DNA of 64,000 nt from a virus: positions 60,079 through 124,078 of the IMG/VR virus record IMGVR_UViG_3300008111_002402; one strand, 5' to 3'. Numbering within the stretch: position 1 is the stretch's first letter; each line of letters opens with the position of its first letter. Of the stretch, positions 1 to 64,000 are shown piece after piece. The notes beneath the pieces are model-generated. The model saw nothing but the letters and a program-made list of their open reading frames with translations, searched no databases and was not told where the DNA came from. The position numbers and the translations under genes are program-made.

Positions 1-1
1 T

Positions 2-172
2 ACAAATGTAAAAAAGGTTTCGTTACCTCTAGTTAATTTAGAAGAATTGAAGAACGTGAATAAAGATAATTTAGAAGATGGCGCCACTTTGATATGGAAT
101 GAAACGGAACAACGTTGGGATGCACAGCAAATTCAAGCATCAGCAACGAATATAGATGGCGGAACATATTAA
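2..172 (+). CDS. C-terminal end of a virion/tail-fibre protein (partial)
   Basis: Open frame entering from the left edge and stopping at 170-172 (TAA); the start lies outside the window. The 56 visible residues are hydrophilic and end in the six residues IDGGTY, the same ending as the next gene (194-1975). This suggests two related fibre or adhesin genes in tandem with a shared C-terminal tag. The segment contains a short motif of the type G-A-T-L-I-W-N-E-T-E-Q-R-W, typical of phage structural proteins whose last strand carries Trp residues. Function beyond 'structural' is inference from position in the fibre cassette. Confidence 0.6.
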   Translation, partial: TNVKKVSLPLVNLEELKNVNKDNLEDGATLIWNETEQRWDAQQIQASATNIDGGTY

Positions 173-193
173 AAAACCCACAGGAGATTTTCC

Positions 194-1975
194 ATGTCAA
201 CAGTAATTCAAATTAAGCGTTCTTCAGGATCAACAGCACCAGCAACATCTGCCTTAGCAGAAGGCGAATTAGCGTATAGTCAAGACCGCTCCAACAGCGG
301 CGCCGGCGCTATTCTCTACATCGAATCTGTAGGTTCAGACGGTACTACCCAAGTTATTGATAAAGTAGGTGGTAAATACTACACCAACACAGTTGATGCC
401 TTCTTAGTTCCTGCCACAGGAACAGTGGGCGCAAAGGTGGAATTAAAGGATGCCGATGCTACACATTCTGTCACATTAAAGGCACCTAACACAGTTGCAG
501 CCAACGTTACATACACATTACCTTCAACATTCAGTGCAGACCAATATTTAAAGACTGACGGTTCAGGTAATCTTTCATTTGCTGCCGTTCCATCAGGATC
601 CTTCACAATTGCAGGTGACACAGGTACTGACAATTTCACAACAGGTGAAACATTAACATTCACCGGTGGCGAAGGTATTGATACATCAATTACCGATAAC
701 GTAGTAACAATTTCAGCAGAAGATGCATCTGATACCAACAAGGGTATTGCATCATTCAACAGTACCAACTTCACAGTATCATCAGGTAACGTTGTTATCA
801 ACTCAGTACAAGCCACAAAGGTTGATATTGCAGGCGGCACATCATTAACATCATTGGCTGATTCAGATGAATTCTTGGTCTATGATGCCTCAGCAGAAGC
901 AAATCGTCGCATCACAGCAGAAAACGTTGCAGATTACATCTATGCCGGATTGTCAGGTGATATCAGTGTAACTGAAGCAGGTGTAGTTTCTATTGCCGCT
1001 AACTCAGTAGCACTAGGTACAGACACAACAGGTAACTATGTTGCTACTGTTGCGGGTACAGCAAATCAAATTTCCATCACTGGCTCAGGCTCAGAAACGG
1101 CTGCTGTTACAGTTGCATTAACTGAAGATGTGGCATTGGTAGGTGATTTGACAGTTGGTGGTAACGACATCAAGATGAGTGGTGGCACAACAGCCATTAC
1201 ATTCTCAGGCTCAGGTGACGTTGCAGTAGCAGGTGATTTAACTGTTACAGGTAATGACATCAAGTCCTCATCAGCCACAGCACTTACTCTTTCAGGTGCT
1301 GATGTCGCAGTTGCAGGTGATTTGACAGTTACAGGTAACGATATCAAATCCTCATCAGCAACAGCACTCACATTGTCAGGCGCCAATGTTGAAGTTAAGG
1401 GTGATTTACAAGTTACAGGTAACGATATCAAGTCATCAACAGGCGCAACTGCCTTGACACTTGATGGCGCCAACGTAACTGTGGCAGGTAACTTAACAGT
1501 TAACGGTTCATCAACAATTGTAAACTCAACAACTGTAACAATTGATGACGTACTCTTGAAGTTGGCTGATAACAACACAGGTAACTCAGTTGACTCAGGT
1601 GTCTATGCTGAATATGTTGAATCATCAACAACGAAGTATGCTGGTTTCTTCCGCGATGCGTCTGATAACAACATCTTCAAGTTCTTCAAAGGATTAGAAT
1701 CAGAACCATCAACAACTGTTAACGTAAGTGGTACAGGTTACTCAGTTGGTACAATCTTAGCCAACTTGACAGGCGGTACTGTTTCAAGTCTAGCTTCAGC
1801 AATCGGTGTTGCAGATGGTGGTACAGGTGCTTCAACATTGACAAGTAACGGTGTATTGTATGGTAATGGCACAGGCGCCATTCAAGCAACAGCAGCAGGC
1901 ACAAACAATTACTTCTTGAAGTCAAACAATGGCACACCAAGTTGGTCAAATGTCATTGATGGTGGTACTTACTAA
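194..1975 (+). CDS. Repeat-rich tail fibre / adhesin protein
   Basis: 593 aa, start ATG after an AGGAG-type ribosome site (181-186). The N-terminus (IKRSSGSTAPATSALAEGEL and following) matches the N-terminal attachment domain seen in many phage fibre and tropism-determinant proteins: IKRS..P....L..GELA followed by an aromatic strand. The body is Ser/Thr/Gly/Ala-rich, low in charge and predicted beta-structured. Residues 317-431 contain four tandem units of 28-30 aa beginning GDLTV.GNDIK. The protein ends VIDGGTY, as does the preceding partial gene. It probably forms a trimeric beta-helical fibre or baseplate-attached adhesin that contacts the host surface. The family is recognised by composition and the N-terminal motif; receptor and exact location are unknown. 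Confidence 0.75.
   Translation: MSTVIQIKRSSGSTAPATSALAEGELAYSQDRSNSGAGAILYIESVGSDGTTQVIDKVGGKYYTNTVDAFLVPATGTVGAKVELKDADATHSVTLKAPNTVAANVTYTLPSTFSADQYLKTDGSGNLSFAAVPSGSFTIAGDTGTDNFTTGETLTFTGGEGIDTSITDNVVTISAEDASDTNKGIASFNSTNFTVSSGNVVINSVQATKVDIAGGTSLTSLADSDEFLVYDASAEANRRITAENVADYIYAGLSGDISVTEAGVVSIAANSVALGTDTTGNYVATVAGTANQISITGSGSETAAVTVALTEDVALVGDLTVGGNDIKMSGGTTAITFSGSGDVAVAGDLTVTGNDIKSSSATALTLSGADVAVAGDLTVTGNDIKSSSATALTLSGANVEVKGDLQVTGNDIKSSTGATALTLDGANVTVAGNLTVNGSSTIVNSTTVTIDDVLLKLADNNTGNSVDSGVYAEYVESSTTKYAGFFRDASDNNIFKFFKGLESEPSTTVNVSGTGYSVGTILANLTGGTVSSLASAIGVADGGTGASTLTSNGVLYGNGTGAIQATAAGTNNYFLKSNNGTPSWSNVIDGGTY
1142..1486 (+). repeat. Four tandem 84-90 bp coding repeats in a fibre gene
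   Basis: Four consecutive in-frame units begin GGTGAT-TT(A/G) and encode GDL(T/Q)V.GNDIK followed by an Ala/Thr/Ser-rich strand. Units are 30, 28, 28 and 29 codons. The two central copies are nearly identical at protein level but differ at synonymous positions, so they are not a very recent duplication. A degenerate fifth start (GNLTVNG) follows at 1487. Such units usually correspond to rungs of a beta-helical fibre shaft. Confidence 0.8.
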
Positions 1976-1996
1976 TAATCTGAATAGAGACTCGTT

Positions 1997-2179
1997 ATGG
2001 ACACACAAAAACTTTTAAACAAGTACATCGCCTCTTTGGGTGAACAAGTCAAACAGTTAACAATGGAAAAAACAATGTTATCTGCCCAACTTGCTCTCAC
2101 CCAAGAGGAGTTGGAAGAAATGAAAAAGAAGTTAGATACTTCCCCGGCATCTGAAGAAAATAGTCAATGGCAACAATAA
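1997..2179 (+). CDS. Small coiled-coil protein between fibre genes
   Basis: 60 aa, ATG preceded by a weak AGAG site. The sequence is strongly heptad-like from about residue 8 to 47 (hydrophobic L/V/M spacing with many K/E), then a short acidic tail; this predicts a coiled coil. It overlaps the next gene by 13 bp in another frame, so the two are probably translationally coupled. It could be a trimerisation or chaperone partner for a fibre, but no family is recognised and the role is inference from position only. Confidence 0.6.
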   Translation: MDTQKLLNKYIASLGEQVKQLTMEKTMLSAQLALTQEELEEMKKKLDTSPASEENSQWQQ

Positions 2180-2520
2180 TTAAACTTAAAAGAAGCGAGT
2201 TAGCATTAGCTATACCAACCGTCAATGATTTGGCGGTTGGTGAACTTGCTATAAATTCAATTGATAAAATCTTTTATATTAGAAAATCAAATGATGAAAT
2301 TGTACCTGTTGCCAATTACGTTGATATTGATCCAAGTGAAATTGACACCCGTTTAGATGCTGTTGAAACTGCTTTGTTAGGCTCAGTGTTCCCGTCAGGA
2401 GATTACGGGGATTTAGATGCTTTAACTGTAGATGCGTTTGGCGTCTTAGTGAGTAGATCCTATGATTGTTTAACGACACCGGCAGGATCTTTGTTAGAAA
2501 CAGATTTAGAAAGTCTTTAA
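2167..2520 (+). CDS. Short fibre-like structural protein with adhesin N-terminal domain
   Basis: 117 aa. Residues 4-45 repeat the IKLKRS...P....L..GELA.N....F.IR pattern that also opens 194-1975, so this is another member of the fibre attachment-domain family, but it stops soon after and lacks a long shaft. The C-terminal half is acidic (DIDPSEIDTRLDAVE...), resembling a short linker or oligomerisation helix. It could be a short connector that docks on the same baseplate site as the longer fibres, or a fibre truncated during module exchange. The start codon lies inside the preceding small gene. Confidence 0.6.
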   Translation: MATIIKLKRSELALAIPTVNDLAVGELAINSIDKIFYIRKSNDEIVPVANYVDIDPSEIDTRLDAVETALLGSVFPSGDYGDLDALTVDAFGVLVSRSYDCLTTPAGSLLETDLESL

Positions 2521-2551
2521 TATAAAATATAGAGATACAGGAGATTTATAG

Positions 2552-3271
2552 ATGCCAACACAGGTGCAGTTTCGTAGAGGAACAACAACACAAAATAATA
2601 ATTTCACCGGCGCTGCGGGTGAAATTTCGGTAGACACAACTCTTAAAACTCTACGTGTTCATGATGGCACCACCCAAGGTGGGTTTTCTTTGGCAAAATC
2701 TGATTTGTCTAATACAACAGCCATTACACCTACAAGTGTGTCTACATTAACAAACAAAACTGTTACGTTAGGTAATAACACAATAACAGGGACTATTGCA
2801 GAATTTAATACCGCGTTAACTGACAGCGATTTTGCCACGTTAGCGGGCACAGAAACATTAACAAACAAGACGCTAACAAGTCCTACGCTAACAAGTCCTA
2901 CACTGACAACACCTACGTTGGGTGTGGCATCAGCAACATCGGTTGCATTGGCTAACGGTATTCTTCGTTCAGCTACACTGACAACCTCCGCCACAACAGC
3001 AAATCAAGTAGCGGATAGTATTGCAATTGCAACGTATAGAAGTGTGAAATATCAAATTTCCATCACATCAGGTTCTGCATATCATATGACTGAAGTAAGT
3101 ATCATCCACGATGGAACTGATGCATACATCACTGAATATGGTACTATTTTGACAGGGGTATCATTGGCGTCATTTGATGCAGATATCTCAGGGGGCAATC
3201 TTCGTCTGTTGACAACACCTGCAAATGCCTCAACGGTGTATAAGATTGTAGCAACAGCAATCAATGTCTAA
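2552..3271 (+). CDS. Tail fibre protein
   Basis: 239 aa, ATG 6 bp after GGAG (2540-2543). The N-terminus (VQFRRGTTTQNNNFTGAAGE) is the common phage fibre attachment motif: RRGT......F.G..GE......TLR.HDG. A Thr-rich shaft follows with ETLTNKTL and repeated (T)SPTL units, then a globular C-terminus with hydrophobic strands. The phrase TPTLGVA.ATSV also occurs in the large fibre 4674-7103, showing shared modules. Its stop overlaps the start of the next gene (TAATG), so it is translated together with it. Likely part of the receptor-binding apparatus. Confidence 0.7.
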   Translation: MPTQVQFRRGTTTQNNNFTGAAGEISVDTTLKTLRVHDGTTQGGFSLAKSDLSNTTAITPTSVSTLTNKTVTLGNNTITGTIAEFNTALTDSDFATLAGTETLTNKTLTSPTLTSPTLTTPTLGVASATSVALANGILRSATLTTSATTANQVADSIAIATYRSVKYQISITSGSAYHMTEVSIIHDGTDAYITEYGTILTGVSLASFDADISGGNLRLLTTPANASTVYKIVATAINV

Positions 3272-4134
3272 TGGCTATCCAATCATCAGGTGCCGTTTCT
3301 CTAGGGAACATTAACCAAGAATTGGGGCGAAGCCTTACTGCCAGTATAGGATTACGTTTGGCAGAAATAGGCTCATATGTAACAATAAATACCGGTTCAA
3401 CATCTAGACCAAATGGTCAAGCACCCCACACAATGTCAGAATGGCGGGGGTATAACCATACAGCCTCAGTGGGTCCCACTATAACCAATGCGGTAACATA
3501 TGATAGTGGGGCAGGTAACAACTATGTTTACTCACTATCTTTTTCCATACCGAGTTCAGGCCCCTATTATATACAGGTGCAAAATATTACAACAGGTAGT
3601 TATTCCGGATTATATGGATTCAGTGGTACAACAGGTACGGTAAACGCTAGTACAGAGGTAGCCTGCCAGAATGTATCTTTTCGTATGCGATTATACAATT
3701 ATAACACAGGACAATATTTACCTTTTGGGCCCACATATACACTTTATGCCCCACCACCTCAATACGGGGAATATTTGTCAACTGCATATTGTAGTGGATA
3801 TACTCTGTATGGAAATTTTGCTAATGGGAATTGTGGTTCATATGTAGATGTTGCTGAATATGATTCTCCCACATGTGGTTATACTGGAGGTGGTGGCGGT
3901 TCTTGTGGGGGAAACCACACCGGTAGTGCATGTTGTAGTGCAAATGGCACGGGATTCTGGGCATTTAATAGTGATTGTGGTGATAGTTCGAGAGTTGATT
4001 TATATTATGACTCAAATGCATGTTACTATACTGGAGATGGTAGTTGTGTATCCCACACAGGAACATATAATAATGGAGTATATATCTATTATATGACGAA
4101 TGGGTGTTTAAGTTATTTTGTTGGTTCCTGCTAA
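3271..4134 (+). CDS. Cysteine-rich virion adhesin
   Basis: 287 aa, start overlapping the previous stop. Residues 3-65 carry the pattern SSGAVSLGNINQELGRS...I.L......G...MS(E)W.GY, a short domain common near the ends of phage tail-fibre and structural proteins. The middle is Ser/Thr/Tyr/Gly-rich. The C-terminal 120 residues contain about a dozen cysteines in Gly/Tyr/Ser-rich repeats (for example YCSGYTLYGNF..GNCGSY), unusual for a cytoplasmically assembled phage protein. It may be a knotted or metal/disulfide-stabilised receptor-binding tip. No specific homologue is claimed. Confidence 0.65.
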   Translation: MAIQSSGAVSLGNINQELGRSLTASIGLRLAEIGSYVTINTGSTSRPNGQAPHTMSEWRGYNHTASVGPTITNAVTYDSGAGNNYVYSLSFSIPSSGPYYIQVQNITTGSYSGLYGFSGTTGTVNASTEVACQNVSFRMRLYNYNTGQYLPFGPTYTLYAPPPQYGEYLSTAYCSGYTLYGNFANGNCGSYVDVAEYDSPTCGYTGGGGGSCGGNHTGSACCSANGTGFWAFNSDCGDSSRVDLYYDSNACYYTGDGSCVSHTGTYNNGVYIYYMTNGCLSYFVGSC

Positions 4135-4145
4135 CTTTTATTATC

Positions 4146-4649
4146 ATGCCTAAAACAATAAGTAATTTTCTTACACAGTCTGAACGTCTAGACTGTCTCG
4201 CAGAATCATTAGAAATTTCAGAATACATTATTCTGAACTCTACCATAGATATGGCTATGTGTATAAAGTATAGACATCATGTAACTGAATATTTCAACAA
4301 TGAAAATCTACAAATTGCAGGAACAATCAAAATATCACACCAATCCACTAAGATAAATCTTAACGATATCATACAGAATAATGTGTTTCCTATTACACCC
4401 ACTCACATGGCTGTAGTATCATTGGCCGCGCTTTCTCCGCAGGACAGAGTTATGCATATTCGTCAAGGGGATGAGTTTATTATGGAACCATTTCCTTTAG
4501 AACTTGACCAGGGGTGCGTACACGCACTTCAAAATCATACACATCTAGTCATCCCCACAAAATATTGGATAGACAATAGTGATGTAACACTATCAGCCGA
4601 TAGCTGTGTGAGATTGTATCTACTATATGGTAATATAAATACACAGTAA
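4146..4649 (+). CDS. Unrecognised protein in the fibre cassette
   Basis: 167 aa from ATG 4146, which lies 11 bp after the previous stop. An upstream in-frame GTG at 4104 would place 14 extra hydrophobic residues inside the preceding gene and is less likely. No family recognised. The sequence is mixed alpha/beta with several His and Cys residues, including a D-Q-x-G-x-V-H-x-L-x-N-H-T-H segment near residue 123. The pattern MHIRQGDEFIMEPFPLELD might belong to a cupin-like or small beta-barrel fold, but that is only an impression. The downstream neighbour is the large chaperone-tipped fibre. Confidence 0.5.
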   Translation: MPKTISNFLTQSERLDCLAESLEISEYIILNSTIDMAMCIKYRHHVTEYFNNENLQIAGTIKISHQSTKINLNDIIQNNVFPITPTHMAVVSLAALSPQDRVMHIRQGDEFIMEPFPLELDQGCVHALQNHTHLVIPTKYWIDNSDVTLSADSCVRLYLLYGNINTQ

Positions 4650-4673
4650 CCCTGCCACCGAGGATAGAGAATC

Positions 4674-7103
4674 ATGGCAACCACAAAACGTTTTGTCGCA
4701 AAAAATGGATTAGATAACAACGCTCAAAGTATTACAAATGTAGGTGTTGCAGGAGCAACTCTTACAATGTCAAACGCCCACAGTTTGACATTAACAACAT
4801 CAGGAAATTCAACATTAACAGTTCCCTCAGGATCAGCCACATTACTTTCTAGTGGTGGTGCATTGGGAACTCCCAGTTCAGGCACATTAACCAACTGCTC
4901 AGGACTTCCTGTATCAACAGGTATTTCAGGATTGGGCACAGGTGTTGCCACATTCTTAGCAACACCATCAAGTGCCAACCTATTAGCGGCTGTCACAGAT
5001 GAAACAGGCACAGGCGCATTGGTGTTTGCCAATACCCCAACACTTGTCACACCCACGTTAGGTGTGGCAACAGCAACTAGTGTCAACAAAGTTGCCATCA
5101 CAGCTCCCGCGACATCAGCAACATTAACCATTGCTGATGGCAAGACATTAACAGCAAGTAACACATTGACACTTACAGGTACCGATTCAAGTTCTGTGGC
5201 ATTTGGCGCAGGCGGTACCGTGGCATATACATCAAATAATCTCAGTGCATTTGCCTCAACATCATCGTCTGAATTGGCAGGAGTACTTTCAGACGAGACA
5301 GGTACAGGCGCCTTGGTATTTGCCAATACCCCAACACTTGTTACACCTGTTCTTGGTACACCTACGTCAGGTACTTTATCAAACTGTACCGGTCTTCCTG
5401 TATCAACAGGTATTTCTGGATTGGGTACAGGTGTTGCCACATTCTTAGCAACACCAACAAGCGCAAATCTTCTTGCAGCAGTCACAGATGAAACAGGCAC
5501 AGGTACTTTAGTATTCTCTGCTAGCCCTACATTCACAGGAACCGTTAGCGCCGCTAATTTGACATTGAGTGGCGATTTAACTGTGAACGGTACAACTACT
5601 ACAATTAATTCAACAACAATTTCTGTTGACGATAAGAATATTGAATTAGGTGCTGTTTCATCTCCTTCCAATACAACGGCTGATAATGGTGGTATCACAT
5701 TAAAAGGTACAACAGACAAAACATTTAATTGGGTAAACTCTACAGGTGCCTGGACAAGTTCTGAGCACATTGAAATTGCCTCGGGTAAGAGTTTGTTCCT
5801 CAAAGGTTCAACATCAGGAACCATCACAGTATCTCCTGCTGCAACAGCAGGCACTAACACTCTTACTATCCCAGCAGTAACAGGTACTGTTGTTACAACA
5901 GGTGACACAGGAAGTGTCACAAACACCATGTTGGCGGGAAGTATTGCTAATACTAAACTTACTAATAGTACCATCTCAGGTGTGGCGTTAGGTAGTAATT
6001 TAAATACATTGACAATTGGTACTGGGTTGTCAGGCACAAGTTATAACGGATCCGCAGGTGTCACAATTGCCAATACAGGTGTCACAAGTAACGTGGCAGG
6101 TACAGGTATTTCTGTGTCAGGTGCTACAGGTGCTGTCACTATCACCAACTCAGGTGTAACAAGTGCTGTTGCGGGCACAGGTATTTCTGTGTCAGGCGGC
6201 ACCGGTGCTGTCACCATCACCAACTCAGGTGTAACTGCTGTTAACGGCAGTACAGGTTCTGTCACTGTAGCGGCAACCAATCAAACGATGAACATTGGTA
6301 CCACGGCCGTTGCCATTAATCGAGGTTCGGCAAACTTAGCGTTGACAGGTATTTCAAGTGTGGCAATGCCAGGCTCAACATCAGGTACAGTGACATTACA
6401 ACCTGCAGCAACAGCAGGCACCACAACAATCACATTACCCGCTACAACAGGTACTGTGATTACATCAGGTGATTCAAGTACAGTTACGAATACCATGTTG
6501 GCAGGCAGTATTGCCAACGCTAAGTTGTCTAACAGTTCCGTTACTGTCACAGCGGGCACAGGTATGTCAGGCGGCGGTTCTGTTGCACTTGGTAGTTCAA
6601 TAACCTTGACAAATGCGGGTGTCACAGGTATCACTGGAGGAACAGGTGTGTCTGCATCAGCCTCAACAGGCAGCGTAACGGTGTCTATCGGACAAGCAGT
6701 AGCAACATCCTCAAACGTACAATTCAATAGTATAGGTGTCAATACAGGGGCATCAGGTACAGCAGGTGAAATTCGGGCAACAAACGAAATCACAGCCTAT
6801 TACTCTGACGCACGACTAAAGAACTTCCATGGGAAGATTGAAAAGGCAGGTGAAAAGGTAGCGGCATTAAATGGTTACTACTTCACAGAAAATGAACTTG
6901 CCAAGTCATTGGGATATAGTAATGATAAGATGCAAATCGGTGTAAGTGCCCAAGAAGTGCAGGAAGTATTACCTGAAGCTGTGGCATCTGCTCCCATTGA
7001 TGATAAATATTTGACGGTAAAGTATGAAAAACTTGTTCCTCTTTTGATTGAAGCTATCAAGGAATTACAAGCTGAAGTTGCTGAATTGAAAAAGCAAAGA
7101 TAA
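4674..7103 (+). CDS. Large tail fibre with C-terminal S74 intramolecular chaperone
   Basis: 809 aa. N-terminal residues 1-30 (TKRFVAKNGLDNN..SITNVG) are a typical fibre attachment segment. Residues 60-290 contain repeated modules of the type LGTPSSGTL.NC.GLPVSTGI and TDETGTGALVFANTPTLVTP, and residues 450-560 contain GTGISVSGATGAVTITNSG repeats. From residue 711 the sequence SDARLKNF opens a peptidase S74 / intramolecular chaperone auto-processing domain ending in a Leu-heptad helix (IKELQAEVAELKK). In this family the fibre trimerises and then self-cleaves just before the Ser of the SD..LK motif, releasing the roughly 99-residue chaperone. The catalytic Ser711 and Asp712 and the following Lys are all present, so cleavage is expected. 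Confidence 0.9.
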   Translation: MATTKRFVAKNGLDNNAQSITNVGVAGATLTMSNAHSLTLTTSGNSTLTVPSGSATLLSSGGALGTPSSGTLTNCSGLPVSTGISGLGTGVATFLATPSSANLLAAVTDETGTGALVFANTPTLVTPTLGVATATSVNKVAITAPATSATLTIADGKTLTASNTLTLTGTDSSSVAFGAGGTVAYTSNNLSAFASTSSSELAGVLSDETGTGALVFANTPTLVTPVLGTPTSGTLSNCTGLPVSTGISGLGTGVATFLATPTSANLLAAVTDETGTGTLVFSASPTFTGTVSAANLTLSGDLTVNGTTTTINSTTISVDDKNIELGAVSSPSNTTADNGGITLKGTTDKTFNWVNSTGAWTSSEHIEIASGKSLFLKGSTSGTITVSPAATAGTNTLTIPAVTGTVVTTGDTGSVTNTMLAGSIANTKLTNSTISGVALGSNLNTLTIGTGLSGTSYNGSAGVTIANTGVTSNVAGTGISVSGATGAVTITNSGVTSAVAGTGISVSGGTGAVTITNSGVTAVNGSTGSVTVAATNQTMNIGTTAVAINRGSANLALTGISSVAMPGSTSGTVTLQPAATAGTTTITLPATTGTVITSGDSSTVTNTMLAGSIANAKLSNSSVTVTAGTGMSGGGSVALGSSITLTNAGVTGITGGTGVSASASTGSVTVSIGQAVATSSNVQFNSIGVNTGASGTAGEIRATNEITAYYSDARLKNFHGKIEKAGEKVAALNGYYFTENELAKSLGYSNDKMQIGVSAQEVQEVLPEAVASAPIDDKYLTVKYEKLVPLLIEAIKELQAEVAELKKQR
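4863..5540 (+). repeat. Imperfect long repeats within the large fibre gene
   Basis: Two approximately 190-200 bp copies (4863-5063 and 5352-5540) encode a 63-67 residue module: GTP(S/T)SGTL.NC(S/T)GLPVSTGISGLGTGVATFLATP(S/T)SANLLAAVTDETGTG. A partial copy of its second half (5289-5357) precedes the second unit. The first and last portions can be mixed, so the shaft appears to have been built by duplication and recombination of modules. Confidence 0.75.
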
Positions 7104-7115
7104 TAGGAGTACGTC

Positions 7116-7322
7116 ATGGGGTTACTACCAGCAACTGGTTCCGCTATAACGATGGGCCGTGTGCGTAATGCATACGGCCTATCAGGAGCAGCTCGATTAC
7201 GTGCTGACTTGGCACAGGCGGTTAATAACAATCCTGTAGGTACTGCACCAAACATTAATCTATCAGGTCAAGTACGCCTATCTATTGATTTTGGTGGAAG
7301 AACCACGCCTTTCAACTACTAA
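7116..7322 (+). CDS. Small structural protein
   Basis: 68 aa, ATG 7 bp after AGGAG (7106-7110). The sequence is a small Gly/Ala/Arg-rich polypeptide (SAITMGRVRNAYGLSGAARLRADL) followed by a short strand-rich tail ending in FGGRTTPFNY. The first part resembles the SAI.MG.VR.A.G motif found in phage tail-fibre tip or structural proteins of the same set as 3271-4134. It closes the fibre cassette; a host-type promoter for the next operon follows immediately. Role is inferred from position. Confidence 0.55.
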   Translation: MGLLPATGSAITMGRVRNAYGLSGAARLRADLAQAVNNNPVGTAPNINLSGQVRLSIDFGGRTTPFNY

Positions 7323-7330
7323 TATACATA

Positions 7331-7359
7331 TTGACAAATAGATATTAACATATTATATT
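7331..7359 (+). promoter_or_regulatory. Host sigma70-type promoter
   Basis: TTGACA (7331-7336), 17-bp spacer, TATATT (7354-7359), 28 bp before the ATG at 7387. It has the same architecture as the promoters at 39373, 46352, 52421 and 52669, so it is credible as an early or middle transcription start for 7387-9645. Confidence 0.75.
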
Positions 7360-7386
7360 TTTACTATTCTTTTTGTGGAGTGAAAC

Positions 7387-7845
7387 ATGAGTACAATTAC
7401 ATTTGAACAATTATTAGATGTCATCAACGAAAACCCATCGGAATATGAAGAACGATATGTCCGATGGGTTACCGTTGCCCATGATAAAAAGAAGTTAACT
7501 GAACTTCTGTATGAATTGAAATATCTAAAGGAAGAAAACAAGTGGCCTGAAAGAATACAACTACTTGAAGAAATTCTTGAAGAAACAGGGCATGAACATT
7601 GCTACAATCTTTTGGTGAATGAGCCACAAACCGCTCGTTTCGCTTTGATTGAAAAATTTGCTCGTCAAGCCGCCATGGAAGTATTAATTTTTGACCGATA
7701 TGGTATTGAAACATTAAATATCATCACACAACTCCCACTTGCTGATTATCAATTGGTGGTGAAGCGAGTTTATGAAATTGTCACGATGATTCGTGACATC
7801 ACAACATCCACTACATCATTGGCACAAGGATTGGCGGGTGTATGA
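7387..7845 (+). CDS. Unrecognised helical protein upstream of glycosyltransferase
   Basis: 152 aa, ATG after GTGGAG (7374-7379). Predicted almost entirely alpha-helical: acidic/basic amphipathic helices, Leu- and Glu-rich in the middle, and a C-terminal Ser/Thr-rich tail. No family recognised. Its last codon overlaps the start of the glycosyltransferase gene (ATGA at 7842), so the two products are coupled and probably needed in similar amounts. A host-type promoter lies directly upstream. It could be an accessory or scaffold subunit for the enzyme that follows, but that is inference. Confidence 0.65.
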   Translation: MSTITFEQLLDVINENPSEYEERYVRWVTVAHDKKKLTELLYELKYLKEENKWPERIQLLEEILEETGHEHCYNLLVNEPQTARFALIEKFARQAAMEVLIFDRYGIETLNIITQLPLADYQLVVKRVYEIVTMIRDITTSTTSLAQGLAGV

Positions 7846-8540
7846 AGAAGAACATTTATGGTTTGAGTGCATGGAGATTTCAACCCACGAAATTGGCAAT
7901 TCTTGTTCCATGTCGAGAAAATATGTACAGTTTATTCGCATCATCACTTGTTGAATTAGTGAAAACAACAACGATGGTGGGTATTGATGTGCATGTACTT
8001 TATAATCAAAGTACTATTCTATTAACCCAACGAGAAAAGTTGGCACAACAAGCACTTGAAATTAACGCTGATTATGCCCTATGGCTAGATTCTGACATGT
8101 TATTTCCCAGCAGTGCAGCATTACGATTAATGGGACACAATAAGGATGTTGTCTGTTCCAACTACATGAAACGTTCTGTTCCTTTACAGACAGTTGCCTA
8201 TCCTGAACGAGGTGACTGGGACAATTGGTTGCCATTGGAATATGACCAAGAATTACAAGAAGTTGAGGGGGTTGGCATGGGGTGTGTCATGATGAAAACC
8301 GAAGTGTTAACAAAAATTCAACCTCCCTATTTTGCTTTTGAGTATAAAGATAAAGAATGGCATGGTGAAGATTTCTACTTCCAAAAGAAATTACGCGATG
8401 CGGGATATAAGATTTGGGTGGACATGAATCTCAGCCGCCAAGTACGTCATGTAGGACAATGGGCGTTTGGTCCATCCATTGATGTGAATGACGAAAAGAT
8501 TGTTAAAAAACATAAAGCTAAAATGAAGAAGGAGTCATAA
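7842..8540 (+). CDS. GT-A fold (family 2-like) glycosyltransferase
   Basis: 232 aa. An opening strand (KLAILVPCRENMY) and the segment ADYALWLDSDMLFP around residues 78-91 are the nucleotide-sugar binding strand and D-x-D metal motif of GT-A enzymes. The GVGMGCVMMKTEVL segment is the acceptor-side loop seen in family-2-like phage glycosyltransferases, and WHGEDFYF (about residue 168) contains the ED-type catalytic/acceptor motif. Such enzymes transfer a sugar from a nucleotide donor to protein, glycan or DNA. Its position just after the fibre cassette and before an uncharacterised partner gene (8542) suggests modification of virion proteins; DNA as acceptor is an alternative. Translationally coupled to 7387-7845. 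Confidence 0.8.
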   Translation: MKKNIYGLSAWRFQPTKLAILVPCRENMYSLFASSLVELVKTTTMVGIDVHVLYNQSTILLTQREKLAQQALEINADYALWLDSDMLFPSSAALRLMGHNKDVVCSNYMKRSVPLQTVAYPERGDWDNWLPLEYDQELQEVEGVGMGCVMMKTEVLTKIQPPYFAFEYKDKEWHGEDFYFQKKLRDAGYKIWVDMNLSRQVRHVGQWAFGPSIDVNDEKIVKKHKAKMKKES

Positions 8541-8541
8541 T

Positions 8542-9645
8542 ATGTTGAAAGGTGAAAGTTGGTTAGCCCATAGTGATTTGTTCACGAAATATTGGATTGT
8601 TGAAACAAAGCCATGGGTTCGTTCTCTTGGCTGGTTCACTGATTTTGAACAGACAGTCCGAGATTCTAAAGGGTGGGCTCAGGCGGGTGAAAAGGAACTC
8701 ACCATTTATGAATACATCAATGTGTTGGAAGAAAAAGGCTCAGAGAGAAAAATTTATCAGCATGCCAATGGCAAGTGGCAACACATTTCAGCTCCTTTAG
8801 TATTCGTTGTTCGAAAAAATGATGAACTTGTATTCATTGCAGGTTGGGCAGGAGACCCCAAAACTATCAGAGAATATCAATCTCAAAGTGTGGATCCATG
8901 GGACTGGCCGGAAAAGATTATTGTTGATGTCAATCCTCTAGCAGCAATTCACACATTGAAATTTAATCGCACAGAAAATTTAGAAACTCCTGTATTTTTT
9001 GCCAGTAACGGCGAAACAAATGCAGATGAGAATTGGGAACACCTTGTTAAAATGTGTCCGCGAGCTGTCCGTATTGATGGAATTAACGGTCGTAGAAAAA
9101 TGTTTTTACGCTGTGTGGATTTATCAGAAGGGGCATCCCACTTCTTTGTAGTCACAGGAAAAAACAAATTAACTGACAAAACAATTTTTGATTATCCAGT
9201 AAAAGATGCACCGCGGGCACATCTCGTATTTAATGCTAAAAATATGAGTAATCGTCTAGAATATGGACACATGGGTGTCGTGGCATATAATACCGATTTG
9301 GTTCTTAGCACCCCTGAAAACTTTGGTCTGGACTTCACCTCATATAGTCCCATTCATACAGTGCCGCGAACCGTATCAGAAGCCACATTTGCCACTAGTC
9401 CATTTGAGGCTTGGCGAACAGCATTCCGTGAGTGTGTGAAACTCACGTTACGAAATTCAATAAATGACCAACATTGGTTGGCACGTTGGATGGCGTTTGC
9501 CGAGGGAGTTCATAGTAATTGGGTACTTATTGGTGCAAAAGAAGGGCATGAATTTGCTCTACGATATAAAGATTCCCCCGATGAATTACGGAACACTGTT
9601 GATTGGAATTGGCTTGATAATCACTTCAAAACAACGCACACATAA
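8542..9645 (+). CDS. Conserved phage protein of unknown function, linked to a glycosyltransferase
   Basis: 367 aa, starting 2 bp after the glycosyltransferase stop, with GAAGGAG (8527-8533) upstream. Very rich in Trp and Tyr. The central region has the form TPVFFASNGE.NADENWEHL...CPRA.R.DG.NGR, followed by FVVTGKN(K)...FDYP and LVFNAKN..N.LEYGHMGVVAYN. The C-terminus is helical with the pattern W.TAFRE..KL......D...RW. I recall this arrangement from other tailed-phage hypothetical proteins near glycosyltransferases, but no biochemical function is known to me. The arrangement after a GT-A enzyme suggests a joint role in decorating virion components. No signal peptide or membrane segment. Confidence 0.7.
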   Translation: MLKGESWLAHSDLFTKYWIVETKPWVRSLGWFTDFEQTVRDSKGWAQAGEKELTIYEYINVLEEKGSERKIYQHANGKWQHISAPLVFVVRKNDELVFIAGWAGDPKTIREYQSQSVDPWDWPEKIIVDVNPLAAIHTLKFNRTENLETPVFFASNGETNADENWEHLVKMCPRAVRIDGINGRRKMFLRCVDLSEGASHFFVVTGKNKLTDKTIFDYPVKDAPRAHLVFNAKNMSNRLEYGHMGVVAYNTDLVLSTPENFGLDFTSYSPIHTVPRTVSEATFATSPFEAWRTAFRECVKLTLRNSINDQHWLARWMAFAEGVHSNWVLIGAKEGHEFALRYKDSPDELRNTVDWNWLDNHFKTTHT

Positions 9646-9653
9646 TCAATTCT

Positions 9654-9661
9654 TATAAATA
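9654..9661 (+). promoter_or_regulatory. T4-type late promoter
   Basis: Exact TATAAATA box, 34 bp before the ATG of the gp13 gene and with no -35 element. It matches the consensus recognised by gp55-bearing host RNA polymerase in T4. It should drive the neck-terminase operon. Confidence 0.85.
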
Positions 9662-9695
9662 GTTATTGTACTCATATCAATAGTTGAGGAAGATT

Positions 9696-10673
9696 ATGAC
9701 AGCAATAACCACACGACAACAATTAAAAGATTATTGTTTGCGTCGTTTAGGGTATCCCGTCATTGAAATCAATGTAGATGACGACCAAATAGAAGATAGA
9801 ATTCAAGATGCCATTGACTTCTTTCATGAGTATCATTTCGATGGGGTGGAACGTGTTTATTTCACCCCAAAAATCACTTTATCTGAACTCTTTCTTTCAG
9901 GTATTTTAGGTGAAAATTTTGAGATAGGTGAGACCGTAGAAGGGGCAACATCAGAAGCCATAGGTGTTGTTGTTAGAAAATCACCTGGTATTTTAGTTAT
10001 TAAAGGAGATGATCCTTTAAGACCTTTCGTTGCTAGTGAAGTTATTACAGGTTCCAATTCAGGATTTTCAACTACACTTCGAAACACGAATCCATATTTT
10101 GCAGGAACATTTGCAAAAAAATATTTTGATGTAGCGGACCCGGTCACAGGTGTTATCCGCGTTTTCCCATTGGGGTCAGCAGGATCAAGTTCAGCAGGCA
10201 CCACAAATATTTTCAATGTTGTATATCAATTCAGATTGAATGACATGTATAATTTGTTGTCATCTGATGTTACATATTACAATCAAGTGAAAATGCACTT
10301 ACAATTACTTGATGATATGTTTGCGGGTAATAGAACTATTCGTTTCAATAGAAAAATGAATCGTTTGTATATTGATGTAAATTGGGAAGAAACTTTCTCT
10401 GAGGGTGATTATGTGGCAGTTGAGGCTTTTGTGATGGTTGAACCAGAAACATTCACAGAAGTATATAATGATATGTTTTTAAAGAGATATGCCACAGCCC
10501 TTATCAAACGTCAATGGGGTACAAACTTAAAGAAGTTCCAAGGTATGCAACTTCCGGGCGGCGTTCAAATGGATGGACAACGTATGTTCGAAGAATCCAT
10601 GGAAGAAATTCGTCAAATCGAAATAGAAATGCAAAGTCGTTACGAACTTCCTGTTGACTTTATGGTGGGATAA
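9696..10673 (+). CDS. gp13: Neck protein gp13
   Basis: 325 aa. ATG at 9696 preceded by GAGGAAG; the TTG at 9684 that would extend the frame by four codons lies within that ribosome site, so the ATG is preferred. The opening (LKDYCLRRLGYPVIEINVDD.QIEDRI.DAIDFF.EYHFDG) matches T4 gp13, the head-completion protein that joins the head to the neck with gp14. Residues about 65-145 form a beta-rich insert (GENFEIGETVEGATSEAIG, then a Ser/Thr-rich stretch) that is not part of the T4 protein as I recall it. The helical C-terminal half (LKRYATALIKRQWG.NLKKF.GMQLPGG) fits the family. Followed directly by gp14 with overlapping stop/start. Confidence 0.9.
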   Translation: MTAITTRQQLKDYCLRRLGYPVIEINVDDDQIEDRIQDAIDFFHEYHFDGVERVYFTPKITLSELFLSGILGENFEIGETVEGATSEAIGVVVRKSPGILVIKGDDPLRPFVASEVITGSNSGFSTTLRNTNPYFAGTFAKKYFDVADPVTGVIRVFPLGSAGSSSAGTTNIFNVVYQFRLNDMYNLLSSDVTYYNQVKMHLQLLDDMFAGNRTIRFNRKMNRLYIDVNWEETFSEGDYVAVEAFVMVEPETFTEVYNDMFLKRYATALIKRQWGTNLKKFQGMQLPGGVQMDGQRMFEESMEEIRQIEIEMQSRYELPVDFMVG

Positions 10674-11413
10674 TGCCAACCAATTTTTATTTTCAAAGCG
10701 GTAACACCTCGGGAGTTACCAATGAACAGCGACTCTTGGAAGATTTAATCATTGAAAGCATCAAGATTTATGGTCATGATGTATACTATCTTCCTCGTTC
10801 ATCAGGTAATCAAGATAATGTATTGGGAGAAGATGTATTAAGTCGCTTTGATACTGCCATTCCATTAGAAATGTATTTGGCAAACATTCAAGGATGGGAC
10901 GGCAATGGTGAACTATTCACAAAGTTTGGTATCAATGTAAATGACCAAGCCACATTCGTTGTTTCAAAACGTAGATGGGAAGATAGTGTAGGAGCCAGTC
11001 CCCCGGAATTACTACAACTCCCATCTCGTCCCGCTGAAGGAGATTTAATTTATCTCCCGAAAACTAACAGTATGTTTGAAATTAAGTTCGTGCAACACCT
11101 TGATCCATTCTATCAATTAGGCAAATTTTACATTTACAGTATGAGTTGTGAATTGTATCAATATAGTTCAGAAGTGTTTTCAACAGGTGTTGCAGAAATT
11201 GATGTCACAGTTGACACCATTACACAAGATGCCTATGAATATGAAGTGTTAACTCAAACAGGCGGCAGGTTGTTAACACAAGCAGGATTCTCAATTATCA
11301 AACAAGATTTCAAAACAATTGATAATGTACCGTTTTCTGATACAGAATTTTTCGAATCTGAAGGCAGCGACATTCTTGATTTTTCTGAAGTTAATCCATT
11401 TGGTGAATACTAA
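10673..11413 (+). CDS. gp14: Neck protein gp14
   Basis: 246 aa, start overlapping the gp13 stop (TAATG). The segment EQRLLEDLIIESIKIYGHDVYYLPR...LGED..S.F.TA...E.YL....GW.G.G..F.KFG is the recognised N-terminal signature of T4 gp14, the second ring of the neck. With gp13 it closes the packaged head and provides the site for tail attachment. The downstream acidic tail (SEGSDILDFSEVNPFGEY) is a common feature of marine T4-like versions. No transmembrane segment; assembles in the cytoplasm on the filled capsid. Confidence 0.9.
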   Translation: MPTNFYFQSGNTSGVTNEQRLLEDLIIESIKIYGHDVYYLPRSSGNQDNVLGEDVLSRFDTAIPLEMYLANIQGWDGNGELFTKFGINVNDQATFVVSKRRWEDSVGASPPELLQLPSRPAEGDLIYLPKTNSMFEIKFVQHLDPFYQLGKFYIYSMSCELYQYSSEVFSTGVAEIDVTVDTITQDAYEYEVLTQTGGRLLTQAGFSIIKQDFKTIDNVPFSDTEFFESEGSDILDFSEVNPFGEY

Positions 11414-12222
11414 TGTTTAATAATCGTCACTTCTATCATCAACATATACGTAAGGCTATTATTGCTTTTGGTACGTTGTTTAATAACATCACATTACGTA
11501 GAATAAACGCCGAAGGTGAAGTTGCACAAAGTTTGTTTGTGCCATTAAGTTATGCCCCAAAGCAAAAGTTCATAGACCGTATTCGTGAAGCTCCTGAACT
11601 AGAAACAGGTCGTGCAACGTTTCAAATTACATTACCCCGTATGGGATTTGAAATAACAAATTTTAATTATGATGCATCTAGAAAATTAGCTGTTACACAA
11701 AATGTTCGTTCAGTTGATACAACAGGTACAACAAATACGGGTGTTCGCTATTCATATATTTCTACCCCATATAACATGGGGATTAGTTTAAGTGTATTTG
11801 CAAAAAATCAAGATGATGGATTACAAATTGTGGAACAAATTCTCCCCTATTTCAATCCTGATTTCAATGTCACAATTAATGAAATTCCTGAACTGGGCGT
11901 GAAACGTGACTTACAAATTGTACTGGATAACATCAGTTATCAAGATGAGTGGGAGGGAGGATTTGATAAGCGGTTGAGTGTAATTTGGGATTTGAACTTT
12001 ACAATTAAAATGAACTTCTTTGGGTATGTGCAAGATGCCAATCTCATCAAGAAAACAATACAAAACATATATACAGATTATGGATTGTTTGAAGGACAAC
12101 CTCCTACAAATACTCAGGTTGGTAGAAGAATCACAACTACCACAGACCCAGAAAATGCAACACCTATAGATAATTATACATTCGTACAAGAATTTGATGA
12201 CATTTTTTCGAGTGAAATATGA
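11413..12222 (+). CDS. gp15: Tail completion / sheath terminator protein gp15
   Basis: 269 aa, close to the 272 aa of T4 gp15. The beginning MFNNRHFYHQHIRKAIIAFGTLFNNI.LRR corresponds to the T4 MFGYFYNSSFRRYATLMGDLFSNI region. The central NMGISLSVFAKNQDDGLQIVEQILPYFNPDFNVTINE matches the conserved core of gp15. The protein caps the contractile tail, stabilises the sheath and joins the tail to the head neck. It overlaps gp14 and gp16 (ATGA) and so is co-translated in the head/tail joining operon. Confidence 0.93.
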   Translation: MFNNRHFYHQHIRKAIIAFGTLFNNITLRRINAEGEVAQSLFVPLSYAPKQKFIDRIREAPELETGRATFQITLPRMGFEITNFNYDASRKLAVTQNVRSVDTTGTTNTGVRYSYISTPYNMGISLSVFAKNQDDGLQIVEQILPYFNPDFNVTINEIPELGVKRDLQIVLDNISYQDEWEGGFDKRLSVIWDLNFTIKMNFFGYVQDANLIKKTIQNIYTDYGLFEGQPPTNTQVGRRITTTTDPENATPIDNYTFVQEFDDIFSSEI

Positions 12223-12620
12223 GCTTTGATAAGTTAGATGAAAAATTTCAAGTTGTTTCAACGACAGTAGACGAGGTGGAAGAAAAGACATCTCCTGTAA
12301 TAGAAGATGATGCCCAACACGCCCGTGAAACATTGAGAAATTTAATTGATAAGGGGAATGAAGCCATTGACGGTATCTTACATATTGCAAAAAACAGTGA
12401 CCATCCCCGAGCATATGAAGTTGCAGGACAACTCATTAAGACTGTTTCTGATACTGCCAAGGATTTACTTGAAGTTCAAAAGCGGAAAAAAGAATTGGAA
12501 AAAACAGATAAACCAAAAATACAGACACAAAACAATTTGTTCGTTGGTTCAACTCATGAGTTATTGAAAGCCATGAAGAAAGTCAATGAACCCATTACAA
12601 TACAGGATGTAAATGATTGA
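12219..12620 (+). CDS. gp16: Terminase small subunit gp16
   Basis: 133 aa, overlapping gp15 by 4 bp and the gp17 gene by 8 bp. Predicted all-helical; the segment ARETLRNLIDKGNEAIDGIL..AK.SDHPRAYEV..QLIKT is the T4-like gp16 core, which forms a ring that regulates the terminase ATPase and initiates headful packaging. The C-terminal TQNNLFVGST.ELLK motif is also typical. Length is somewhat shorter than T4 gp16 (164 aa), mainly in the tail. Confidence 0.88.
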   Translation: MSFDKLDEKFQVVSTTVDEVEEKTSPVIEDDAQHARETLRNLIDKGNEAIDGILHIAKNSDHPRAYEVAGQLIKTVSDTAKDLLEVQKRKKELEKTDKPKIQTQNNLFVGSTHELLKAMKKVNEPITIQDVND

Positions 12621-14256
12621 AGAAAACAATTCGTACCATGGCAATCCTAACTTAAAACCTGTTGGTCATCAACACCAGTTCACACCAGAAGAAATTCAGG
12701 AATTTGTGAAGTGTCAAGAGGATCCAATTTATTTCATTGAGAATTATTGTCACATTGTTACACTTGACCATGGATTACAACTTTTCAAACTGTACGGTTG
12801 TCAGAAAACGAAAGTTAATGTTATTCTGAATAATCGTAAAGTGGTACTTATGGAAGGGCGTCAGCAAGGAAAAACTATCACGGCTGCCGCATGTATCCTA
12901 TGGTATACATTATTTCAAGAGAGTAAAACTGTAGCAATTCTAGCCAATAAAGGTAGTGCTGCGCGTGAAGTATTAGACCGTTATCAAATCATGTATGAAC
13001 ATCTTCCCATCTGGATGCAACAAGGAGTTCGTACTTGGAACAAAGGTAACGTTGAGTTGGAAAATGGAAGTAAGGTGTTTACTGCTGCCACAACAGGATC
13101 CGGTATTCGTGGTAAGTCTGTTAACTGGCTGTATATTGACGAAGCTGCCATTATCCCGAACAACATTGCAGAACAATTCTTTGCGTCTGTATATCCGACA
13201 ATTTCTGCCGGTACAACAACCAAGATTCTGCTAACATCCACCCCATTAGGTTACAACCATTTTTGGAAATTCTGGAACGAAGCTGAAAAGGGTAAAAACG
13301 GGTTCGTTCATCACTTTATTCCATATTGGGAAATTCCGGGTCGTGATGAAGCCTGGGCAGAAGAACAAAGAAAGACGTTGGGTGATGTGAAATTCAATCA
13401 AGAAGTACTATGTCAGTTTTTGGGTTCTACAAACACGTTGATTAATGGCGCAACACTGGCATATATGAGTAGTATGGATCCTGTGTTTTACAATGAAATG
13501 GGGTTGTCCATTTATACTGAACCCAGCAAAGATAGAATGTATGTCATTTGTGTTGACGTTGCCCGAGGTGTGGGAGGAGATTATTCGGCATTCACCATTG
13601 TTGATGTCACTGAGATGCCGTATAAACTTGTAGGTAAGTTTAAAAACAATACCATTTCTCCCATGTTGTTCCCAGATGTCATTGTGAAAGCTGCACGAGA
13701 TTACAATAATGCATATATACTTGTAGAAACAAATGACATTGGCGGACAAATTGCAGACATTCTACATATTGAACATGAATATGAAAATATGCTCTGTACA
13801 ATACAAGAAAACAAACAAACCTACATTAGTCCAGGATTTGCCAAATCCACAACAATGGGTGTTAGAACCACAAAGTCTGTGAAACGTCAAGGGTGTTTCG
13901 CCATCAAATCTCTCCTCGAGGAGAAAAAACTAAATATATTTGACGCCGAAACCATTCATGAATTTTCAACATTCATTGAGAAAAATGGTACATTCGTAGC
14001 TGACGAAGGATATCATGATGACTTAGTGATGACGTTAGTACTATTTGGTTGGCTTACCACAAACCAATATTTCCGCGAACTCACAGACATCAACGTTCGT
14101 GAGAGAATCTACAAACAACAAATGATGCAAATTGAAGATGAACTGACACCATTTGGTTTCATAGATGACGGCACTTCAGAATCCATATTTGTTGAGAACA
14201 ATATTGTGTGGTCAACCGATAAATCTTTGCCATGGAACAACATCTACAAGAATTAA
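12613..14256 (+). CDS. gp17: Terminase large subunit gp17
   Basis: 547 aa. The N-terminal ATPase motor has the deviant Walker A GRQQGKT at 82-88, as in T4-like terminases (R/Q-x-x-GKT), Walker B LYIDEA around 173-178 with the catalytic Glu, and coupling motif LLTSTP around 206-211. The C-terminal RNase H-like nuclease has Asp315 in VDVARGVGGDYSAF, Glu372 in VETND and a distal Asp pair in EGYHDDLVMTL. The enzyme cuts the concatemer and pumps DNA into the prohead through the portal (gp20). All catalytic residues are present. Translationally coupled to gp16. Confidence 0.95.
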   Translation: MIEENNSYHGNPNLKPVGHQHQFTPEEIQEFVKCQEDPIYFIENYCHIVTLDHGLQLFKLYGCQKTKVNVILNNRKVVLMEGRQQGKTITAAACILWYTLFQESKTVAILANKGSAAREVLDRYQIMYEHLPIWMQQGVRTWNKGNVELENGSKVFTAATTGSGIRGKSVNWLYIDEAAIIPNNIAEQFFASVYPTISAGTTTKILLTSTPLGYNHFWKFWNEAEKGKNGFVHHFIPYWEIPGRDEAWAEEQRKTLGDVKFNQEVLCQFLGSTNTLINGATLAYMSSMDPVFYNEMGLSIYTEPSKDRMYVICVDVARGVGGDYSAFTIVDVTEMPYKLVGKFKNNTISPMLFPDVIVKAARDYNNAYILVETNDIGGQIADILHIEHEYENMLCTIQENKQTYISPGFAKSTTMGVRTTKSVKRQGCFAIKSLLEEKKLNIFDAETIHEFSTFIEKNGTFVADEGYHDDLVMTLVLFGWLTTNQYFRELTDINVRERIYKQQMMQIEDELTPFGFIDDGTSESIFVENNIVWSTDKSLPWNNIYKN

Positions 14257-14279
14257 AGTATTTTGAAGGTGTGTAAAGT

Positions 14280-14287
14280 TATAAATA
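14280..14287 (+). promoter_or_regulatory. T4-type late promoter
   Basis: Exact TATAAATA box 68 bp before the tail-sheath ATG (14356). It is followed by AT-rich sequence and an AGGAG ribosome site at 14345-14349, and would drive gp18-gp19-gp20 and onwards. Confidence 0.85.
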
Positions 14288-14355
14288 TTATAAACCATAG
14301 TGTAATCACGCCCTGAAAATACTATTAAGATTTCAATCACTAACAGGAGAATAAA

Positions 14356-16029
14356 ATGGCATTTCAATTATCACCAGGCGTACTTGTAGTCGAAAAAGAC
14401 CTAACAGGTATCGTTCCTGCTGTTGCCACATCAATAGGTGGCTACGTAGGAGCCTTCCAATGGGGTCCGGTAGAACAAATCACAACCATCAGCAACGAAG
14501 CTGAACTCGTCAAAACATTTGCAAAGCCAAACAATACAGTTGCCGCTAGCTGGTTCTCAGCCGCCAACTTCTTGGCATATGGCAACAACTTAAAGGTTGT
14601 TCGCTCAGTAGGTAGTAATGCAAAGAATGCTGTAACATCAGGCACAGCAATTCTCATCAAGAACGAAGACCAATGGGAAGCACAATATTCAAACGGCGCC
14701 GCATCAGTAGGTGAATGGGCTGCTAAGTTCCCAGGTGTTCTAGGTAACTCATTAAAGGTGTCAGCATGTGACGCTTCAGGCTTCTCAGCATGGACCTATC
14801 GCACAGAATTCGACGCAGCACCTGGCACATCAGACTTCCTCGTGAATTTAGGAAACACTGAAGCCGGCGACGAAATGCACATTGTCGTTGTTGACGAAGA
14901 TGGTTTATGGACAGGCACACCTGGTACTGTACTAGAAAAGTTTGCATTCGTTTCAAAGGGTAGTGACGTTAAGAAGGCTGACGGATCAAATGCATTCTAT
15001 CGTGATGTACTTCGTGGTTCACGTTACGTATATTGGATGGATCATCCTGCAGGAACAAACTGGGGCAGTGCTGCATCAGCATCAATCGAATATGATGGCT
15101 TAGGATCAGACGATTGGTCACTTGCCAATGGTGTTTCTGACGATGCACCATCAACCGGCGCACTTCAAACAGGTTGGGACTTATTTGCCAATGCAGAAAT
15201 CGTTGATGTAAATCTTCTATTCAACGGTCCTAACGCATTAGCAGTTGGACAATACATGATTCAAACTGCTCAAGCACGTATGGATTGCGTAGGTTTCGTT
15301 TCACCTCTCTTAGCATCTGTATTAAATAACGCAGGCAGCGAAGCTGAGGACATCATCACAGACCGTCAAGATACATTAAATGTCAATACATCATATGGTG
15401 TTATGGACTCAGGTTGGAAATATCAATACGACAAGTACAATGATTTGTATCGTTGGGTTCCATTGAATGCCGACATTGCAGGTCTCTGTGCACGTACTGA
15501 CACCATTGCCGATCCTTGGTTCTCACCAGGTGGTTTAAATCGTGGTCAAATCAAGAATGTTGTGAAGTTGGCATATTCACCTGACAAGACTGACCGCGAT
15601 GAACTATATAAGAATGGCATCAACCCAGTTGTGTCATTCCCAGGCGAAGGTACTGTATTGTTTGGCGACAAGACACTTCTTGCCAAGCCATCAGCTTTCG
15701 ATAGAATCAACGTTCGTCGTTTGTTCATCGTTCTAGAAAAGGCAATTGCCACAGCAGGCAAGTATCAATTGTTTGAATTCAACGATGCCTTCACACGCGC
15801 ACAATTCCGTAACTTAGTGGAACCATTCTTGCGCGATGTTCGTGGTCGTCGTGGTATCTTTGACTTCCGCGTAGTTTGCGATGAAACAAATAACACAGGC
15901 GAAGTCATTGACCGTAACGAATTCGTAGCTGACATCTTCATCAAGCCAGCTCGTTCAATCAACTTCATGCAATTGAACTTCATCGCCACACGTACTGGTG
16001 TGAGCTTTGAAGAAGTCGTAGGCGCCTAA
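14356..16029 (+). CDS. gp18: Contractile tail sheath protein gp18
   Basis: 557 aa. The start FQLSPGVLVVEKDLTGIVPAV..S.GG.VG.F.WGPV...T.ISNE.ELV..FG/AKP is the hallmark N-terminus of T4-like sheath monomers. The C-terminal domain (SFDRINVRRLFIVLEKAIA and FLRDVRGRRGIFDFRVVCDETNN) is the conserved sheath core that forms the interlocked helical mesh. Contraction of the sheath drives the tube through the envelope. Shorter than T4 gp18 (659 aa), mostly in the variable protruding domain. Its strong translation signals and late promoter fit a major virion protein. Confidence 0.95.
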   Translation: MAFQLSPGVLVVEKDLTGIVPAVATSIGGYVGAFQWGPVEQITTISNEAELVKTFAKPNNTVAASWFSAANFLAYGNNLKVVRSVGSNAKNAVTSGTAILIKNEDQWEAQYSNGAASVGEWAAKFPGVLGNSLKVSACDASGFSAWTYRTEFDAAPGTSDFLVNLGNTEAGDEMHIVVVDEDGLWTGTPGTVLEKFAFVSKGSDVKKADGSNAFYRDVLRGSRYVYWMDHPAGTNWGSAASASIEYDGLGSDDWSLANGVSDDAPSTGALQTGWDLFANAEIVDVNLLFNGPNALAVGQYMIQTAQARMDCVGFVSPLLASVLNNAGSEAEDIITDRQDTLNVNTSYGVMDSGWKYQYDKYNDLYRWVPLNADIAGLCARTDTIADPWFSPGGLNRGQIKNVVKLAYSPDKTDRDELYKNGINPVVSFPGEGTVLFGDKTLLAKPSAFDRINVRRLFIVLEKAIATAGKYQLFEFNDAFTRAQFRNLVEPFLRDVRGRRGIFDFRVVCDETNNTGEVIDRNEFVADIFIKPARSINFMQLNFIATRTGVSFEEVVGA

Positions 16030-16058
16030 ACTAAATAACTTCTAGGAGATAGAAACAA

Positions 16059-16574
16059 ATGGATATTACCCAATTTAGAAACAAGTTAGGCGCAGGTGGT
16101 GCTCGTCCAAATCAATTTTTGGTAACACTTACTTGGCCTGCAGCAGTAGGAGTAGCCGCTTCTGATGACTCATTACTTGTCACAGCCGCTGCACTCCCTG
16201 CATCAAACGTTAACCCAACAATCGTTCAATATCGTGGTCGTGAAGTAAAGATGGCAGGAGAACGCATCTTTGATCCATGGACAATCACAGTTATCAACGA
16301 TACATCTTTGAAGATGCGTCAATACTTCGAACGCTGGACAAACTTAATGAACGACCGTGTAAACAACGGTGGTCAATTAACCCCTGCGTTGTATCAATGT
16401 GATTTACGTGTACAACAATTGGATAGAAATGATGTTACACTTCGTACATATGAAATTCGTAACGCATTCCCAATTAACGTTTCAGAAATTGCATTAGCAT
16501 ACAGTCAAAATGATGTCATTTCAGAATTCACAGTGACTTTCCAATATTCGCATTTTGACGTAACACCTGTTTAA
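16059..16574 (+). CDS. gp19: Tail tube protein gp19
   Basis: 171 aa, similar in length to T4 gp19 (163 aa), with AGGAG upstream (16043-16047). Contains the tube-fold pattern: ARPNQFLVTLTWP near the N-terminus, ...AAALPAS, then V.YRGREVKMAGERIFDPWTITVINDTSL.MR..FERW.N..N. It forms the hexameric inner tube through which DNA passes. The gene directly follows the sheath gene as in T4. A second, divergent protein of the same fold lies at 23616-24212. Confidence 0.95.
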   Translation: MDITQFRNKLGAGGARPNQFLVTLTWPAAVGVAASDDSLLVTAAALPASNVNPTIVQYRGREVKMAGERIFDPWTITVINDTSLKMRQYFERWTNLMNDRVNNGGQLTPALYQCDLRVQQLDRNDVTLRTYEIRNAFPINVSEIALAYSQNDVISEFTVTFQYSHFDVTPV

Positions 16575-16596
16575 TCTTTGACAAGGTAAAAATATT

Positions 16597-18180
16597 ATGG
16601 ATATTTTTGGATATAGCATCAAGCGGAAGGAGCCCGCACGAACTGAAATTAGTTTCGTGCCTCCTTCCGACGATGGTGCTCTCGACACTGTCCGGGCAGG
16701 TGGGTACTACGGTACCTACCTCGACCTGGATAATGCAGCAAAAAATGAATCAGATTTAATTCAACGCTATCGTGCCATTTCTTTAATGGCGGATGTTGAT
16801 AGTGCCATTGATGATATCGTCAATGAATCCATTGCCAATATTGAAGATGAGGATCCTATTGAAATTGATTTAGATGATGTAAAGGCTCCAGCATCAATCA
16901 AGAAAGCCATCAAGGAAGAATTTGCAAACATCACACAAATTCTTGACTTTAAACATCGAGCACAAGATTATTTTCGTCGCTGGTATGTAGATGGTCGTGT
17001 GTATTTTCACAAAGTTGTAGACGTAGCAAAACCCAAACAAGGGTTAACTGATATTCGTTATATTGATCCAAGAAAAATCAAGAAAATCAGAAACGTCATT
17101 AAAGAAACTGAAAAAAATACAGGTGTAGAACTTGTACGTAAGGTGGAAGAATTTTTCGTATATAATGAAAAGGGTGTATTAACTACACCTGTGACACAAG
17201 CAAGTCCAAGTGCCACACAAGGATTGAAAATAACCAAAGACGCCATTTGTTATGTCCCATCAGGTTTAGTTGATGTAGATAATAACATGGTGTTGAGCTA
17301 TTTACATAAAGCCATCAAAACAGCAAACCAATTGCGTATGATGGAAAATGCTCTTGTCATCTATCGTTTAGCAAGAGCGCCCGAAAGAAGAATTTTCTAT
17401 ATTGATGTAGGTAACCTTCCCAAGTTGAAGGCTGAACAATACATCAAGGACATCATGAATCGTTATCGCAACAAGTTGGTGTATGATGCCAACACAGGCG
17501 AGATTCGTGATGATAAAAAGACTATGAGCTTGTTGGAAGATTTCTGGTTGCCTCGTCGTGAAGGAGGTAAGGGTACTGAAATTGATACTCTACCTGGTGG
17601 TCAAAACCTCGGTGAAATTGCCGACATTGAATACTTCCAACGTAAGTTGTATGAAAGTTTATATGTTCCTGTTTCTCGTTTGCAACAACAATCAGGATTG
17701 AACTTTGGTCGTGCCGCTGAAATTAATCGTGATGAATTGAAGTTCACAAAATTCATCAATAAATTGCGCCGTCAATTTTCACGTATGTTTGATGACCTGT
17801 TGAAAACACAACTTGTGTTAAAAGGTGTCACAACTGAAACTGATTGGGAAGAAATGAAGGAAGATATCAAGTATAAGTTTGCTCAAGATGCCTATTATTC
17901 TGAAAGCAAAGACCAAGAATTGTTGCGGGCTCGCGTTGAATTACTATCACAACTTGCAGAATTTGATGGTAAATATATAAGTAAGAGTTACATTCAAAAG
18001 CATGTGTTGCGTTTAACTGATGAAGAAATTGCACAAATGAATTCAGAAAACGAAGAAGCTGCTTCAGCAGGAATGGATTACTCTGAACCCCTTGAAGACC
18101 CAAATCAGCCCGGCAACATATTACCTAAGGGATCTCCTTTCCCCGCCCCACCGGAGAAGAAAAAGAATGGAACTACATGA
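16597..18180 (+). CDS. gp20: Portal protein gp20
   Basis: 527 aa, in the range of T4 gp20 (524 aa). Characteristic segments: LIQRYRAISLMADVDSAIDDIVNESI, RRWYVDGRVYFHKV, YIDPRKIKKIRNV, the clip-region QLRMMENALVIYRLARAPERRIFYIDVGNLPK, and the wing/crown segment PGGQNLGEIADIEYF followed by LYVPVSRL. Twelve copies form the channel at the unique vertex for DNA entry and neck attachment. The last 14 bp overlap the following prohead core gene. Confidence 0.96.
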   Translation: MDIFGYSIKRKEPARTEISFVPPSDDGALDTVRAGGYYGTYLDLDNAAKNESDLIQRYRAISLMADVDSAIDDIVNESIANIEDEDPIEIDLDDVKAPASIKKAIKEEFANITQILDFKHRAQDYFRRWYVDGRVYFHKVVDVAKPKQGLTDIRYIDPRKIKKIRNVIKETEKNTGVELVRKVEEFFVYNEKGVLTTPVTQASPSATQGLKITKDAICYVPSGLVDVDNNMVLSYLHKAIKTANQLRMMENALVIYRLARAPERRIFYIDVGNLPKLKAEQYIKDIMNRYRNKLVYDANTGEIRDDKKTMSLLEDFWLPRREGGKGTEIDTLPGGQNLGEIADIEYFQRKLYESLYVPVSRLQQQSGLNFGRAAEINRDELKFTKFINKLRRQFSRMFDDLLKTQLVLKGVTTETDWEEMKEDIKYKFAQDAYYSESKDQELLRARVELLSQLAEFDGKYISKSYIQKHVLRLTDEEIAQMNSENEEAASAGMDYSEPLEDPNQPGNILPKGSPFPAPPEKKKNGTT

Positions 18181-19354
18181 GGTTAAGATAGGCGATACCG
18201 TTTCTTTCACCCATAAAGGAAAGAAAGTTACAGGTAGAGTAATACATCGTCACGACGGAAATAAGAATTCTGCCCTTGCGGGTCATGTGAATATTCAGCC
18301 ATCAAATGCAGATTCTAATCCCCATACCATACATGTGTCTAAATTAAAACCTGCTACACAAATAAAAGAGGATATTCAGATGGCAGATATTAACGAACAA
18401 ATTTTAGATTTAATTGATAACATTGAAGCAGGCAATCATCTAGAAGCCAATAACATCTTCAACGAATTATTACAATCAAAAATTGATGCTTTGCTTGATG
18501 CAAAGAAAAATGAAGTTTCTTCATCAATGTTCAACACAGAAGAATGTGCTGAATGTATGGAAGAAGAAAAGAAAATGAAGAAGGAAAAGAAAGAAGATGA
18601 GGATGACGATGAAGAAGATGACTACGAAGATGAAGATGAAAGAATGGATGAAGCTTTAATTGGTGGTCAAAAGAAAATTGATGTCAACAAGAATGGTAAA
18701 TTAGATGCCATGGACTTCAAGATGCTTCGTGCCAAGAAGAAGGGCATGAAGGAAGAAGTGAAATCAACTTCAGAAGCATATTCAGATCCATATGCTGCCA
18801 AGAAGGCGGCTGAAATGAAGAAGTCATATAGTAAGACTATGGCAGATGCCAAGAAGGAATATGAAGCTGCCAAGAAGCCAAAGTTTGCCAAGAACTTCAT
18901 GAAGATGAAGAACGAAGAAGTGAAGCCCATTGATGAATTGAAATCTGCAACGCTCGGTTCGTATATCAAAAAGGCAGCAGATTCATATGCAGGTGAAGCT
19001 CAGTCTGGTACATACCAAAAGGTAGACAAGCGAGAAAGAGGAATTGCAAATGCTACAAACAAGCTTGTTAAGCGTGCAAAGGCTAATGAAGAAGTGGAAT
19101 CCATTGATGAAATTTCTTCTGAAACTTTGAAGTCGTATCAACGAAAGTCCATGGATCAAGGCACCAGAGTGTTGAAGAAGCAAGAAGCACCTTTGTCAGC
19201 AAAAAAATTTGCCAAGCGCGTGAAGGGTATGGCCCGTTCCTCACAAATATTAGACAAGCGTGAACCTCCCAAAAAACTTTATAGAGGTGACAACAAGGGT
19301 GGATATCCAAAACAATGGGATGAAAGTACAAAGTTCACCGTTGAAAAGGATTAA
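18167..19354 (+). CDS. Prohead core scaffold-like protein (gp67-like, extended)
   Basis: 395 aa from the ATG at 18167, chosen because CGGAG lies 10 bp upstream; the in-frame codon at 18092 would begin deep inside gp20. Residues 1-60 form a small beta-rich domain (KIGDTVSFTHKGKKVTGRVIHRHDG), then a new start-like segment MADINEQILDLIDNI.AGNHLEANN begins the T4 gp67-like core region. A 50-residue acidic Lys/Glu/Asp tract follows, then DVNKNGKLDAMDFKMLRAKKKG, an EF-hand/dockerin-like loop, then two units of (P/S)IDE(L/I)S..TL.SY..K. The gene sits between portal and protease, as gene 67 does. It is probably an internal prohead core protein and gp21 substrate. Confidence 0.75.
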   Translation: MELHEVKIGDTVSFTHKGKKVTGRVIHRHDGNKNSALAGHVNIQPSNADSNPHTIHVSKLKPATQIKEDIQMADINEQILDLIDNIEAGNHLEANNIFNELLQSKIDALLDAKKNEVSSSMFNTEECAECMEEEKKMKKEKKEDEDDDEEDDYEDEDERMDEALIGGQKKIDVNKNGKLDAMDFKMLRAKKKGMKEEVKSTSEAYSDPYAAKKAAEMKKSYSKTMADAKKEYEAAKKPKFAKNFMKMKNEEVKPIDELKSATLGSYIKKAADSYAGEAQSGTYQKVDKRERGIANATNKLVKRAKANEEVESIDEISSETLKSYQRKSMDQGTRVLKKQEAPLSAKKFAKRVKGMARSSQILDKREPPKKLYRGDNKGGYPKQWDESTKFTVEKD

Positions 19355-19356
19355 TC

Positions 19357-19707
19357 ATGGCAAAGATGAGCGAAAAGGATATGGCTCAACGAGAAAAGAT
19401 TGTGAAGTCCATGAAGAAAAACTTCAAAGATTTTCGCAAACGTTACGGTGCCAATGCAAAAAATGTAATGTATGCCACAGCCACTAAAATGGCAATGAAG
19501 GAAGAAACATCCGAAGAAAGAGGTGAATATGATTATGAAGGTGATATGGCAAAATCTTCATTGAAAACAATTATTCGTAATGCACAAGAAATGCATGATA
19601 TGTTATCTGAAGATACCAATCTTCCTGAATGGGTTCAAGGCAAAATTACCTTAGCAGAAGATTATATTGTATCGGCTGCACAATATATGCAATCAGAATC
19701 GGAGTAA
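19357..19707 (+). CDS. Conserved prohead-region protein (gp68 position)
   Basis: 116 aa, directly after the core gene. The N-terminal half is basic and helical (EKDMAQREKIVKSMKKN.KDF.KRYG.NAK.VMYATATKMAM). The second half has the acidic motif EERGEYDYEGDMAKSSLKTIIRNA.EMHDML..DTNLPEWVQ.KI.LAEDYI..AA.YM. Both are familiar from marine T4-like phages, where the gene lies between portal and protease, and the KAKNVMYATATKMA segment also appears in other phage internal proteins. The role is probably structural or in prohead assembly; no enzyme motif is visible. Confidence 0.7.
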   Translation: MAKMSEKDMAQREKIVKSMKKNFKDFRKRYGANAKNVMYATATKMAMKEETSEERGEYDYEGDMAKSSLKTIIRNAQEMHDMLSEDTNLPEWVQGKITLAEDYIVSAAQYMQSESE

Positions 19708-19710
19708 CAA

Positions 19711-20085
19711 ATGGCCATATCAATACTTAAAAAGACACCCATACATGTTGTAGTTGCCATTACAGGCGCAAATGCATCTGAAACCATTGATTTAGAAACA
19801 ACACTAGAAACTACAACACAGAATGCCGCAACACCTAAGGCAAATATTAGTGGCATCTATTGGTCAATACCTTCAGGTAACGGAACCGTTTCAAGAAATT
19901 CTGTACAACTTTGGGCTATGACAGGTGCACGTGATTTTCAATTTCACGGATTTTCTGATAACAGAGAAAATGGTAGTAACATAGTTGTGACATTACCCGC
20001 AGGTGGTGGTACCATTATTCTTGAAATCATGAAGGTCTCAGGATATGGTGATACACAACATCTTAATCAATCAATAGGAGCATAA
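19711..20085 (+). CDS. Small beta-rich virion protein
   Basis: 124 aa, ATG at 19711 after CGGAG. A beta-strand-rich, charge-poor polypeptide (TPIHVVVAITGANASETIDLETTLE, then a Trp-containing strand I.GIYWSIPSG and a C-terminal strand ending HLNQSIGA). No catalytic motif. Similar small single-domain genes sit between prohead genes in marine T4-like phages and are often found in virions. It may be a decoration or head-fibre protein; this is inference from fold composition and place. Confidence 0.6.
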   Translation: MAISILKKTPIHVVVAITGANASETIDLETTLETTTQNAATPKANISGIYWSIPSGNGTVSRNSVQLWAMTGARDFQFHGFSDNRENGSNIVVTLPAGGGTIILEIMKVSGYGDTQHLNQSIGA

Positions 20086-20087
20086 TC

Positions 20088-20738
20088 ATGAGACTCATTG
20101 CTGAAATAGTTGAAGATGTTCAAATCATCAACGAAGAAAATTCAAAAAATCTTTTCATTGAAGGTGTGTTTCTTCAAAGTGAAATTGCCAATAAAAATTC
20201 ACGTATCTATCCCAAGACAGTTATGGAACGCGAAGTAAAGCGTTACATGAAGGAATATGTCGAAGCCAATCGCGCATTTGGTGAACTGGGACATCCTGAA
20301 GGTCCAACCATCAATCTTGACCGTGTCTCTCACATGATTGTGTCATTGAAGGAAGATGGAAACAATTATGTTGGTCGTGCAAAAATCATGAACACCCCAA
20401 TGGGTAATATTGCACGTAACATCATTGAAGGTGGTGGTAAGTTGGGTGTGTCGTCACGCGGATTGGGTTCATTAAAAACCACTTCAGAAGGTATCAACGA
20501 AGTTCAAGATGATTTCTATCTTGCAACGGCGGCTGACATTGTGGCTGACCCTTCGGCACCTGATGCTTTCGTACAAGGGATTATGGAAAATAAGGATTGG
20601 ATGTTTGTAAATGGTTCATGGACATATCAAAATATGGATGAAACTAAGAAGCTGATTGAAAAGACCAATCAACGTCAATTGCAAGAAATGAAGATTCGTG
20701 CCTTTGAAACCTTCTTAAATGCCATTTCAAAGAAATAA
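20088..20738 (+). CDS. gp21: Prohead core protein protease gp21
   Basis: 216 aa, close to T4 gp21 (212 aa). The segment NKNSRIYPKTVMEREV and the motif AFGELGHPEGPTINLDRVSH supply the catalytic His (His69). GVSSRGLGSLK around residues 120-130 supplies the Ser nucleophile (Ser122/123). The ATAADIVADPSAPDAFV segment is also conserved. The enzyme is a serine-type herpes-assemblin-like protease that cleaves the prohead core and capsid proteins, generally after Glu in a (L/I)-x-x-E context, once the shell is complete. Probable substrates are 18167-19354, gp22 and gp23 of this operon and the internal-protein candidates at 58774, 59408 and 62708. Confidence 0.94.
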   Translation: MRLIAEIVEDVQIINEENSKNLFIEGVFLQSEIANKNSRIYPKTVMEREVKRYMKEYVEANRAFGELGHPEGPTINLDRVSHMIVSLKEDGNNYVGRAKIMNTPMGNIARNIIEGGGKLGVSSRGLGSLKTTSEGINEVQDDFYLATAADIVADPSAPDAFVQGIMENKDWMFVNGSWTYQNMDETKKLIEKTNQRQLQEMKIRAFETFLNAISKK

Positions 20739-20743
20739 ACTCG

Positions 20744-20751
20744 TATAAATA
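20744..20751 (+). promoter_or_regulatory. T4-type late promoter
   Basis: Exact TATAAATA box 36 bp before the gp22 ATG (20788), separating protease expression from the scaffold. AGGAG (20775-20779) follows as ribosome site. Confidence 0.85.
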
Positions 20752-20787
20752 ATATAAAGTTTTTGAAACAACTACAGGAGATACTAA

Positions 20788-22071
20788 ATGTCAGTAGAAA
20801 ACAAGATTCGAGAAATGATGGCTAAAAAGCTCGATGAAGCCTTCCCAGGAATGGGTAAGAATTTGGAAACTAAGGCTCCAGCTCAAGGCTCATCACAAAC
20901 ACCAGAAGTTCAAATGATGCACAAGGGCGGTGGCGCAGAAAAGCCATCAAACCCTGTAAATCAATTACAAGCAGGCGCAGGCCCCAAAGAAGCTGCTCCC
21001 ATGAAGCAAGGTTCATCACAAGATGCTTCAATTGATTTAGAAACTGATGAAAAGAATCAAGGTAAGGCACAAGCATCAAAGAAGGCTAAGATGCCTACTG
21101 TTTCACATCAAGGTGCAGGCGCTGCCACTAACTACACAACAGTAGCAGATCCATCATCTGTCATCAACCAAGCATCTTCAAAGGGCAATGTTCACCAAGA
21201 AGAAGCTGAAGTAGAAGGCGAAGAAGTCATTTCAGAAGAAGAATACAATGCTCTTTCAGAAGAAGAAAAGGCACAATATTCATTAGTAGAAGAAGGCCCA
21301 GAAGAAACTGAAGAAGAAGATGAAACAGCACTTGCCGAAGCCATGGAAAACATGAAGGCTGAATTGGCAAAGGATGTTGAAAATCTTTTTGCATCAGAAG
21401 TTGACTTGTCAGAAGAATTCAAGACAAAGGCAGCTTCATTATTCGAAGCCGTCGTAACTGCTCGCGTTGCTCACGAAGTAGAAAAGATGCAAGATGCGCT
21501 TGCTGAACAAGCAGCACACACCGTCGTGAACATCCACGAAGAAATGGTTTCAAAGATTGATGCCTATCTCTCATATGTTGCTGAACAATGGTTGGCAAAC
21601 AATGAAGTTGCAATTGAAACAGGACTTCGTGCAGAAGTCACTGAAGATTTCATTGCAGGCTTGAAGGTGTTGTTCAAGGAACACTACATTGAAGTTCCTG
21701 AAGAAAAGTACGATGTTTTAGGCGACATGCAAAATCAAATTGATACATTAACTGCACAAGTTAACGAATCATTGGCAAAGGCAGTTGAACTTAATACAGA
21801 GTTGAACGAAGCAAAGCGTGAAGTTGTATTCTCAAAGGCAACAAGTGACTTAGCACAAACTGAAGCTGAAAAACTTCGCGGCTTGATTGAAGAAGTTGAA
21901 TTTGAAAATGAAGAATTATTTGAACAAAAGATTTCAGTTATTAAAAATAACTACTTCCCCAAGTCAACTGTTTCTTCACCCATCACAGAAGAAGTGGTAG
22001 AAACACAAGAAGTATCAGGTACGGTTGCTAAATATGCAGAAATGCTTTCACGCAACACATTTGGAAAATAA
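20788..22071 (+). CDS. gp22: Prohead core scaffold protein gp22
   Basis: 427 aa, longer than T4 gp22 (269 aa). The N-terminal 150 residues are low-complexity, Gln/Gly/Ala/Lys-rich, followed by an acidic linker (EEAEVEGEEVISEEEYNALSEEE.AQY). The C-terminal half is helical and coiled-coil-like (KAELAKDVENLFASEVDLSEEFKTKAASLFEAVV.AR), matching T4-like gp22. It ends with ..VAKYAEMLSRNTFGK, the conserved tail in marine phages. It forms the internal core around which gp23 assembles and is later destroyed by gp21. The Q/G/A-rich N-terminus is also typical of marine versions. Confidence 0.9.
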   Translation: MSVENKIREMMAKKLDEAFPGMGKNLETKAPAQGSSQTPEVQMMHKGGGAEKPSNPVNQLQAGAGPKEAAPMKQGSSQDASIDLETDEKNQGKAQASKKAKMPTVSHQGAGAATNYTTVADPSSVINQASSKGNVHQEEAEVEGEEVISEEEYNALSEEEKAQYSLVEEGPEETEEEDETALAEAMENMKAELAKDVENLFASEVDLSEEFKTKAASLFEAVVTARVAHEVEKMQDALAEQAAHTVVNIHEEMVSKIDAYLSYVAEQWLANNEVAIETGLRAEVTEDFIAGLKVLFKEHYIEVPEEKYDVLGDMQNQIDTLTAQVNESLAKAVELNTELNEAKREVVFSKATSDLAQTEAEKLRGLIEEVEFENEELFEQKISVIKNNYFPKSTVSSPITEEVVETQEVSGTVAKYAEMLSRNTFGK

Positions 22072-22077
22072 AGCTAG

Positions 22078-22085
22078 TATAAATA
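22078..22085 (+). promoter_or_regulatory. T4-type late promoter
   Basis: Exact TATAAATA box, 43 bp before the major capsid ATG (22128), giving gp23 its own strong late start. Confidence 0.87.
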
Positions 22086-22127
22086 ATAGTAACGTTTAAC
22101 AGTAAACAAAAACTCAGGAGAACGTAA

Positions 22128-23420
22128 ATGTTTTTATCAGAATCATTACAAAAGAAGTGGGCTCCAGTTCTAGAACACGGATCCCTACCAGCCATCAAAG
22201 ACAACTACAAGAAGGCTGTTACTGCCGTTATTCTTGAAAACCAAGAAAAGGCATTGCGCGAAGAAAAGCAAGCATTGTTCGAAGCTGTTCCAGTTAACAA
22301 CATTGCTGGCTCAGGATCAACCGAAATTGACCGTTACGACCCAATCTTAATTTCATTGGTTCGTCGTTCACTTCCAAACTTGATGGCCTATGACGTAGCC
22401 GGCGTACAACCAATGACTGGTCCAACTGGCCTCATCTTCGCCATGAAGTCACGTTATTCAACCCAAGATGGTGCAGAAGCATTATTCAATGAAGCTGATA
22501 CCGACTTCTCAGGCACAGGCACACACGAAGGTACAAACCCAGTTGATGGCACATACACATACGGCACAGGCTTAACAACAGCAGCAGCTGAAGCTCTAGG
22601 CACAGGCGGTATGGCTGGTGACTTCAACGAAATGGCTTTCAGTATCGAAAAGACAACTGTAACAGCCAAGTCACGTGCATTGAAGGCCGAATACACAGTT
22701 GAATTAGCACAAGACTTGAAGGCAATTCACGGTCTTGATGCAGAAAGTGAATTATCAAACATTCTTTCACAAGAAATTCTTGCTGAAATGAACCGTGAAG
22801 TAATTCGTACTATCTACAAGGTTGCTAAGCCAGGTGCTGCTTCAACAGCAACAGCAGGTACATTCGACCTTGACGTTGACTCAAACGGTCGTTGGTCAGT
22901 AGAACGCTTCAAGGGCTTGATGTTCCAAATCGAACGCGATGCAAACGTAATCGCACAAGAAACTCGTCGTGGACGCGGTAACTTCATCGTCTGTTCATCA
23001 GACGTTGCAGCAGCTCTTGCCATGACAGGTAAGTTGGATTACACACCTGCTCTTTCAGGCAACGACGGCATCTCAATGGATGACACAGGCAACACATTCG
23101 CAGGTACATTGAATGGTCGCTTCAAGGTGTTCATTGATCCATACTCAGCCAACACAAACTCAGCTTCACAATTCGTAGTAGTTGGTTATAAGGGTTCAAA
23201 TGCATATGACGCAGGTATCTTCTACTGCCCATACGTTCCATTACAAATGGTACGTGCCATTGACCCATCTTCATTCCAACCCAAGATTGGATTCAAGACA
23301 CGTTACGGCATGATTGCAAATCCATTCGTAACACAAGCCAACGGTACAACTGACGGCGATACATTCACCGCTAACCGTAATCACTACTATCGTCGCTTGA
23401 AGGTCACAAACCTTCTATAA
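22128..23420 (+). CDS. gp23: Major capsid protein gp23
   Basis: 430 aa. Recognised by the N-terminal MFLSESLQKKW.PVLEHG.LPAIKD.YKKAVTA.ILENQEKAL, by AGSGSTEIDRYDPILISLVRRS.PNLMAYDV.GVQPMTGPTGLIFAM.SRY, and by the core EMAFSIEKTTVTAKSRALKAEYT.ELAQDLKAIHGLDAESEL and GRGNFIVCSSDVAAALAM. It is an HK97-fold shell protein, shorter than T4 gp23 (521 aa) in the insertion domain. The N-terminal propeptide up to about residue 50 (..KQALFEAVP) is the expected gp21 cleavage zone. Followed by a strong intrinsic terminator. Confidence 0.97.
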   Translation: MFLSESLQKKWAPVLEHGSLPAIKDNYKKAVTAVILENQEKALREEKQALFEAVPVNNIAGSGSTEIDRYDPILISLVRRSLPNLMAYDVAGVQPMTGPTGLIFAMKSRYSTQDGAEALFNEADTDFSGTGTHEGTNPVDGTYTYGTGLTTAAAEALGTGGMAGDFNEMAFSIEKTTVTAKSRALKAEYTVELAQDLKAIHGLDAESELSNILSQEILAEMNREVIRTIYKVAKPGAASTATAGTFDLDVDSNGRWSVERFKGLMFQIERDANVIAQETRRGRGNFIVCSSDVAAALAMTGKLDYTPALSGNDGISMDDTGNTFAGTLNGRFKVFIDPYSANTNSASQFVVVGYKGSNAYDAGIFYCPYVPLQMVRAIDPSSFQPKIGFKTRYGMIANPFVTQANGTTDGDTFTANRNHYYRRLKVTNLL

Positions 23421-23439
23421 TCGAAGTAGCAGATGAAAC

Positions 23440-23478
23440 AGGAAAGGGAGAGGCTGAAAAGTCTCTCCCAATCCTTTT
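23440..23478 (+). terminator. Intrinsic terminator after gp23
   Basis: Stem GGGAGAG (23446-23452) / CTCTCCC (23463-23469), 10-nt loop, extended by GGA/TCC outside a small internal bulge, then TTTT (23475-23478). It lies 25 bp after the capsid stop codon and closes the structural operon. Confidence 0.85.
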
Positions 23479-23521
23479 GCTATATACTTGTATACTTTCT
23501 CAGGAGTAGGGAGTATATAGC
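23479..23521 (+). other. Second hairpin in the gp23 downstream region
   Basis: Perfect 10-bp inverted repeat GCTATATACT (23479-23488) / AGTATATAGC (23512-23521) with a 23-nt loop that can itself form a small hairpin (TACT/AGTA). It starts at the T tract of the terminator. It is probably a 3-prime-end stabilising or reinforcing structure rather than a separate terminator, as no T tract follows. No credible gene is seen between 23421 and 23615. Confidence 0.6.
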
Positions 23522-23534
23522 TGTTTTATAGTAT

Positions 23535-23542
23535 CATAAATA
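23535..23542 (+). promoter_or_regulatory. Late promoter (one mismatch)
   Basis: CATAAATA, one mismatch from the TATAAATA consensus, 74 bp before the ATG at 23616. It lies beyond the capsid terminator, so the tail-tube-like gene needs its own start. Confidence 0.65.
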
Positions 23543-23615
23543 GTATTATCAATTCATCCCAGACATAGTGAGTTTAACACTCTGTCAAGTGCCAGTCAAG
23601 AGAGATAGGTGAAAC

Positions 23616-24212
23616 ATGTCAACCGAAATCACAGAAGCAAAATGGACTAATCGTCAACCTGAGGAACTAGATTTTCTACGTCCCAATGGCTTTCGTTTCA
23701 TGATTCAAAGTCTGCCGAAAGTAACATACTTTTGTCAGGCAGCAAACATCCCGTCCATGAATTTAGGTGTAGCAAAACAACCCACACCATTGATTGATAT
23801 CCCAAAGCCAGGTGAAAAACTTGACTTCGGTGAACTCACCATTCGTTTCATGATTCAGGAAGACATGGCAAATTACATTGAATTGTACAACTGGATGATT
23901 GCTTTAGGTTTCCCAGAGAACCATAAACAATTTCAAAAGAGATTCGCGGATCAAGCATTCCGAACACCTGAAATCAATAACCAAGATGTGGGTACACAAC
24001 GTAGAACTGACCTACCGGAATATAGTGATGCCACATTAATGGTATTGAATTCCAGTGACCTCCCAATCGTTCGGTTAAACTTCATAGATTGTTTCCCCAT
24101 CTCGTTATCTGGATTGGATTTCGATGTATCAACAGGAAACACACAATACTTTGTAGGCAACGCCGTCTTTAAATATCGCATGTTCACGGTGGAGTCTTTA
24201 TTGACTACTTGA
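23616..24212 (+). CDS. Second tail-tube-like (gp19-fold) protein
   Basis: 198 aa. The pattern RPNGFRFMIQSLPKVTYFCQAANIPSMNLG.A.QPTPLIDIP.PGEKLDFGELTI.FMI.EDM.NYIELYNWMIALGFPE is the gp19/Hcp-like tube family seen in many T4-like marine phages, distinct from the main tube gene 16059-16574. The C-terminal FIDCFPISLSGLDFDV...TQYFVGNAVFKY is the closing beta-sandwich. It may be a tail-tube initiator, tube terminator or baseplate-tube connector. Its separation from the tube gene and its own late promoter favour a minor structural role. Gene stop overlaps the following host-type promoter. Confidence 0.82.
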   Translation: MSTEITEAKWTNRQPEELDFLRPNGFRFMIQSLPKVTYFCQAANIPSMNLGVAKQPTPLIDIPKPGEKLDFGELTIRFMIQEDMANYIELYNWMIALGFPENHKQFQKRFADQAFRTPEINNQDVGTQRRTDLPEYSDATLMVLNSSDLPIVRLNFIDCFPISLSGLDFDVSTGNTQYFVGNAVFKYRMFTVESLLTT

Positions 24213-24237
24213 CAAATGTAGTTGTACTGTGTATGTT
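24209..24237 (+). promoter_or_regulatory. Host sigma70-type promoter for the uvsY-uvsW-55 operon
   Basis: TTGACA (24209-24214), 17-bp spacer, TATGTT (24232-24237). It starts inside the stop codon of the preceding late gene, 28 bp before the uvsY ATG, marking a switch from late to early/middle expression. Confidence 0.75.
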
Positions 24238-24264
24238 ACATGATGTATTAACAAGTGAGGTGGT

Positions 24265-24705
24265 ATGAAGTTACAAGAAATACAGGACATGTGGACAGAA
24301 GATTGTAAAATTGACCAAACTAATTTAGGGCGTAGTGCCGCCCGTGTTCCTGAACTTCACGCAAAATATCTCAACATGATGTCATCAGTCCGCCTTCAAT
24401 ATCGTAAGGCTGAGGCTGAATACCTTCGTATCCGAAAGTTGAAAGGTAGATATTATCGTGGCGAACTCTCAAAAGAAGAACTTAGTGAATTGGGCTGGGA
24501 ACAATATCTCAATGCGCGTCCATTAAAAAATGAAATGGATGATGTCATGAATACTGACGATGATGTTATCCGCATGACGGATAAGTTGGAATATTTAAAA
24601 ACTGTCATGTACCAATTGGAACAAATCATTAAAAGCATCAATAGTAGAACATGGGACATCAAGTCTGCTATTGAATGGTATAAGTTTACGAATGGTGGAT
24701 TATGA
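24265..24705 (+). CDS. uvsY: Recombination mediator UvsY
   Basis: 146 aa (T4 UvsY is 137 aa), ATG after GTGAGGTGG. The helical pattern D..K.D.TNLGRSAARVPELHAKYLN.MSSVRL.YRKAEAEY...RKLK..YY.GELS..EL.ELGW matches UvsY, and the tail ..IKSINSRTWDIKSAIEW.KFT.G is the conserved oligomerisation helix. UvsY forms heptamers that load UvsX (48942-49991) onto ssDNA coated by the single-stranded binding protein. Translationally coupled to uvsW (ATGA). Confidence 0.92.
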   Translation: MKLQEIQDMWTEDCKIDQTNLGRSAARVPELHAKYLNMMSSVRLQYRKAEAEYLRIRKLKGRYYRGELSKEELSELGWEQYLNARPLKNEMDDVMNTDDDVIRMTDKLEYLKTVMYQLEQIIKSINSRTWDIKSAIEWYKFTNGGL

Positions 24706-26183
24706 GTGATGTTACCATTAGCAAGAAAGATGAGGTTTATCTTCATGTAGATGCCGATGCATCCATTCTACTTGAAATGAATGACTTCTTCACGTTTGCA
24801 GTTCCGGGTGCTCAATTCACACCCCAATATCGTGCAAAACTTTGGGACGGAAAAATTCGTCTACTAAGTTTGTTCACAAAGGAGTTATATGTAGGTCTTG
24901 CTCCTTATGTAAAAGAATTTTGTAAGTCAAACAATTATACACTTACAAATCATTTACCTTCATATGCCGAAGATGTTGAACAAGCAAAACAATTCATTGC
25001 ATCATTGAATTACCATTCAAATGGTAAGCCCGTTGATATTCGTGATTATCAAGAAGATGCTGTACTAGAATCCATTCATCGTGGACGAACACTTCTTCTT
25101 TCTCCTACTGCGTCAGGCAAAAGTTTAATCATTTATTCTTTGGTTCGTTGGCATCAGACCCAAGGGCGCCGACAACTTATCATCGTTCCCACAACTTCTT
25201 TAGTCGAGCAATTGTATGGTGACTTTGCTGATTATGCTACAGCGTCGGATTGGAAAGTATCTGAAAACTGCACCCGCATTTATTCAGGTAAAGAAAAAGT
25301 TACAAACGTTCCTATTGTAATCTCCACGTGGCAGAGCATCTACAAGATGCCGAAAAGTTATTTTGAAAATTTTGATGTGGTATATGGTGATGAGTGCCAT
25401 TTGTTTAAAGCCAAATCATTATCATCAATTCTACACAAATGCACCAAGGCACCTTTTAAGATAGGTACAACAGGAACATTGGATGGCACCAAGACACATC
25501 GTTTAGTATTAGAAGGATTGTTTGGTGCTGTTCATAAAGTAACAACCACAAAGAAGTTAATGGATACACAACAGCTTGCTGATTTAAAGATTCGTTGCTT
25601 ACAGTTGGATTACAGTGATGAAGAAAAACAGTTGTGTAAGAAGTTCACCTATCAACAAGAATTAGATTGGTTAGTCACACACCCCAAGAGAAATAAATTT
25701 ATACAAAATTTAGTGCTTGACCAAAAAGGAAATACTCTAGTATTATTCCAATATGTTGAAAAACATGGTGAAGTATTGTTTGATATGCTCTCTGAAAAAG
25801 TTGAAAAGGGACGAGAGTTATTCTTTGTACACGGTGGAGTTGAAACTAAAGATAGAGAAGCAGTTCGTGCCATTACAGAAAAATCTGAGAATGCCATTAT
25901 TCTTGCGTCATATGGAACATTCTCTACGGGGATAAATATTAGAAATCTCCACAACATTGTATTTGCTTCGCCCTCGAAATCTCGTATCAGAAATTTACAA
26001 AGTATTGGTCGCGGTCTTCGATTGGGAGAACAAAAAACAAGTTGTAAGTTGTATGATATTGGAGATAACCTCTCATGGAAAACACATAAAAATTATACCC
26101 TACTTCATTTAATTGAACGTGTAAAAATTTACAATGAAGAAGGATTCAATTATAAACTATTAACAATACCCTTACATGCATAG
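24702..26183 (+). CDS. uvsW: UvsW helicase
   Basis: 493 aa, close to T4 UvsW (503 aa). The N-terminal dsDNA-binding domain (residues 1-100, ...TFAVPGAQFTPQYRAKLWDGKIRLL) is followed by an SF2 core: Q-motif-like RDYQEDAV, Walker A SPTASGKSLI (about 134-143), the DECH box in YGDECHLF, GTTGTLDG motif III, and motif VI QSIGRGLRLG. It unwinds branched recombination and origin R-loop structures, shifting replication from origin to recombination-dependent mode. All motifs are intact. Its stop overlaps the next gene. Confidence 0.94.
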   Translation: MSDVTISKKDEVYLHVDADASILLEMNDFFTFAVPGAQFTPQYRAKLWDGKIRLLSLFTKELYVGLAPYVKEFCKSNNYTLTNHLPSYAEDVEQAKQFIASLNYHSNGKPVDIRDYQEDAVLESIHRGRTLLLSPTASGKSLIIYSLVRWHQTQGRRQLIIVPTTSLVEQLYGDFADYATASDWKVSENCTRIYSGKEKVTNVPIVISTWQSIYKMPKSYFENFDVVYGDECHLFKAKSLSSILHKCTKAPFKIGTTGTLDGTKTHRLVLEGLFGAVHKVTTTKKLMDTQQLADLKIRCLQLDYSDEEKQLCKKFTYQQELDWLVTHPKRNKFIQNLVLDQKGNTLVLFQYVEKHGEVLFDMLSEKVEKGRELFFVHGGVETKDREAVRAITEKSENAIILASYGTFSTGINIRNLHNIVFASPSKSRIRNLQSIGRGLRLGEQKTSCKLYDIGDNLSWKTHKNYTLLHLIERVKIYNEEGFNYKLLTIPLHA

Positions 26184-26643
26184 TTACAACAAGTATAATG
26201 AGGGAACGTATTATAAGATTGTGAAATTGAAAACAGGAGAAACTATACTCTGTACCATGAATCATGATGTTCGGTCGTTGGCATCTGAAACACATTTACA
26301 AATGAATGTTCCTGTACAGGTTATCCCTCACCAAGAAACACGACGCAATGGTCAAGTGATAGGCGAAAGTTTTGTTTTGCGTCCATGGATTGGATTAAGT
26401 GATAGTGATGAATTTACAATTAGTACTGACATTGTATTAACCATAGGAAGTTTAAAGAAAGAGGTACGTCAACAATATGTCAACTATATTGAACATACCA
26501 TTGAAACACAAAAGCGCCAAGAAGAACAAATAGAACGTGAAGAAGCAGCAGAAAATTTATTACGTGAAATTACACCCGGTGAGTTATATTTTGTTGATGA
26601 ACCTTTGAATATGGAAAATAACCATGACGAAAACCAAGAGTAA
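26176..26643 (+). CDS. Small beta-barrel (Lsm-like) phage protein
   Basis: 155 aa, overlapping uvsW and the sigma-factor gene. The N-terminal half has the pattern YYKIVKLKTGETILCTM..D......THLQMNVPVQVIP and RPWIGLSDSDEFTI.TDIVLT, a compact beta-barrel of the Sm/LSm type found in T4-like marine phages. The C-terminal 60 residues are a charged helix. The gene at 46015-46311 has the same core without the helix. No biochemical function is established to my knowledge; RNA binding would be a reasonable hypothesis given the fold and the position beside replication and transcription genes. Confidence 0.7.
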   Translation: MHSYNKYNEGTYYKIVKLKTGETILCTMNHDVRSLASETHLQMNVPVQVIPHQETRRNGQVIGESFVLRPWIGLSDSDEFTISTDIVLTIGSLKKEVRQQYVNYIEHTIETQKRQEEQIEREEAAENLLREITPGELYFVDEPLNMENNHDENQE

Positions 26644-27235
26644 AACAAACAATCATTACATAGATAATAAAAAGTTTCTACAAGCCTTAATAGATTATAA
26701 AGTAGAGGTACGTGAAGCAGAACAGAACAAAGAGGAACGTCCACAAGTTCCAGAATACATAGGCGACTGCTTCATTAAAATTGCCAATCATTTAGCCTAT
26801 AAAAATAATTTCATTAATTACAGTTTCCGTGAGGATATGATTTTAGATGCCATTGAAAATTGTCTCACATATATGGACAACTTCGATCCCGCGAAATCAA
26901 GCAATCCCTTTGCCTACTTCACACAAATTACCTATTATGCCTTTGTGCGAAGAATTCAAAAAGAGAAGAAGCATCTACAAACCAAATATAAGTATATTGC
27001 TTCGTTAGATGTGGATAACATCATTCGTCAAGCTCATGACGAAGGCACACATACAAATGAGTTCATTCGGTACTTGCAAAAGCAAGCTGATGCCGCCAAC
27101 CAAGAATTAAGTGCCGACAAAGAAACGAAAAAGATTACACGTAAACCAAAATATCTACAGGCACTTGATGACGATGTGGTGATTATTGAATCTGAGTATA
27201 TTGATGTGGAAGAAGTGGATGAATATGATGAGTGA
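26624..27235 (+). CDS. gp55: Late transcription sigma factor gp55
   Basis: 203 aa (T4 gp55 is 185 aa). The segment IGDCFIKIANHLAYKNNFINYSFREDMILDAIENCLTYMDNFDPAKSSNPFAYFTQITYYAFVRRIQKEKK matches the sigma region-2 domain of gp55 that recognises the TATAAATA box. The C-terminal acidic tail (VIIESEYIDVEEVDEYDE) corresponds to the clamp-interacting tail by which gp45 activates late transcription. At least eight exact or near-exact target boxes are visible in this window. It overlaps the Lsm-like gene and ends the uvsY-uvsW operon. Confidence 0.93.
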   Translation: MTKTKSKTNNHYIDNKKFLQALIDYKVEVREAEQNKEERPQVPEYIGDCFIKIANHLAYKNNFINYSFREDMILDAIENCLTYMDNFDPAKSSNPFAYFTQITYYAFVRRIQKEKKHLQTKYKYIASLDVDNIIRQAHDEGTHTNEFIRYLQKQADAANQELSADKETKKITRKPKYLQALDDDVVIIESEYIDVEEVDEYDE

Positions 27236-27238
27236 AAC

Positions 27239-27267
27239 TTGACAAATACCTAAATAGTCTGTAGATT
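27239..27267 (+). promoter_or_regulatory. Host sigma70-type promoter for the 7-deazaguanine cluster
   Basis: TTGACA (27239-27244), 17-bp spacer, TAGATT (27262-27267), starting 3 bp after the sigma gene stop and 30 bp before the queE ATG. It is the only clear promoter before 36989, so the whole queE-folE-dpdA-queD-47-46-def-clpP run may be one transcription unit. Confidence 0.7.
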
Positions 27268-27296
27268 GTTATATAACTTTGTGATTGGAGTGTGAT

Positions 27297-28202
27297 ATGC
27301 GTATTCGTTACTCAGAAATTTTTTATTCATTTCAAGGTGAAGCTGAATTGGCAGGAACGCCTGCCGTTTGGTTACGTTTCTTTGGTTGTAATTTAAATTG
27401 TAGTGGATTCGGACAAAAGAATCCCACAGACCCATCTACATATGAATTACCATTCGAAACATTCGATGTGGATTCTGTGAAGCATGTCAATGACCTTCCC
27501 GTGTGGAAGTTTGGGTGTGACTCATCCTATTCTTGGTCACAACGTTTCAAGCATCTAGCGCACGATGCATCTCCCGAAGAAATTGCTGACCGTTTAGTTG
27601 AAGCCAACAAGAGCGAGCATAACCCACAAGGATTGTTCATTCATCCTGTAACACAACAACCCATCATGCTATGCTTCACGGGCGGCGAACCCATGATGCA
27701 ACAAAAGGCAATGATGGAAATTCTTCGTGTGTTGCGTGACAGAAATAATGCACCACAACTTGTCACGGTGGAAACAAATGCCACACGCCCCTTGTCAGAA
27801 GAATTAAGAAAATTCATGTCATTTGAATTCCCATTCATGGGAAATGGTAAGGCGCGTTGGCATTGGTCAATGAGTCCAAAATTGTTCACGGTATCAGGTG
27901 AAGATAATGTGGTGAGTGCAGAACACATTCATGAATATTCACTTGCCAATGCTACATCCATTTTGAAATTTGTGTGTAACGGGACAAAAGAAAATTGGGA
28001 TGAACTTGACAATCACCTAAATAGAATTAGATTACTATGTGGGAGATACATGCCAGACGTATGGGTGATGCCTGTCGGCGCCACAAAGGATGCTCAAGAG
28101 GATCCGTATATTGGTGATTTGTGTATCGAAGCAATGAATCGTGGTTATAAAGTTGCCACACGAAATCATTGTTATGTCTTTGGCAACGTCATTGGGAGAT
28201 AA
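27297..28202 (+). CDS. queE: 7-carboxy-7-deazaguanine synthase QueE (radical SAM, atypical cluster motif)
   Basis: 301 aa from the ATG at 27297 with TTGGAG 6 bp before; the upstream TTG at 27285 is part of that ribosome site. QueE converts 6-carboxytetrahydropterin to 7-carboxy-7-deazaguanine. Visible: the opening YSEIFYSFQGEAELAGTPAVWLRFFGC, the substrate motif FQGE (12-15), the GGEP SAM-binding motif around 129-132 and VETNAT. The three cluster cysteines are not the usual CX3CX2C: Cys31 and Cys35 form CX3C, and the next Cys is Cys74 in KFGCDSSYSW after a 38-residue insertion. Such inserted forms occur in phage QueE-like proteins. With FolE and QueD it supplies the base that DpdA would use. 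Confidence 0.9.
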   Translation: MRIRYSEIFYSFQGEAELAGTPAVWLRFFGCNLNCSGFGQKNPTDPSTYELPFETFDVDSVKHVNDLPVWKFGCDSSYSWSQRFKHLAHDASPEEIADRLVEANKSEHNPQGLFIHPVTQQPIMLCFTGGEPMMQQKAMMEILRVLRDRNNAPQLVTVETNATRPLSEELRKFMSFEFPFMGNGKARWHWSMSPKLFTVSGEDNVVSAEHIHEYSLANATSILKFVCNGTKENWDELDNHLNRIRLLCGRYMPDVWVMPVGATKDAQEDPYIGDLCIEAMNRGYKVATRNHCYVFGNVIGR

Positions 28203-28203
28203 T

Positions 28204-28905
28204 ATGAAGTCACAACATCGTTTTAACGCATCAGCTATTCGTTCTGCCATGGGCAAGACTGATCCTGAATTGGGATTACAGGTACATAAGCATCTTGTTG
28301 CTCAGGGTGTAGAGACACCTTTCATGCAGACGGAAGAATATAGTGACAAGAAGATTAAGAAGATTGAAAAACATTTCACTGAAATCATGACAACTCTAGG
28401 TATGGATTTGACTGATGACAGTCTCCAAGATAGTCCTAAGCGTGTTGCCAAGATGTTTGTGAATGAACTATTTTGGGGATTAGATTATGCAGCATTTCCG
28501 AAGTGTACTGCCATTGAGAATAAGATGGGGTATGATGAGATGGTTCTTGAAAAGAACATCACGGTGACTTCGGCATGTGAACATCACTTTGTCACTATTT
28601 CAGGTGTGGCACATGTTGCCTACATCCCGAAAAATAAGGTGTTGGGGTTGAGCAAGTTGAATCGTGTTGTTGAATATTTCTCACGCCGTCCTCAGGTTCA
28701 AGAGCGCCTTGCAGAACAAATTTATCATGCTCTGTCATTCATCCTTGACACGCCTGATGTAGCGGTTGTTATTGACGCCGAACATTTCTGTGTAAAGGCA
28801 CGAGGTGTTGAGGATCCACATTCCAATACAATCACATCGAAGTTGGGTGGCGGATTCAAGGAGAATCCTGCCCTTCGTTCAGAATTCATGCATCTCATCA
28901 AGTAA
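28204..28905 (+). CDS. folE: GTP cyclohydrolase I FolE
   Basis: 233 aa, start ATG at 28204 immediately after the queE stop with GGGAG at 28194-28198; the in-frame upstream codon at 28141 lies within queE and is not used. Catalyses GTP to 7,8-dihydroneopterin triphosphate, the first step of the 7-deazaguanine route. Zinc ligands Cys125, His128 and Cys196 are present in TSACEHHF and HFCVKARGVEDP; GLSKLNRVVE and RPQVQERLAEQI are the conserved core, and the C-terminal SNTITSKLGGGFKE completes the family signature. The N-terminal 50 residues are a variable extension. All catalytic residues are intact. Confidence 0.95.
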   Translation: MKSQHRFNASAIRSAMGKTDPELGLQVHKHLVAQGVETPFMQTEEYSDKKIKKIEKHFTEIMTTLGMDLTDDSLQDSPKRVAKMFVNELFWGLDYAAFPKCTAIENKMGYDEMVLEKNITVTSACEHHFVTISGVAHVAYIPKNKVLGLSKLNRVVEYFSRRPQVQERLAEQIYHALSFILDTPDVAVVIDAEHFCVKARGVEDPHSNTITSKLGGGFKENPALRSEFMHLIK

Positions 28906-28909
28906 TATC

Positions 28910-29425
28910 ATGTCAAGTGATATCAATGTAATGATTGACTTGGAAACCATGAGTACCGAGTCAAACGCAGCAATCGCCTCTATTGGTGCGGTAAAATTTT
29001 CTATCGAAGCAGGTGTGATAGATACATTTTACTGCACGGTAGATGTGGCTGACTGTAAATTACAGGGATTACACATTTCTGCTGATACTGTGAAATGGTG
29101 GAGTAAGCAACCCAAGGAAGTATTAGAAATGCTTCGTGAAAATAATGTATCTCTGCGCGAAGCTCTTACAAAGTTTTCTCAATGGTATGGAACAGTACAA
29201 TATCCTACATGGGGTTGTGGTTCTGATTTTGATAATGTCATTATGGAAAATGCCTATAAGGCAGTAAGTATGGTACGTCCTTGGAACGCCTGGAGAAACA
29301 GGTGCTATCGCACAATACGCGAAGTAATTAAATTACCAGAAGCTGAACGAACAGGCACATATCACAATGCACTTGATGATGCGTTACATCAGACACATCA
29401 TCTACTTAAAATCTTTGGGAGCTAA
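28910..29425 (+). CDS. DnaQ-like 3-5 exonuclease (RNase H fold)
   Basis: 171 aa from the ATG at 28910, just after folE; the frame could be extended upstream but that would overlap folE with out-of-family sequence. Exo I DLETMS (Asp10, Glu12) with IASIGAVKF, a middle segment WGCGSDFDNVIM (Exo II-like Asp) and the C-terminal YHNALDDALHQTHHL (Exo III, His-x4-Asp) show a complete DEDDh active site. It resembles short phage exonucleases of the T4 DexA / Rv2179c type. Its place between folE and dpdA is either a plain insertion or a link to processing of the DNA base-exchange intermediate; the former needs no assumption. Confidence 0.85.
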   Translation: MSSDINVMIDLETMSTESNAAIASIGAVKFSIEAGVIDTFYCTVDVADCKLQGLHISADTVKWWSKQPKEVLEMLRENNVSLREALTKFSQWYGTVQYPTWGCGSDFDNVIMENAYKAVSMVRPWNAWRNRCYRTIREVIKLPEAERTGTYHNALDDALHQTHHLLKIFGS

Positions 29426-29427
29426 TA

Positions 29428-30687
29428 ATGTTTGAATATGTTGCTTCTGGGTTATCCTTTCTGCGTTGCAACTTTAAGGATACACATACAGGATATCTAT
29501 TGGGTGAATTGAATAAAATGTGGGGACATATTCGTGGTAAATATGACCACGAATTTTCATTCCTGTATAACGCCTATATTGAAAAGCATTTCGGTGAGGT
29601 GTTTTATGGTGCCTATCGTGGTAAAGGTATTAATCAGGTGTATGCCGACTCGGGCGGTCTACAAATTGTCACACAAGGATTGACCATCACGCCGGCATTA
29701 AAACAGAAGGTGTACGAGAGTCAAGCCATGTACTCTGATTGCGCCATGAGTTTTGATGAAATTCCTGTGAGCATTATTGGCACAAAGGCGGTACGTTCAG
29801 ATATTAACAGTAAATATTTTGATAGAAATAAATTTGAATGGTGTGCGCGTGAATCAGGCAGAAATGTGAAGAACCAAATTGACACATTCATCGCCATGAA
29901 ATCTGATGCCAAGCCCATGTTCATTGTACAAGGCGGTGACCTTGACACATACATCAAATGGTGTGAGTTGGCACTGGAAGAAATTCCTAAGGAATATCAT
30001 GAACGCATTGGCGGTGTCGCCATGGGTTCAGGTGGTATCGGTAACGGGATGTTTGAAGATTGTAAGCGAGCATTTTATTACACACAAACACCCTTGTTTG
30101 AAATGAACAATCATCTCCATTTGTTAGGTATTGGTGCAGTATCACGTATGGTACCTACATTGGCAATGATTGAAAGTGGCTTATACACAAACAAACATAT
30201 TAGTTATGATAGTACGACCCATACATCGGGTGTACAAATGGGAAGATACTATGGTCCTGATTTCTCTTGGATTACTCCCGGCAAACACTTCATCAATGAA
30301 AATGGTCCTCAGTATTCCATTATCAATGCCGACATCAAGAAAAATGTTCCGTTCTATGATGTAACAGATGAAGTATTCCATGAGGTCATGAACATCAGTG
30401 TTCGAAAGTATCAGGCAAAAACAAATGATCCTAATCCGCCCATTCTTGCATTTAACGCATACTTCACTTCATCAGTCATTAACTTTCTACGTCACTTAGA
30501 TACCATGAGAAAGGATTTTTCACAGATTCATACATTGATGAGTGACGATGAATACAATGCCATGATGGCGTTTAGTCGAGTTAAAAACAGAGTGGATTTT
30601 GAAAAGTGGGAAAATGAAATGGGACGATATCTCCCAAGTCAAGCTGTTCGTGATGGCATACCTGCAACATTACCTGAGGACTTTTAA
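29428..30687 (+). CDS. dpdA: DpdA-type DNA 7-deazaguanine transglycosylase
   Basis: 419 aa. Fold and motifs of the tRNA-guanine transglycosylase superfamily: VYADSGGLQIVTQG (Asp74 as the substrate-binding Asp), SFDEIP (108-113), FIVQGG (165-170), HLLGIGAVSRM (231-241) and YDSTTHTSG with Asp261 as the candidate nucleophile. The CxCx2C zinc site of bacterial Tgt is not visible in the C-terminal third, which has no Cys at all. Clustering with folE, queD and queE, but in a phage, indicates the DpdA family that exchanges guanine in DNA for a 7-deazaguanine, as described for several phages. It probably protects phage DNA from host restriction enzymes. Base specificity cannot be read from the sequence. 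Confidence 0.85.
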   Translation: MFEYVASGLSFLRCNFKDTHTGYLLGELNKMWGHIRGKYDHEFSFLYNAYIEKHFGEVFYGAYRGKGINQVYADSGGLQIVTQGLTITPALKQKVYESQAMYSDCAMSFDEIPVSIIGTKAVRSDINSKYFDRNKFEWCARESGRNVKNQIDTFIAMKSDAKPMFIVQGGDLDTYIKWCELALEEIPKEYHERIGGVAMGSGGIGNGMFEDCKRAFYYTQTPLFEMNNHLHLLGIGAVSRMVPTLAMIESGLYTNKHISYDSTTHTSGVQMGRYYGPDFSWITPGKHFINENGPQYSIINADIKKNVPFYDVTDEVFHEVMNISVRKYQAKTNDPNPPILAFNAYFTSSVINFLRHLDTMRKDFSQIHTLMSDDEYNAMMAFSRVKNRVDFEKWENEMGRYLPSQAVRDGIPATLPEDF

Positions 30688-30689
30688 TC

Positions 30690-31061
30690 ATGATAAAGCG
30701 TTACATTGAAGTGACATTTCAGAAAGAAGGTATTCACAAATATCCCGCAGCATTGACTGACCCGAAATTGAAAGATGTAGAATTTTTAGGATATCCTCAT
30801 AGACACATGTTTCATTTCCGTGTTCGTGTATCGGTGACACATAATGACCGAGACATTGAATTCATCTTATTCAAGCGTGAACTTGAACATCTATATCAAG
30901 GCACGTTGCATGTTGATTATAAGAGCTGTGAAATGTTGGCAGAAGATTTAATAGAGTACATTACTAATGTTTATCCGGGCAGAGAAGTTGAAGTAGGTGT
31001 GAGTGAAGATGGTGAGAACGGTGCAATCATTCAATATCAACCAATGGGGAGTTTGACATGA
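30690..31061 (+). CDS. Small T-fold-like protein in the 7-deazaguanine cluster
   Basis: 123 aa, 2 bp after dpdA; start ATG 30690. The strand-helix layout mirrors the QueD / 6-pyruvoyl-tetrahydropterin synthase fold: HRHMFHFRVRV resembles the HGH.Y.V.V zinc strand, EFILFKRELEH resembles the region before the first long helix, SCEMLAEDLIEYI resembles the T.E.LA..I helix and VEVGVSEDGENGAIIQY resembles the last catalytic strand. However, the catalytic Cys and first zinc His of QueD are not obvious. It is therefore perhaps a degenerate or specialised QueD relative. The neighbour at 32232 is a more complete QueD. Its stop overlaps the glycosyltransferase start. Confidence 0.6.
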   Translation: MIKRYIEVTFQKEGIHKYPAALTDPKLKDVEFLGYPHRHMFHFRVRVSVTHNDRDIEFILFKRELEHLYQGTLHVDYKSCEMLAEDLIEYITNVYPGREVEVGVSEDGENGAIIQYQPMGSLT

Positions 31062-32221
31062 AGATTTTCTATATGGGATTGGAATCATATGAATCACGAT
31101 ATACATTGCAACTAACTAAGTGGGCAACTACCACTATGGATCGTCGTGGTGTTGAATATGTGATTGTTCCCGGCAAGACCATTGATAACAGTCAGGCAAT
31201 TTCTGTGGGACAGGTTCTTGATGCACATGGAAGAAGTTATTTCGCTATGTCACAAATGATGAATCTTGTGCAGATGATGAAAGATGGGACAGTCACCGGT
31301 GAAGATGCCATCTTTTTTGAAGATATGTTTCAACCCGGCATTGAATCGCTTCCTTACATCATGAATCAAATCCCTGAAAAGGATCGACCGAAGGTGTGGG
31401 TACGTTGTCTTGCACAAAGCATTGATCCTGATGACTTTGTTCATGTGTGGGGTATGGCACCTTGGATGAGTAAGTATGAACACATGGTGAATGATTTTGT
31501 TACGGGTGTTCTTGCGTCAAATGAAGAAATGGTGGCACATATGAAGATTGCAGGTTGGACAGCACCTCTCTACAACATTTCAGGCTTGACGTTTGACCGT
31601 GATGAGGTGAGAAGTCGAGTATCGCATATTCCAGAATTCTCATCTAGAAAGATGCGTGTTGTATTTGCTGCTCGGTTTGACCAAGAAAAGCAACCCAACT
31701 TCTTCATGGATATTGCTGAACAAGTTGCAGAAACATATAACATTGAATTTGCCATAGTATCGGGCGGTCCATTACGGAGTAACAATCCGGTATATTTGGA
31801 ACGTGCTCGTAAATTAGAAAAGAGTGGTCTTTTAAAGATTTATGATAATCTTTCTAAGAATGAGTATTATGAGATTGTTGCCAATAGTCGTGTATTGTTT
31901 AATTGTGCATTACAAGATTGGGTAAGTAACACGGTGTCTGAGGCAGATGCACTTGAATGTAATGTGTTGTATCCTGCCTATCGGTCATTCCCAGAAACGT
32001 TTGCCAATGATGCTGAACGTTTATATGTACCTTGGTCACAACAAGATGCCATTAACAAGTTGTTCAGGCACTTGAATGAACCTCATAGAAACATGGGAAA
32101 GATTTCAGCTTGGACATCACAGACAATGGATAGAATTCTAGATGTGATGTTGGGTCAAGGTGAAGCATGGCGCCGGGATGATAATCGTTATCGTGACTAC
32201 ACTTCTACAAACAAATACTGA
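31058..32221 (+). CDS. GT-B fold glycosyltransferase in the 7-deazaguanine cluster
   Basis: 387 aa, coupled to the previous gene (ATGA). The C-terminal half has the GT-B/GT4-like pattern KMRVVFAARFDQEKQPNFFMDIAEQV, then FAIVSGG, LKIYDNLSKNEYYEIVANSRVLFNCALQDWVSNTVSEADALECN, with the sugar-nucleotide binding Glu in SEADAL. The N-terminal half is Rossmann-like (FYMGLESYESRYTLQLTKW). No signal peptide or membrane anchor. Position between dpdA and queD makes the modified DNA base the most natural acceptor to test; modification of protein or glycan is the alternative. T4 glucosylates its DNA with GT-B enzymes, but no direct orthology is claimed. Confidence 0.75.
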   Translation: MKIFYMGLESYESRYTLQLTKWATTTMDRRGVEYVIVPGKTIDNSQAISVGQVLDAHGRSYFAMSQMMNLVQMMKDGTVTGEDAIFFEDMFQPGIESLPYIMNQIPEKDRPKVWVRCLAQSIDPDDFVHVWGMAPWMSKYEHMVNDFVTGVLASNEEMVAHMKIAGWTAPLYNISGLTFDRDEVRSRVSHIPEFSSRKMRVVFAARFDQEKQPNFFMDIAEQVAETYNIEFAIVSGGPLRSNNPVYLERARKLEKSGLLKIYDNLSKNEYYEIVANSRVLFNCALQDWVSNTVSEADALECNVLYPAYRSFPETFANDAERLYVPWSQQDAINKLFRHLNEPHRNMGKISAWTSQTMDRILDVMLGQGEAWRRDDNRYRDYTSTNKY

Positions 32222-32231
32222 GGAGATGACA

Positions 32232-32675
32232 ATGAAATTCTATTCAACGAAAACATTTGGTAATGAGCGTGGTTTGAGCTGTGCATTTCGTCAATGGCGA
32301 GCAAAATCACATTGCAATCAAATTCATGGTTATAGTTTAGGATTTCGTTTCATCTTTGAGGCAGATGTCCTAGATGAAAGAAACTGGGTATATGACTTTG
32401 GTGATACCAAGTGGATTAAGGAATACTTAGATGTTGCCTTTGACCACACAACGGCAGTTGCCAAGGATGATCCTTTGCTTCCCTTGTTCAAACAAATGGA
32501 TAAGGAAGGCGGATGCACATTGCGTATTTTTGATAGTGTTGGATGTGAAGCATTTGCTCATATGGTATATGTTGACATTGCCCCCGGTGTTGTACACAAG
32601 ACGAACGGGCGAGTTCGCCTTAAGAGTGTGGAAGTATTTGAACATGGGAGCAACTCTGCCCTGTACGAGGGATAA
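32232..32675 (+). CDS. queD: QueD-like 6-carboxytetrahydropterin synthase
   Basis: 147 aa from ATG 32232, preceded by AGGAG (32221-32225); an in-frame ATG 6 bp earlier is too close to the site. Features of the phage QueD-like family: GLSCAFRQWRAKSHCNQIHGYSLGF with the catalytic Cys28 and the zinc His32 in HGY, FDHTT (Asp71/His72), a conserved ..VGCEAFAHMV helix and VEVFEHGSNSALYE with the proton-relay Glu. The first zinc His of bacterial QueD is replaced in the CAFRQW segment, as in related phage proteins. It makes 6-carboxytetrahydropterin for QueE. Abuts gene 47 with no gap. Confidence 0.85.
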   Translation: MKFYSTKTFGNERGLSCAFRQWRAKSHCNQIHGYSLGFRFIFEADVLDERNWVYDFGDTKWIKEYLDVAFDHTTAVAKDDPLLPLFKQMDKEGGCTLRIFDSVGCEAFAHMVYVDIAPGVVHKTNGRVRLKSVEVFEHGSNSALYEG

Positions 32676-33719
32676 ATGAAAGTTGCCATAATCACAGATA
32701 CACATTTTGGTGCGCGAAATGATTCACAGCATTTCGACGCCTATTTCCGAAAATTTTATGATGAAGTATTTTTCCCATATCTAGATGAAACGGGAATCAA
32801 AACTCTTTTGCATTTAGGGGATGTATTCGATAGAAGAAAGTACATCAACTTCAATACACTACGTTCATGTAAGGAATATTTTTTCGAGCAACTAAAGATA
32901 CGTGGTATTGACATGAAGGTGATTCCTGGCAATCATGATACATATTATAAGAATACAAATGAAGTGAATAGTTTAGATTTATTGTTACGGGAATATCATA
33001 ACATTGAAATCATTGAAGACCCAACCATCACACAATTAGATGGTCGCACAGTATCTTTTATTCCTTGGATGTGTGCAGAGAACTATGATGCCTGTATGAA
33101 AGTCATTCAACAACCTGCTGAGTTATGTTTTGGGCATTTTGAAATTGCCGGATTTGATATGTTTCGTGGGGCAAAGAATGATGGAGGTATGGATAGACAG
33201 GTTCTGAAAAACTATTCAATGGTACTCACAGGACATTTCCATCATCGTAGCACTGATGACAATGTATATTACTTAGGAAGTCCCTATGGGTTCACATGGA
33301 GTGACTATGATGATAAACGAGGATTCCATGTATTGGATTTAGATACATTGGACCTACAATTAATAGAAAATCCATTTGAAATTTTTCATAAGATTTATTA
33401 TGATGACCGCGAGAAAACCATTGATGCATCCAAGTATGCAAAGGCATGTGTGAAATTGATTGTTGTCCATAAAAATGATTATCAAAAATTTGACAAACTG
33501 CTTGATGCGTTGTATATTAATGAAGTGATTGAATTAACTATCCACGAAGATTTTTCAGAATTTGAGTCTGAGGCATTGGATAGTGAGACGGTGAATATTG
33601 AAGATACAATGACACTTCTTTCTGAATATGTTGATTCCGTTGAATCAGCCAAAGACAAGAATAAATTGAAAACGTTGCTGAAAACCTTATACGTTGAGGC
33701 ACAGAATCTTGAACTATGA
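32676..33719 (+). CDS. gp47: Recombination endonuclease subunit gp47 (Mre11-like)
   Basis: 347 aa, similar to T4 gp47 (339 aa). Calcineurin-like phosphoesterase motifs in order: TDTHFGARND, HLGDVFDRR, PGNHDTYY, CFGHFEIAGF and LTGHFHHRS. It forms the MR complex with gp46 that resects DNA ends for recombination-dependent replication and degrades host DNA. Starts directly after queD and overlaps gp46 (ATGA), so it is coupled to both. All five metal-binding motifs are intact. Confidence 0.96.
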   Translation: MKVAIITDTHFGARNDSQHFDAYFRKFYDEVFFPYLDETGIKTLLHLGDVFDRRKYINFNTLRSCKEYFFEQLKIRGIDMKVIPGNHDTYYKNTNEVNSLDLLLREYHNIEIIEDPTITQLDGRTVSFIPWMCAENYDACMKVIQQPAELCFGHFEIAGFDMFRGAKNDGGMDRQVLKNYSMVLTGHFHHRSTDDNVYYLGSPYGFTWSDYDDKRGFHVLDLDTLDLQLIENPFEIFHKIYYDDREKTIDASKYAKACVKLIVVHKNDYQKFDKLLDALYINEVIELTIHEDFSEFESEALDSETVNIEDTMTLLSEYVDSVESAKDKNKLKTLLKTLYVEAQNLEL

Positions 33720-35428
33720 TACATTTTAAAACCGTTCGATGGAAAAACTTTCTCTCAACAGGGAATGCATTTACTGAAATAGAACTTAATAGACGCCCCA
33801 CAACTCTTGTTGTGGGTGAGAATGGTAGTGGCAAAAGTACGATGCTTGATGCCATTTGTTTTGCTTTGTTTGGTAAACCTTATCGTAACATTAATAAGCC
33901 ACAACTTGTCAACACCATTAATGGCAAGCATTGTTTGGTTGAGATTGAATTTTCTATTGGCGGGAAAAACTATAAAATCAATCGAGGTATCAAGCCTGGT
34001 ATTTTTGAAATCTGGGTGAATGGTACACTTCTCAATCAAGATGCTGCATCACGGGACTATCAGAAATATCTTGAAGATAACATTTTGAAATTGAATTTTA
34101 AATCATTCACACAAATTGTTATTCTGGGTTCAGCATCATTTACTCCCTTCATGCAATTGCCCGCGGCATCTCGGCGTGAGGTGATTGAAGATATTTTGGA
34201 TATCAAGATATTCACATCCATGAATATTGTGTTGAAGGATAAAATCACAGAGTTGAAGAATAAATTACATGATGTCGAAGGAAAAATTTCTGTGGCGAAG
34301 TCAAAGGCTGAAATTCAACAAGAGTATATCAAAACGTTGGAACAAGACCGTGATGCACGAATAGAAGAATTGAACGCTAAGATTCAGGAGGCACTACATG
34401 AAATTTCTGAAAAACGTATTTTATGCGATGGTATTGATGCTCGAAGAAATGATTATCTTAATAGCATTGGGGACCTATCTAGTATCACAGAAAATCTCCG
34501 AGAAGCTGTTCAACAAATCAATGAATATGAAGTAGGTTCAACAAAACTGGAAAAAGAAATTTCATTCTATCATAACAATGATACATGCCCCAAGTGTAAG
34601 CAGGGTATCGGACATGATTTCAAGAATGAAGTAATTCAAGAACATCAAGGCGAACTCTCACAGATTCATGCACACATCAATGCCATTGAGAACACTAAGA
34701 AGGAGTTGGAAGTTCGCTTAAAAGAAATTGGTAACGTCAATAAAGAAATTTCAAAGCTCACTGATGAAGTGAACACCATTAAGAATGAAATTAATTCAAG
34801 TGAACGATTCATTCAACGTCTAGAGTTGGAAAAGGCGGATGTCTCACAGAAAGTTGGAAACATTGAAGTAGAAAAAATGAAGTTGAAAGATTTGGCAAAA
34901 GACACCATGGCGATTGTCAAAGACCGATTAGAACTCAATGAACAATCTGATTATTATGACATCGCCTCAGTCTTATTGAAAGACTCAGGTATTAAAACAA
35001 AAATTATTCGTCAATATTTACCTGCGATAAATAAACTTGTGAATAAGTTCTTAACGTCTATGGACTTCTTCGTACAGTTTACTTTAGATGAGAAATTTGA
35101 TGAAGTTATTAAATCGCGCTATCGGGATGATTTTAGTTATGAAAGCTTTAGTGAAGGCGAGAAACAAAGAATTGACTTGGCGCTTCTTTTTACGTGGCGT
35201 ACAATCGCCAAGCTCAAGAATTCTGCTAGTACTAATCTCCTTATTCTTGATGAAGTATTTGATAGCAGTTTAGATACAACTGCAACCGAATATGTCATGC
35301 AACTATTAAACACGTTGGGTGATGGGACAAATGTATGGGTCATCTCTCATAAAGGCGACCAATTGTTTGATAAGTTCACGCATGTCGTGAAATTTACAAA
35401 GAAACAAAACTTTTCTGTTATTGTATAA
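33716..35428 (+). CDS. gp46: Recombination endonuclease subunit gp46 (Rad50-like)
   Basis: 570 aa (T4 gp46 is 560 aa). Walker A GENGSGKST at 34-42, Q-loop segment FTQIVILGSASFTPFM, coiled-coil arms at about 180-270 and 305-400 with the zinc hook CPKC at 291-294, ABC signature SFSEGEKQRIDLA at 477-489, Walker B NLLILDEVFD at about 507-516. With gp47 it makes an SMC-type end-resection nuclease. The full set of motifs indicates an active enzyme. Downstream gene starts after a 9-bp gap. Confidence 0.96.
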   Translation: MIHFKTVRWKNFLSTGNAFTEIELNRRPTTLVVGENGSGKSTMLDAICFALFGKPYRNINKPQLVNTINGKHCLVEIEFSIGGKNYKINRGIKPGIFEIWVNGTLLNQDAASRDYQKYLEDNILKLNFKSFTQIVILGSASFTPFMQLPAASRREVIEDILDIKIFTSMNIVLKDKITELKNKLHDVEGKISVAKSKAEIQQEYIKTLEQDRDARIEELNAKIQEALHEISEKRILCDGIDARRNDYLNSIGDLSSITENLREAVQQINEYEVGSTKLEKEISFYHNNDTCPKCKQGIGHDFKNEVIQEHQGELSQIHAHINAIENTKKELEVRLKEIGNVNKEISKLTDEVNTIKNEINSSERFIQRLELEKADVSQKVGNIEVEKMKLKDLAKDTMAIVKDRLELNEQSDYYDIASVLLKDSGIKTKIIRQYLPAINKLVNKFLTSMDFFVQFTLDEKFDEVIKSRYRDDFSYESFSEGEKQRIDLALLFTWRTIAKLKNSASTNLLILDEVFDSSLDTTATEYVMQLLNTLGDGTNVWVISHKGDQLFDKFTHVVKFTKKQNFSVIV

Positions 35429-35437
35429 CGAGGACCT

Positions 35438-35974
35438 ATGACTTTGAAACTTGAAGATTTGCAATTAATTCATTTTGCTGACCCACGTATGACCACAAAG
35501 CCCCCTGAGTTTGATTTCCAGAAGGATGGCGATATTGCAGAGGAGTTGGCAACGATACTCCATAAGCGAATGTTACAGTTGGGAGGATTAGGATTATCAG
35601 CCAATCAAGTGGGCTTACCTTATCGTGTGTTTGTTTTTGGTAATGCCGAACAGCGATATGCCTTATTCAATCCCATTGTGATTGGTGTAAGTAGAGAACA
35701 GACCACAATGGAAGAAGGATGTCTGTCATTCCCAGGATTCATGCTGACATTACAGCGCCCATCTGAAGTTACCGTGGAATATCAAGATGTGTCTGGTACA
35801 ACTCAACGCATGTCATTTAAGAATATTGCTGCCCGTGTGGTGTTACATGAATATGACCACATGGAAGGATTAAACTTCACACATCATGCATCAAACTTTA
35901 AGTTGCGTTGGGAACTAAATAAATTAAAGAAAAAGAACAAGAAACTTCAACGCAGGATGAAACATGGCAAGTAA
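35438..35974 (+). CDS. def: Peptide deformylase
   Basis: 178 aa, ATG 5 bp after GAGGACC. The three deformylase motifs are complete: GGLGLSANQ (49-57), EEGCLS (92-97, zinc Cys95) and HEYDH (137-141, two zinc His and the catalytic Glu). It removes the formyl group from nascent N-terminal methionine. Such genes are widespread in marine T4-like phages, where they are thought to speed maturation of phage or host proteins. The Lys-rich C-terminus is a common extension. Overlaps the next gene by 11 bp. Confidence 0.95.
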   Translation: MTLKLEDLQLIHFADPRMTTKPPEFDFQKDGDIAEELATILHKRMLQLGGLGLSANQVGLPYRVFVFGNAEQRYALFNPIVIGVSREQTTMEEGCLSFPGFMLTLQRPSEVTVEYQDVSGTTQRMSFKNIAARVVLHEYDHMEGLNFTHHASNFKLRWELNKLKKKNKKLQRRMKHGK

Positions 35975-36347
35975 TGATTTTGATTTTGGCTTTACATTCA
36001 CAGACGATGAATTTTCTTCATCCTCCACATCGTCAGGCACACCTCAACCTGCCATTGTTGACCCAGAATTTAAAGATGAACTTTTTCTAAAGATTCAAAA
36101 ATTAGAGCAACAAATTGAAGCTCTAACTGAAGGTGATACAAATGATTTGATTGAACAGCATAAACAATTACTAACAAAAGAAATACGTGGCAAGTTACAA
36201 GAAGTTGAACAATTGATCCTCCCGCTTCTTTACAATCTGCAAAAGAATCCTGACAAGGAATATATTCATTGGCCGAATCGTAAAGACATTATTCAAAAAC
36301 AAATTGAACGTATTCAACAGGTGACGAGACATTATGGACAAGACTGA
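35964..36347 (+). CDS. Conserved coiled-coil protein of marine T4-like phages
   Basis: 127 aa, overlapping the deformylase and clpP-like genes. The N-terminal segment FDFGFTFTDDEF is followed by a Ser-rich linker and two amphipathic helices (LFLKIQKLEQQIEALTEG..DLIEQ and LQEVEQLILPLLYNLQKNPDKEYIHWPNRKDIIQKQIERI). The motif LLYNL.KNP.KEYI.WPNR is well known among T4-like marine phages but its function is not known to me. It may be a small adaptor for the protease that follows, as the two genes overlap by 14 bp. Confidence 0.7.
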   Translation: MASNDFDFGFTFTDDEFSSSSTSSGTPQPAIVDPEFKDELFLKIQKLEQQIEALTEGDTNDLIEQHKQLLTKEIRGKLQEVEQLILPLLYNLQKNPDKEYIHWPNRKDIIQKQIERIQQVTRHYGQD

Positions 36348-36948
36348 AATTATGGCAGGTAATAACATTACCGCTTTTACCGACCGCCCTATCTCAAAGG
36401 TGCACAAATTCTATTTGTCGGGAGATATTAAATCACCCGCTGAATATGTACAATGGTTTGAAACCATTAGAAATTCAAGTGAGAACGATGTGATTGTAGT
36501 TCACATTAATAGTTATGGTGGCGACTTATTTACGGCAATTCAATTTATGCGTGTATTTGCTGAATCAAAGGCAAATGTTGTGGCATCAGTTGAAGGTGCA
36601 TGTATGAGTGCTGCTACAATCATTTTCCTTTCTGCCAAGCATTGGGAGATTAGTAATCATTCCATGTTCATGTTTCATAACTATACCAGCGCAACCATTG
36701 GCAAGGGCGGCGAAATGTATGACAACATAATTCATGAACGCAAGTGGAGTGAAAAACTTTGGCAGGATATCTACAGTGGGTTTTTAACAGCAAATGAAAT
36801 TAAATCAATTCTTGATAGCAAAGATATTTGGATGTCAGGTGAAGAGGTTTCGAAGCGGTTACAAGAAAAATTTGCACCGAAATCTCTGAGAACGCCTAAG
36901 AAAACCCCTAAAAAAGTCACGAAAACAGTAAAAACCAAGAAGAAATAA
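36334..36948 (+). CDS. ClpP-like serine protease
   Basis: 204 aa. The crotonase-like ClpP fold is recognised from FYLSGDIKSPAEYV, INSYGGDLFTAIQFM, the nucleophile Ser92 in GACMSAATIIF, His115 in FHNYTS and Asp164 in DIWMSG. The catalytic triad is complete. A basic C-terminal tail (residues 183-204, Lys/Thr-rich) is an extension not seen in bacterial ClpP. Phage ClpP-like enzymes may process head proteins or alter host proteolysis; it is not placed with the head genes here and the normal prohead protease gp21 is present, so a host-directed role is plausible. Ends the operon and is followed by a hairpin. Confidence 0.87.
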   Translation: MDKTEIMAGNNITAFTDRPISKVHKFYLSGDIKSPAEYVQWFETIRNSSENDVIVVHINSYGGDLFTAIQFMRVFAESKANVVASVEGACMSAATIIFLSAKHWEISNHSMFMFHNYTSATIGKGGEMYDNIIHERKWSEKLWQDIYSGFLTANEIKSILDSKDIWMSGEEVSKRLQEKFAPKSLRTPKKTPKKVTKTVKTKKK

Positions 36949-36952
36949 GTCT

Positions 36953-36981
36953 CGTAAGTGCTTATTTTTCAATAACTTACG
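36953..36981 (+). terminator. Hairpin at operon junction, conserved 15-nt loop in inverted orientation
   Basis: Stem CGTAAGT (36953-36959) / ACTTACG (36975-36981), 15-nt loop GCTTATTTTTCAATA, 5 bp after the clpP-like stop. The loop is the reverse complement (one mismatch) of the loops of the hairpins at 39330 and 52378. The TTGACA of the next promoter follows 8 bp downstream. It probably acts as a terminator or as a promoter-linked regulatory structure. Confidence 0.75.
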
Positions 36982-36988
36982 TCAGGGC

Positions 36989-37017
36989 TTGACAAACGGC
37001 TTATCGGGTGCTAGATT
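36989..37017 (+). promoter_or_regulatory. Host sigma70-type promoter for the VWA gene
   Basis: TTGACA (36989-36994), 17-bp spacer, TAGATT (37012-37017), 44 bp before ATG 37061. The -10 region lies within the loop of a 10-bp palindrome (36998-37035). Confidence 0.75.
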
Positions 37018-37035
37018 ACTAGTATCCGATAAGCC
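36998..37035 (+). promoter_or_regulatory. Palindrome overlapping promoter -10 (operator-like)
   Basis: GGCTTATCGG (36998-37007) and CCGATAAGCC (37026-37035) form a perfect 10-bp inverted repeat around the -10 element of the promoter at 36989. This is a suitable operator or 5-prime-UTR hairpin site. No comparable palindrome surrounds the other promoters. Confidence 0.65.
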
Positions 37036-37060
37036 TTCGTGACCTTCAAAGAGGTATACT

Positions 37061-39322
37061 ATGTCGAACGTCCTAGACAACACAAAGTCAACCCTAGGCA
37101 AGCTCCTAGCGGCAGAAAATATTCGCATCGAGCATCGGCAGGTTCGAGGCCCCAGCTTCGATGTTAAGAACCGAGTTCTGGTTCTCCCCATCTGGAAGGA
37201 AATTGACGCTGACCTGTATGACCTCATGATTGGTCATGAGGTTGGTCATGCTCTCTACACACCTACCGATGGTTGGATGGATCGGGTACAGGAGCACGGA
37301 AAGAATTTCAAGGGTATTCTTAATGTTGTTGAGGATGCTCGTATTGAAAAGCTCATGAAGCGTAAGTTTCCGGGTCTGCGGAAGCCCATGTATAATGGAT
37401 ACACCCAGCTTGTGGAGCGCGGGTTCTTCGGTGTCGGTCTGGATGATATGAAGCATCTCCCGTTTGCTGACCGTGTGAACGTGCATTTCAAGCTCGGTCC
37501 TCGCGCAGGTATTACATTTACGGATGCTGAGCAAAATCTTGTTTCTCGTATTGAGAATGCCGAGACATGGGATGAGGTGATGTCCTTGTCTGAGGAGCTG
37601 TTTGCGGCAGCGGATGGGGAGTTCAATGATATTTCCGATGACATTTTCGACAACCTCGATGCTCTGTCTGACGCCATTGACAACATGGATGAAGGCGGCG
37701 AGGGCGAGGGCACGGGCGAAGGGTATGGTGAATATTCCAGCGATACTCCAGGTAGTGGCAAGACGCTGCAGGATGTTATAGACCAGCTTCGCGCCGCAGG
37801 TAAGGATAATGCTGCCGACAAGCTGGAACGCATGTCCAAGAGCAATGCCTATCGTAGGATGATGACGGAATGGGCTGAGAATCAGGAAATGGGATCCATC
37901 ACTGACGAGGCTCTTGAGGCTAATCAGGAAAAGCTCATTGATGAGGATGCCTATCCTAATACATATATTTTCTGGCCTGAATTGAATCACAAGGATTATG
38001 TAATCCCTGCCCGTGTGGTGCATCAGCAGATGCGGTCTGAATACAAGCCGGAATATTTGGCGAAGGAGAATGACCTATACAACACCTTCATGAGCACCAA
38101 TCGTAATTACATTAAGTATTTGGTTAAGGAGTTTGAGCTAAAGCGAAATGCCAAGCAGTTCGCCAAGGCGCGTGTTAGCAAGACGGGTAAGCTGAACACG
38201 GAAAAACTTTGGCGCTATCAGATTTCAGAGGATCTGTTCCTACAGTCAACCGAAATTCCCAATGGGAAGAATCATGGAATGCTTATGGTTATTGATTTGT
38301 CAAGTTCCATGACTGAAAACATGGCAGGTACCATTGAGCAAATCATTAATCTTTCCATGTTTTGCCGAAAGGTGAATATCCCCTTCGATGTGTATGGGTT
38401 CATTGACACCTCAGCTGAAAAGGATTTCATGTTGTCGGGTATTACACGCTCTGAGAGCAAGCATCCAATTTTCGGTACGATGTATCGCACATGTCCTAAC
38501 GACAATCGTGACCGATCCATTCAAATTAACAATGTTGATTTTCGCTTGAAGCAGTTGCTCCATTATAACATGGGTGCTGCAGAATTTAACGTGTCGGTGA
38601 AAAATCTTCTTCTCTTGGCTAACGCCTATAAGCGTTCGGCAAACTATTACTATTATTCTTCAAGCTCCCACCATGTCCCCCCTTCGATGCATTTGGGTGG
38701 GACTCCATTGAACGACGCTGTTTTGGTTCTTCGCTCGCTTGCTGAGGAATTCAAGAAAAACACCCGTGTGGAAATTCTAAACACGGTACTGCTTACTGAC
38801 GGTGAAGCATCATATGGATTGGCGTTCAAGGATGGTGAGCAGATGGGTAACGCCGGTGGAATGTACCGGGGTCGGATTGTGATTGAGGATCGCAAGACAA
38901 AGAAGCAGGTCATGGTGTCGAAGTGTGGTAACATCACGTTGGCACTTCTTGAAATGTATCGGCAGCATACAGGTTCGCGGGTGGTGGGTTTCTATCTGAT
39001 GTCAGGTCGCAACTATCGCAGTCAGGTGATGGGAACCTTGACGCGAAATAATCCTGAATTCAATCAGGAAGTGTTCGATAAGCAGTATGCCGATGAATTC
39101 GCAAAGTACAAGTATTTCGGTATGAAGCTCGCCGGGTATGATGTATACTACATGGTGCCAGGTGATGAACTAGAAGTTGAAGATGTGGATATGGATACAG
39201 TCCTCAAGAGCTACAAGGATGGCTCAAAGAAGGGGTCTCTGCTCAAGGCATTTAAGAAAATGCAAAATACGAAAATGATTTCGCGTGTATTCTTAAATAG
39301 GTTCATTGAACAGATGGCGTAA
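37061..39322 (+). CDS. Zincin-like / von Willebrand factor A domain protein (CobT-like)
   Basis: 753 aa, ATG after AGAGG. Residues 40-130 contain GHEVGHALYT (HExxH at 59-63) and a following EDARIEKLMKRKFPG helix with the third ligand Glu, a zincin signature. An acidic Gly/Glu linker (EGGEGEGTGEGYGEYSS) follows, then a C-terminal vWA domain with the MIDAS motif DLSSS around residue 410 and later Thr/Asp residues (GGTPLNDAV, LLTDGEA). This architecture, paired with the AAA+ gene 39454, matches the CobT/CobS-like or MoxR/VWA systems seen in marine T4-like phages. The chelatase name is uncertain; a metal-dependent peptidase or chaperone role is at least as likely. Codon use is visibly more GC-rich than in neighbouring late genes. 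Confidence 0.8.
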   Translation: MSNVLDNTKSTLGKLLAAENIRIEHRQVRGPSFDVKNRVLVLPIWKEIDADLYDLMIGHEVGHALYTPTDGWMDRVQEHGKNFKGILNVVEDARIEKLMKRKFPGLRKPMYNGYTQLVERGFFGVGLDDMKHLPFADRVNVHFKLGPRAGITFTDAEQNLVSRIENAETWDEVMSLSEELFAAADGEFNDISDDIFDNLDALSDAIDNMDEGGEGEGTGEGYGEYSSDTPGSGKTLQDVIDQLRAAGKDNAADKLERMSKSNAYRRMMTEWAENQEMGSITDEALEANQEKLIDEDAYPNTYIFWPELNHKDYVIPARVVHQQMRSEYKPEYLAKENDLYNTFMSTNRNYIKYLVKEFELKRNAKQFAKARVSKTGKLNTEKLWRYQISEDLFLQSTEIPNGKNHGMLMVIDLSSSMTENMAGTIEQIINLSMFCRKVNIPFDVYGFIDTSAEKDFMLSGITRSESKHPIFGTMYRTCPNDNRDRSIQINNVDFRLKQLLHYNMGAAEFNVSVKNLLLLANAYKRSANYYYYSSSSHHVPPSMHLGGTPLNDAVLVLRSLAEEFKKNTRVEILNTVLLTDGEASYGLAFKDGEQMGNAGGMYRGRIVIEDRKTKKQVMVSKCGNITLALLEMYRQHTGSRVVGFYLMSGRNYRSQVMGTLTRNNPEFNQEVFDKQYADEFAKYKYFGMKLAGYDVYYMVPGDELEVEDVDMDTVLKSYKDGSKKGSLLKAFKKMQNTKMISRVFLNRFIEQMA

Positions 39323-39329
39323 TACTGTG

Positions 39330-39374
39330 AAGCCCTACGTAAGTTGTTGAAAAATAAGCACTTACGTAGGGCTT
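39330..39374 (+). terminator. Long perfect hairpin at operon junction
   Basis: Perfect 15-bp stem AAGCCCTACGTAAGT (39330-39344) / ACTTACGTAGGGCTT (39360-39374) with 15-nt loop TGTTGAAAAATAAGC, 7 bp after the preceding stop. The right arm ends in the first TT of the TTGACA of the next promoter, so structure and promoter are physically joined. It has the same loop as 52378 and the inverse of 36953. Confidence 0.85.
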
Positions 39375-39401
39375 GACAGACGAGAGAAATGGTGTTATAT
39401 T
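39373..39401 (+). promoter_or_regulatory. Host sigma70-type promoter for the AAA+ gene
   Basis: TTGACA (39373-39378), 17-bp spacer, TATATT (39396-39401), 52 bp before ATG 39454. The -35 shares bases with the right arm of the hairpin at 39330-39374. Confidence 0.8.
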
Positions 39402-39453
39402 TATAGTATAATCTGAGATGTACACTTCATCATTCAAGCACACAGGAGTAAAC

Positions 39454-40584
39454 ATGACCCGACTCATTGATGCCCTTCGCGCTACTGGTAAGACCGAGTT
39501 TTCTCGTCCTGATGTTCTCACGGTCGCCCGTGAGGTGGGTGAAAGTCCCAATGTGTTTTTGAATGACCCAGCATACAAGGTTCGGCGCGGCGTCTATGCC
39601 ATCACGCCTACAAGCACTTCAAATTATACGCCTATTCAGGCAGAGGCACCTATTGTGAGTAATGCATCTACAATGTATCTATCGCAGCCGAAGCTCAAGA
39701 TTGAGGTGGACAACCTTGTACCAAACAAGGATAGCACCTATGTACCTTTCGGGTTTCATAAGGATCTCATGACCATCCTCGCCTCCAAGCAATTCTATCC
39801 CGTGTTCATTACAGGATTGTCTGGTAATGGTAAGACCACCATGGTGGAGCAGGTGTGTGCCGCATTGAAGCGTGAGTGTATCCGTGTCAACGTCACCATT
39901 GAAACTGACGAGGATGACCTCATTGGAGGCAATACTCTTGTGGATGGCAACGTGGTGTATCGTGAAGGTCCCGTGACCATTGGGATGAAGCGCGGCGCTG
40001 TGGTCATTCTGGACGAGAGCGACCGCGGCAGTAACAAGCTGATGTGCCTACAGGCAATCCTTGAAGGAAAGCCGTATTTCAATAAAAAGACGGGCGAGAT
40101 TATTCACCCTGCCCCAGGTTTCAATATCGTGGCAACGGGTAACACCAAGGGTCAGGGTTCTGACGATGGTAAGTACATGTCCGCACAGATTCTGGACGAT
40201 GCACTCCTCGAGCGTTTCGCTGTGACCATCGAACAGGAGTATCCTAACTCCCGGGTGGAGAAGAAGATTATCATGAAGAAGATGGAGCGTGTGGAAAAGG
40301 TGGATGAGGATTTTGCCGACAAGCTGGTGGCATGGGCAGAAATCATTCGTAAGACGTTCATGGAGGGTGCTGTGGATGAACTCATCTCCACGCGGCGTCT
40401 GGAGCATATCGTGAACGCCTACGCTATGTTTGGTGACCGTCTCAAGGCAATCAATCTCTGTATTGCTCGATTCAATTCTGAGACCAAGGCGAGCTTTCTC
40501 GACCTCTATACAAAGGTGGATGCAGGTGTCACGATGACCCCAGCCGAACAGGCTGAGGGGTATCCCGATGACATTCCCTTCTAA
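39454..40584 (+). CDS. MoxR/CobS-like AAA+ ATPase
   Basis: 376 aa from ATG 39454, preceded by AGGAG; the earlier ATG (39418) lacks a ribosome site. Residues 1-60 form a winged-helix-like N-terminal domain; Walker A GLSGNGKT (121-128), then DEDDLIGGNTL, Walker B AVVILDESDRG, sensor-1 FNIVATGNTKGQGSD and a GYPDDIPF tail follow. The AAA+ core is of the MoxR/CobS type that typically powers a VWA partner, here 37061-39322. CobS of cobalt chelatase is a sub-case; in phages the pair may remodel a protein complex rather than insert a metal. GC-rich codon use as in its partner. Confidence 0.85.
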   Translation: MTRLIDALRATGKTEFSRPDVLTVAREVGESPNVFLNDPAYKVRRGVYAITPTSTSNYTPIQAEAPIVSNASTMYLSQPKLKIEVDNLVPNKDSTYVPFGFHKDLMTILASKQFYPVFITGLSGNGKTTMVEQVCAALKRECIRVNVTIETDEDDLIGGNTLVDGNVVYREGPVTIGMKRGAVVILDESDRGSNKLMCLQAILEGKPYFNKKTGEIIHPAPGFNIVATGNTKGQGSDDGKYMSAQILDDALLERFAVTIEQEYPNSRVEKKIIMKKMERVEKVDEDFADKLVAWAEIIRKTFMEGAVDELISTRRLEHIVNAYAMFGDRLKAINLCIARFNSETKASFLDLYTKVDAGVTMTPAEQAEGYPDDIPF

Positions 40585-40594
40585 TAGGTGATAT

Positions 40595-41206
40595 ATGGAA
40601 AACCCAATGGTGAATTATTCTAAAATCATCGCTGAAACAAATAGTAAAATGTATAATGTTCGGGATGAATATAAGAATAATAGTGTTGAAGAAAACATTG
40701 CCATTTGCAATAAGGAACACTTGAAGTTCTCGGTGGGGTGTATTAACATTACAGGAGAACTCAACATTGGGATGATGATTCGGTCAGCGTGTCTATTGGG
40801 TGCAGAGAATTTCTATATCTTTGGGCGTAATAAGTTTGACAGACGCAGCACAGTTGGTGCTGAGAATTATATTAACATCGTTCAATATAGTTATGACGAC
40901 CCGATACACGCCGACGCCGAAATCAATGAACGATTGGAATATATGTTGAAGTGGAACACTGTGGTGTTGTGTGAACAGGGCGGCGATGAAATTGGATCAC
41001 GAAAAATGGCGTTGAAATATTCGGAAGAAATAATAAATCCGTTGTTCGTATTCGGTTCAGAGAGTCATGGTATTCCTCCGCTAATAACTACTAATGAACA
41101 CTTTTATAAAGTGAGTATTCCTCAACGTGGAGTCCTTCGTTCGTTTAACGTGAGTGCTGCCATGAATATCATTGTGTGGGATTACATCAAGGAGATGCAT
41201 CTATGA
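40595..41206 (+). CDS. SpoU/TrmH-type RNA 2'-O-methyltransferase
   Basis: 203 aa, ATG 40595 (an in-frame ATG at 40607 is an alternative). SPOUT motifs: NIGMMIRSACLLGA (motif 1), LFVFGSESHGIP (motif 2, knot loop) and VSIPQRGVLRSFNVSAAMNIIVWDY (motif 3, SAM-binding trefoil knot). The family methylates the 2'-OH in tRNA or rRNA. All three motifs look intact, so the enzyme is probably active; substrate cannot be told. Presence in a T4-like phage suggests modification of host or phage tRNA/rRNA. Stop overlaps the next small gene. Confidence 0.88.
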   Translation: MENPMVNYSKIIAETNSKMYNVRDEYKNNSVEENIAICNKEHLKFSVGCINITGELNIGMMIRSACLLGAENFYIFGRNKFDRRSTVGAENYINIVQYSYDDPIHADAEINERLEYMLKWNTVVLCEQGGDEIGSRKMALKYSEEIINPLFVFGSESHGIPPLITTNEHFYKVSIPQRGVLRSFNVSAAMNIIVWDYIKEMHL

Positions 41207-41358
41207 TTACCGCTATCAAATTCTGGATTGCAAAAGTCCTGGCTGACATGATTATGTTCGTGGCAATTTTTGGTGTGCTTTTTCTATTTTATGCTATTAT
41301 GATGGCGTGGGTTAAATGGGACGTTTATCGGATACGGAAAACTTTGAAGAAACTATGA
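41203..41358 (+). CDS. Small single-pass membrane protein
   Basis: 51 aa from the ATG at 41203, preceded by AAGGAG (41189-41194) inside the methyltransferase gene. A hydrophobic span of about 22 residues (IMFVAIFGVLFLFYAIMMAW) is followed by a basic tail (KWDVYRIRKTLKKL); this topology predicts an N-out or N-in inner-membrane anchor with cytoplasmic Lys/Arg. No family recognised. It overlaps the following small membrane gene (ATGA at 41355). Confidence 0.6.
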   Translation: MITAIKFWIAKVLADMIMFVAIFGVLFLFYAIMMAWVKWDVYRIRKTLKKL

Positions 41359-41627
41359 AATTGACAAAACTTAAAGAAGCGGGTGTACTATTTTTAATTC
41401 AGCTCTTGAATTATTCCATATGGTGTATTAACTTTCGTGCAGTTGCCGATACACATTATCATACCGCAGCAGCCAGTGATTTTATGCTCGCGTCTATACA
41501 ATTTTTTGTGATTCGAAAAATTGCTCAGGGTCAAGATAAGTGGCATCAATGGTTAGGATATGCCTTGGGTAGTGTGGGTGGTAGTTACTTAGGTATTTGG
41601 ATTTCTGCAACATTCTTTAATGGTTAA
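41355..41627 (+). CDS. Small membrane protein
   Basis: 90 aa from ATG 41355. Two to three hydrophobic stretches: VLFLIQLLNYSIWCINF around residues 10-27, a middle MLASIQFFVI, and WLGYALGSVGGSYLGIWISATFF at the C-terminus (Gly-rich, so a glycine-zipper-like helix). Possible inner-membrane accessory protein; function unknown. Part of a chain of overlapping small genes after the methyltransferase. Confidence 0.6.
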   Translation: MKLTKLKEAGVLFLIQLLNYSIWCINFRAVADTHYHTAAASDFMLASIQFFVIRKIAQGQDKWHQWLGYALGSVGGSYLGIWISATFFNG

Positions 41628-41628
41628 T

Positions 41629-41796
41629 ATGAACTTGACAAAGGACGAACTACTTGTTATGTTAAAGAAGGCCTATTTACGAGGCATTTGGGAACATACA
41701 AACCAAAAAGTAATATCGCGTATTAATATGAAGGATCCACACCGGATGTTAAATATTCCGGATTCTGTTGTTGAAGATTTAATTGAGGAGAAATAA
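41629..41796 (+). CDS. Short basic protein (55 aa)
   Basis: 55 aa, one base after the previous stop. Helical, MNLTKDELLVMLKKAYLRGIWEHT then NMKDPHRMLNIPD and a C-terminal acidic EDLIEEK. Continuous with the operon spacing, and the next gene starts 2 bp later, so it is likely a genuine short gene. A promoter-like TTGACA/TATGTT pair lies at its very start (41635-41663), which may be coincidence. No family recognised. Confidence 0.55.
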   Translation: MNLTKDELLVMLKKAYLRGIWEHTNQKVISRINMKDPHRMLNIPDSVVEDLIEEK

Positions 41797-41798
41797 TT

Positions 41799-42161
41799 AT
41801 GGCTAAGGCAGCATCACCGAGGTATCCCACGTTTGTTGTGTATGAAGGATATGACAGGGCTCTTGCTCTAGAGTCAGTGGGAAAGGGTTGGGCATCACTC
41901 ATCAATGAAGTATTTGATTTCATTGAACAGCAAAAGATTACGAACATTCGTATCATCCAAGTGAAGGAGAAGTGGGGCGGACTTCGCATCTACACCGACC
42001 TGATTCATGATGTTTTGGATGAAAAAATTCGTGACGCTGAACGGCGTAGCTTTACAATTTGTGAAGTCTCAGGTGCACCGGGCAAGCTCCGTAACTGCAA
42101 TGGATGGTATCGCACGTTGTCTGATGCTGAAGGTGGACAATATCCTGTGGTACAGGCATAA
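41799..42161 (+). CDS. Conserved phage protein with KWGGLR motif
   Basis: 120 aa, ATG just after the previous TAA, ribosome site GAGGAG (41785-41790). Contains EGYDRAL..ESVGKGWASLINEVFDFI, IRIIQVKEKWGGLRIYTD and TICEVSGAPGKLRN.NGWY, a small-domain signature I have seen in phage and prophage proteins of unknown function. The terminal Cys pair (CEVSGAPG / CNGWY) may bind a metal. The last codon overlaps the next gene. Function unknown. Confidence 0.65.
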   Translation: MAKAASPRYPTFVVYEGYDRALALESVGKGWASLINEVFDFIEQQKITNIRIIQVKEKWGGLRIYTDLIHDVLDEKIRDAERRSFTICEVSGAPGKLRNCNGWYRTLSDAEGGQYPVVQA

Positions 42162-42493
42162 TGCAGACAACCATTCCCGCTACAAAAATATCAGGAACGG
42201 TGAAGATGCTCAATTATCGCTATTCTGAGGATAGAATCCTTCAGGAAATTCAGGCGTACATTAATAAGACCTATACCCAACATTATTCACGAAACAAGTT
42301 TCAAGCATCTGAATTCATTTTTGATAATGGTCACGGTGTTGGGTTTACTGTAGGTAACATCATGAAGTATGCTCAACGATATGGAAAAAAGAATGGACAT
42401 AATCGTGATGACATCTTGAAAATCATTCACTACGCTATTATGTTACTATACGTACATGACACTTACATTGAGGAGAAACAACATGAAGATTAG
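42161..42493 (+). CDS. DUF3310-like small protein
   Basis: 110 aa. The helical core SEFIFDNGHGVGFTVGNIMKYAQRYGKKNGHNRDDILKIIHYAIMLLYVHD matches the pattern of DUF3310 family proteins of phages (sometimes called nucleotide-kinase-like or SaV-like), with conserved Gly/Asn-Lys/Tyr-Arg residues. The N-terminal half is basic. The exact activity is unknown. Overlaps the clamp gene, so it is transcribed with the replisome. Confidence 0.75.
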   Translation: MQTTIPATKISGTVKMLNYRYSEDRILQEIQAYINKTYTQHYSRNKFQASEFIFDNGHGVGFTVGNIMKYAQRYGKKNGHNRDDILKIIHYAIMLLYVHDTYIEEKQHED

Positions 42494-43163
42494 TTCCAAG
42501 ACGGTATCACTGCTACAGAGTTTCGCACAGATTAGTCCTAACCTTCTAGTGAAGGCGGGTAATAAGTTGGCAACTCGTAATGCAGTAAATAGTATTCAGG
42601 CACGGGCTGTTGTCGAGGAAACGTTTCCTCAGCAGTTCGCTATTTACGATTTGACACAGCTTCTAACACTTCTTTCAATGTCACAGACACCAGACATTGA
42701 GTTTCATGAGAAGCATCTGGTCATTCAACATGGTGATGGGCGTAATCATTCATTCAAGTTTGCAGATGAGAGTCTTGTAGCAGCTCCGTCTGATAATCCT
42801 CCGCAGCTTGAACACTTGTACTCCTTTAAGCTCACGGCATCTGACATTAACATGATTGTCAAGACGGCTTCGGTTGTATCTGCCACAATGATGAACATCG
42901 TATCAAAGAATGGTAAGGTGACATTGTTTGTGAATGATCCGAAGAATTCTACATCACATTCATTCACGCAACCTTTGGGTGACAGTGATGTGTCGTTTGA
43001 TGTCAAGATGGCAATTGATACATTCAAGATTGTTCCTGGTGAGTATAAGGTGCATGTATCACACGCCATCGCCAAGGCAGGTAAGGTATTGGTATTTTTC
43101 TTTGAATCTACAACTTCTGAACTAACATATTTGATTGCAGCCGACACTACATCAAAGGTGTAA
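42483..43163 (+). CDS. gp45: Sliding clamp gp45
   Basis: 226 aa from ATG 42483 with GAGGAG at 42470-42475; the T4 protein is 228 aa. Segments FAQISPNLLVKAGN.L.T, IYDLTQLLTLLS, PDIEFHEKHLVI and FADESLV identify the two-domain clamp fold. It tethers gp43 polymerase to DNA and, bound to gp55, activates late transcription. Starts within the stop region of the preceding gene and is followed 6 bp later by gene 44. Confidence 0.93.
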   Translation: MKISSKTVSLLQSFAQISPNLLVKAGNKLATRNAVNSIQARAVVEETFPQQFAIYDLTQLLTLLSMSQTPDIEFHEKHLVIQHGDGRNHSFKFADESLVAAPSDNPPQLEHLYSFKLTASDINMIVKTASVVSATMMNIVSKNGKVTLFVNDPKNSTSHSFTQPLGDSDVSFDVKMAIDTFKIVPGEYKVHVSHAIAKAGKVLVFFFESTTSELTYLIAADTTSKV

Positions 43164-43169
43164 TATATT

Positions 43170-44111
43170 ATGGAAGCAAATCGTGAGCAGTTTCTTTGGG
43201 TTGAAAAGTATCGTCCGCGGAAAATTTCTGATTGTATTCTTCCGCAGACATTGAAGAACACGTTCCAAGAGTTTGTGGATAAGGATAATATTCCTAACAT
43301 GCTCTTGGCGGGTACAGCAGGGACAGGTAAGACCACGATAGCCCGGGCTTTGTGTGAAGAATTAGGATGTGAGTATATTATTATCAACGGATCTGAGGAA
43401 TCAGGTATTGATGTACTCAGAACCAAGATTAAAGATTTTGCCAGTACAGTTTCTTTGGCTGGTAAAACAAAGGTCGTGATTCTTGATGAGGCAGATTATT
43501 TAAATCCTAATTCCACACAACCCGCACTTCGTGGTTTCATTGAGGAGTTTAGTAAGAATTGTCGGTTCATTTTCACTTGTAATTACAAAAATAGAATTAT
43601 TCCTCCACTACACAGTAGAACCACCGTGGTGGATTTCAAACTCTCAAAGGATGATAAGCCTGCCATGGCGGCGAAATTCTTTAAGAGAGTATCAGACATC
43701 TTGAAGGAAGAACAAGTCACGTTTGATCCGAAAGCTGTTGCTGAGGTGTTAAATAAGCACTTCCCTGATTATCGGCGTGTATTAAATGAGTTGCAACGAT
43801 ATGCCTCATCGGGTAATATTGATGCAGGTATTCTCACGAACATCAGTGATGCAAACATGAAGGAACTTCTCACGGCTCTCCGTGAAAAGGATTTCAAGAA
43901 GATGCGCGGTTGGGTTGTGAACAACATGGACAACGATCCGAACATGCTCTTTCGAAAGTTGTATGATACGTTACTCACTGAGGTGGTTCAAGTTCCTCAG
44001 TTGGTATTGCTATTGGCTGATTATCAATACAAGGCGGCGTTCGTTGCCGATGCTGAAATTAATCTAGTAGCATGTCTGACAGAAATCATGGCAGCATGTG
44101 AGATGAAGTAA
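43170..44111 (+). CDS. gp44: Clamp loader large subunit gp44
   Basis: 313 aa (T4 gp44 is 319 aa). N-terminal LWVEKYRPRKISDCILP, Walker A GTAGTGKT at 48-55, Walker B VVILDEADYL (about 103-111), sensor 1 FIFTCNYKNRIIPPL and the arginine-finger SRT box at 149-151. Four subunits plus one gp62 load gp45. All AAA+ motifs are intact. Confidence 0.95.
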   Translation: MEANREQFLWVEKYRPRKISDCILPQTLKNTFQEFVDKDNIPNMLLAGTAGTGKTTIARALCEELGCEYIIINGSEESGIDVLRTKIKDFASTVSLAGKTKVVILDEADYLNPNSTQPALRGFIEEFSKNCRFIFTCNYKNRIIPPLHSRTTVVDFKLSKDDKPAMAAKFFKRVSDILKEEQVTFDPKAVAEVLNKHFPDYRRVLNELQRYASSGNIDAGILTNISDANMKELLTALREKDFKKMRGWVVNNMDNDPNMLFRKLYDTLLTEVVQVPQLVLLLADYQYKAAFVADAEINLVACLTEIMAACEMK

Positions 44112-44123
44112 TAGGAGAATACT

Positions 44124-44615
44124 ATGAATCTTATTCCCAGTTCTTATTCGACATTTGTGACTGACCATGAAAAAGGACAAATCACACAACTAATGGCTAA
44201 GACATATTTCATTTATCGAGGTTGGGAGACATCAACTCCTGAGAATCCATCCTCTCCATATGATTTATTGATTCGTCATCCCCGAACAGGAAAGTCTTTA
44301 CTGGTACAAGTAAAGTCATTAACTAGTAAAAATAGAAGTGTTGAAACATATGCTAAAGGAAATGGTAGGGACAAGGGCTCAAAAAGAAAAAAGACAGATT
44401 ATGCCAAATGTGGTATTGATTTTCTTCTTGGGGTTGATGTTGACACTTCAAATGTCTATCTGTATCCGTTAGATTTCTATCGGGGAAAGAGTACTATCAA
44501 TGTAGATAAAAATCCTTCGTTTGATGTTGAATTCATCACAGAACGAGGATATAGAAACTTTAAGATGCACGAAGAAATTTCCACATTAGACCTACTGGCA
44601 CATGATAAATCTTGA
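44124..44615 (+). CDS. PD-(D/E)XK nuclease-like protein
   Basis: 163 aa, ATG after AGGAG (44113-44117). The segment EKGQITQLMAKTYFIYRGW, then SPYDLLIRHP (Asp47) and SLLVQVKSLT (Gln62, Lys64) matches a PD-(D/E)XK/endonuclease fold of the type in which the acidic residue of the E-x-K motif is Gln. A Lys-rich loop (KGNGRDKGSKRKKT) and YAKCGIDFLLGVDVDTSNVYLYPL complete the domain. It is inserted between 44 and 62, which are usually adjacent. It may be a homing-type or recombination nuclease, or a resolvase-like enzyme. Its stop overlaps the gene 62 start. Confidence 0.75.
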   Translation: MNLIPSSYSTFVTDHEKGQITQLMAKTYFIYRGWETSTPENPSSPYDLLIRHPRTGKSLLVQVKSLTSKNRSVETYAKGNGRDKGSKRKKTDYAKCGIDFLLGVDVDTSNVYLYPLDFYRGKSTINVDKNPSFDVEFITERGYRNFKMHEEISTLDLLAHDKS

Positions 44616-45051
44616 TGGCGAAGAAATCGTAGAAGAAAAAATTGAGGAATATAAAACTCCGAAAATTAGTCCTTTCGATTTTGTGAATGCCATTCATTAC
44701 TCTAAGGATGCACTCATTGTGGATGAGTGGAGTGAGAAGCAGTATAATCCCTATCTTGTAAACAAGAGTTTAAGTTTCGGGGCAGACACAGTAATTGCTG
44801 CCAATGAAATGAATAGTCGTCCCCATCTGGAGAAACGCCTCCAGTTTGATTTTCTTATAAATATAGTGAGACCTCGAAAGAGATTCAACAAGTGGTTGAA
44901 GGCTGAAAAAGTCGAAGATATTGATGTGGTTAAACAGTATTATAAATACAATACTGAGAAAGCATTTCAGGCTCTTGCTCTTTTAACGCCAGAACAAATT
45001 CTCACAATTAAAGAAAAATTGAACACAGGTGGATTGACAAATGGCGCATGA
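44602..45051 (+). CDS. gp62: Clamp loader small subunit gp62
   Basis: 149 aa, shorter than the 187 aa of T4. Family signature ISPFDFVNAIHYSKD.LIVDEWSEKQYNPYLVNKSLSFGADTVIAANEMNSRPHL.KRLQFDFLINIVRPRKRF.KWLKA. One copy joins four gp44 subunits to open the clamp. It overlaps the nuclease gene upstream and regA downstream, so translation is coupled. Confidence 0.93.
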   Translation: MINLDGEEIVEEKIEEYKTPKISPFDFVNAIHYSKDALIVDEWSEKQYNPYLVNKSLSFGADTVIAANEMNSRPHLEKRLQFDFLINIVRPRKRFNKWLKAEKVEDIDVVKQYYKYNTEKAFQALALLTPEQILTIKEKLNTGGLTNGA

Positions 45052-45460
45052 TTTAATAAATATACCCGCAATTCCTGGGTATGAACCATTAGAAGTTAAA
45101 TTGGTGAATCCGGATGACTTCTTGAAGGTTCGTGAAACATTAACACGTATTGGTGTTGCCTCACGAAAGGATCAAACACTATACCAAAGCTGTCACATCT
45201 TACATAAGCAAGGCAGATATTTCATTGTTCACTTTAAGGAACTTTTTGCCCTTGACGGTAAGCATGCTGATTTATCAGATAACGATTTACACAGACGTAA
45301 TACAGTTGCTCATCTTCTTGAAGATTGGGGATTGGTTGACATTGTGAACCCAGACCTATGTGAAGATACCGCACCGTTATCACAAATCAAAGTACTTGCA
45401 TTTGGTGAAAAGAACAATTGGAATTTAGTAGCAAAATATAATATTGGAAAAAAGAAATAA
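45041..45460 (+). CDS. regA: Translational repressor RegA
   Basis: 139 aa, with an N-terminal extension relative to T4 RegA (122 aa). The core EVKLVNPDDFLKVRETLTRIGVASRKD.TLYQSCHILHKQGRYFIVHFKELFALDG..ADLSDNDLHRRNTVAHLLEDWGLVDI matches RegA closely. RegA binds early mRNAs near the start codon and represses their translation, including genes for the clamp and loader. Last gene of the 45-44-62-regA operon; followed by a host-type promoter for hsp20. Confidence 0.95.
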   Translation: MAHDLINIPAIPGYEPLEVKLVNPDDFLKVRETLTRIGVASRKDQTLYQSCHILHKQGRYFIVHFKELFALDGKHADLSDNDLHRRNTVAHLLEDWGLVDIVNPDLCEDTAPLSQIKVLAFGEKNNWNLVAKYNIGKKK

Positions 45461-45463
45461 GAC

Positions 45464-45492
45464 TTGACTGTAGGGGTGTTAGGAGTTAACTT
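45464..45492 (+). promoter_or_regulatory. Host sigma70-type promoter for hsp20
   Basis: TTGACT (45464-45469), 17-bp spacer, TAACTT (45487-45492), 3 bp after the regA stop and 54 bp before ATG 45547. Overlaps the left arm of the inverted repeat around hsp20, which could make it repressor-controlled. Confidence 0.6.
45467..45485 (+). repeat. Left arm of a 19-bp inverted repeat flanking hsp20
   Basis: ACTGTAGGGGTGTTAGGAG. Its reverse complement is found, with one mismatch, at 45986-46004. It overlaps the spacer and -10 side of the hsp20 promoter. Confidence 0.75.
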
Positions 45493-45546
45493 AACCTTAG
45501 ATACGCCGAAAGGGTATCACTAACACATTCGCTCAAAGGAGGAATT

Positions 45547-45975
45547 ATGACACGTACCTTTACTTTTAACTCTGCTTCTCTTAATACACCATGGGCTATT
45601 GGCTTTGATAGTCTATGGGACCGTTTTCATACCATTGAATCGGTTAATAGTGCAAGCAATTATCCCCCATACAACATCGTTAAGCATGATGCTGAGCATT
45701 GGAGCATCGAACTTGCCGTGGCAGGTTTCAAGCGGAATGAACTTGATGTTGAATTGGCTGAGGGAGTTCTTACCATTTCAGCAAAGACAGAAACTTCAGA
45801 AACCGAAGTGGAATATGTCCATCGCGGTTTGGCAAAGCGTGCGTTCACTCGCAAGTGGACACTCGCTGATGATGTAGTTGTTCGTGATGCGTCACTTGTT
45901 GATGGTGTTCTCACCATTGATTTGGAACGCATCGTCCCCGAGGATAAGAAGCCTCGGAAGATTGACATTTTGTAA
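45547..45975 (+). CDS. Small heat-shock protein (Hsp20 / alpha-crystallin)
   Basis: 142 aa, ATG after AAAGGAGG (45535-45542), a strong site. The alpha-crystallin domain is recognised by YPPYNIVKHDAEHWSIELAVAGFKRNELDVELAEGVLTISAKTE, then YVHRGLAKRAFTRKWTLADDVVV.DASLVDGVLTIDLER and the C-terminal PEDKKPRKIDIL. It is an oligomeric holdase chaperone that keeps unfolded proteins soluble. Hsp20 is a hallmark of marine T4-like phages. Gene bracketed by a 19-bp inverted repeat. Followed by the Lsm-like gene after a 39-bp gap. Confidence 0.95.
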   Translation: MTRTFTFNSASLNTPWAIGFDSLWDRFHTIESVNSASNYPPYNIVKHDAEHWSIELAVAGFKRNELDVELAEGVLTISAKTETSETEVEYVHRGLAKRAFTRKWTLADDVVVRDASLVDGVLTIDLERIVPEDKKPRKIDIL

Positions 45976-45985
45976 TTAAATAATC

Positions 45986-46004
45986 CTCCTAACACCCTTA
46001 CAGT
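45986..46004 (+). repeat. Right arm of the hsp20-flanking inverted repeat
   Basis: CTCCTAACACCCTTACAGT, reverse complement of 45467-45485 with one mismatch. It begins 11 bp after the hsp20 stop and lies upstream of the Lsm-like gene (46015). Confidence 0.75.
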
Positions 46005-46014
46005 TGAGTTTATA

Positions 46015-46311
46015 ATGATTAAATGCATCAAGTTAGTTACAGGCGAAGATTTGATTGGTGACGTTGAAGTACAAGGTGATTCACTCACCATCGAAACACC
46101 ATGTGCGGTTGTGCTCATCCCAACCCAAGAACATCAATACTCTGTTGGTCTTGCACCATTTCTTCCGTTTGCTGCCTCCAAGAAGTTTTCATATTCCCGT
46201 GAACATGTTGTGCTGGTATATGAAGCAGCCGACCAATTGAAGAATGAATACAATAGGATTACAGGCAAGGGTATTGTTCTTCCTGAACGCCCAAAGTTAG
46301 AACTAGTCTAA
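46015..46311 (+). CDS. Small Lsm-like beta-barrel protein (paralogue)
   Basis: 98 aa. The core IKLVTGEDLIGDVEVQGDSLTIETPCAVVLIPTQEH and LAPFLPFAASKKFSYSREHVVLVYEA is the same small beta-barrel as 26176-26643 but without the helical C-terminal extension. Both are found in marine T4-like phages. A conserved RNA- or protein-binding role is likely but unproven. Position between hsp20 and the polymerase operon; no own promoter is seen, so it is probably co-transcribed with hsp20. Confidence 0.7.
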   Translation: MIKCIKLVTGEDLIGDVEVQGDSLTIETPCAVVLIPTQEHQYSVGLAPFLPFAASKKFSYSREHVVLVYEAADQLKNEYNRITGKGIVLPERPKLELV

Positions 46312-46317
46312 CACATT

Positions 46318-46343
46318 GAAACCTCTCGGAGACGGGAGGTTTC
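46318..46343 (+). terminator. Hairpin terminator-like structure before the polymerase promoter
   Basis: Stem GAAACCTC (46318-46325) / GAGGTTTC (46336-46343), extended by U-G and C-G pairs to leave a 6-nt loop. It follows the Lsm-like stop by 6 bp. No T tract, so efficiency is uncertain; the next promoter starts 8 bp later. Confidence 0.6.
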
Positions 46344-46351
46344 CTGCCTAC

Positions 46352-46379
46352 TTGACAAAGTGTGGCATCATGTTATATT
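46352..46379 (+). promoter_or_regulatory. Host sigma70-type promoter for DNA polymerase operon
   Basis: TTGACA (46352-46357), 16-bp spacer, TATATT (46374-46379), 42 bp before gp43 ATG. The next ribosome site is GGGAGAGG (46410-46417). Confidence 0.8.
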
Positions 46380-46421
46380 TCATACATATCTTAAAAACAT
46401 TCAAGACCCGGGAGAGGTTGA

Positions 46422-48932
46422 ATGAAGAATTTCTACACGAACGTATTACAATATGGTAATAGAATTCTTGTCCGTGAAATTAAAAACGGCAAGCGTGACA
46501 ACCACAAGGTGGAATTCCGCCCCACGATGTTCATTAAGGCGCAGACTGAAACAAAACATAAAAGTTTGTTTGGTGATAATCTAGAGCCTATTCAATTTGG
46601 TGACATCAACGAAGCAAAAGAATTCATGAAGAAATATAAGGAAGTAGAAAACTTCCCCATCTTCGGTAACACTTCTTTTGCCTATCAGTACATCACAGAG
46701 AAATATCCTACTGAGGTTGATTATGATATTAGTCAGCTCACCATCTTCTCACTCGACATTGAGACAGCCTCAGAGAATGGCTTTCCGAGTATTGACAATC
46801 CCATCGAGGAAGTCTTGCTCATCACAGTACAAGATAACAACACAAAGAAGATTACAACCTTTGGCGCAAAAAAGTTTGACATTGAAAACATCAAGCATAT
46901 TTCCAATAAGAACAATTTCGAATATGTGAAGTGTCGTGATGAAGCAGATTTGCTCAGCACATTTCTTCGTTTCTGGCAAGCCACAACTCCTGATGTTGTG
47001 ACAGGGTGGAACACACAGCTATTCGATATGCCTTATCTTCTGGTTCGTATCAAGAGAGTTTTGGGTGAGGATAAAATTAAGGATTTGTCGCCATGGCGTA
47101 TTGTTAATGAACGATACATCACGATGAATGGTCGTGAATTTCTCACGGCTGATATTTTTGGTGTGAGTAGCTTAGATTATTTGGACTTGTATAAGAAGTT
47201 TACATACTCGGCACAAGAAAGTTATAAGCTCGATTATATCGCACAGCAGGAATTGGGAAGAAAGAAACTAGAAACGGAATATGAAACATTCAAGGATCAT
47301 TATACAAATGATTGGCAATCGTTTGTGGAATATAACGTTGTTGACGTAGAACTGGTTGACGCCTTAGAAGATAAGATGAAGTTGATTGAATTGGTTATCA
47401 CGATGGCATATGATGCCAAGTGTAACTTCAATGACATCTTCTCGGCGGTGCGAACCTGGGATTGTATTCTTCACAATCATTTGTGGGCAAAGAATATTAT
47501 TGTTCATCAAAAGGAACATCACGAAGGTAGAACAATTGCCGGTGCCTATGTGAAAGAACCCGTGCCGGGTAAGTATGATTGGGTTGTGAGCTTCGACGCG
47601 GCATCACTATATCCTAGCATCATCATGCAGTATAACATGAGTCCTGAAACAATGGTAACGGGTGCATCACTAGACATCACACCTGAAAAACTTTTGGCAG
47701 GACATACGGAACACGTTGGTCAGCTCCATGACAAGAATGTGGCAATGGCAGCAAATGGCTATTGTTATACACAAACACATCAAGGATTATTCCCAGAAAT
47801 TGTCGAAAAGATTTTCAGTGAACGTGTGTTCTACAAGAAGAAGATGATTGAGGCACAGAAGGAATATGAAAAGACAAAGGATGTTGAACAGGTAAAATTG
47901 ATTTCCAAATATAACAACATTCAAATGGCTCGTAAGATTCAGTTGAATAGTTTATATGGTGCCTGGGCAAATCAATACTTTCGTTTCTATGATGATAGAA
48001 TTGCCGAAGGTATCACGTTGACAGGACAATACATCATTCAACATATTGGTCGAGCATTGAATGATTATCTGAACAAGACATGCGGAACGACTAATGTGGA
48101 GTATACTTTCTATTCCGATACTGATAGTTGTTACATCACATTGGATAAGTTGGTTGAACAACATTTCTCACAGTTGGATAAGAACAAGATTGTGGATGTG
48201 ATTGACAAGTTTTGTAAGGATAAAATTAGTAAGGTGTTATCTCGCGCCTGTGAAGAAATCATGGATGTGACACATGGATACGTGTCGAAGATGGAGTTCA
48301 AACGTGAGGTGATTGCTGATAAGGCAATCTGGGTGGCAAAGAAGCGTTATGCCTTGAACGTCTATGATAGTGAAGGTGTTCGATACAAGGAACCCAAGCT
48401 GAAGGTGCAGGGGCTTGAAATTGTTCGTAGTTCAACCCCTGGGAGTGTCCGTGAATATCTTCGAAACACAGTGAAGATGGCACTGACAAAAACACAAGAT
48501 GAGATTCAAGAGTATATTGCTGACCTTGAACAGAAATTCATGCAGATGACGCCTGAGGAGATTGCATTTCCGCGAAGTGCCAACAATCTCTCCAAGTATC
48601 ATTCACAGGCAACCATATATCAGAAGGCGACACCTATGCATGTTCGAGGTGCACTGTTATACAATCATCACATTAAGTTGAAGAAGTTAGAAAGAAAGTA
48701 TGAGCTAATTAAAGAAGGTGATAAAATCAAGTATTTGTATTTGAAGGAACCCAATCCCATCAAGGAAAACAGCATTGCATTTGTGACATCGTTACCAAAA
48801 GAACTTGACATACATAAGTATGTTGATTATAATACAATGTTCGAAAAGAGTTTTCTAGAACCTATGCGAACCATTCTTGATTGTATGGGTTGGTCAACAC
48901 GAAAAATTGCCACACTAGATGATTTATTCTAA
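46422..48932 (+). CDS. gp43: DNA polymerase gp43 (family B)
   Basis: 836 aa (T4 gp43 is 898 aa). 3-5 exonuclease Exo I SLDIETASENG (Asp112, Glu114), Exo II near VVTGWNTQLFDMPYL and Exo III YNVVDVELV. Polymerase motif A DAASLYPS at 392-399, motif B KIQLNSLYGAWANQYF at 505-520, motif C YSDTDS at 564-569. The C-terminus (CMGWSTRKIATLDDLF) ends in a clamp-binding-like LDDLF motif. This is the replicative polymerase; all catalytic residues are present. No split or inserted intein or intron is seen. Confidence 0.97.
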   Translation: MKNFYTNVLQYGNRILVREIKNGKRDNHKVEFRPTMFIKAQTETKHKSLFGDNLEPIQFGDINEAKEFMKKYKEVENFPIFGNTSFAYQYITEKYPTEVDYDISQLTIFSLDIETASENGFPSIDNPIEEVLLITVQDNNTKKITTFGAKKFDIENIKHISNKNNFEYVKCRDEADLLSTFLRFWQATTPDVVTGWNTQLFDMPYLLVRIKRVLGEDKIKDLSPWRIVNERYITMNGREFLTADIFGVSSLDYLDLYKKFTYSAQESYKLDYIAQQELGRKKLETEYETFKDHYTNDWQSFVEYNVVDVELVDALEDKMKLIELVITMAYDAKCNFNDIFSAVRTWDCILHNHLWAKNIIVHQKEHHEGRTIAGAYVKEPVPGKYDWVVSFDAASLYPSIIMQYNMSPETMVTGASLDITPEKLLAGHTEHVGQLHDKNVAMAANGYCYTQTHQGLFPEIVEKIFSERVFYKKKMIEAQKEYEKTKDVEQVKLISKYNNIQMARKIQLNSLYGAWANQYFRFYDDRIAEGITLTGQYIIQHIGRALNDYLNKTCGTTNVEYTFYSDTDSCYITLDKLVEQHFSQLDKNKIVDVIDKFCKDKISKVLSRACEEIMDVTHGYVSKMEFKREVIADKAIWVAKKRYALNVYDSEGVRYKEPKLKVQGLEIVRSSTPGSVREYLRNTVKMALTKTQDEIQEYIADLEQKFMQMTPEEIAFPRSANNLSKYHSQATIYQKATPMHVRGALLYNHHIKLKKLERKYELIKEGDKIKYLYLKEPNPIKENSIAFVTSLPKELDIHKYVDYNTMFEKSFLEPMRTILDCMGWSTRKIATLDDLF

Positions 48933-48941
48933 GGAGATGCT

Positions 48942-49991
48942 ATGTCATTAATTAACAAGTTACGAAAAAATTCCACAATTCGTGAAACAGAAATCCTAAC
49001 TGAAAGTAAATTCTTTTCAGCAAAGGACATGATTCAAACCCCTGTCCCGATGATTAATGTTGCTCTATCGGGTCGTCTTGATGGTGGTCTTACGCCTGGT
49101 TTAACAGTGTTCGCAGGTCCCTCTAAACACTTTAAGACAGCGTTCGCCATGCTTCTTGCGAAGTCATATTTGGAAAAATATGAGGATGCAGCCATTCTGT
49201 TCTATGATTCAGAGTTTGGCGCACCCGCGGGATACTTCAAGAGCTTCGGTATTGATACCGACCGCGTGATCCACACACCGATTACCGATATTGAGCAACT
49301 CAAACATGATATGATGTCACAGATTAACAACATTGAACGTGGTGAGCATGTCATCATCATTGTTGATTCTGTTGGTAACTTGGCATCAAAGAAAGAAGTT
49401 GAAGATGCACTGGAAGGAAAGAGTGTGGCAGACATGACCAGAGCCAAGCAGCTCAAGAGTCTGTTCCGCATGTGTACACCCCACTTAACCATCAAGGACA
49501 TTCCCATGGTGGTTGTGAATCACACATACAAGGAAATTGGTATGTTCCCGAAGGACATTGTATCAGGCGGTACAGGCATCTATTACTCAGCCGATAACAT
49601 CTTCATCATTGGTCGTCAGCAAGAGAAGGATGCTGATGGTCTCACGGGATACAACTTCATCATCAATGTTGAGAAGTCTCGCTTTGTTCGTGAAAAGAGT
49701 AAGATTCCTGTTGAGGTATCATTTGAAGGGGGTATTAGCACATGGTCAGGATTATTGGATGTGGCACTTGAATCTGGACATGTCGTGAAGCCCGCAAATG
49801 GTTGGTATCAAAAGAAGGGAGAAGAAAAGAAGCATCGCTTAAATGACACATACACCCGGGAATTCTGGATGTCTATTCTTTCGGATAGCACGTTCAGAGA
49901 TTGGATTAAAACACATTATGCCATTTCCAACTCGTCCCTAGTGGCAGAATTTACTGATGAACTCATTCAAGAGGAATATGACAATGCCTAA
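48942..49991 (+). CDS. uvsX: RecA-like recombinase UvsX
   Basis: 349 aa, ATG after AAGGAG (48931-48936). Walker A of T4-type GPSKHFKT at 59-66, Walker B HVIIIVDSVGNL around 136-147, the loop SGGTGIYYSADNIFIIGRQ, and a C-terminal conserved region. It coats ssDNA with UvsY to drive strand invasion and recombination-dependent replication. Active-site Lys/Thr and Glu (DSEFGAP) are present. Overlaps the following gene. Confidence 0.95.
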   Translation: MSLINKLRKNSTIRETEILTESKFFSAKDMIQTPVPMINVALSGRLDGGLTPGLTVFAGPSKHFKTAFAMLLAKSYLEKYEDAAILFYDSEFGAPAGYFKSFGIDTDRVIHTPITDIEQLKHDMMSQINNIERGEHVIIIVDSVGNLASKKEVEDALEGKSVADMTRAKQLKSLFRMCTPHLTIKDIPMVVVNHTYKEIGMFPKDIVSGGTGIYYSADNIFIIGRQQEKDADGLTGYNFIINVEKSRFVREKSKIPVEVSFEGGISTWSGLLDVALESGHVVKPANGWYQKKGEEKKHRLNDTYTREFWMSILSDSTFRDWIKTHYAISNSSLVAEFTDELIQEEYDNA

Positions 49992-50322
49992 TTTTATTGT
50001 CCAGAAAAACGAAAAGTTTAAAGAAAGTAATACCGCAGAATTTTATATTGAAATTGATGAAGGCACCTTCCAGGGATTGTCATTTGTGTTTGGTCCTGTT
50101 GAATTTTTAGGTGAAGATGAAGAAGGAAATGGTCGTGTTAAGTTTGATTATCACTTGTTAGAAACTCCTGAGTTTGTTATCTTAGAAGAACATCGTGAGC
50201 AGATTGAAACTGAAATTGGTTTAGTTTTACACAAGATTCTTGAAGATATGGCTAAAAACACTGACGGGGAGCAAACAGATGAAATTGGAACAGGTGATAC
50301 TGAACAATCTACTGAAGGATGA
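49984..50322 (+). CDS. Conserved small protein between uvsX and the helicase
   Basis: 112 aa from ATG 49984 (within the uvsX stop region). A compact mixed fold (EFYIEIDEGTFQGLSFVFGPVEFLGEDEEG.GRVKFDYHLLETPEF) followed by a helix and an acidic C-terminal tail (DGEQTDEIGTGDTEQSTEG). No family with a known function recognised; such small genes occur at this place in related phages. Overlaps the helicase gene, so it is likely an accessory to the replisome. Confidence 0.65.
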   Translation: MPNFIVQKNEKFKESNTAEFYIEIDEGTFQGLSFVFGPVEFLGEDEEGNGRVKFDYHLLETPEFVILEEHREQIETEIGLVLHKILEDMAKNTDGEQTDEIGTGDTEQSTEG

Positions 50323-51673
50323 AACATATCTTCGTAAAGTTATTCCTTTTTTAAAGGATGAGTATTTCATAGATGCAACTGAAAAGAAGGTGTTTCAAAC
50401 GATTAATTCTTTTGTGGGGGAGTATAACGCTTCCCCCACAATTGAAGCCGTACACATCTCATTACAGAATGACAAAACAATTCGTGAAGATGAGTATGAG
50501 AGAATTGTAGAACTTGTCAATTCATTTCAAAGTGATGCTGAGAAGAATAAAGAATGGTTATTGAATGAGACCGAAACGTTTTGTAAGGACAAGGCGGTGT
50601 ATAACGCCATTGTTCAATCCATTCAAATCATTGATGGTAAGAATGATAAACTGACATCTGATGCCATTCCTGAAATTCTCAAGGATGCCTTAGCCATTAG
50701 TTTTGATAATAGTGTGGGACATGATTATCTTGATGATAGTGAAACTCGGTATGATTTCTATCATCGTGTGGAAGAAAAGATTCCTTTCGACTTGGATTTT
50801 TTCAACAAGATTACAAAGGGTGGATTGTCCAATAAGACATTGAACATTGCACTGGCAGGTACAGGCGTAGGTAAGAGTTTGTTCATGTGTCACGTTGCAG
50901 CAGGCGCCTTGAGTCAAGGGAAAAATGTTCTGTACATCACGATGGAAATGGCGGAAGAAAAGATTGCAGAACGTATTGACGCCAATTTGATGAATGTCAC
51001 AATGGATGATTTGAAGAATCTTCCGAAGCAAATGTTTGATGACAGAATTAGTCGTATCAAAAACAAGACGGAAGGAAAACTCATCATTAAAGAATATCCT
51101 ACAGCTTCAGCACATGCAGGACATTTTCGAGCATTGTTGAATGAGTTGAGTTTAAAGAAGGATTTCCGTCCGGATTTGATTTTCATTGATTACTTGAACA
51201 TTTGTGCTAGTAGTCGTTTCAAAATGTCTGGGAGCGTGAACAGTTACATTTACATCAAGGGTATTGCAGAAGAACTTCGTGGATTGGCTGTGGAATTCAA
51301 TGTACCTATCGTATCAGCAACTCAAACAACACGAACGGGATATTCCAATAGTGATGTGGAATTGACTGACACATCAGAATCATTTGGATTGCCGGCAACA
51401 GCCGACTTCATGTTCGCCTTGATTTCCACAGAAGATTTGCAGAAGTTGGATCAAATCATGATAAAACAATTGAAGAACAGATATGCCGATCCTAATCATC
51501 ATAAGCGATTTGTGATTGGCGTTGACCGCGCTAAAATGAAGTTGTTCGATTTGGACATGTCAGCACAAAAAATGGTTTTGAAAAATGACACACCCTCATC
51601 AAGTCAGGAGTCAAAGCCTAATTTTGTCACATCGAAAACGTTCTCACGAAACTTTGAAAGTATTAAAATATAA
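50279..51673 (+). CDS. gp41: Replicative DNA helicase gp41 (DnaB-like)
   Basis: 464 aa from ATG 50279 (GGGGAG at 50266-50271), near T4 gp41 (475 aa). N-terminal helical collar domain up to about 140; RecA-like C-terminal domain with Walker A AGTGVGKS (193-200), a DnaB-type TMEMAEEKIAERIDAN segment, Walker B LIFIDYLNIC and motif 4 ATQTTRTG. Hexameric 5-3 unwindase working with primase gp61, whose gene begins at 63732. The C-terminal 30 residues are Ser/Lys-rich. Last gene of the polymerase operon. Confidence 0.95.
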   Translation: MKLEQVILNNLLKDETYLRKVIPFLKDEYFIDATEKKVFQTINSFVGEYNASPTIEAVHISLQNDKTIREDEYERIVELVNSFQSDAEKNKEWLLNETETFCKDKAVYNAIVQSIQIIDGKNDKLTSDAIPEILKDALAISFDNSVGHDYLDDSETRYDFYHRVEEKIPFDLDFFNKITKGGLSNKTLNIALAGTGVGKSLFMCHVAAGALSQGKNVLYITMEMAEEKIAERIDANLMNVTMDDLKNLPKQMFDDRISRIKNKTEGKLIIKEYPTASAHAGHFRALLNELSLKKDFRPDLIFIDYLNICASSRFKMSGSVNSYIYIKGIAEELRGLAVEFNVPIVSATQTTRTGYSNSDVELTDTSESFGLPATADFMFALISTEDLQKLDQIMIKQLKNRYADPNHHKRFVIGVDRAKMKLFDLDMSAQKMVLKNDTPSSSQESKPNFVTSKTFSRNFESIKI

Positions 51674-51676
51674 ATA
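51669..51676 (+). promoter_or_regulatory. T4-type late promoter
   Basis: Exact TATAAATA box overlapping the helicase stop codon, 30 bp before ATG 51706. It gives the metalloprotease gene late expression although it lies among early replication genes. Confidence 0.75.
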
Positions 51677-51705
51677 GAGAGTGGTGTCTTAACCCAGGGG
51701 GAATT

Positions 51706-52389
51706 ATGTATCTGGCTAGTAAGCTACACAAAGAAATAAATACTCATTTTTCACCCGATGAGATTATTGGTAGTGAGCTGACGTATGCGCAGATAAGTAG
51801 AAGAATGAATAAAATTCTTCGCCCTCTGGGTGCCAAAGGAAAAGTGGTTCGAGATGACAATTTAAAGAGTAAGTCTAACTCCCGTCAATACTATTCCTTT
51901 TCGGGGTACTATGACACAGAGGCGACAGGTATTCCCATTGTGATTAATGTTCACTTTGCGTCGAATAGAAAAACCTTTTCGTTTACTCGGGCGCGGTACA
52001 ATGGATTCATGTTCATGTTGTCACAGATTATTCAACATGAATTCATCCATAAAAGTCAATATGAGTTTCGTCCAGAACACTCGGAACGTTTAGTGAAGGT
52101 GTATCACTCAGATAAGTTGTCGAAAAAGCGGTTAAAGCAAATAGAATATTTAAGTTCATGGTGTGAGATTGAGGCATATGCCCATGACATCGCCATGGAA
52201 ATTAATCAATATTATCCAACGTCGAATCCGTCAACCATTTTGAAGCATATTGATGGACATAGAAAATTGTATAGTTACAAGTTCTATAAAGATGCCTTCA
52301 AGGGAACAGACTGGGATAGACTGAAAAAATCATTAATGCGGAAAATCTGGCGTTGGCTCCCCTCAGCACAGGGGTTTCAAGCCGTGTAA
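51706..52389 (+). CDS. Putative HExxH zinc metalloprotease
   Basis: 227 aa. Active-site motif QIIQHEFIHKSQ (HEFIH at 111-115) and a third ligand candidate Glu156 in CEIEAYAHD, the layout of zincin-type phage proteases of marine T4-like viruses. The N-terminal 100 residues (TYAQISRRMNKILRP and the FSGYYDTEATGIPIVINVHF beta strands) form a substrate-binding half. No signal peptide. Likely a late protein, perhaps peptidoglycan- or core-protein-processing. Stop codon overlaps the hairpin at 52378. Confidence 0.7.
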   Translation: MYLASKLHKEINTHFSPDEIIGSELTYAQISRRMNKILRPLGAKGKVVRDDNLKSKSNSRQYYSFSGYYDTEATGIPIVINVHFASNRKTFSFTRARYNGFMFMLSQIIQHEFIHKSQYEFRPEHSERLVKVYHSDKLSKKRLKQIEYLSSWCEIEAYAHDIAMEINQYYPTSNPSTILKHIDGHRKLYSYKFYKDAFKGTDWDRLKKSLMRKIWRWLPSAQGFQAV

Positions 52390-52423
52390 GTTGTTGTAAA
52401 ATAAGCACTTAGCGGAGGGCTTG
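52378..52423 (+). terminator. Third hairpin with conserved 15-nt loop
   Basis: Inner stem TAAGT (52387-52391) / ACTTA (52407-52411), loop TGTTGTAAAATAAGC, and outer arms CAAGCC (52378-52383) / GGCTTG (52418-52423) separated by a small internal bulge. The right arm ends in TTG of the following TTGACA, as at 39330. It starts in the last codons of the metalloprotease gene. Confidence 0.7.
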
Positions 52424-52449
52424 ACAAATCCCCCAAATGGTGTTATATT
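52421..52449 (+). promoter_or_regulatory. Host sigma70-type promoter for small-gene operon
   Basis: TTGACA (52421-52426), 17-bp spacer, TATATT (52444-52449), 40 bp before ATG 52490. Its last 13 bp (AATGGTG then TATATT) match the promoter at 39373 nearly base for base. Confidence 0.8.
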
Positions 52450-52489
52450 TAAAGAGTAACACATTCAAAACTAAACCGAGGGTTCGACA

Positions 52490-52666
52490 ATGACGCAAAA
52501 TGTGCAGGACCCTGAGGATGAGGCGGTTACAGTAACCGGACGATTCTGGGCAGAAGTGGATTTAGATGAGCAAGAATATCTAGACCGGCTGGCCAGTTTC
52601 GGAGAAGGATACTATGACTTTTCCACATTATCAGGAGAAGGAAGTGGTGAAATGAGTTTAGCATAG
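52490..52666 (+). CDS. Short acidic protein (58 aa)
   Basis: 58 aa, ATG 52490 after GAGGGT. Acidic (DPEDEAV..GRFWAEVDLDEQEYLDRLASFGEGYYDFS) with a single Trp. No family recognised. A good promoter and ribosome site precede it and another promoter follows its stop by 2 bp, so it looks like an independent early gene, possibly host-directed. Confidence 0.6.
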   Translation: MTQNVQDPEDEAVTVTGRFWAEVDLDEQEYLDRLASFGEGYYDFSTLSGEGSGEMSLA

Positions 52667-52668
52667 GC

Positions 52669-52697
52669 TTGACAAACGGTACTACTTGTAGTATATT
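52669..52697 (+). promoter_or_regulatory. Host sigma70-type promoter
   Basis: TTGACA (52669-52674), 17-bp spacer, TATATT (52692-52697), 43 bp before ATG 52741. AGGAGG (52729-52734) is the ribosome site. Confidence 0.8.
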
Positions 52698-52740
52698 TAA
52701 GTTGTAGGTGAAAACTCTAACTTTCTCAGGAGGCTACATT

Positions 52741-53064
52741 ATGCGTAATTCAGACAAGGTCAACTTCGTTGGTTTCTCTACTGGTGGCAAGGGCTGCAAC
52801 GGCACGAAGGTTCGCTTCGCGGTCGAGAAGGTTCGTCGCAGTAAGGTGCTTCAGAAGATTGGCGCAACTAACATCATTTGGCATGCTCTTCCCGAGGCGA
52901 TGACGAAGGCGGATGCTGTCAACTATCTTCAGAATCAGACCACTTCGCTCAGCCTCGACCAGGTACAGCAGGAGGCGGTGGCGCGTGCCACCAATCGTCT
53001 GATCCCTAAGACCAAGACGGCGCCTGCGCCTAAGGCGGCTTCGAAGGCGAAGCGTAGCAAGTAA
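52741..53064 (+). CDS. Basic small early-type protein
   Basis: 107 aa from ATG 52741 with AGGAGG upstream; the in-frame codon at 52708 would include that site. Strongly basic C-terminus (KTKTAPAPKAASKAKRSK); the N-terminal domain NFVGFSTGGKGCNGTKVRFAVEKVRRSKVLQKIGA.NIIWHALPEAM.KADAV is likely a small mixed fold that could bind nucleic acid or protein. GC-rich codon use, unlike the A/T-rich late genes. No family recognised. Confidence 0.6.
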   Translation: MRNSDKVNFVGFSTGGKGCNGTKVRFAVEKVRRSKVLQKIGATNIIWHALPEAMTKADAVNYLQNQTTSLSLDQVQQEAVARATNRLIPKTKTAPAPKAASKAKRSK

Positions 53065-53078
53065 AGTATAAAAAGGTT

Positions 53079-53104
53079 TACGGTTATCCTAATTGAAAAC
53101 CGTA
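53079..53104 (+). terminator. Weak hairpin terminator
   Basis: Stem TACGGTT (53079-53085) / AACCGTA (53098-53104), then ATTTCATT. Lies 14 bp after the stop at 53064. Confidence 0.6.
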
Positions 53105-53116
53105 TTTCATTATATG

Positions 53117-53147
53117 ATTGTTAGATGCACCGCCACAATCTAACAAT
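53117..53147 (+). promoter_or_regulatory. Palindrome upstream of winged-helix gene
   Basis: Perfect 10-bp inverted repeat ATTGTTAGAT (53117-53126) / ATCTAACAAT (53138-53147), 11-nt spacer, 31 bp before ATG 53179. It may be an operator for the DNA-binding protein encoded just downstream, or a 5-prime-UTR hairpin. Confidence 0.55.
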
Positions 53148-53178
53148 TCTTGACTTGTGTGGCAATAGGAGATTTACC

Positions 53179-53421
53179 ATGACTCAGAATGAACGTCTTA
53201 TCCAGTATCTTTCAACCGGTCGTACCCTCACCGCAGCTCAGGCTCGTAGCCGTTTCGGCGTCCGTAACCTTCGTGCTCGCGTGAACGACCTTCGTAACGA
53301 TGGCTTCTGCGTGTACACCAATCGCAACAGCAACGGTGTCACCTATCGCATGGGAACCCCATCCCGCGCCATCGTCGCCGCAGCCTATAACAAGGCTGGC
53401 AGCGCTCTCTTTTCCCGCTAA
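53179..53421 (+). CDS. Small winged-helix DNA-binding protein
   Basis: 80 aa from ATG 53179, with AGGAG (53167-53171) before. The pattern LIQYLSTGRTLTAAQARSRFGVRNLRARVNDLRNDGFCVYTN...GVTYRMG is the compact helix-turn-helix/winged-helix shape of small phage regulators. GC-rich. A perfect palindrome lies just upstream and could be its operator. The final Ala/Ser/Arg-rich tail (AAAYNKAGSALFSR) is not part of the wing. Target genes unknown. Confidence 0.72.
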   Translation: MTQNERLIQYLSTGRTLTAAQARSRFGVRNLRARVNDLRNDGFCVYTNRNSNGVTYRMGTPSRAIVAAAYNKAGSALFSR

Positions 53422-53434
53422 GGAAAAGTAGAAC

Positions 53435-53767
53435 ATGGACACGGTGAAGAGCATTATGGGTAATTGGTATCACATTCCTACGGCAATGGCCTTTACATAC
53501 ATGATGCTCTCACCGGCCAAGTTCTTTAAACAGGTGGACACTGTGGTTCTACAAGAACCCGATAAAGATGATGTTATTGACTGCCCCTCAGAAATTATTT
53601 GTCAAGGAGATTCTATGGAAGACATTCTGCGCGACGAACGGGTATTGAACAACATCAACATGATGATTTCTAACGCTACAAATCCTGATGTAAAACAACT
53701 TTGGGAAGTGAAGAAGGCGGAGTTTGAACGGGCACTACGTTGGAAGCGTCAGACCCGATATAACTAA
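53435..53767 (+). CDS. Unrecognised small protein
   Basis: 110 aa, ATG after AAGGAAAAG. The N-terminal 30 residues are moderately hydrophobic (YHIPTAMAFTYMMLSPAKFF); the rest is helical and acidic (DDVIDCPSEIICQGDSMEDILRDERVLNNI, then an Arg-rich end). No family recognised. It overlaps no neighbour and has no own promoter, so it belongs to the operon of the winged-helix gene. Confidence 0.5.
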   Translation: MDTVKSIMGNWYHIPTAMAFTYMMLSPAKFFKQVDTVVLQEPDKDDVIDCPSEIICQGDSMEDILRDERVLNNINMMISNATNPDVKQLWEVKKAEFERALRWKRQTRYN

Positions 53768-53771
53768 AAAT

Positions 53772-54059
53772 ATGATTAAGAAAAATCTAGACTTCGTGAA
53801 GTCTGTCGGCGAAAGTATGGCGAATGAATATTCCATTAATTGGGAAAGTTGGACAGAAGAAGAAACGAAGCGAATTGAAAAAGAAGCAAACATTTCCATG
53901 AAGTTTTATGAAAAGCTGTTCAGAGAATTCAATATAGATAACGAAGAACATACCGTTGAAATGTTTGAAGATATACTTGAAAATCTTGTATCAGGATATG
54001 TTTTACTATCCATTATCAATAGAAAAAAGGCGGTAGATGAGCTATTGTCTAGTGTGTGA
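53772..54059 (+). CDS. Unrecognised small helical protein
   Basis: 95 aa from ATG 53772, 4 bp after the preceding stop (the frame extends further upstream, but into the previous gene). Acidic, helical, rich in Glu/Asn/Ile (SINWESWTEEETKRIEKEANISMKFYEKLFREFNIDNEE). No family recognised. Last of the early-type genes before the late box at 54061. Confidence 0.5.
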   Translation: MIKKNLDFVKSVGESMANEYSINWESWTEEETKRIEKEANISMKFYEKLFREFNIDNEEHTVEMFEDILENLVSGYVLLSIINRKKAVDELLSSV

Positions 54060-54060
54060 G

Positions 54061-54068
54061 TATAAATA
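54061..54068 (+). promoter_or_regulatory. T4-type late promoter
   Basis: Exact TATAAATA box, 35 bp before the ATG at 54103. It begins the second late block (54103-63673). Confidence 0.83.
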
Positions 54069-54102
54069 GTAGTGTCTTTATACTCAGAGATGGTTGAAAC
54101 TT

Positions 54103-55887
54103 ATGGTTAGTAAACAAAATAAGCATTTAGAACACCTCGAAGATGATATCATCAACTTAGGTTATAAAGGCGCCCAACAATCCATAGCGTTTGTTGAGGC
54201 GCTTTTGCAGCTGTTTCAGGGAGCTGCCAATACAGGGGTTAACGTCACAGTGAAATGGGACGGAGCCCCTGCTGTTGTTGCGGGACGAGACCCAGAAACA
54301 GGCTTATTTTTCGTTGCTACAAAACACGGTGCCTTTGCCAAAACACCCAAACTCTGCTTCTCAGAAGCCATGGTGGACATGTATCATGAAGGGGGTTTGG
54401 CAGACACGTTGAAAACATGTTTCCGAGAACTACAACCCTTGAACATGAAAGATGTTCTACAAGGGGATGTCATGTTTACGCCCGCCACAAAAAAGATGCA
54501 GGTCATTGACGGTGAAGAATACATCACATTCAAGCCTAACACCATTGTGTATGCTATACCCACCCAGGATCCTTTGTCTGAAAAGATACGAAATAGCAAT
54601 CTTGGAATTGTCTTTCATACTAAATATTTAGGTACGGGACCGGTAAATACTTTATCTGCCTCGTTTGGTGTTGACACAAGCCGGCTAAAATCTAGAACCG
54701 CCTGGATTGAGGATGCGACATACAAGGACTTGTCCGGAAAAATGACGCTGACGGCACAGGAAACTCGTACGGTTAGTACAAAATTAGCCTCCGCCAAAAC
54801 CAACGCCATAGCAGTACGAAAATTTCTTGACGAACTCTCAACACAAAACACCGACCTCACGGTTGGTTACATGTTTAAGATATTCGTTAATCGTTTGGTT
54901 CGCGCCAACACCCCTATAACACGGAAAAGTCTTTCTGGGTTAGAACCTTTTGTTATCAGTAGAATTACTGAAAAAGAAGCAGGGGTGAAAACAAGTGCAG
55001 CAAAAATGCGTTATGCGGGATTACGTAAAGAGATTCAGGAATATTTACGGGTGAATAGTTCAAATCTTCGAACTATGTTTTCATTATACGAAGATTTATT
55101 GATGATGAAAAATATTCTTGTTAAGAAGTTGAATGGAGCACAAGGCATTCCTACGTTTATTGAAACAGAGAAAGGATTTAAGGTGACAGATCCTGAAGGA
55201 TATGTTGCCATTGATAAAAAAGGAAATGCTGTAAAGTTAGTGAATAGAATGGAGTTTTCAGCAGCAAATTTCAATGCAGTAAAAGATTGGACAGGACCTG
55301 CTCCTGTTGCTCCTGAATTGAATACGCCATTGAAAACTATGGTGTTTGCTTTTGGAAGAATGAATCCTCCAACTATAGGTCATGAAAAACTTATAAAGAA
55401 AGTATTGGAGACGGCACGAACAGAAAAAGGTGAGTATGTCATCGTGCTTTCAAAAACTCAGAAATCACCTAAGGATCCGTTGGACCCAGAAACAAAATTG
55501 AAGTTTGCGAAAAAGATGTTTCCTCGTGTCAATCTTGAATTGGCAACTCAACAAATGCCCACAATGTTTGGGTGGTTGAAAAAGTTTTACGAAGAACAAT
55601 ATGATAAAGTTATCATGATAGGTGGGTCTGATAGAGTGCGGGAATATCAAGAACTCCTTAATAAGTATAATGGAAAAGCTGACCAATATACCTTTAAAGT
55701 TCTTGAAGTAATATCCGCCGGCGAACGTGACCCTGATGCTGATGGAGCATCAGGTATGTCGGCAAGTAAAATGCGTGAGTATGCTAAAAATGATGACTTT
55801 AAAAATTTCAAGCGAGGGCTTCCATCAACGTTACGTGAAGCCGAAGCAAAACAACTCATGGACGCCGTACAGGCAGGTATGGAATAA
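54103..55887 (+). CDS. Fused RNA-ligase-like and HIGH-type nucleotidyltransferase
   Basis: 594 aa from ATG 54103; an upstream in-frame TTG (54094) is possible but less likely. N-terminal domain (1-385): covalent nucleotidyltransferase with motif I KWDG (51-54, candidate AMP-accepting Lys51), GDVMFT region, motif IV EGYV (365-368) and motif V AVKLVN (376-381), as in ATP-dependent ligases and capping enzymes. C-terminal domain (410-594): cytidylyltransferase-like FAFGRMNPPTIGHEKLI (TxGH at 424-427), a QKSPKDPLDPE loop, GGSDRV and MSASKMRE (ISSTxIR-like motif). The fusion is widespread in marine T4-like phages and its substrate is unknown. Late expression suggests a virion or morphogenesis role; RNA repair or capping is possible. 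Confidence 0.82.
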   Translation: MVSKQNKHLEHLEDDIINLGYKGAQQSIAFVEALLQLFQGAANTGVNVTVKWDGAPAVVAGRDPETGLFFVATKHGAFAKTPKLCFSEAMVDMYHEGGLADTLKTCFRELQPLNMKDVLQGDVMFTPATKKMQVIDGEEYITFKPNTIVYAIPTQDPLSEKIRNSNLGIVFHTKYLGTGPVNTLSASFGVDTSRLKSRTAWIEDATYKDLSGKMTLTAQETRTVSTKLASAKTNAIAVRKFLDELSTQNTDLTVGYMFKIFVNRLVRANTPITRKSLSGLEPFVISRITEKEAGVKTSAAKMRYAGLRKEIQEYLRVNSSNLRTMFSLYEDLLMMKNILVKKLNGAQGIPTFIETEKGFKVTDPEGYVAIDKKGNAVKLVNRMEFSAANFNAVKDWTGPAPVAPELNTPLKTMVFAFGRMNPPTIGHEKLIKKVLETARTEKGEYVIVLSKTQKSPKDPLDPETKLKFAKKMFPRVNLELATQQMPTMFGWLKKFYEEQYDKVIMIGGSDRVREYQELLNKYNGKADQYTFKVLEVISAGERDPDADGASGMSASKMREYAKNDDFKNFKRGLPSTLREAEAKQLMDAVQAGME

Positions 55888-57281
55888 TGGCACAATATAT
55901 TAAGCCGCAAGATGTACAAGATGGAGAACAACGCTATGAAGTTGTCATGCTTGCAGCAGGCAAGGATGGTAGTGTGGTTGAAGCCACGAATCCCTTACCT
56001 GTTACAGGCGGTTATGGCAATAACAATTCATTACTAGTATCTCTGGGCGGCACAAACCTCGATGCGTTTGGTCGCCTTCGTATCTCTGAACCACATACAC
56101 TTGCTGATTATAGTCATACCTACGGAGAAGAAGTTGAACTCTTAACTGCATCAAGTGGATCAGGAACAAAAACTCTCCGAGCCAATGAAGCATCAGTTCG
56201 TTTAACTGTGGGCACAGGCGATGGTGATTTCGTAGTGCATCAAAGTAGAATGCATCATCACTACATGCCAGGAAAAAGTCAATTGGCATTGATGAGTTTC
56301 ATGTTCGGTAACGCCCGAGCCAATACAGTAAAGCGTGTGGGATTATTCGGAGAAGAAGATGGCGTATATTTTCAACAAGCTGGTAATGGCACTTTACAAT
56401 TTGTGAAGCGCACAAGTATTAGCGGATCTGTGGTTGATGAAACACCCATCAATCAAGCAAACTGGAACGTAGATAAGTGTGACGGAACAGGCGCATCAGG
56501 ATTTGATTTAGAAATCACTGCTACTCAACTGTTTTTCTGTGATTATCAATGGCTAGGTGTGGGACGTTTGCGTGTAGGATTTGTGCATAACGGCGAGTTC
56601 ATTGTGGCTCATGAATTCACACATAGTAATACCTTATCTACTGTATATTGGAGAAATCCTAACCTTCCCATTCGTTGTGAAATTCGTAACATCGGTACAG
56701 CTGTTGGAACTGCCTTCATGGATCAAGTGTGTTCCACAGTGATGTCAGAAGGGGGATACATTGAATCGGGTGTGAATTTCAGTAATTATGCGGAAAACAT
56801 TCTCCTATCAAAAGGATCTCCTGCCGCGGCAAAATGTTTAATGGCTATTCGCTTAACTGACACCTATCAATCCCTACCTAACAGAAGTGTTGTTCGCTTA
56901 ACAGATATGAATATATTGTCTGATGGTGCATCCATTGTGTTTGAATTATGGCGCCTCCCCGGAGATGCCAACATCACGGGCGGTAGTTGGGTGGCGGCTA
57001 ACAGCTCCTCTGTAGTAGAATACAACATCACGGCAGGCACTAGCTTCAATACTACAGGTGGTGAATTGTTTGCAAGTGGATTCGTTGCTGCCAACAATCC
57101 TTCAGGAAAACAAGCCTCTGGTGGCAATAGTATTGCCGATCCCATCAAGGCAAAACGTGCCTATATCAGTCAAAACATCACATCTACTGAAAGTAACATT
57201 TTTGCTTTAGTTGCCAGAAACTTAAGCACTACTGCTGATACCAATGCCTTTGCATCAATGCAATGGCGCGAAACTCGTTAA
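55887..57281 (+). CDS. Virion structural protein (beta-sandwich)
   Basis: 464 aa, start overlapping the previous stop. N-terminal MAQYIKPQDVQDGEQRYEVV...GKDGSVVEATNPLPVTGG, then NLDAFGRLRISEPHTLADYSHTYG, are typical of a large family of phage virion proteins in marine and proteobacterial phages. Residues 100-250 form beta-rich domains (VHQSRMHHHYMPGKSQLALMSFMFG, a His-rich loop) and the C-terminal half is an alternating strand region. No enzymatic motif. It may be a decoration or head-fibre protein. Confidence is high that it is structural, lower for the location. Confidence 0.72.
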   Translation: MAQYIKPQDVQDGEQRYEVVMLAAGKDGSVVEATNPLPVTGGYGNNNSLLVSLGGTNLDAFGRLRISEPHTLADYSHTYGEEVELLTASSGSGTKTLRANEASVRLTVGTGDGDFVVHQSRMHHHYMPGKSQLALMSFMFGNARANTVKRVGLFGEEDGVYFQQAGNGTLQFVKRTSISGSVVDETPINQANWNVDKCDGTGASGFDLEITATQLFFCDYQWLGVGRLRVGFVHNGEFIVAHEFTHSNTLSTVYWRNPNLPIRCEIRNIGTAVGTAFMDQVCSTVMSEGGYIESGVNFSNYAENILLSKGSPAAAKCLMAIRLTDTYQSLPNRSVVRLTDMNILSDGASIVFELWRLPGDANITGGSWVAANSSSVVEYNITAGTSFNTTGGELFASGFVAANNPSGKQASGGNSIADPIKAKRAYISQNITSTESNIFALVARNLSTTADTNAFASMQWRETR

Positions 57282-57300
57282 CTCTAACCGGAACAAATAA

Positions 57301-57900
57301 ATGGATATTCAAAAGCTCAAGGGACATGTTCCCGATACTGTAATCGCACAAATTCCAGAAGTCATGGAAAAGTTTCAAATCAATACCCCACTTCGTTTAT
57401 GCCACTTCTTGTCACAATGTGGACATGAATCAGGCAACTTCAAGGCAGTCAATGAAAATTTGAACTATGGCGCCAAGGGATTGTTGGGATTGTTCAAGAA
57501 GTATTTCCCAACCGAAGCCAAGGCATTGGAATACGAACGTAAGCCTGAAAAGATTGCCAATCTTATTTACGGCGGTCGTATGGGTAATGGTCCAGAAGCC
57601 TCAGGTGAAGGATACAAGTATCGTGGTCGTGGCTACATTCAATTGACAGGTAAGGATAACTATGGTGCCTTTGATAAGGTGGTACCAGAAAACATTCTTG
57701 AAACACCTGATTTGGTTGCCACCAAGTATCCCCTTCTTTCAGCCGCTTGGTTCTGGAACTCACGTGGATTGAATGCCTTGTCAGACAAGGGTGCCACAGA
57801 TGCCGATGTCACAGCCATCACAAAGAAAGTAAACGGTGGTACTATTGGCTTGGCAGATAGAATCAAGCACTTCAAAGAATTCTACGCTTTGTTGAAGTAA
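57301..57900 (+). CDS. GH19-type endolysin
   Basis: 199 aa. The chitinase-like lysozyme core is shown by LCHFLSQCGHESGNFKAVNENLNYGAKGL (catalytic Glu43), the segment GDEGYKYRGRGYIQLTGK.NY and AAWFWNSRGLNALSD..A....ITKKVNGGTIGLADRI. The enzyme cleaves peptidoglycan glycan strands to release progeny. No signal peptide or membrane anchor, so access to the wall should need a holin or similar. The following gene is a spanin candidate, supporting a lysis block. Confidence 0.92.
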   Translation: MDIQKLKGHVPDTVIAQIPEVMEKFQINTPLRLCHFLSQCGHESGNFKAVNENLNYGAKGLLGLFKKYFPTEAKALEYERKPEKIANLIYGGRMGNGPEASGEGYKYRGRGYIQLTGKDNYGAFDKVVPENILETPDLVATKYPLLSAAWFWNSRGLNALSDKGATDADVTAITKKVNGGTIGLADRIKHFKEFYALLK

Positions 57901-57926
57901 TAAATAATTAAAAAGAGGACCTTTCC

Positions 57927-58553
57927 ATGTTGACAAAGAATTTAAAATATATGATTGCAATATCCATATCATTATGGGTCATCTTTGTCTACATGGATGG
58001 TCGTAGTAAAGATAAAATGCAGGAGTATATTGATAACTACAAGATATTCCAAGCACAAGCAGATTCAGCAGTAAAGTTTGCTGATAGTTTGAAAACACAA
58101 ATCATCATTGAAGAAACTGAAGCAAAACTTGCACAAGACAAAGCCAGTGAATATGCCCAAGATGTACTAGAATTACGAAACACAACGTCTATATTACAAA
58201 GTAGACGAGCTGCTTTATTGAAAGAAACCGAAATGCCGCAGACTGTCACGGATTCTTTATCGCACATGACATCAATCATCTCGCTTCAAGATTCAATCAT
58301 TGAACAACAAGAAAATACAATAGATACACAAGATGCACAAATTGGACAATTAAACAAAGCTCTACAAAATAAAGACAACGCAATATTCTTACTTACAACG
58401 TCCCGTGACAGTCTGCAAAAGGTTGTATTAAACATTCCCCCAGCACCGAAAAATCCCAACAAGATGTTTGGCATTCCTTTACCCAGTAGAAAGGTAATGG
58501 CCGTTACAGGATTTATAGCAGGTGCCATAACTACTTCGGTACTACTAAAATGA
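57927..58553 (+). CDS. Membrane-anchored coiled-coil protein, possible spanin
   Basis: 208 aa. N-terminal hydrophobic helix (YMIAISISLWVIFVYM, about residues 9-24), a long coiled coil (residues 40-165; charged heptads with many Gln/Asp/Ser) and a C-terminal hydrophobic helix VMAVTGFIAGAITTSVLLK. This layout is compatible with a spanin-type outer-membrane disruption protein, although no lipobox is visible and the C-terminal helix is atypical. It follows the endolysin by 26 bp. Other possibilities include a tape-like or holin-associated protein. Confidence 0.55.
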   Translation: MLTKNLKYMIAISISLWVIFVYMDGRSKDKMQEYIDNYKIFQAQADSAVKFADSLKTQIIIEETEAKLAQDKASEYAQDVLELRNTTSILQSRRAALLKETEMPQTVTDSLSHMTSIISLQDSIIEQQENTIDTQDAQIGQLNKALQNKDNAIFLLTTSRDSLQKVVLNIPPAPKNPNKMFGIPLPSRKVMAVTGFIAGAITTSVLLK

Positions 58554-58777
58554 AAAAAATGAAAAATCCCTGTTGGAAAGGATATCAATCAATTGGTACA
58601 AAAATGAAGAACGGCAAAGAAGTTCCTAACTGCGTTCCCATTAAAGAACAAGTCGAAGAAAAAATTTCGCTATTAACGTTTAAAGATTTCTTGGCATGGG
58701 TGAAAGACTCATACAAGAATAATCCTGAGCCTAAGATTGATGATGCACACAGAACTAATCCCATGGGTACCGCATGA
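58550..58777 (+). CDS. Small protein with PCWKGY / PNCVP motif
   Basis: 75 aa, coupled to the previous gene (ATGA). Begins with KNPCWKGYQSIGTKMKNGKEVPNCVPI, a motif very common in marine T4-like phages and usually annotated as unknown; two Cys residues flank a Gly/Lys-rich loop. The second half (LLTFKDFLAWVKDSYKNNPEPKIDDAHRTNPMG) carries the FxxF segment shared with the next genes. It may be a small internal head protein. Overlaps 58774 (ATGA). Confidence 0.65.
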   Translation: MKKMKNPCWKGYQSIGTKMKNGKEVPNCVPIKEQVEEKISLLTFKDFLAWVKDSYKNNPEPKIDDAHRTNPMGTA

Positions 58778-59391
58778 AAAATGAATGGGGCACTCCGGAG
58801 CTAACACGCAAGTGGCTCAAACAAACACCCGGTCAACATCCCAAGAAAACAAAAACCTTTAAGGAATTTGTTGAAATTGAGATGTGTGACACACTTGCCC
58901 CATATATGGATAATGAAATTGATTTATCCGATCCCTCTGATGATGAATTGTTACAAGAGTTAGAAGTCATGTATGATGAGATGTCAGAAGAAGAATGGGA
59001 AGACCTACTTCAAGATTATGAAATGGATGAAGAAGTATTGATGGAAAAGGGGTTGACACCCATGGGCAGAATTAAAAAACGCTTCTCTGCCATACGTTCT
59101 CGTCATAAAAGAAATCTATATAAGAACATGGCATTGAATCGTTCCGCCTCACCGCAACGTATTCAACAACGTGCAAAGTTGGCAGCGCGTAGAATGATGT
59201 ATAAGAGAATTCTACGTAATCGTCCCAGAACATCATTGTCTCCTGCAGAAAAATCTCGTATTGAAACATTGATGAAGCGCGTACCATTTCAGGCATTCAT
59301 TGCGCGTCAAACTATCCGCTTACGCCCTAACTTACGAAAGATAGAAATGAAGCGCATTGCTAACAGAAGAACACGAAAAAGAAAAAAATAA
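58774..59391 (+). CDS. Putative internal head protein, acidic N-half and very basic C-half
   Basis: 205 aa, coupled to the previous gene. Begins WGTPELTRKWLKQTPGQ and KTFKEFVEIE (FKEF 29-32), then an acidic stretch (residues 45-90), then residues 100-205 are extremely Arg/Lys-rich (..RRMMYKRILRNRPRTSLSPAEKSRIETLMKRVPFQAFIARQTIRLRP). The basic end resembles nucleic-acid-condensing domains, and the FKEFxExE segment is similar to T4 capsid-targeting peptides that end in a gp21 site. A packaged, injected protein is a reasonable hypothesis. I recall the family from other marine T4-like phages. Confidence 0.65.
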   Translation: MKNEWGTPELTRKWLKQTPGQHPKKTKTFKEFVEIEMCDTLAPYMDNEIDLSDPSDDELLQELEVMYDEMSEEEWEDLLQDYEMDEEVLMEKGLTPMGRIKKRFSAIRSRHKRNLYKNMALNRSASPQRIQQRAKLAARRMMYKRILRNRPRTSLSPAEKSRIETLMKRVPFQAFIARQTIRLRPNLRKIEMKRIANRRTRKRKK

Positions 59392-59407
59392 ACTATAGGA
59401 ACAAGAC

Positions 59408-59713
59408 ATGCTATCATTCAGAGAATTCATCACAGAAGCCGCTCCTGCCTGGCAACGAAAAGAAGGTAAAAGTGCGTCAGGCGGATTAAATAGAAAAGGC
59501 ATTGCATCATATCGCCGTGAAAATCCCGGCAGTAAGTTGTCTATGGCTGTAACCACAAAACCCTCCAAATTGAAGGCGGGAAGTAAAGCAGCCAAACGGA
59601 GAAAGAGTTTCTGTGCCAGAATGGGCGGAATGAAGAAAAGATTAACTTCAGCCAAGACGGCCAGAGACCCAAATTCTCGTATCAACAAAGCACTTCGTAA
59701 ATGGAATTGCTAA
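59408..59713 (+). CDS. DUF6321-like basic phage protein with capsid-targeting-like N-terminus
   Basis: 101 aa, ATG after AGGAAC. Starts MLSFREFITEAAPAWQRKEGK, then GGLNRKGIASYRRENPGSKL and KRRKSFCARMGGMKKRLT. The APAWQRKEGK / PGS..K / KSFCARM..M motifs are typical of a well-known marine T4-like family (DUF6321-like). The first ten residues follow the T4 internal-protein capsid-targeting peptide pattern M-K-T-Y-x-E-F-I-x-E-A closely (F..FITEA), with a gp21 site expected after Glu10. Strongly basic, likely DNA-associated in the head. Confidence 0.75.
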   Translation: MLSFREFITEAAPAWQRKEGKSASGGLNRKGIASYRRENPGSKLSMAVTTKPSKLKAGSKAAKRRKSFCARMGGMKKRLTSAKTARDPNSRINKALRKWNC

Positions 59714-59717
59714 TTCA

Positions 59718-59725
59718 TATAAATA
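59718..59725 (+). promoter_or_regulatory. T4-type late promoter
   Basis: Exact TATAAATA box 27 bp before ATG 59752; AGGAAG (59741-59746) is the ribosome site. Confidence 0.83.
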
Positions 59726-59751
59726 GTCATATAATTTTTTAGGAAGTGCAT

Positions 59752-60336
59752 ATGCAAACATTAGAACGTGAAAATCTTGGGGAGAACTTCGATTTATCCA
59801 AATTGGAACTTCTTGTTCGATTGGGATTGATGCCGTTACAAACACTCCCCATTTTACGTAGAGCATTATATAGAATTCAAAGTGGTACAATGTTAACTCC
59901 TGATGACCGTATGGTTATTGCAACACTTCTAAATAAGTTAATGAGTATGTCTTTTGATGATTCTGCAATATTTCAACGAATGCGTACCATAGTCACCCAA
60001 ACACGGAACCCTGCCATGGAATCAATAGTTACTGAAAAAAGTGATGAAACGTTAAAGCGTATGCCAGAAGGAATGTTATCCACCTTGGCTACCAATGTAA
60101 AGAGTAAAGAACGCGCAGGGGGTAAACTCTCTCCTGAAGATAAGCGCGTGGCAAGTCGTGCCAAAGCTGAACTTCGCCGCCGTCGTGATAATGCAAAAGG
60201 TATGAGAGAAAGCTACGAAAATGCATTTCTTTCAACCATGAAGGAATACGGCATCACGAATATTGCAGATTTGCCAAAAGAAAATGTAAAAGAATTTTTC
60301 AATAAAGTCGAACACCTCTATAATTCAGGAGAATAA
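59752..60336 (+). CDS. Conserved helical late protein
   Basis: 194 aa from ATG 59752 (the GTG at 59746 lies within the ribosome site). Helical throughout: LSKLELLVRLGLMPLQTLPILRRALYRIQSGT.LTP.DRMVI..LLNKLM, then a basic middle (KSKERAGGKLSPEDKRVASRAKAELRRRRD) and a C-terminal REYENAFLSTMKEYG..NI.DLP....KEFFNKVE. These segments are conserved in marine T4-like phages near structural genes. No catalytic motif. Probably virion- or assembly-associated; its own late promoter supports that. Confidence 0.65.
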   Translation: MQTLERENLGENFDLSKLELLVRLGLMPLQTLPILRRALYRIQSGTMLTPDDRMVIATLLNKLMSMSFDDSAIFQRMRTIVTQTRNPAMESIVTEKSDETLKRMPEGMLSTLATNVKSKERAGGKLSPEDKRVASRAKAELRRRRDNAKGMRESYENAFLSTMKEYGITNIADLPKENVKEFFNKVEHLYNSGE

Positions 60337-60339
60337 CAT

Positions 60340-61866
60340 ATGTCAGGCTGGGGTAAAGCAGACGATAAAACATCGTCAGGTACAATAACATTAACAGCAC
60401 CTACCATCACATTCAACGGCGCTACTGCTCATGCCGCTGGTGTCATCACATCAAATAGTCATCCGTTTCAAACAGGCGATGCCGTAGTATATTCAAACGG
60501 TGGCGGCACATCAATTGTAGGACTCACATCAGGTTCAACATATTATGTTGTGAATCTTTCAACAAACACACTAGGATTAGCTGCAACTGAAGCAAACGCA
60601 TTGCTCGGCAGCATTCTTGCCACAACTGACGGTGTTGGTGCATCACACACATTGACACATAGCTTAGATTATGGTCGTGGTGTGATTACAGGTTCTTCAA
60701 CAGGATTCACAACTGAAGCAGCACCAGGCGACTTCATTCGTGTAGGAGACCAAGAAATGATTATCATTTCTATTGCTTCTGATACATCATGCCAAGTCAT
60801 CAATGCCAATCCACAAGTGGTGTTGTCAGCATTCAGCGGCGAAGGATACACTTTAAGTGAAAAGCCAACATCATTACCAAGTGATCCAAGCATCTTATCA
60901 ACCGAAGTGTTCGGTGTTAATGCCACTGAAATTGGTGCAGGCGGCGACAATGTAGTTTCTGTTGCTGTAGTAAATGGTGGCACATTATATGTGGAAGCTC
61001 CTGCCGTATCATTCACAGGCGGTGGCGGTTCATCAGCAGCAGCTACAGCGACTATCTCAGGCGGTGCAGTAACCTCTATTGCAGTCACAAACACAGGTTC
61101 ATCATACGAAACAGTTCCTACTGTAGTTATTCCTAAGGCTCGGGTAACCATCCCAACTTTAGGTGTAACAACATCAACTGACACCATCGCCTATACAAGT
61201 CACGGTCTTACAGCAGGAAGTGTTGTTGTATACAACAACGGTGGTGGTACTTCTGCAACAGGTCTTACTTCTGGTACAACATACTATGTTGCCACTGCTG
61301 GTTTAACAGCCAATGCCTTCAAGGTGAAGGCAGCAACCACAACAGGCACTTTGGCAGCAACTGTTGCTGTTTCAGGAACAGGTGGTCAATTCACTTGCGG
61401 TAACTCAACACTTGCTTCAGGCGACCGTGTCACCATCACTGGTACACTAGGTGGTACTGCAACCATCACAGGTTACGCCACAGGAACTGTATACACGGTG
61501 TCAGCCGTTACTGGTTCATCACCTAACGTAACAGGCTTCACACTAACAACTGAAGCTGGTGCAGCTCTTACAACAACTGCTGGTACATTGACAGGTCTAA
61601 CATACACAGTAGAAACTGTTGTTGACATCTCAGGTACTGGTAACAATGCACAATACTTTGAAAAGGTGGCTTCAACAGCTGCAACTGCAACAGCAGCCAA
61701 GGGTACAGGTGAAACAGGAACTTCAGCAGCACACACTGGTTGGGTAAAGAGAAAGGTGGGCGTGGGTCAACATGCAGGACGTATTCAATATGAAGTGCTT
61801 GTGGCATTGTCAAAGAATGGTATCACAAGTGATGCTGCTGATGACATCCAATTCCCAGACGCATAA
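60340..61866 (+). CDS. Large beta-rich virion protein
   Basis: 508 aa, ATG after AGGAG (60328-60332). Low-charge, Thr/Gly/Ala-rich repeated beta modules (for example HGLTAGSVVVYNNGGGTSATGLTSGTTYYV and HPFQTGDAVVYSNGGGTSIVGLTSGSTYYVV, two close copies) with Ig-like spacing. The C-terminal HTGWVKRKVGVGQHAGRIQYEVLVALSKNGITSDAADD motif is shared with many marine phage structural proteins. Likely a decorating or fibre-like virion component. Separate from the main fibre cassette, so perhaps head-associated. Confidence 0.75.
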   Translation: MSGWGKADDKTSSGTITLTAPTITFNGATAHAAGVITSNSHPFQTGDAVVYSNGGGTSIVGLTSGSTYYVVNLSTNTLGLAATEANALLGSILATTDGVGASHTLTHSLDYGRGVITGSSTGFTTEAAPGDFIRVGDQEMIIISIASDTSCQVINANPQVVLSAFSGEGYTLSEKPTSLPSDPSILSTEVFGVNATEIGAGGDNVVSVAVVNGGTLYVEAPAVSFTGGGGSSAAATATISGGAVTSIAVTNTGSSYETVPTVVIPKARVTIPTLGVTTSTDTIAYTSHGLTAGSVVVYNNGGGTSATGLTSGTTYYVATAGLTANAFKVKAATTTGTLAATVAVSGTGGQFTCGNSTLASGDRVTITGTLGGTATITGYATGTVYTVSAVTGSSPNVTGFTLTTEAGAALTTTAGTLTGLTYTVETVVDISGTGNNAQYFEKVASTAATATAAKGTGETGTSAAHTGWVKRKVGVGQHAGRIQYEVLVALSKNGITSDAADDIQFPDA

Positions 61867-61878
61867 TCAGACTAACTC

Positions 61879-62325
61879 ATGGCAGATAGCAAAGTAACAG
61901 ATTTTAGTGCAGCTACGTCCGTCAATTCGGCGGACGTACTGTACCTTATTCAAGGAACTGCTGACAAGAAAATTTCAATTTCAACATTATTGGCTAATTT
62001 GCCCAATAGTTTAACGAAATTTTCTGGACTGATTGCTTTGGCCTTCAATGGTGCTCAAACACTTGCAGGATCAGGAACCATTCAAACAACACAAACGTTA
62101 ACACTTATAAGTAATACTGGAACAACCAGTTCGCTGGGTATCAGTGATGGGCTGTATGAAGGACAAATTAAAGTCATCATGTGTACATCAGCATCGGCAA
62201 ATTCTACTATTACAAGTAACATCAAGGCAACAAGTATCACGTTTAATTCAGCGGGAGATACAGCACTTCTTGTTTGGTACGGTAGTGATTGGTGGGTGTT
62301 GGGCGGCACAGCAACAGTGGTATAA
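61879..62325 (+). CDS. Small virion protein (fibre-like)
   Basis: 148 aa, ATG 10 bp after the preceding stop. Begins with the short attachment segment DSKVTDFSAATSVNSADVLYLIQGTADKKISI, common to head-fibre or tail-fibre adaptor proteins, and ends in an aromatic strand block (TALLVWYGSDWWVLGGTATVV). No catalytic residues. Probably an attached virion component working with 60340-61866. Its stop overlaps a TATAAATG box. Confidence 0.65.
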   Translation: MADSKVTDFSAATSVNSADVLYLIQGTADKKISISTLLANLPNSLTKFSGLIALAFNGAQTLAGSGTIQTTQTLTLISNTGTTSSLGISDGLYEGQIKVIMCTSASANSTITSNIKATSITFNSAGDTALLVWYGSDWWVLGGTATVV

Positions 62326-62328
62326 ATG
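62321..62328 (+). promoter_or_regulatory. Possible late promoter (one mismatch)
   Basis: TATAAATG, one mismatch from TATAAATA, 12 bp before ATG 62340. It overlaps the preceding stop codon. The spacing to the start is short. Confidence 0.4.
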
Positions 62329-62339
62329 TAAATATTATT

Positions 62340-62711
62340 ATGTTAAATGATGAAAATTTTCTATTGTATGCAATAAAACATTATAACAATCCTAGTTGTT
62401 CTGGGATGAAAGAATTTCAAGATGATGTGAAACGGTTTAAGTATATTAAACGTTTGCTACGTAAATATAACAAAACCGGAGAAATCTCAGAAAAGTTAAT
62501 TCTGAATCACATCATCTTGTTGTACAATGTGTTTGGAAATTTTGTAGTGCCGTCGCTGTTCTTTAAAATTGAACATGTACATTGGCCTCAAGTTAAAACA
62601 TTTTTAGTATACTTGAACTACTTGCCGGACAATTATCATATCAATAAACAAATAAACGAAGCTGAAGTACCGCTAGACAATTTTCTTATAAATAAATTAC
62701 GAAAGATATGA
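62340..62711 (+). CDS. Conserved small protein of marine T4-like phages (DUF7207-like)
   Basis: 123 aa from ATG 62340. The segment NFLLYAIKHYNNPSCSGMKEFQDDVKRFKYIKRLLRKYNKTGEISEKLILNHIILLYNVFGNFVVPSLFFKIEHVHWPQVKTFLVYLNYLP is a familiar helical family (DUF7207-like) in marine T4-like phages. Function unknown; co-located with structural and head genes in relatives. Its last codons overlap the next small gene (ATGA at 62708). Confidence 0.7.
   Translation: MLNDENFLLYAIKHYNNPSCSGMKEFQDDVKRFKYIKRLLRKYNKTGEISEKLILNHIILLYNVFGNFVVPSLFFKIEHVHWPQVKTFLVYLNYLPDNYHINKQINEAEVPLDNFLINKLRKI
62687..62694 (+). promoter_or_regulatory. Possible internal late promoter
   Basis: Exact TATAAATA inside the end of the preceding gene, 21 bp before ATG 62708. 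It could start transcripts for 62708 or 62873; it may also be chance in AT-rich coding sequence. Confidence 0.45.
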
Positions 62712-62860
62712 AATCATTTAAATTGTTTATCGAAGAATTGACGGGAGTAGCTGTCAATAATATTGCACATTCTGGGCAAACACAAATTGCCAAGTATGAT
62801 CCGTTGTTAAAGTTAAAAATGTTTCGTCGTAAACCTAAAAAGACATCAAACAAAAAATAA
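62708..62860 (+). CDS. Short basic protein with FxxFIEE N-terminus (50 aa)
   Basis: 50 aa, coupled to the previous gene. Begins MKSFKLFIEELTGVAV, matching the FxxFIxE pattern of the capsid-targeting peptides seen at 59408, with a candidate gp21 site after IEE. The rest is basic (KLKMFRRKPKKTSNKK). AGGAG follows for the next gene. Likely a small internal protein; no family recognised. Confidence 0.55.
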   Translation: MKSFKLFIEELTGVAVNNIAHSGQTQIAKYDPLLKLKMFRRKPKKTSNKK

Positions 62861-62872
62861 AGGAGAAATATT

Positions 62873-63178
62873 ATGTTTTGGATTATTTTGATAAGTGGTC
62901 TTGCACTTGCAACATTCTTTGCGTGGAAAAATACAAAGTCCGCTCCTGTGTCTGGATTGAAGTTGAAGATTAAGGATGGCGCTGATAAAGCCATCTCAAC
63001 TGCCAAAGACATTGCCGATGTTAACAATGACGGCAAAGTTGATTTTGCCGATGCTGTTGCCGCCGTTAAAAATGTAGAAGCTGAAACAAAGCGTGTTGTG
63101 AAAAGTGCCAAGGCACAAGCAGGCAAGGCAAAGAAGAAGTATGGTGGTAAGGTGAAGAAGCAAAAGCCTGAAGCCTAA
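62873..63178 (+). CDS. Membrane-anchored protein with EF-hand/dockerin-like loop
   Basis: 101 aa, ATG after AGGAG (62861-62865). A hydrophobic N-terminus (FWIILISGLALATFFAW) predicts a single TM segment or signal anchor, then a basic region and DVNNDGKVDFADAVAAV, an excellent Ca-binding-loop match of the EF-hand/dockerin kind. The C-terminus is Lys-rich. It is in the same phage as the DVNKNGKLDAMDF loop of 18167-19354. Function unknown; it may insert into the envelope or head. Confidence 0.6.
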   Translation: MFWIILISGLALATFFAWKNTKSAPVSGLKLKIKDGADKAISTAKDIADVNNDGKVDFADAVAAVKNVEAETKRVVKSAKAQAGKAKKKYGGKVKKQKPEA

Positions 63179-63184
63179 TAGGAA

Positions 63185-63673
63185 ATGGATTTAGAAACCA
63201 AGGTTGCTCTTTTGGAAAGCGATGTCAACAGAACGACATCGCTTTTTCAAAAAATGGATACCGCCATTGAGAAGATGGGGGATGTATCCAACAGTATTGC
63301 GCGAATGTTGGCTGTTCATGAAGAACGGTTAAACAAACAGGACGATATAGACGAGGAGCTTTTCACTTTGGTGGAAAAACGCCGGCAGGAAATTCAAGGT
63401 GATATTAAAGAATTACATTCACGCATCACAACTGTTAGCCGTGAATTGTCTGATGATATCAATGAAACAGAACAACGATTAATGACTGCCATGACGTATG
63501 GAATGGCAGACATCAAGAAGTGCATCACCGAAGAAACCAAAACTAACACAGACCTAAGCAAAGATTTGGAAAAACGCATAGGTGAATTGGAACGTTGGAA
63601 ATGGTTGATGATGGGTGGTAGCATCGCCCTAGGTACCTTCGCTCACGAAATTGTCGCCAGAATAATTAAATAA
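63185..63673 (+). CDS. Coiled-coil protein with C-terminal membrane helix
   Basis: 162 aa. Long coiled coil (residues 10-130: ETKVALLESDVNRTTSLFQKMDTAIEKM..., then RQEIQGDIKELHSRITTV and ETEQRLMTAM) followed by one hydrophobic segment WLMMGGSIALGTFAHEIVARIIK. Such proteins in phages include XhlA-like or holin-associated membrane proteins. Its position at the end of the late block is compatible with a role in lysis or envelope, but the lysis enzyme lies 6 kb away. No definite family. Confidence 0.55.
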   Translation: MDLETKVALLESDVNRTTSLFQKMDTAIEKMGDVSNSIARMLAVHEERLNKQDDIDEELFTLVEKRRQEIQGDIKELHSRITTVSRELSDDINETEQRLMTAMTYGMADIKKCITEETKTNTDLSKDLEKRIGELERWKWLMMGGSIALGTFAHEIVARIIK

Positions 63674-63679
63674 CACGTA

Positions 63680-63708
63680 TTGACAACCGAGACATTGTGT
63701 TATATCTT
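63680..63708 (+). promoter_or_regulatory. Host sigma70-type promoter for primase
   Basis: TTGACA (63680-63685), then a -10 either TATATC (63701-63706, 15-bp spacer) or TATCTT (63703-63708, 17-bp spacer). Lies 24 bp or more before ATG 63732. AGGAGG (63717-63722) is the ribosome site. Confidence 0.65.
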
Positions 63709-63731
63709 TCTGTATAGGAGGATAACGCACA

Positions 63732-64000
63732 ATGTCTTATTTTATTGATACCAAATATTTGAACTTGATTGGACATCGGTTACCGTTGTTCAAGAAAAAG
63801 AAAACTGATTTGTGGAACTGCCGGTGCATTGTGTGTGGTGATTCTCGCACCAATAAAAACAAGGCACGGGGTTATTTTTATCGTCAACGAAATGACTTGT
63901 ACTACAAGTGTCATAATTGTTTGGCAAGCCAACACTTCGGCACATTTCTAAAGAATATAGATAGTATACTCTACCAACAGTACGTGTTTGAACGTTATGC
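63732..64000 (+). CDS. gp61: DNA primase gp61 (partial, N-terminal zinc-ribbon)
   Basis: The open frame continues past the right edge; 89 full codons are seen. The start is MSYFIDTKYLNLIGHRLPLFKKK, followed by CRCIVCGDSRTNKNKARGYFYRQRNDLYYKCHNCLASQHFGTFLK. The two pairs C-x2-C are the N-terminal zinc ribbon of T4-like primase. The primase makes RNA primers with gp41 helicase. The enzymatic TOPRIM part lies outside the window. Confidence 0.87.
   Translation, partial: MSYFIDTKYLNLIGHRLPLFKKKKTDLWNCRCIVCGDSRTNKNKARGYFYRQRNDLYYKCHNCLASQHFGTFLKNIDSILYQQYVFERY

Follow-up and report, generated by a model that had tools for sequence, protein, structure and literature searches.

A GT4-like glycosyltransferase gene linked to DpdA-type transglycosylases in phages, a candidate for sugar addition to 7-deazaguanine in DNA

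Introduction

What does a glycosyltransferase do in the middle of a phage operon for 7-deazaguanine modification of DNA? The question is raised by a stretch of 64,000 nucleotides, here called the window, which covers bases 60079-124078 of the virus record IMGVR_UViG_3300008111_002402 (124,078 bases long). Its locus shares FolE, QueD, QueE and a DpdA homologue with the 7-deazaguanine DNA modification of phages 9g, CAjan, nt-1 and Dp-1, to which QueC also belongs, and adds to this set a conserved glycosyltransferase (GT) and a QueD-like T-fold gene. The DNA of nt-1 carries dPreQ0 and that of Dp-1 carries dPreQ1; the parts of the source considered here describe no sugar step, and its main text holds no word beginning with 'glycos' (Hutinet 2019, PMC6884629). 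An earlier note on this DNA had proposed a two-stage modification, in which DpdA inserts a 7-carboxy or related 7-deazaguanine and the GT then attaches a sugar to its side group, in parallel to the glucosylation of hydroxymethylcytosine in T4.

Results

The operon lies on the + strand. Sequence searches identified a queE-like radical SAM gene (7-carboxy-7-deazaguanine synthase family; 27297..28202), folE (GTP cyclohydrolase I; about 28204..28905, the start codon being approximate), an Rv2179c-like exonuclease gene in the interval between folE and the DpdA gene (28910..29425) and queD (6-carboxytetrahydropterin synthase family, with the conserved Cys and Asp-His; 32232..32675). Genes 3' of queD were named gp47/gp46-like by eye. 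The exonuclease and queD genes enclose those for a DpdA2-type transglycosylase (phrog_10773; 29428..30687), a T-fold protein of 123 residues (phrog_17812; 30690..31061) and the GT, with 387 residues (31058..32221). This gene order confirms the earlier map, which had set the GT gene between a DpdA-type gene and queD within a deazaguanine operon. The overlapping stop/start coupling of the GT and T-fold genes is equally borne out, as the start ATG of the GT gene and the stop codon of the T-fold gene overlap in ATGA; GGGGAG precedes this ATG. In Synechococcus phage BUCT-ZZ01, whose GT shows 69% identity to that of the window, a homologue of the exonuclease (40%) lies 3' of the GT gene.

Residues 41-275 of the window DpdA show 35% identity (E 1e-30) to positions 238041-238748 of Vibrio phage nt-1, inside YP_008125322, the protein named DpdA2 by Hutinet 2019 (PMC6884629). 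In a profile search of the PDB, 42 of 43 matches were to TGT, but they were weak (best E 0.017), and none of the 22 DpdA-type proteins, the window's included, matched Pfam at E<=0.01. Residues D74, S75, G76, G77, Q79 and D261 are invariant in 22 aligned relatives, and D261 is presumably the catalytic Asp of TGT/DpdA. By its homology to nt-1 DpdA2, its DSGGLQ motif (74-79) and the conserved Asp261, the window gene is a DpdA2-type transglycosylase, as had been called before, and is predicted to exchange bases in DNA.

The GT itself matches the Pfam family Glycos_transf_1 below its cut-off (E 4.6e-5, 23.5 bits; cut-off 26.4); the same family is matched by 17 of 36 diverse GT members at E<=0.01, with a best value of 1.6e-8. 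PHROGs offered no meaningful family for the window GT, and PHROG glycosyltransferases matched 6 of the 36 relatives. An AlphaFold2 model built on the 36 diverse family sequences displays a GT-B fold (pLDDT 88.3, pTM 0.87). Glycogen synthase, BshA, GlgM, PglA and MshA were among the best Foldseek matches of this model, with E values down to 5e-12, and VIA-align returned sucrose-phosphate synthase (Z 26.9, rmsd 3.6, 344 residues aligned) and MshA (Z 25.3, rmsd 3.8, 335 aligned). The best 50 rows, with Z from 26.9 to 22.3 across 296-344 residues, consist of GT4-type enzymes; neighbours of this type include sucrose-phosphate synthase, MshA, BshA and SenB, and tetrahydrobiopterin glucosyltransferases are also found (9v0l, Z 23.5; 5zes, Z 23.0). 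The T4 AGT and BGT families are absent from the Pfam (E<=1) and PHROG matches of the GT, both libraries presumably containing their models, and from the best 50 rows of either structure search. A kinship with AGT/BGT may exist despite this absence. The fold comparison suggested in the earlier note returned GT4-type neighbours, and the T4 parallel holds for the proposed logic alone.

Conserved residues fall into both halves of the protein. The N-terminal invariants E9, R14 and Y15 form the pattern E-x4-RY[TS], present in 36/36 members, and R206, K211 and E295, which we take to be GT4 donor-site residues, are invariant in the second half of the 36 diverse members. An Arg/Lys donor pair and EX7E are, we assume, GT4 motifs; in the clade of the window, the first residue of EX7E is Asp (LQDWVSNTVSE). 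On the strength of the AlphaFold2 model and fold search, which uphold the earlier assignment, the window GT is a predicted GT-B, GT4-like glycosyltransferase, for which retaining transfer from an NDP-sugar is a prediction only.

The T-fold protein was likewise modelled (pLDDT 93.6, pTM 0.84), and the top row of its fold search was E. coli QueD (Z 12.6, rmsd 2.2, 110 residues aligned), so that the former 'T-fold-like' label can be replaced by a QueD-type T-fold. His16, His37, His39 and an SCE motif are invariant across 29 T-fold sequences. Five phage QueD proteins keep C28, D71 and H72, the Cys and Asp-His being, as we assume, the catalytic residues of QueD. The T-fold alignments show no conserved counterpart of this Cys or Asp-His, with residues placed by eye because the comparison of T-fold and QueD profiles aligned the C-terminal part only. 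A QueD-type fold that lacks these residues makes the T-fold protein look like a QueD paralogue with other chemistry.

QueC was searched for in 12 isolate records that carry the T-fold gene: ten gave no match, X1 gave one below the cut-off and D479 a partial one above it. Full-length QueC is present in nt-1 and pf16 and partial QueC in Ps15, all three without the T-fold gene, and the T-fold gene thus tends to occur without QueC. Partial QueC-type matches above the cut-off were also obtained in 3 of 19 virus records (G000, G002 and G007), that of the window among them, so that a preQ0-type base is still possible. The 124-kb record also encodes two short QueC-like proteins (2352-2867 and 23094-23672), which we did not assign to the pathway, as they lie far from the operon and cover mainly the QueC C-terminus; they may still belong to it.

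The association between GT and DpdA was examined in loci that were chosen by the GT alone. An IMG/VR scan with the window GT found 396 stretches, of which 80 loci were kept (set A), and a second one, led by the GT of phage PAC2, found 161, of which 80 were kept and 79 were new (set B, whose locus L100 is the genome of ACP17). The distant GT of locus L104, as a further query, gave seven loci, five of which were counted, leaving out L102, already in set B, and L259, the contig of L104 (set D); GTDB contigs contributed 13 loci (set E). A DpdA-type gene is present in 76/80, 72/79, 4/5 and 12/13 loci of sets A, B, D and E, respectively, or 164/177 in total, as counted with profile models built partly on the same loci. 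In 11 of the 13 loci without DpdA, the contig ends 2 kb or less from the GT on at least one side. For L118, a DpdA-type gene is encoded at another place of the record; in L105, GT and T-fold genes are present and DpdA was not found in the 182-kb record. The T-fold gene occurs in 77/80 loci of set A and 72/79 of set B.

These counts are not independent, because many of the loci are close relatives; the GTs of L006-L009, for instance, are 100% identical. At 50% identity, 239 GT loci (sets A, B and C, the last described below, and isolates) fall into 12 clusters, two of which hold 222. Nine of the 12 clusters include a DpdA-type gene and Dp-1-type genes supply the other three, one of them (L103) by a weak match (E 2e-4). 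Gene order varies among lineages while gene membership is kept. In most set A and B loci, the system is bordered by genes for DNA polymerase and clamp, and a gene for about 177 residues ('c5') accompanies it in 68/80 set A loci, with no Pfam match and no PHROG match better than E 0.016. The 396 stretches with GT relatives, together with DpdA in 164 of 177 loci, point to an association beyond chance.

The DpdA partners of the GT belong to three subfamilies. The nt-1-type DpdA2 is found in the window, BUCT-ZZ01, X1 and ACP17, whereas a long DSGG[FY]Q type is found in most contigs and in the PA5oct group. In L102, L104, L261 and L262, a Dp-1-type DSGAF protein is encoded directly downstream of the GT; that of L104 is 36% identical to Dp-1 (E 2e-45) and matches phrog_887 (E 2e-42). 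We had considered L101-L104 as GT loci that lack DpdA, a reading rejected once their neighbours revealed this third type beside the GT. A Dp-1-type model, run without a positive control, gave no match in 16 records. The simplest explanation for one GT family partnering three such different transglycosylases is that these have a product in common. In the Dp-1-type loci L102 and L104 the GT and DpdA are present and the T-fold gene was not found, showing that the rule of GT, DpdA and T-fold together is not strict.

The reverse choice, of 80 loci by their T-fold gene (set C), gave 70 loci with both DpdA and GT, five with neither, three with the GT only and two with DpdA only. Of the latter two, L204 breaks off right behind the T-fold gene, and the 328-kb record of L218 has a GT elsewhere (E 9e-149). 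A search of the records of the other set C loci without a GT, most of which are fragments, found none. Fourteen whole isolate phage records were picked by a match to one of the three genes. The GT is present in 5/5 isolates with DpdA and T-fold genes (BUCT-ZZ01, X1, ACP17, PAC2 and Sinorhizobium phage Phosso), in 0/3 with DpdA and no T-fold gene (nt-1, pf16 and Ps15), and in 0/6 with the T-fold gene where DpdA was not found (RHph_I1_18, Cellulophaga phage phiST, D479, Ahp1, Bakedbeans and MA9V-3). The DpdA profile includes members from six of the 14 records, and the last six isolates may carry other DpdA subfamilies.

Among 50,697 phage records, 20 match the GT family with the L104 GT as query. 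All 20 also match a DpdA query, though the match is weak in four (the two DpdA queries used matched 19 and 70 isolate records), and 16 carry the T-fold gene. PhiXhv-12, PhiXhv-15, PhiXhv-16 and Ep032 combine a distant GT with a weak DpdA match (E 4e-4, 41% of the query). In PhiXhv-12, the annotated neighbours of the distant GT include glutamine-fructose-6-phosphate aminotransferase and GlcNAc-malate deacetylase genes, and about 92 kb separate this GT from the DpdA-like gene, which has queD nearby.

Seven of the 13 genome contigs, from the bacteria Devosia, Sulfitobacter (two), Azospirillum, Shimia, Pelagibacterium and Thalassobius by name, share an arrangement in which the GT is directly preceded by a YhhQ-like gene and has a DpdA of the long type no further off than about one gene. 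With the Shimia gene as query, matches among the GT genome contigs were confined to these seven. The Vut_1 profile gave 31.1 bits in Azospirillum and 23.7-25.5 in the others (cut-off 27.2), and the name YhhQ-like is tentative, since the cut-off is exceeded solely in Azospirillum. Bacterial Dpd genomic islands also have a DpdA-type gene in a bacterial genome; here, in contrast, DpdA is accompanied by a GT and a YhhQ-like gene. YhhQ is a preQ0 transporter, according to the part of Hutinet 2019 considered here (PMC6884629). Integrase-like genes nearby, recognised by eye, suggest islands. Several of the contigs are short, and perhaps not all are chromosomal. These loci suggest that cells may use the GT-DpdA system too.

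Genes for a possible sugar donor accompany the GT in many relatives. Sets A and B comprise 159 loci, and in 84 of these the start of an epimerase gene coincides with the end of the GT gene or lies no more than 10 nt from it. Another 34 have the epimerase at a greater distance, none was found downstream of the GT in 40, and the overlap filter removed the GT of one locus. Among the first 85 loci, 62 have the epimerase downstream, with a median gap of -4 nt to the GT gene. The epimerase of L069 is GalE-like (TIGR01179, E 8.6e-62, 209 bits; cut-off 262), and the shorter one of PAC2 matches TIGR01179 at E 6e-4 only. Phosphomannomutase, nucleotidyltransferase and UDP-sugar dehydrogenase genes occur, mostly upstream, in 34/80, 40/80 and 35/80 loci of set A, respectively. 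No match to the Epimerase family was obtained in the window's own 124-kb record, and its donor sugar would therefore come from the host. In BUCT-ZZ01, a second GT4-like protein (447 residues) is encoded between folE and the DpdA gene, with homologues in a further six loci, of which three are bacterial, and this makes a disaccharide possible.

Discussion

The GT of the window has a predicted GT-B fold, is linked to DpdA in a conserved manner and has donor-sugar genes nearby in its relatives. We think that it probably, though far from certainly, places a sugar on the 7-deazaguanine that DpdA inserts into DNA. In the pathway that we envisage, FolE, QueD and QueE would yield 7-carboxy-7-deazaguanine. 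This base would be processed by the T-fold protein, possibly by decarboxylation, as a replacement for the QueC route. DpdA would exchange guanine in phage DNA for the 7-deazaguanine base, and the GT would subsequently use an NDP-sugar to attach a hexose or pentose, either at the 7-position itself or on the group that it bears. Phage-encoded enzymes would prepare the donor in many relatives, namely the GT-coupled epimerase and, in part, phosphomannomutase, nucleotidyltransferase and UDP-sugar dehydrogenase; in the phage of the window, the host may supply it. The product would be a bulky, sugar-bearing guanine, the purine counterpart of glucosyl-hydroxymethylcytosine, and may protect the DNA against nucleases. 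If the T-fold protein does decarboxylate the base, no obvious side group remains for the sugar, which counts against the proposal. Cui 2023 reportedly describes DpdL, an enzyme that decarboxylates 7-carboxy-7-deazaguanine, as well as phage DNA with dCDG/dDG.

For the two-stage idea of the earlier note, membership of the GT in a 7-deazaguanine system and the addition of a sugar have gained support from the three DpdA subfamilies, the bacterial loci with YhhQ-like, GT and DpdA genes and the coupled epimerase. DNA as the acceptor and the nature of the sugar are still inferred, and the 7-carboxy base stays a proposal. That note knew of no described sugar-bearing 7-deazaguanine in phage DNA, and we found no report of one in DNA in the literature searched, whose scope excepts Cui 2023 and a 2024 MMBR review; within it, this suggests a modification without experimental demonstration so far.

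The logic proposed here, in which a base is altered first and a sugar then transferred from an NDP-sugar to DNA, is that of T4-type AGT/BGT glucosylation and of the arabinosylation of 5-hydroxycytosine in RB69-type phages, as far as the latter is covered by the part of the source considered (PMC13390438). The base of the window would, however, be a guanine analogue brought in by base exchange and not a pyrimidine placed by the polymerase, and its GT is a GT4-like enzyme for which no match to T4 GT profiles was detected. Mannosyl- and galactosyl-queuosine of animal tRNA are likewise sugar-bearing 7-deazaguanines placed by an enzyme of the TGT fold, but in tRNA instead of DNA, and with the sugar on the cyclopentene ring. 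Homologues of QueA, QueG and QueH were not found in the viruses analysed by Hutinet 2019, as stated in the part considered here (PMC6884629).

We regard it as unlikely that the acceptor of the GT is a pterin intermediate, a nucleotide or the free 7-deazaguanine base, glycosylated either ahead of its insertion into DNA or in place of it. A precedent exists in the huimycin cluster, where a glycosyltransferase gene (HuiG) accompanies FolE, QueD, QueE and QueC homologues and transfer of GlcNAc to a free 7-deazapurine has been proposed; this cluster differs in its small-molecule product, its QueC-type and methyltransferase genes and, in the portion of the source considered, in naming no DpdA (PMC7439116). 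The tetrahydrobiopterin glucosyltransferases among the structural neighbours point in the same direction. DpdA is, however, the most constant partner of the GT, even where FolE, QueD and QueE were not found nearby (the seven bacterial contigs, L102 and L104). Moreover, the GT is absent from all six isolates with a T-fold gene in which DpdA was not found, and from the records, mostly fragments, of the five T-fold-chosen loci without DpdA and GT.

Most GT4 enzymes have glycans or lipids as acceptors, and the GT might glycosylate surface molecules of the host or virion (LPS, capsule or protein) and share the locus incidentally. We consider this distinctly improbable, as a bystander is not expected to stay beside three DpdA subfamilies through changes in gene order, in phages as well as bacterial contigs, nor to track DpdA and T-fold genes in 14 isolate records. 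Nucleotide-sugar genes near the GT in many loci are nonetheless consistent with a surface role, and the distant GT of PhiXhv-12, among amino-sugar genes and remote from the DpdA-like gene, counts against sugar addition to DNA. Within the parts considered, a survey of jumbo phages interprets GT clusters of cyanophages as polysaccharide modification, and reports a deazaguanine system in PA5oct (Iyer 2021, PMC7824862).

An action of GT and transglycosylase on tRNA, giving a glycosylated, queuosine-like wobble base, seems very unlikely to us. The TGT family consists of tRNA enzymes and glycosylated queuosine exists, as far as the parts of the sources considered go (PMC7384130, PMC12518689), and epimerase and mannose-type genes near the GT in relatives would suit such a product. 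The window DpdA, however, resembles nt-1 DpdA2 and that of L104 the Dp-1 protein, both from phages with 7-deazaguanines in their DNA; no tRNA gene was found in the window, about half of the record, and most set A and B loci are flanked by the polymerase and clamp genes noted above. Finally, a non-glycosyl role for the GT fold, or a donor other than the usual NDP-sugar, is scarcely credible, given the invariance of R206, K211 and E295 in 36 members and the GT-coupled epimerase gene of many relatives, despite the Asp in EX7E of the window clade and the Pfam score below its cut-off. All of these alternatives account less well for the association with three DpdA types than does sugar addition to a 7-deazaguanine in DNA.

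A broader picture is conceivable, though on balance doubtful: a widespread 'glyco-Dpd' system of phages and some bacterial genomes, in which any of the three DpdA subfamilies would insert a 7-deazaguanine, a dedicated GT4-like partner would attach a sugar and, in some lineages, a second GT would add another. Where the T-fold protein, whose substrate we infer to be 7-carboxy-7-deazaguanine, removes the carboxyl, the GT may link the sugar directly to carbon 7, forming a C-glycoside in DNA.

If sugar addition to the inserted base is correct, two known disguises of DNA, 7-deazaguanine exchange and base glycosylation, would be joined in one pathway. This would explain a gene pair without assigned function in hundreds of environmental phage stretches (396) and in cultured phages, including the PA5oct group, ACP17, X1, Phosso and BUCT-ZZ01. 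It would also predict resistance of their DNA to many nucleases, and would offer new enzymes for DNA labelling.

The c5 gene in GT loci, and further genes of the phage record

Among the 80 IMG/VR loci chosen by the window glycosyltransferase (GT) alone, 68 carry, close to the genes for DpdA and the QueD-like T-fold protein, a gene for a protein of about 130-180 amino acids that we refer to as c5 (for instance L014:6752-7285, L003:8320-8718 and L002:9513-9944 in three of the compared loci). Searches with c5 gave no match in Pfam, and none in PHROG beyond E 0.016.

The phage record from which the window derives also encodes two short PP-loop-like proteins (L256:2352-2867 and L257:5094-5672) whose C-termini are cysteine-rich and QueC-like. 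Seven radical-SAM-like proteins of 388-516 amino acids, recognized by eye, are encoded in a row at L256:7709-17970, and an SGNH-like gene lies amid this run. Within the window, a 753-amino-acid protein adjoins a MoxR-like AAA ATPase (37061-40584), and by eye the two look like a chelatase-type pair. The phage also encodes a SpoU-family RNA methylase (window 40595-41206; Pfam E 3e-14).

T-fold phages and bacterial clusters

The T-fold gene is present in Vibrio phage D479 (L090), Aeromonas phage Ahp1 (L091) and Cellulophaga phage phiST (L089), and neither GT nor DpdA was detected in these three phages. A DNMK-type nucleotide kinase is encoded approximately 1 kb from the T-fold gene in D479 (E 6e-9) and Ahp1 (E 2e-17), while in phiST the T-fold gene is flanked by genes annotated as MazG-like and ATPase, one on each side; these neighbors hint that a 7-deazaguanine may take a route at the dNTP level. 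In Rhizobium phage RHph_I1_18 (L087), where no member of the window GT family was found, folE and the T-fold gene precede a gene annotated as an Appr-1-p processing enzyme (L087:8414-9238).

GT, DpdA and a YhhQ-like gene form a cluster in seven bacterial genome contigs identified in the GTDB scan (L270-L272 and L274-L277), three of which (L271, L274 and L275) also hold a protein of approximately 585 amino acids and a second GT. These clusters possibly represent a bacterial DNA-modification island.
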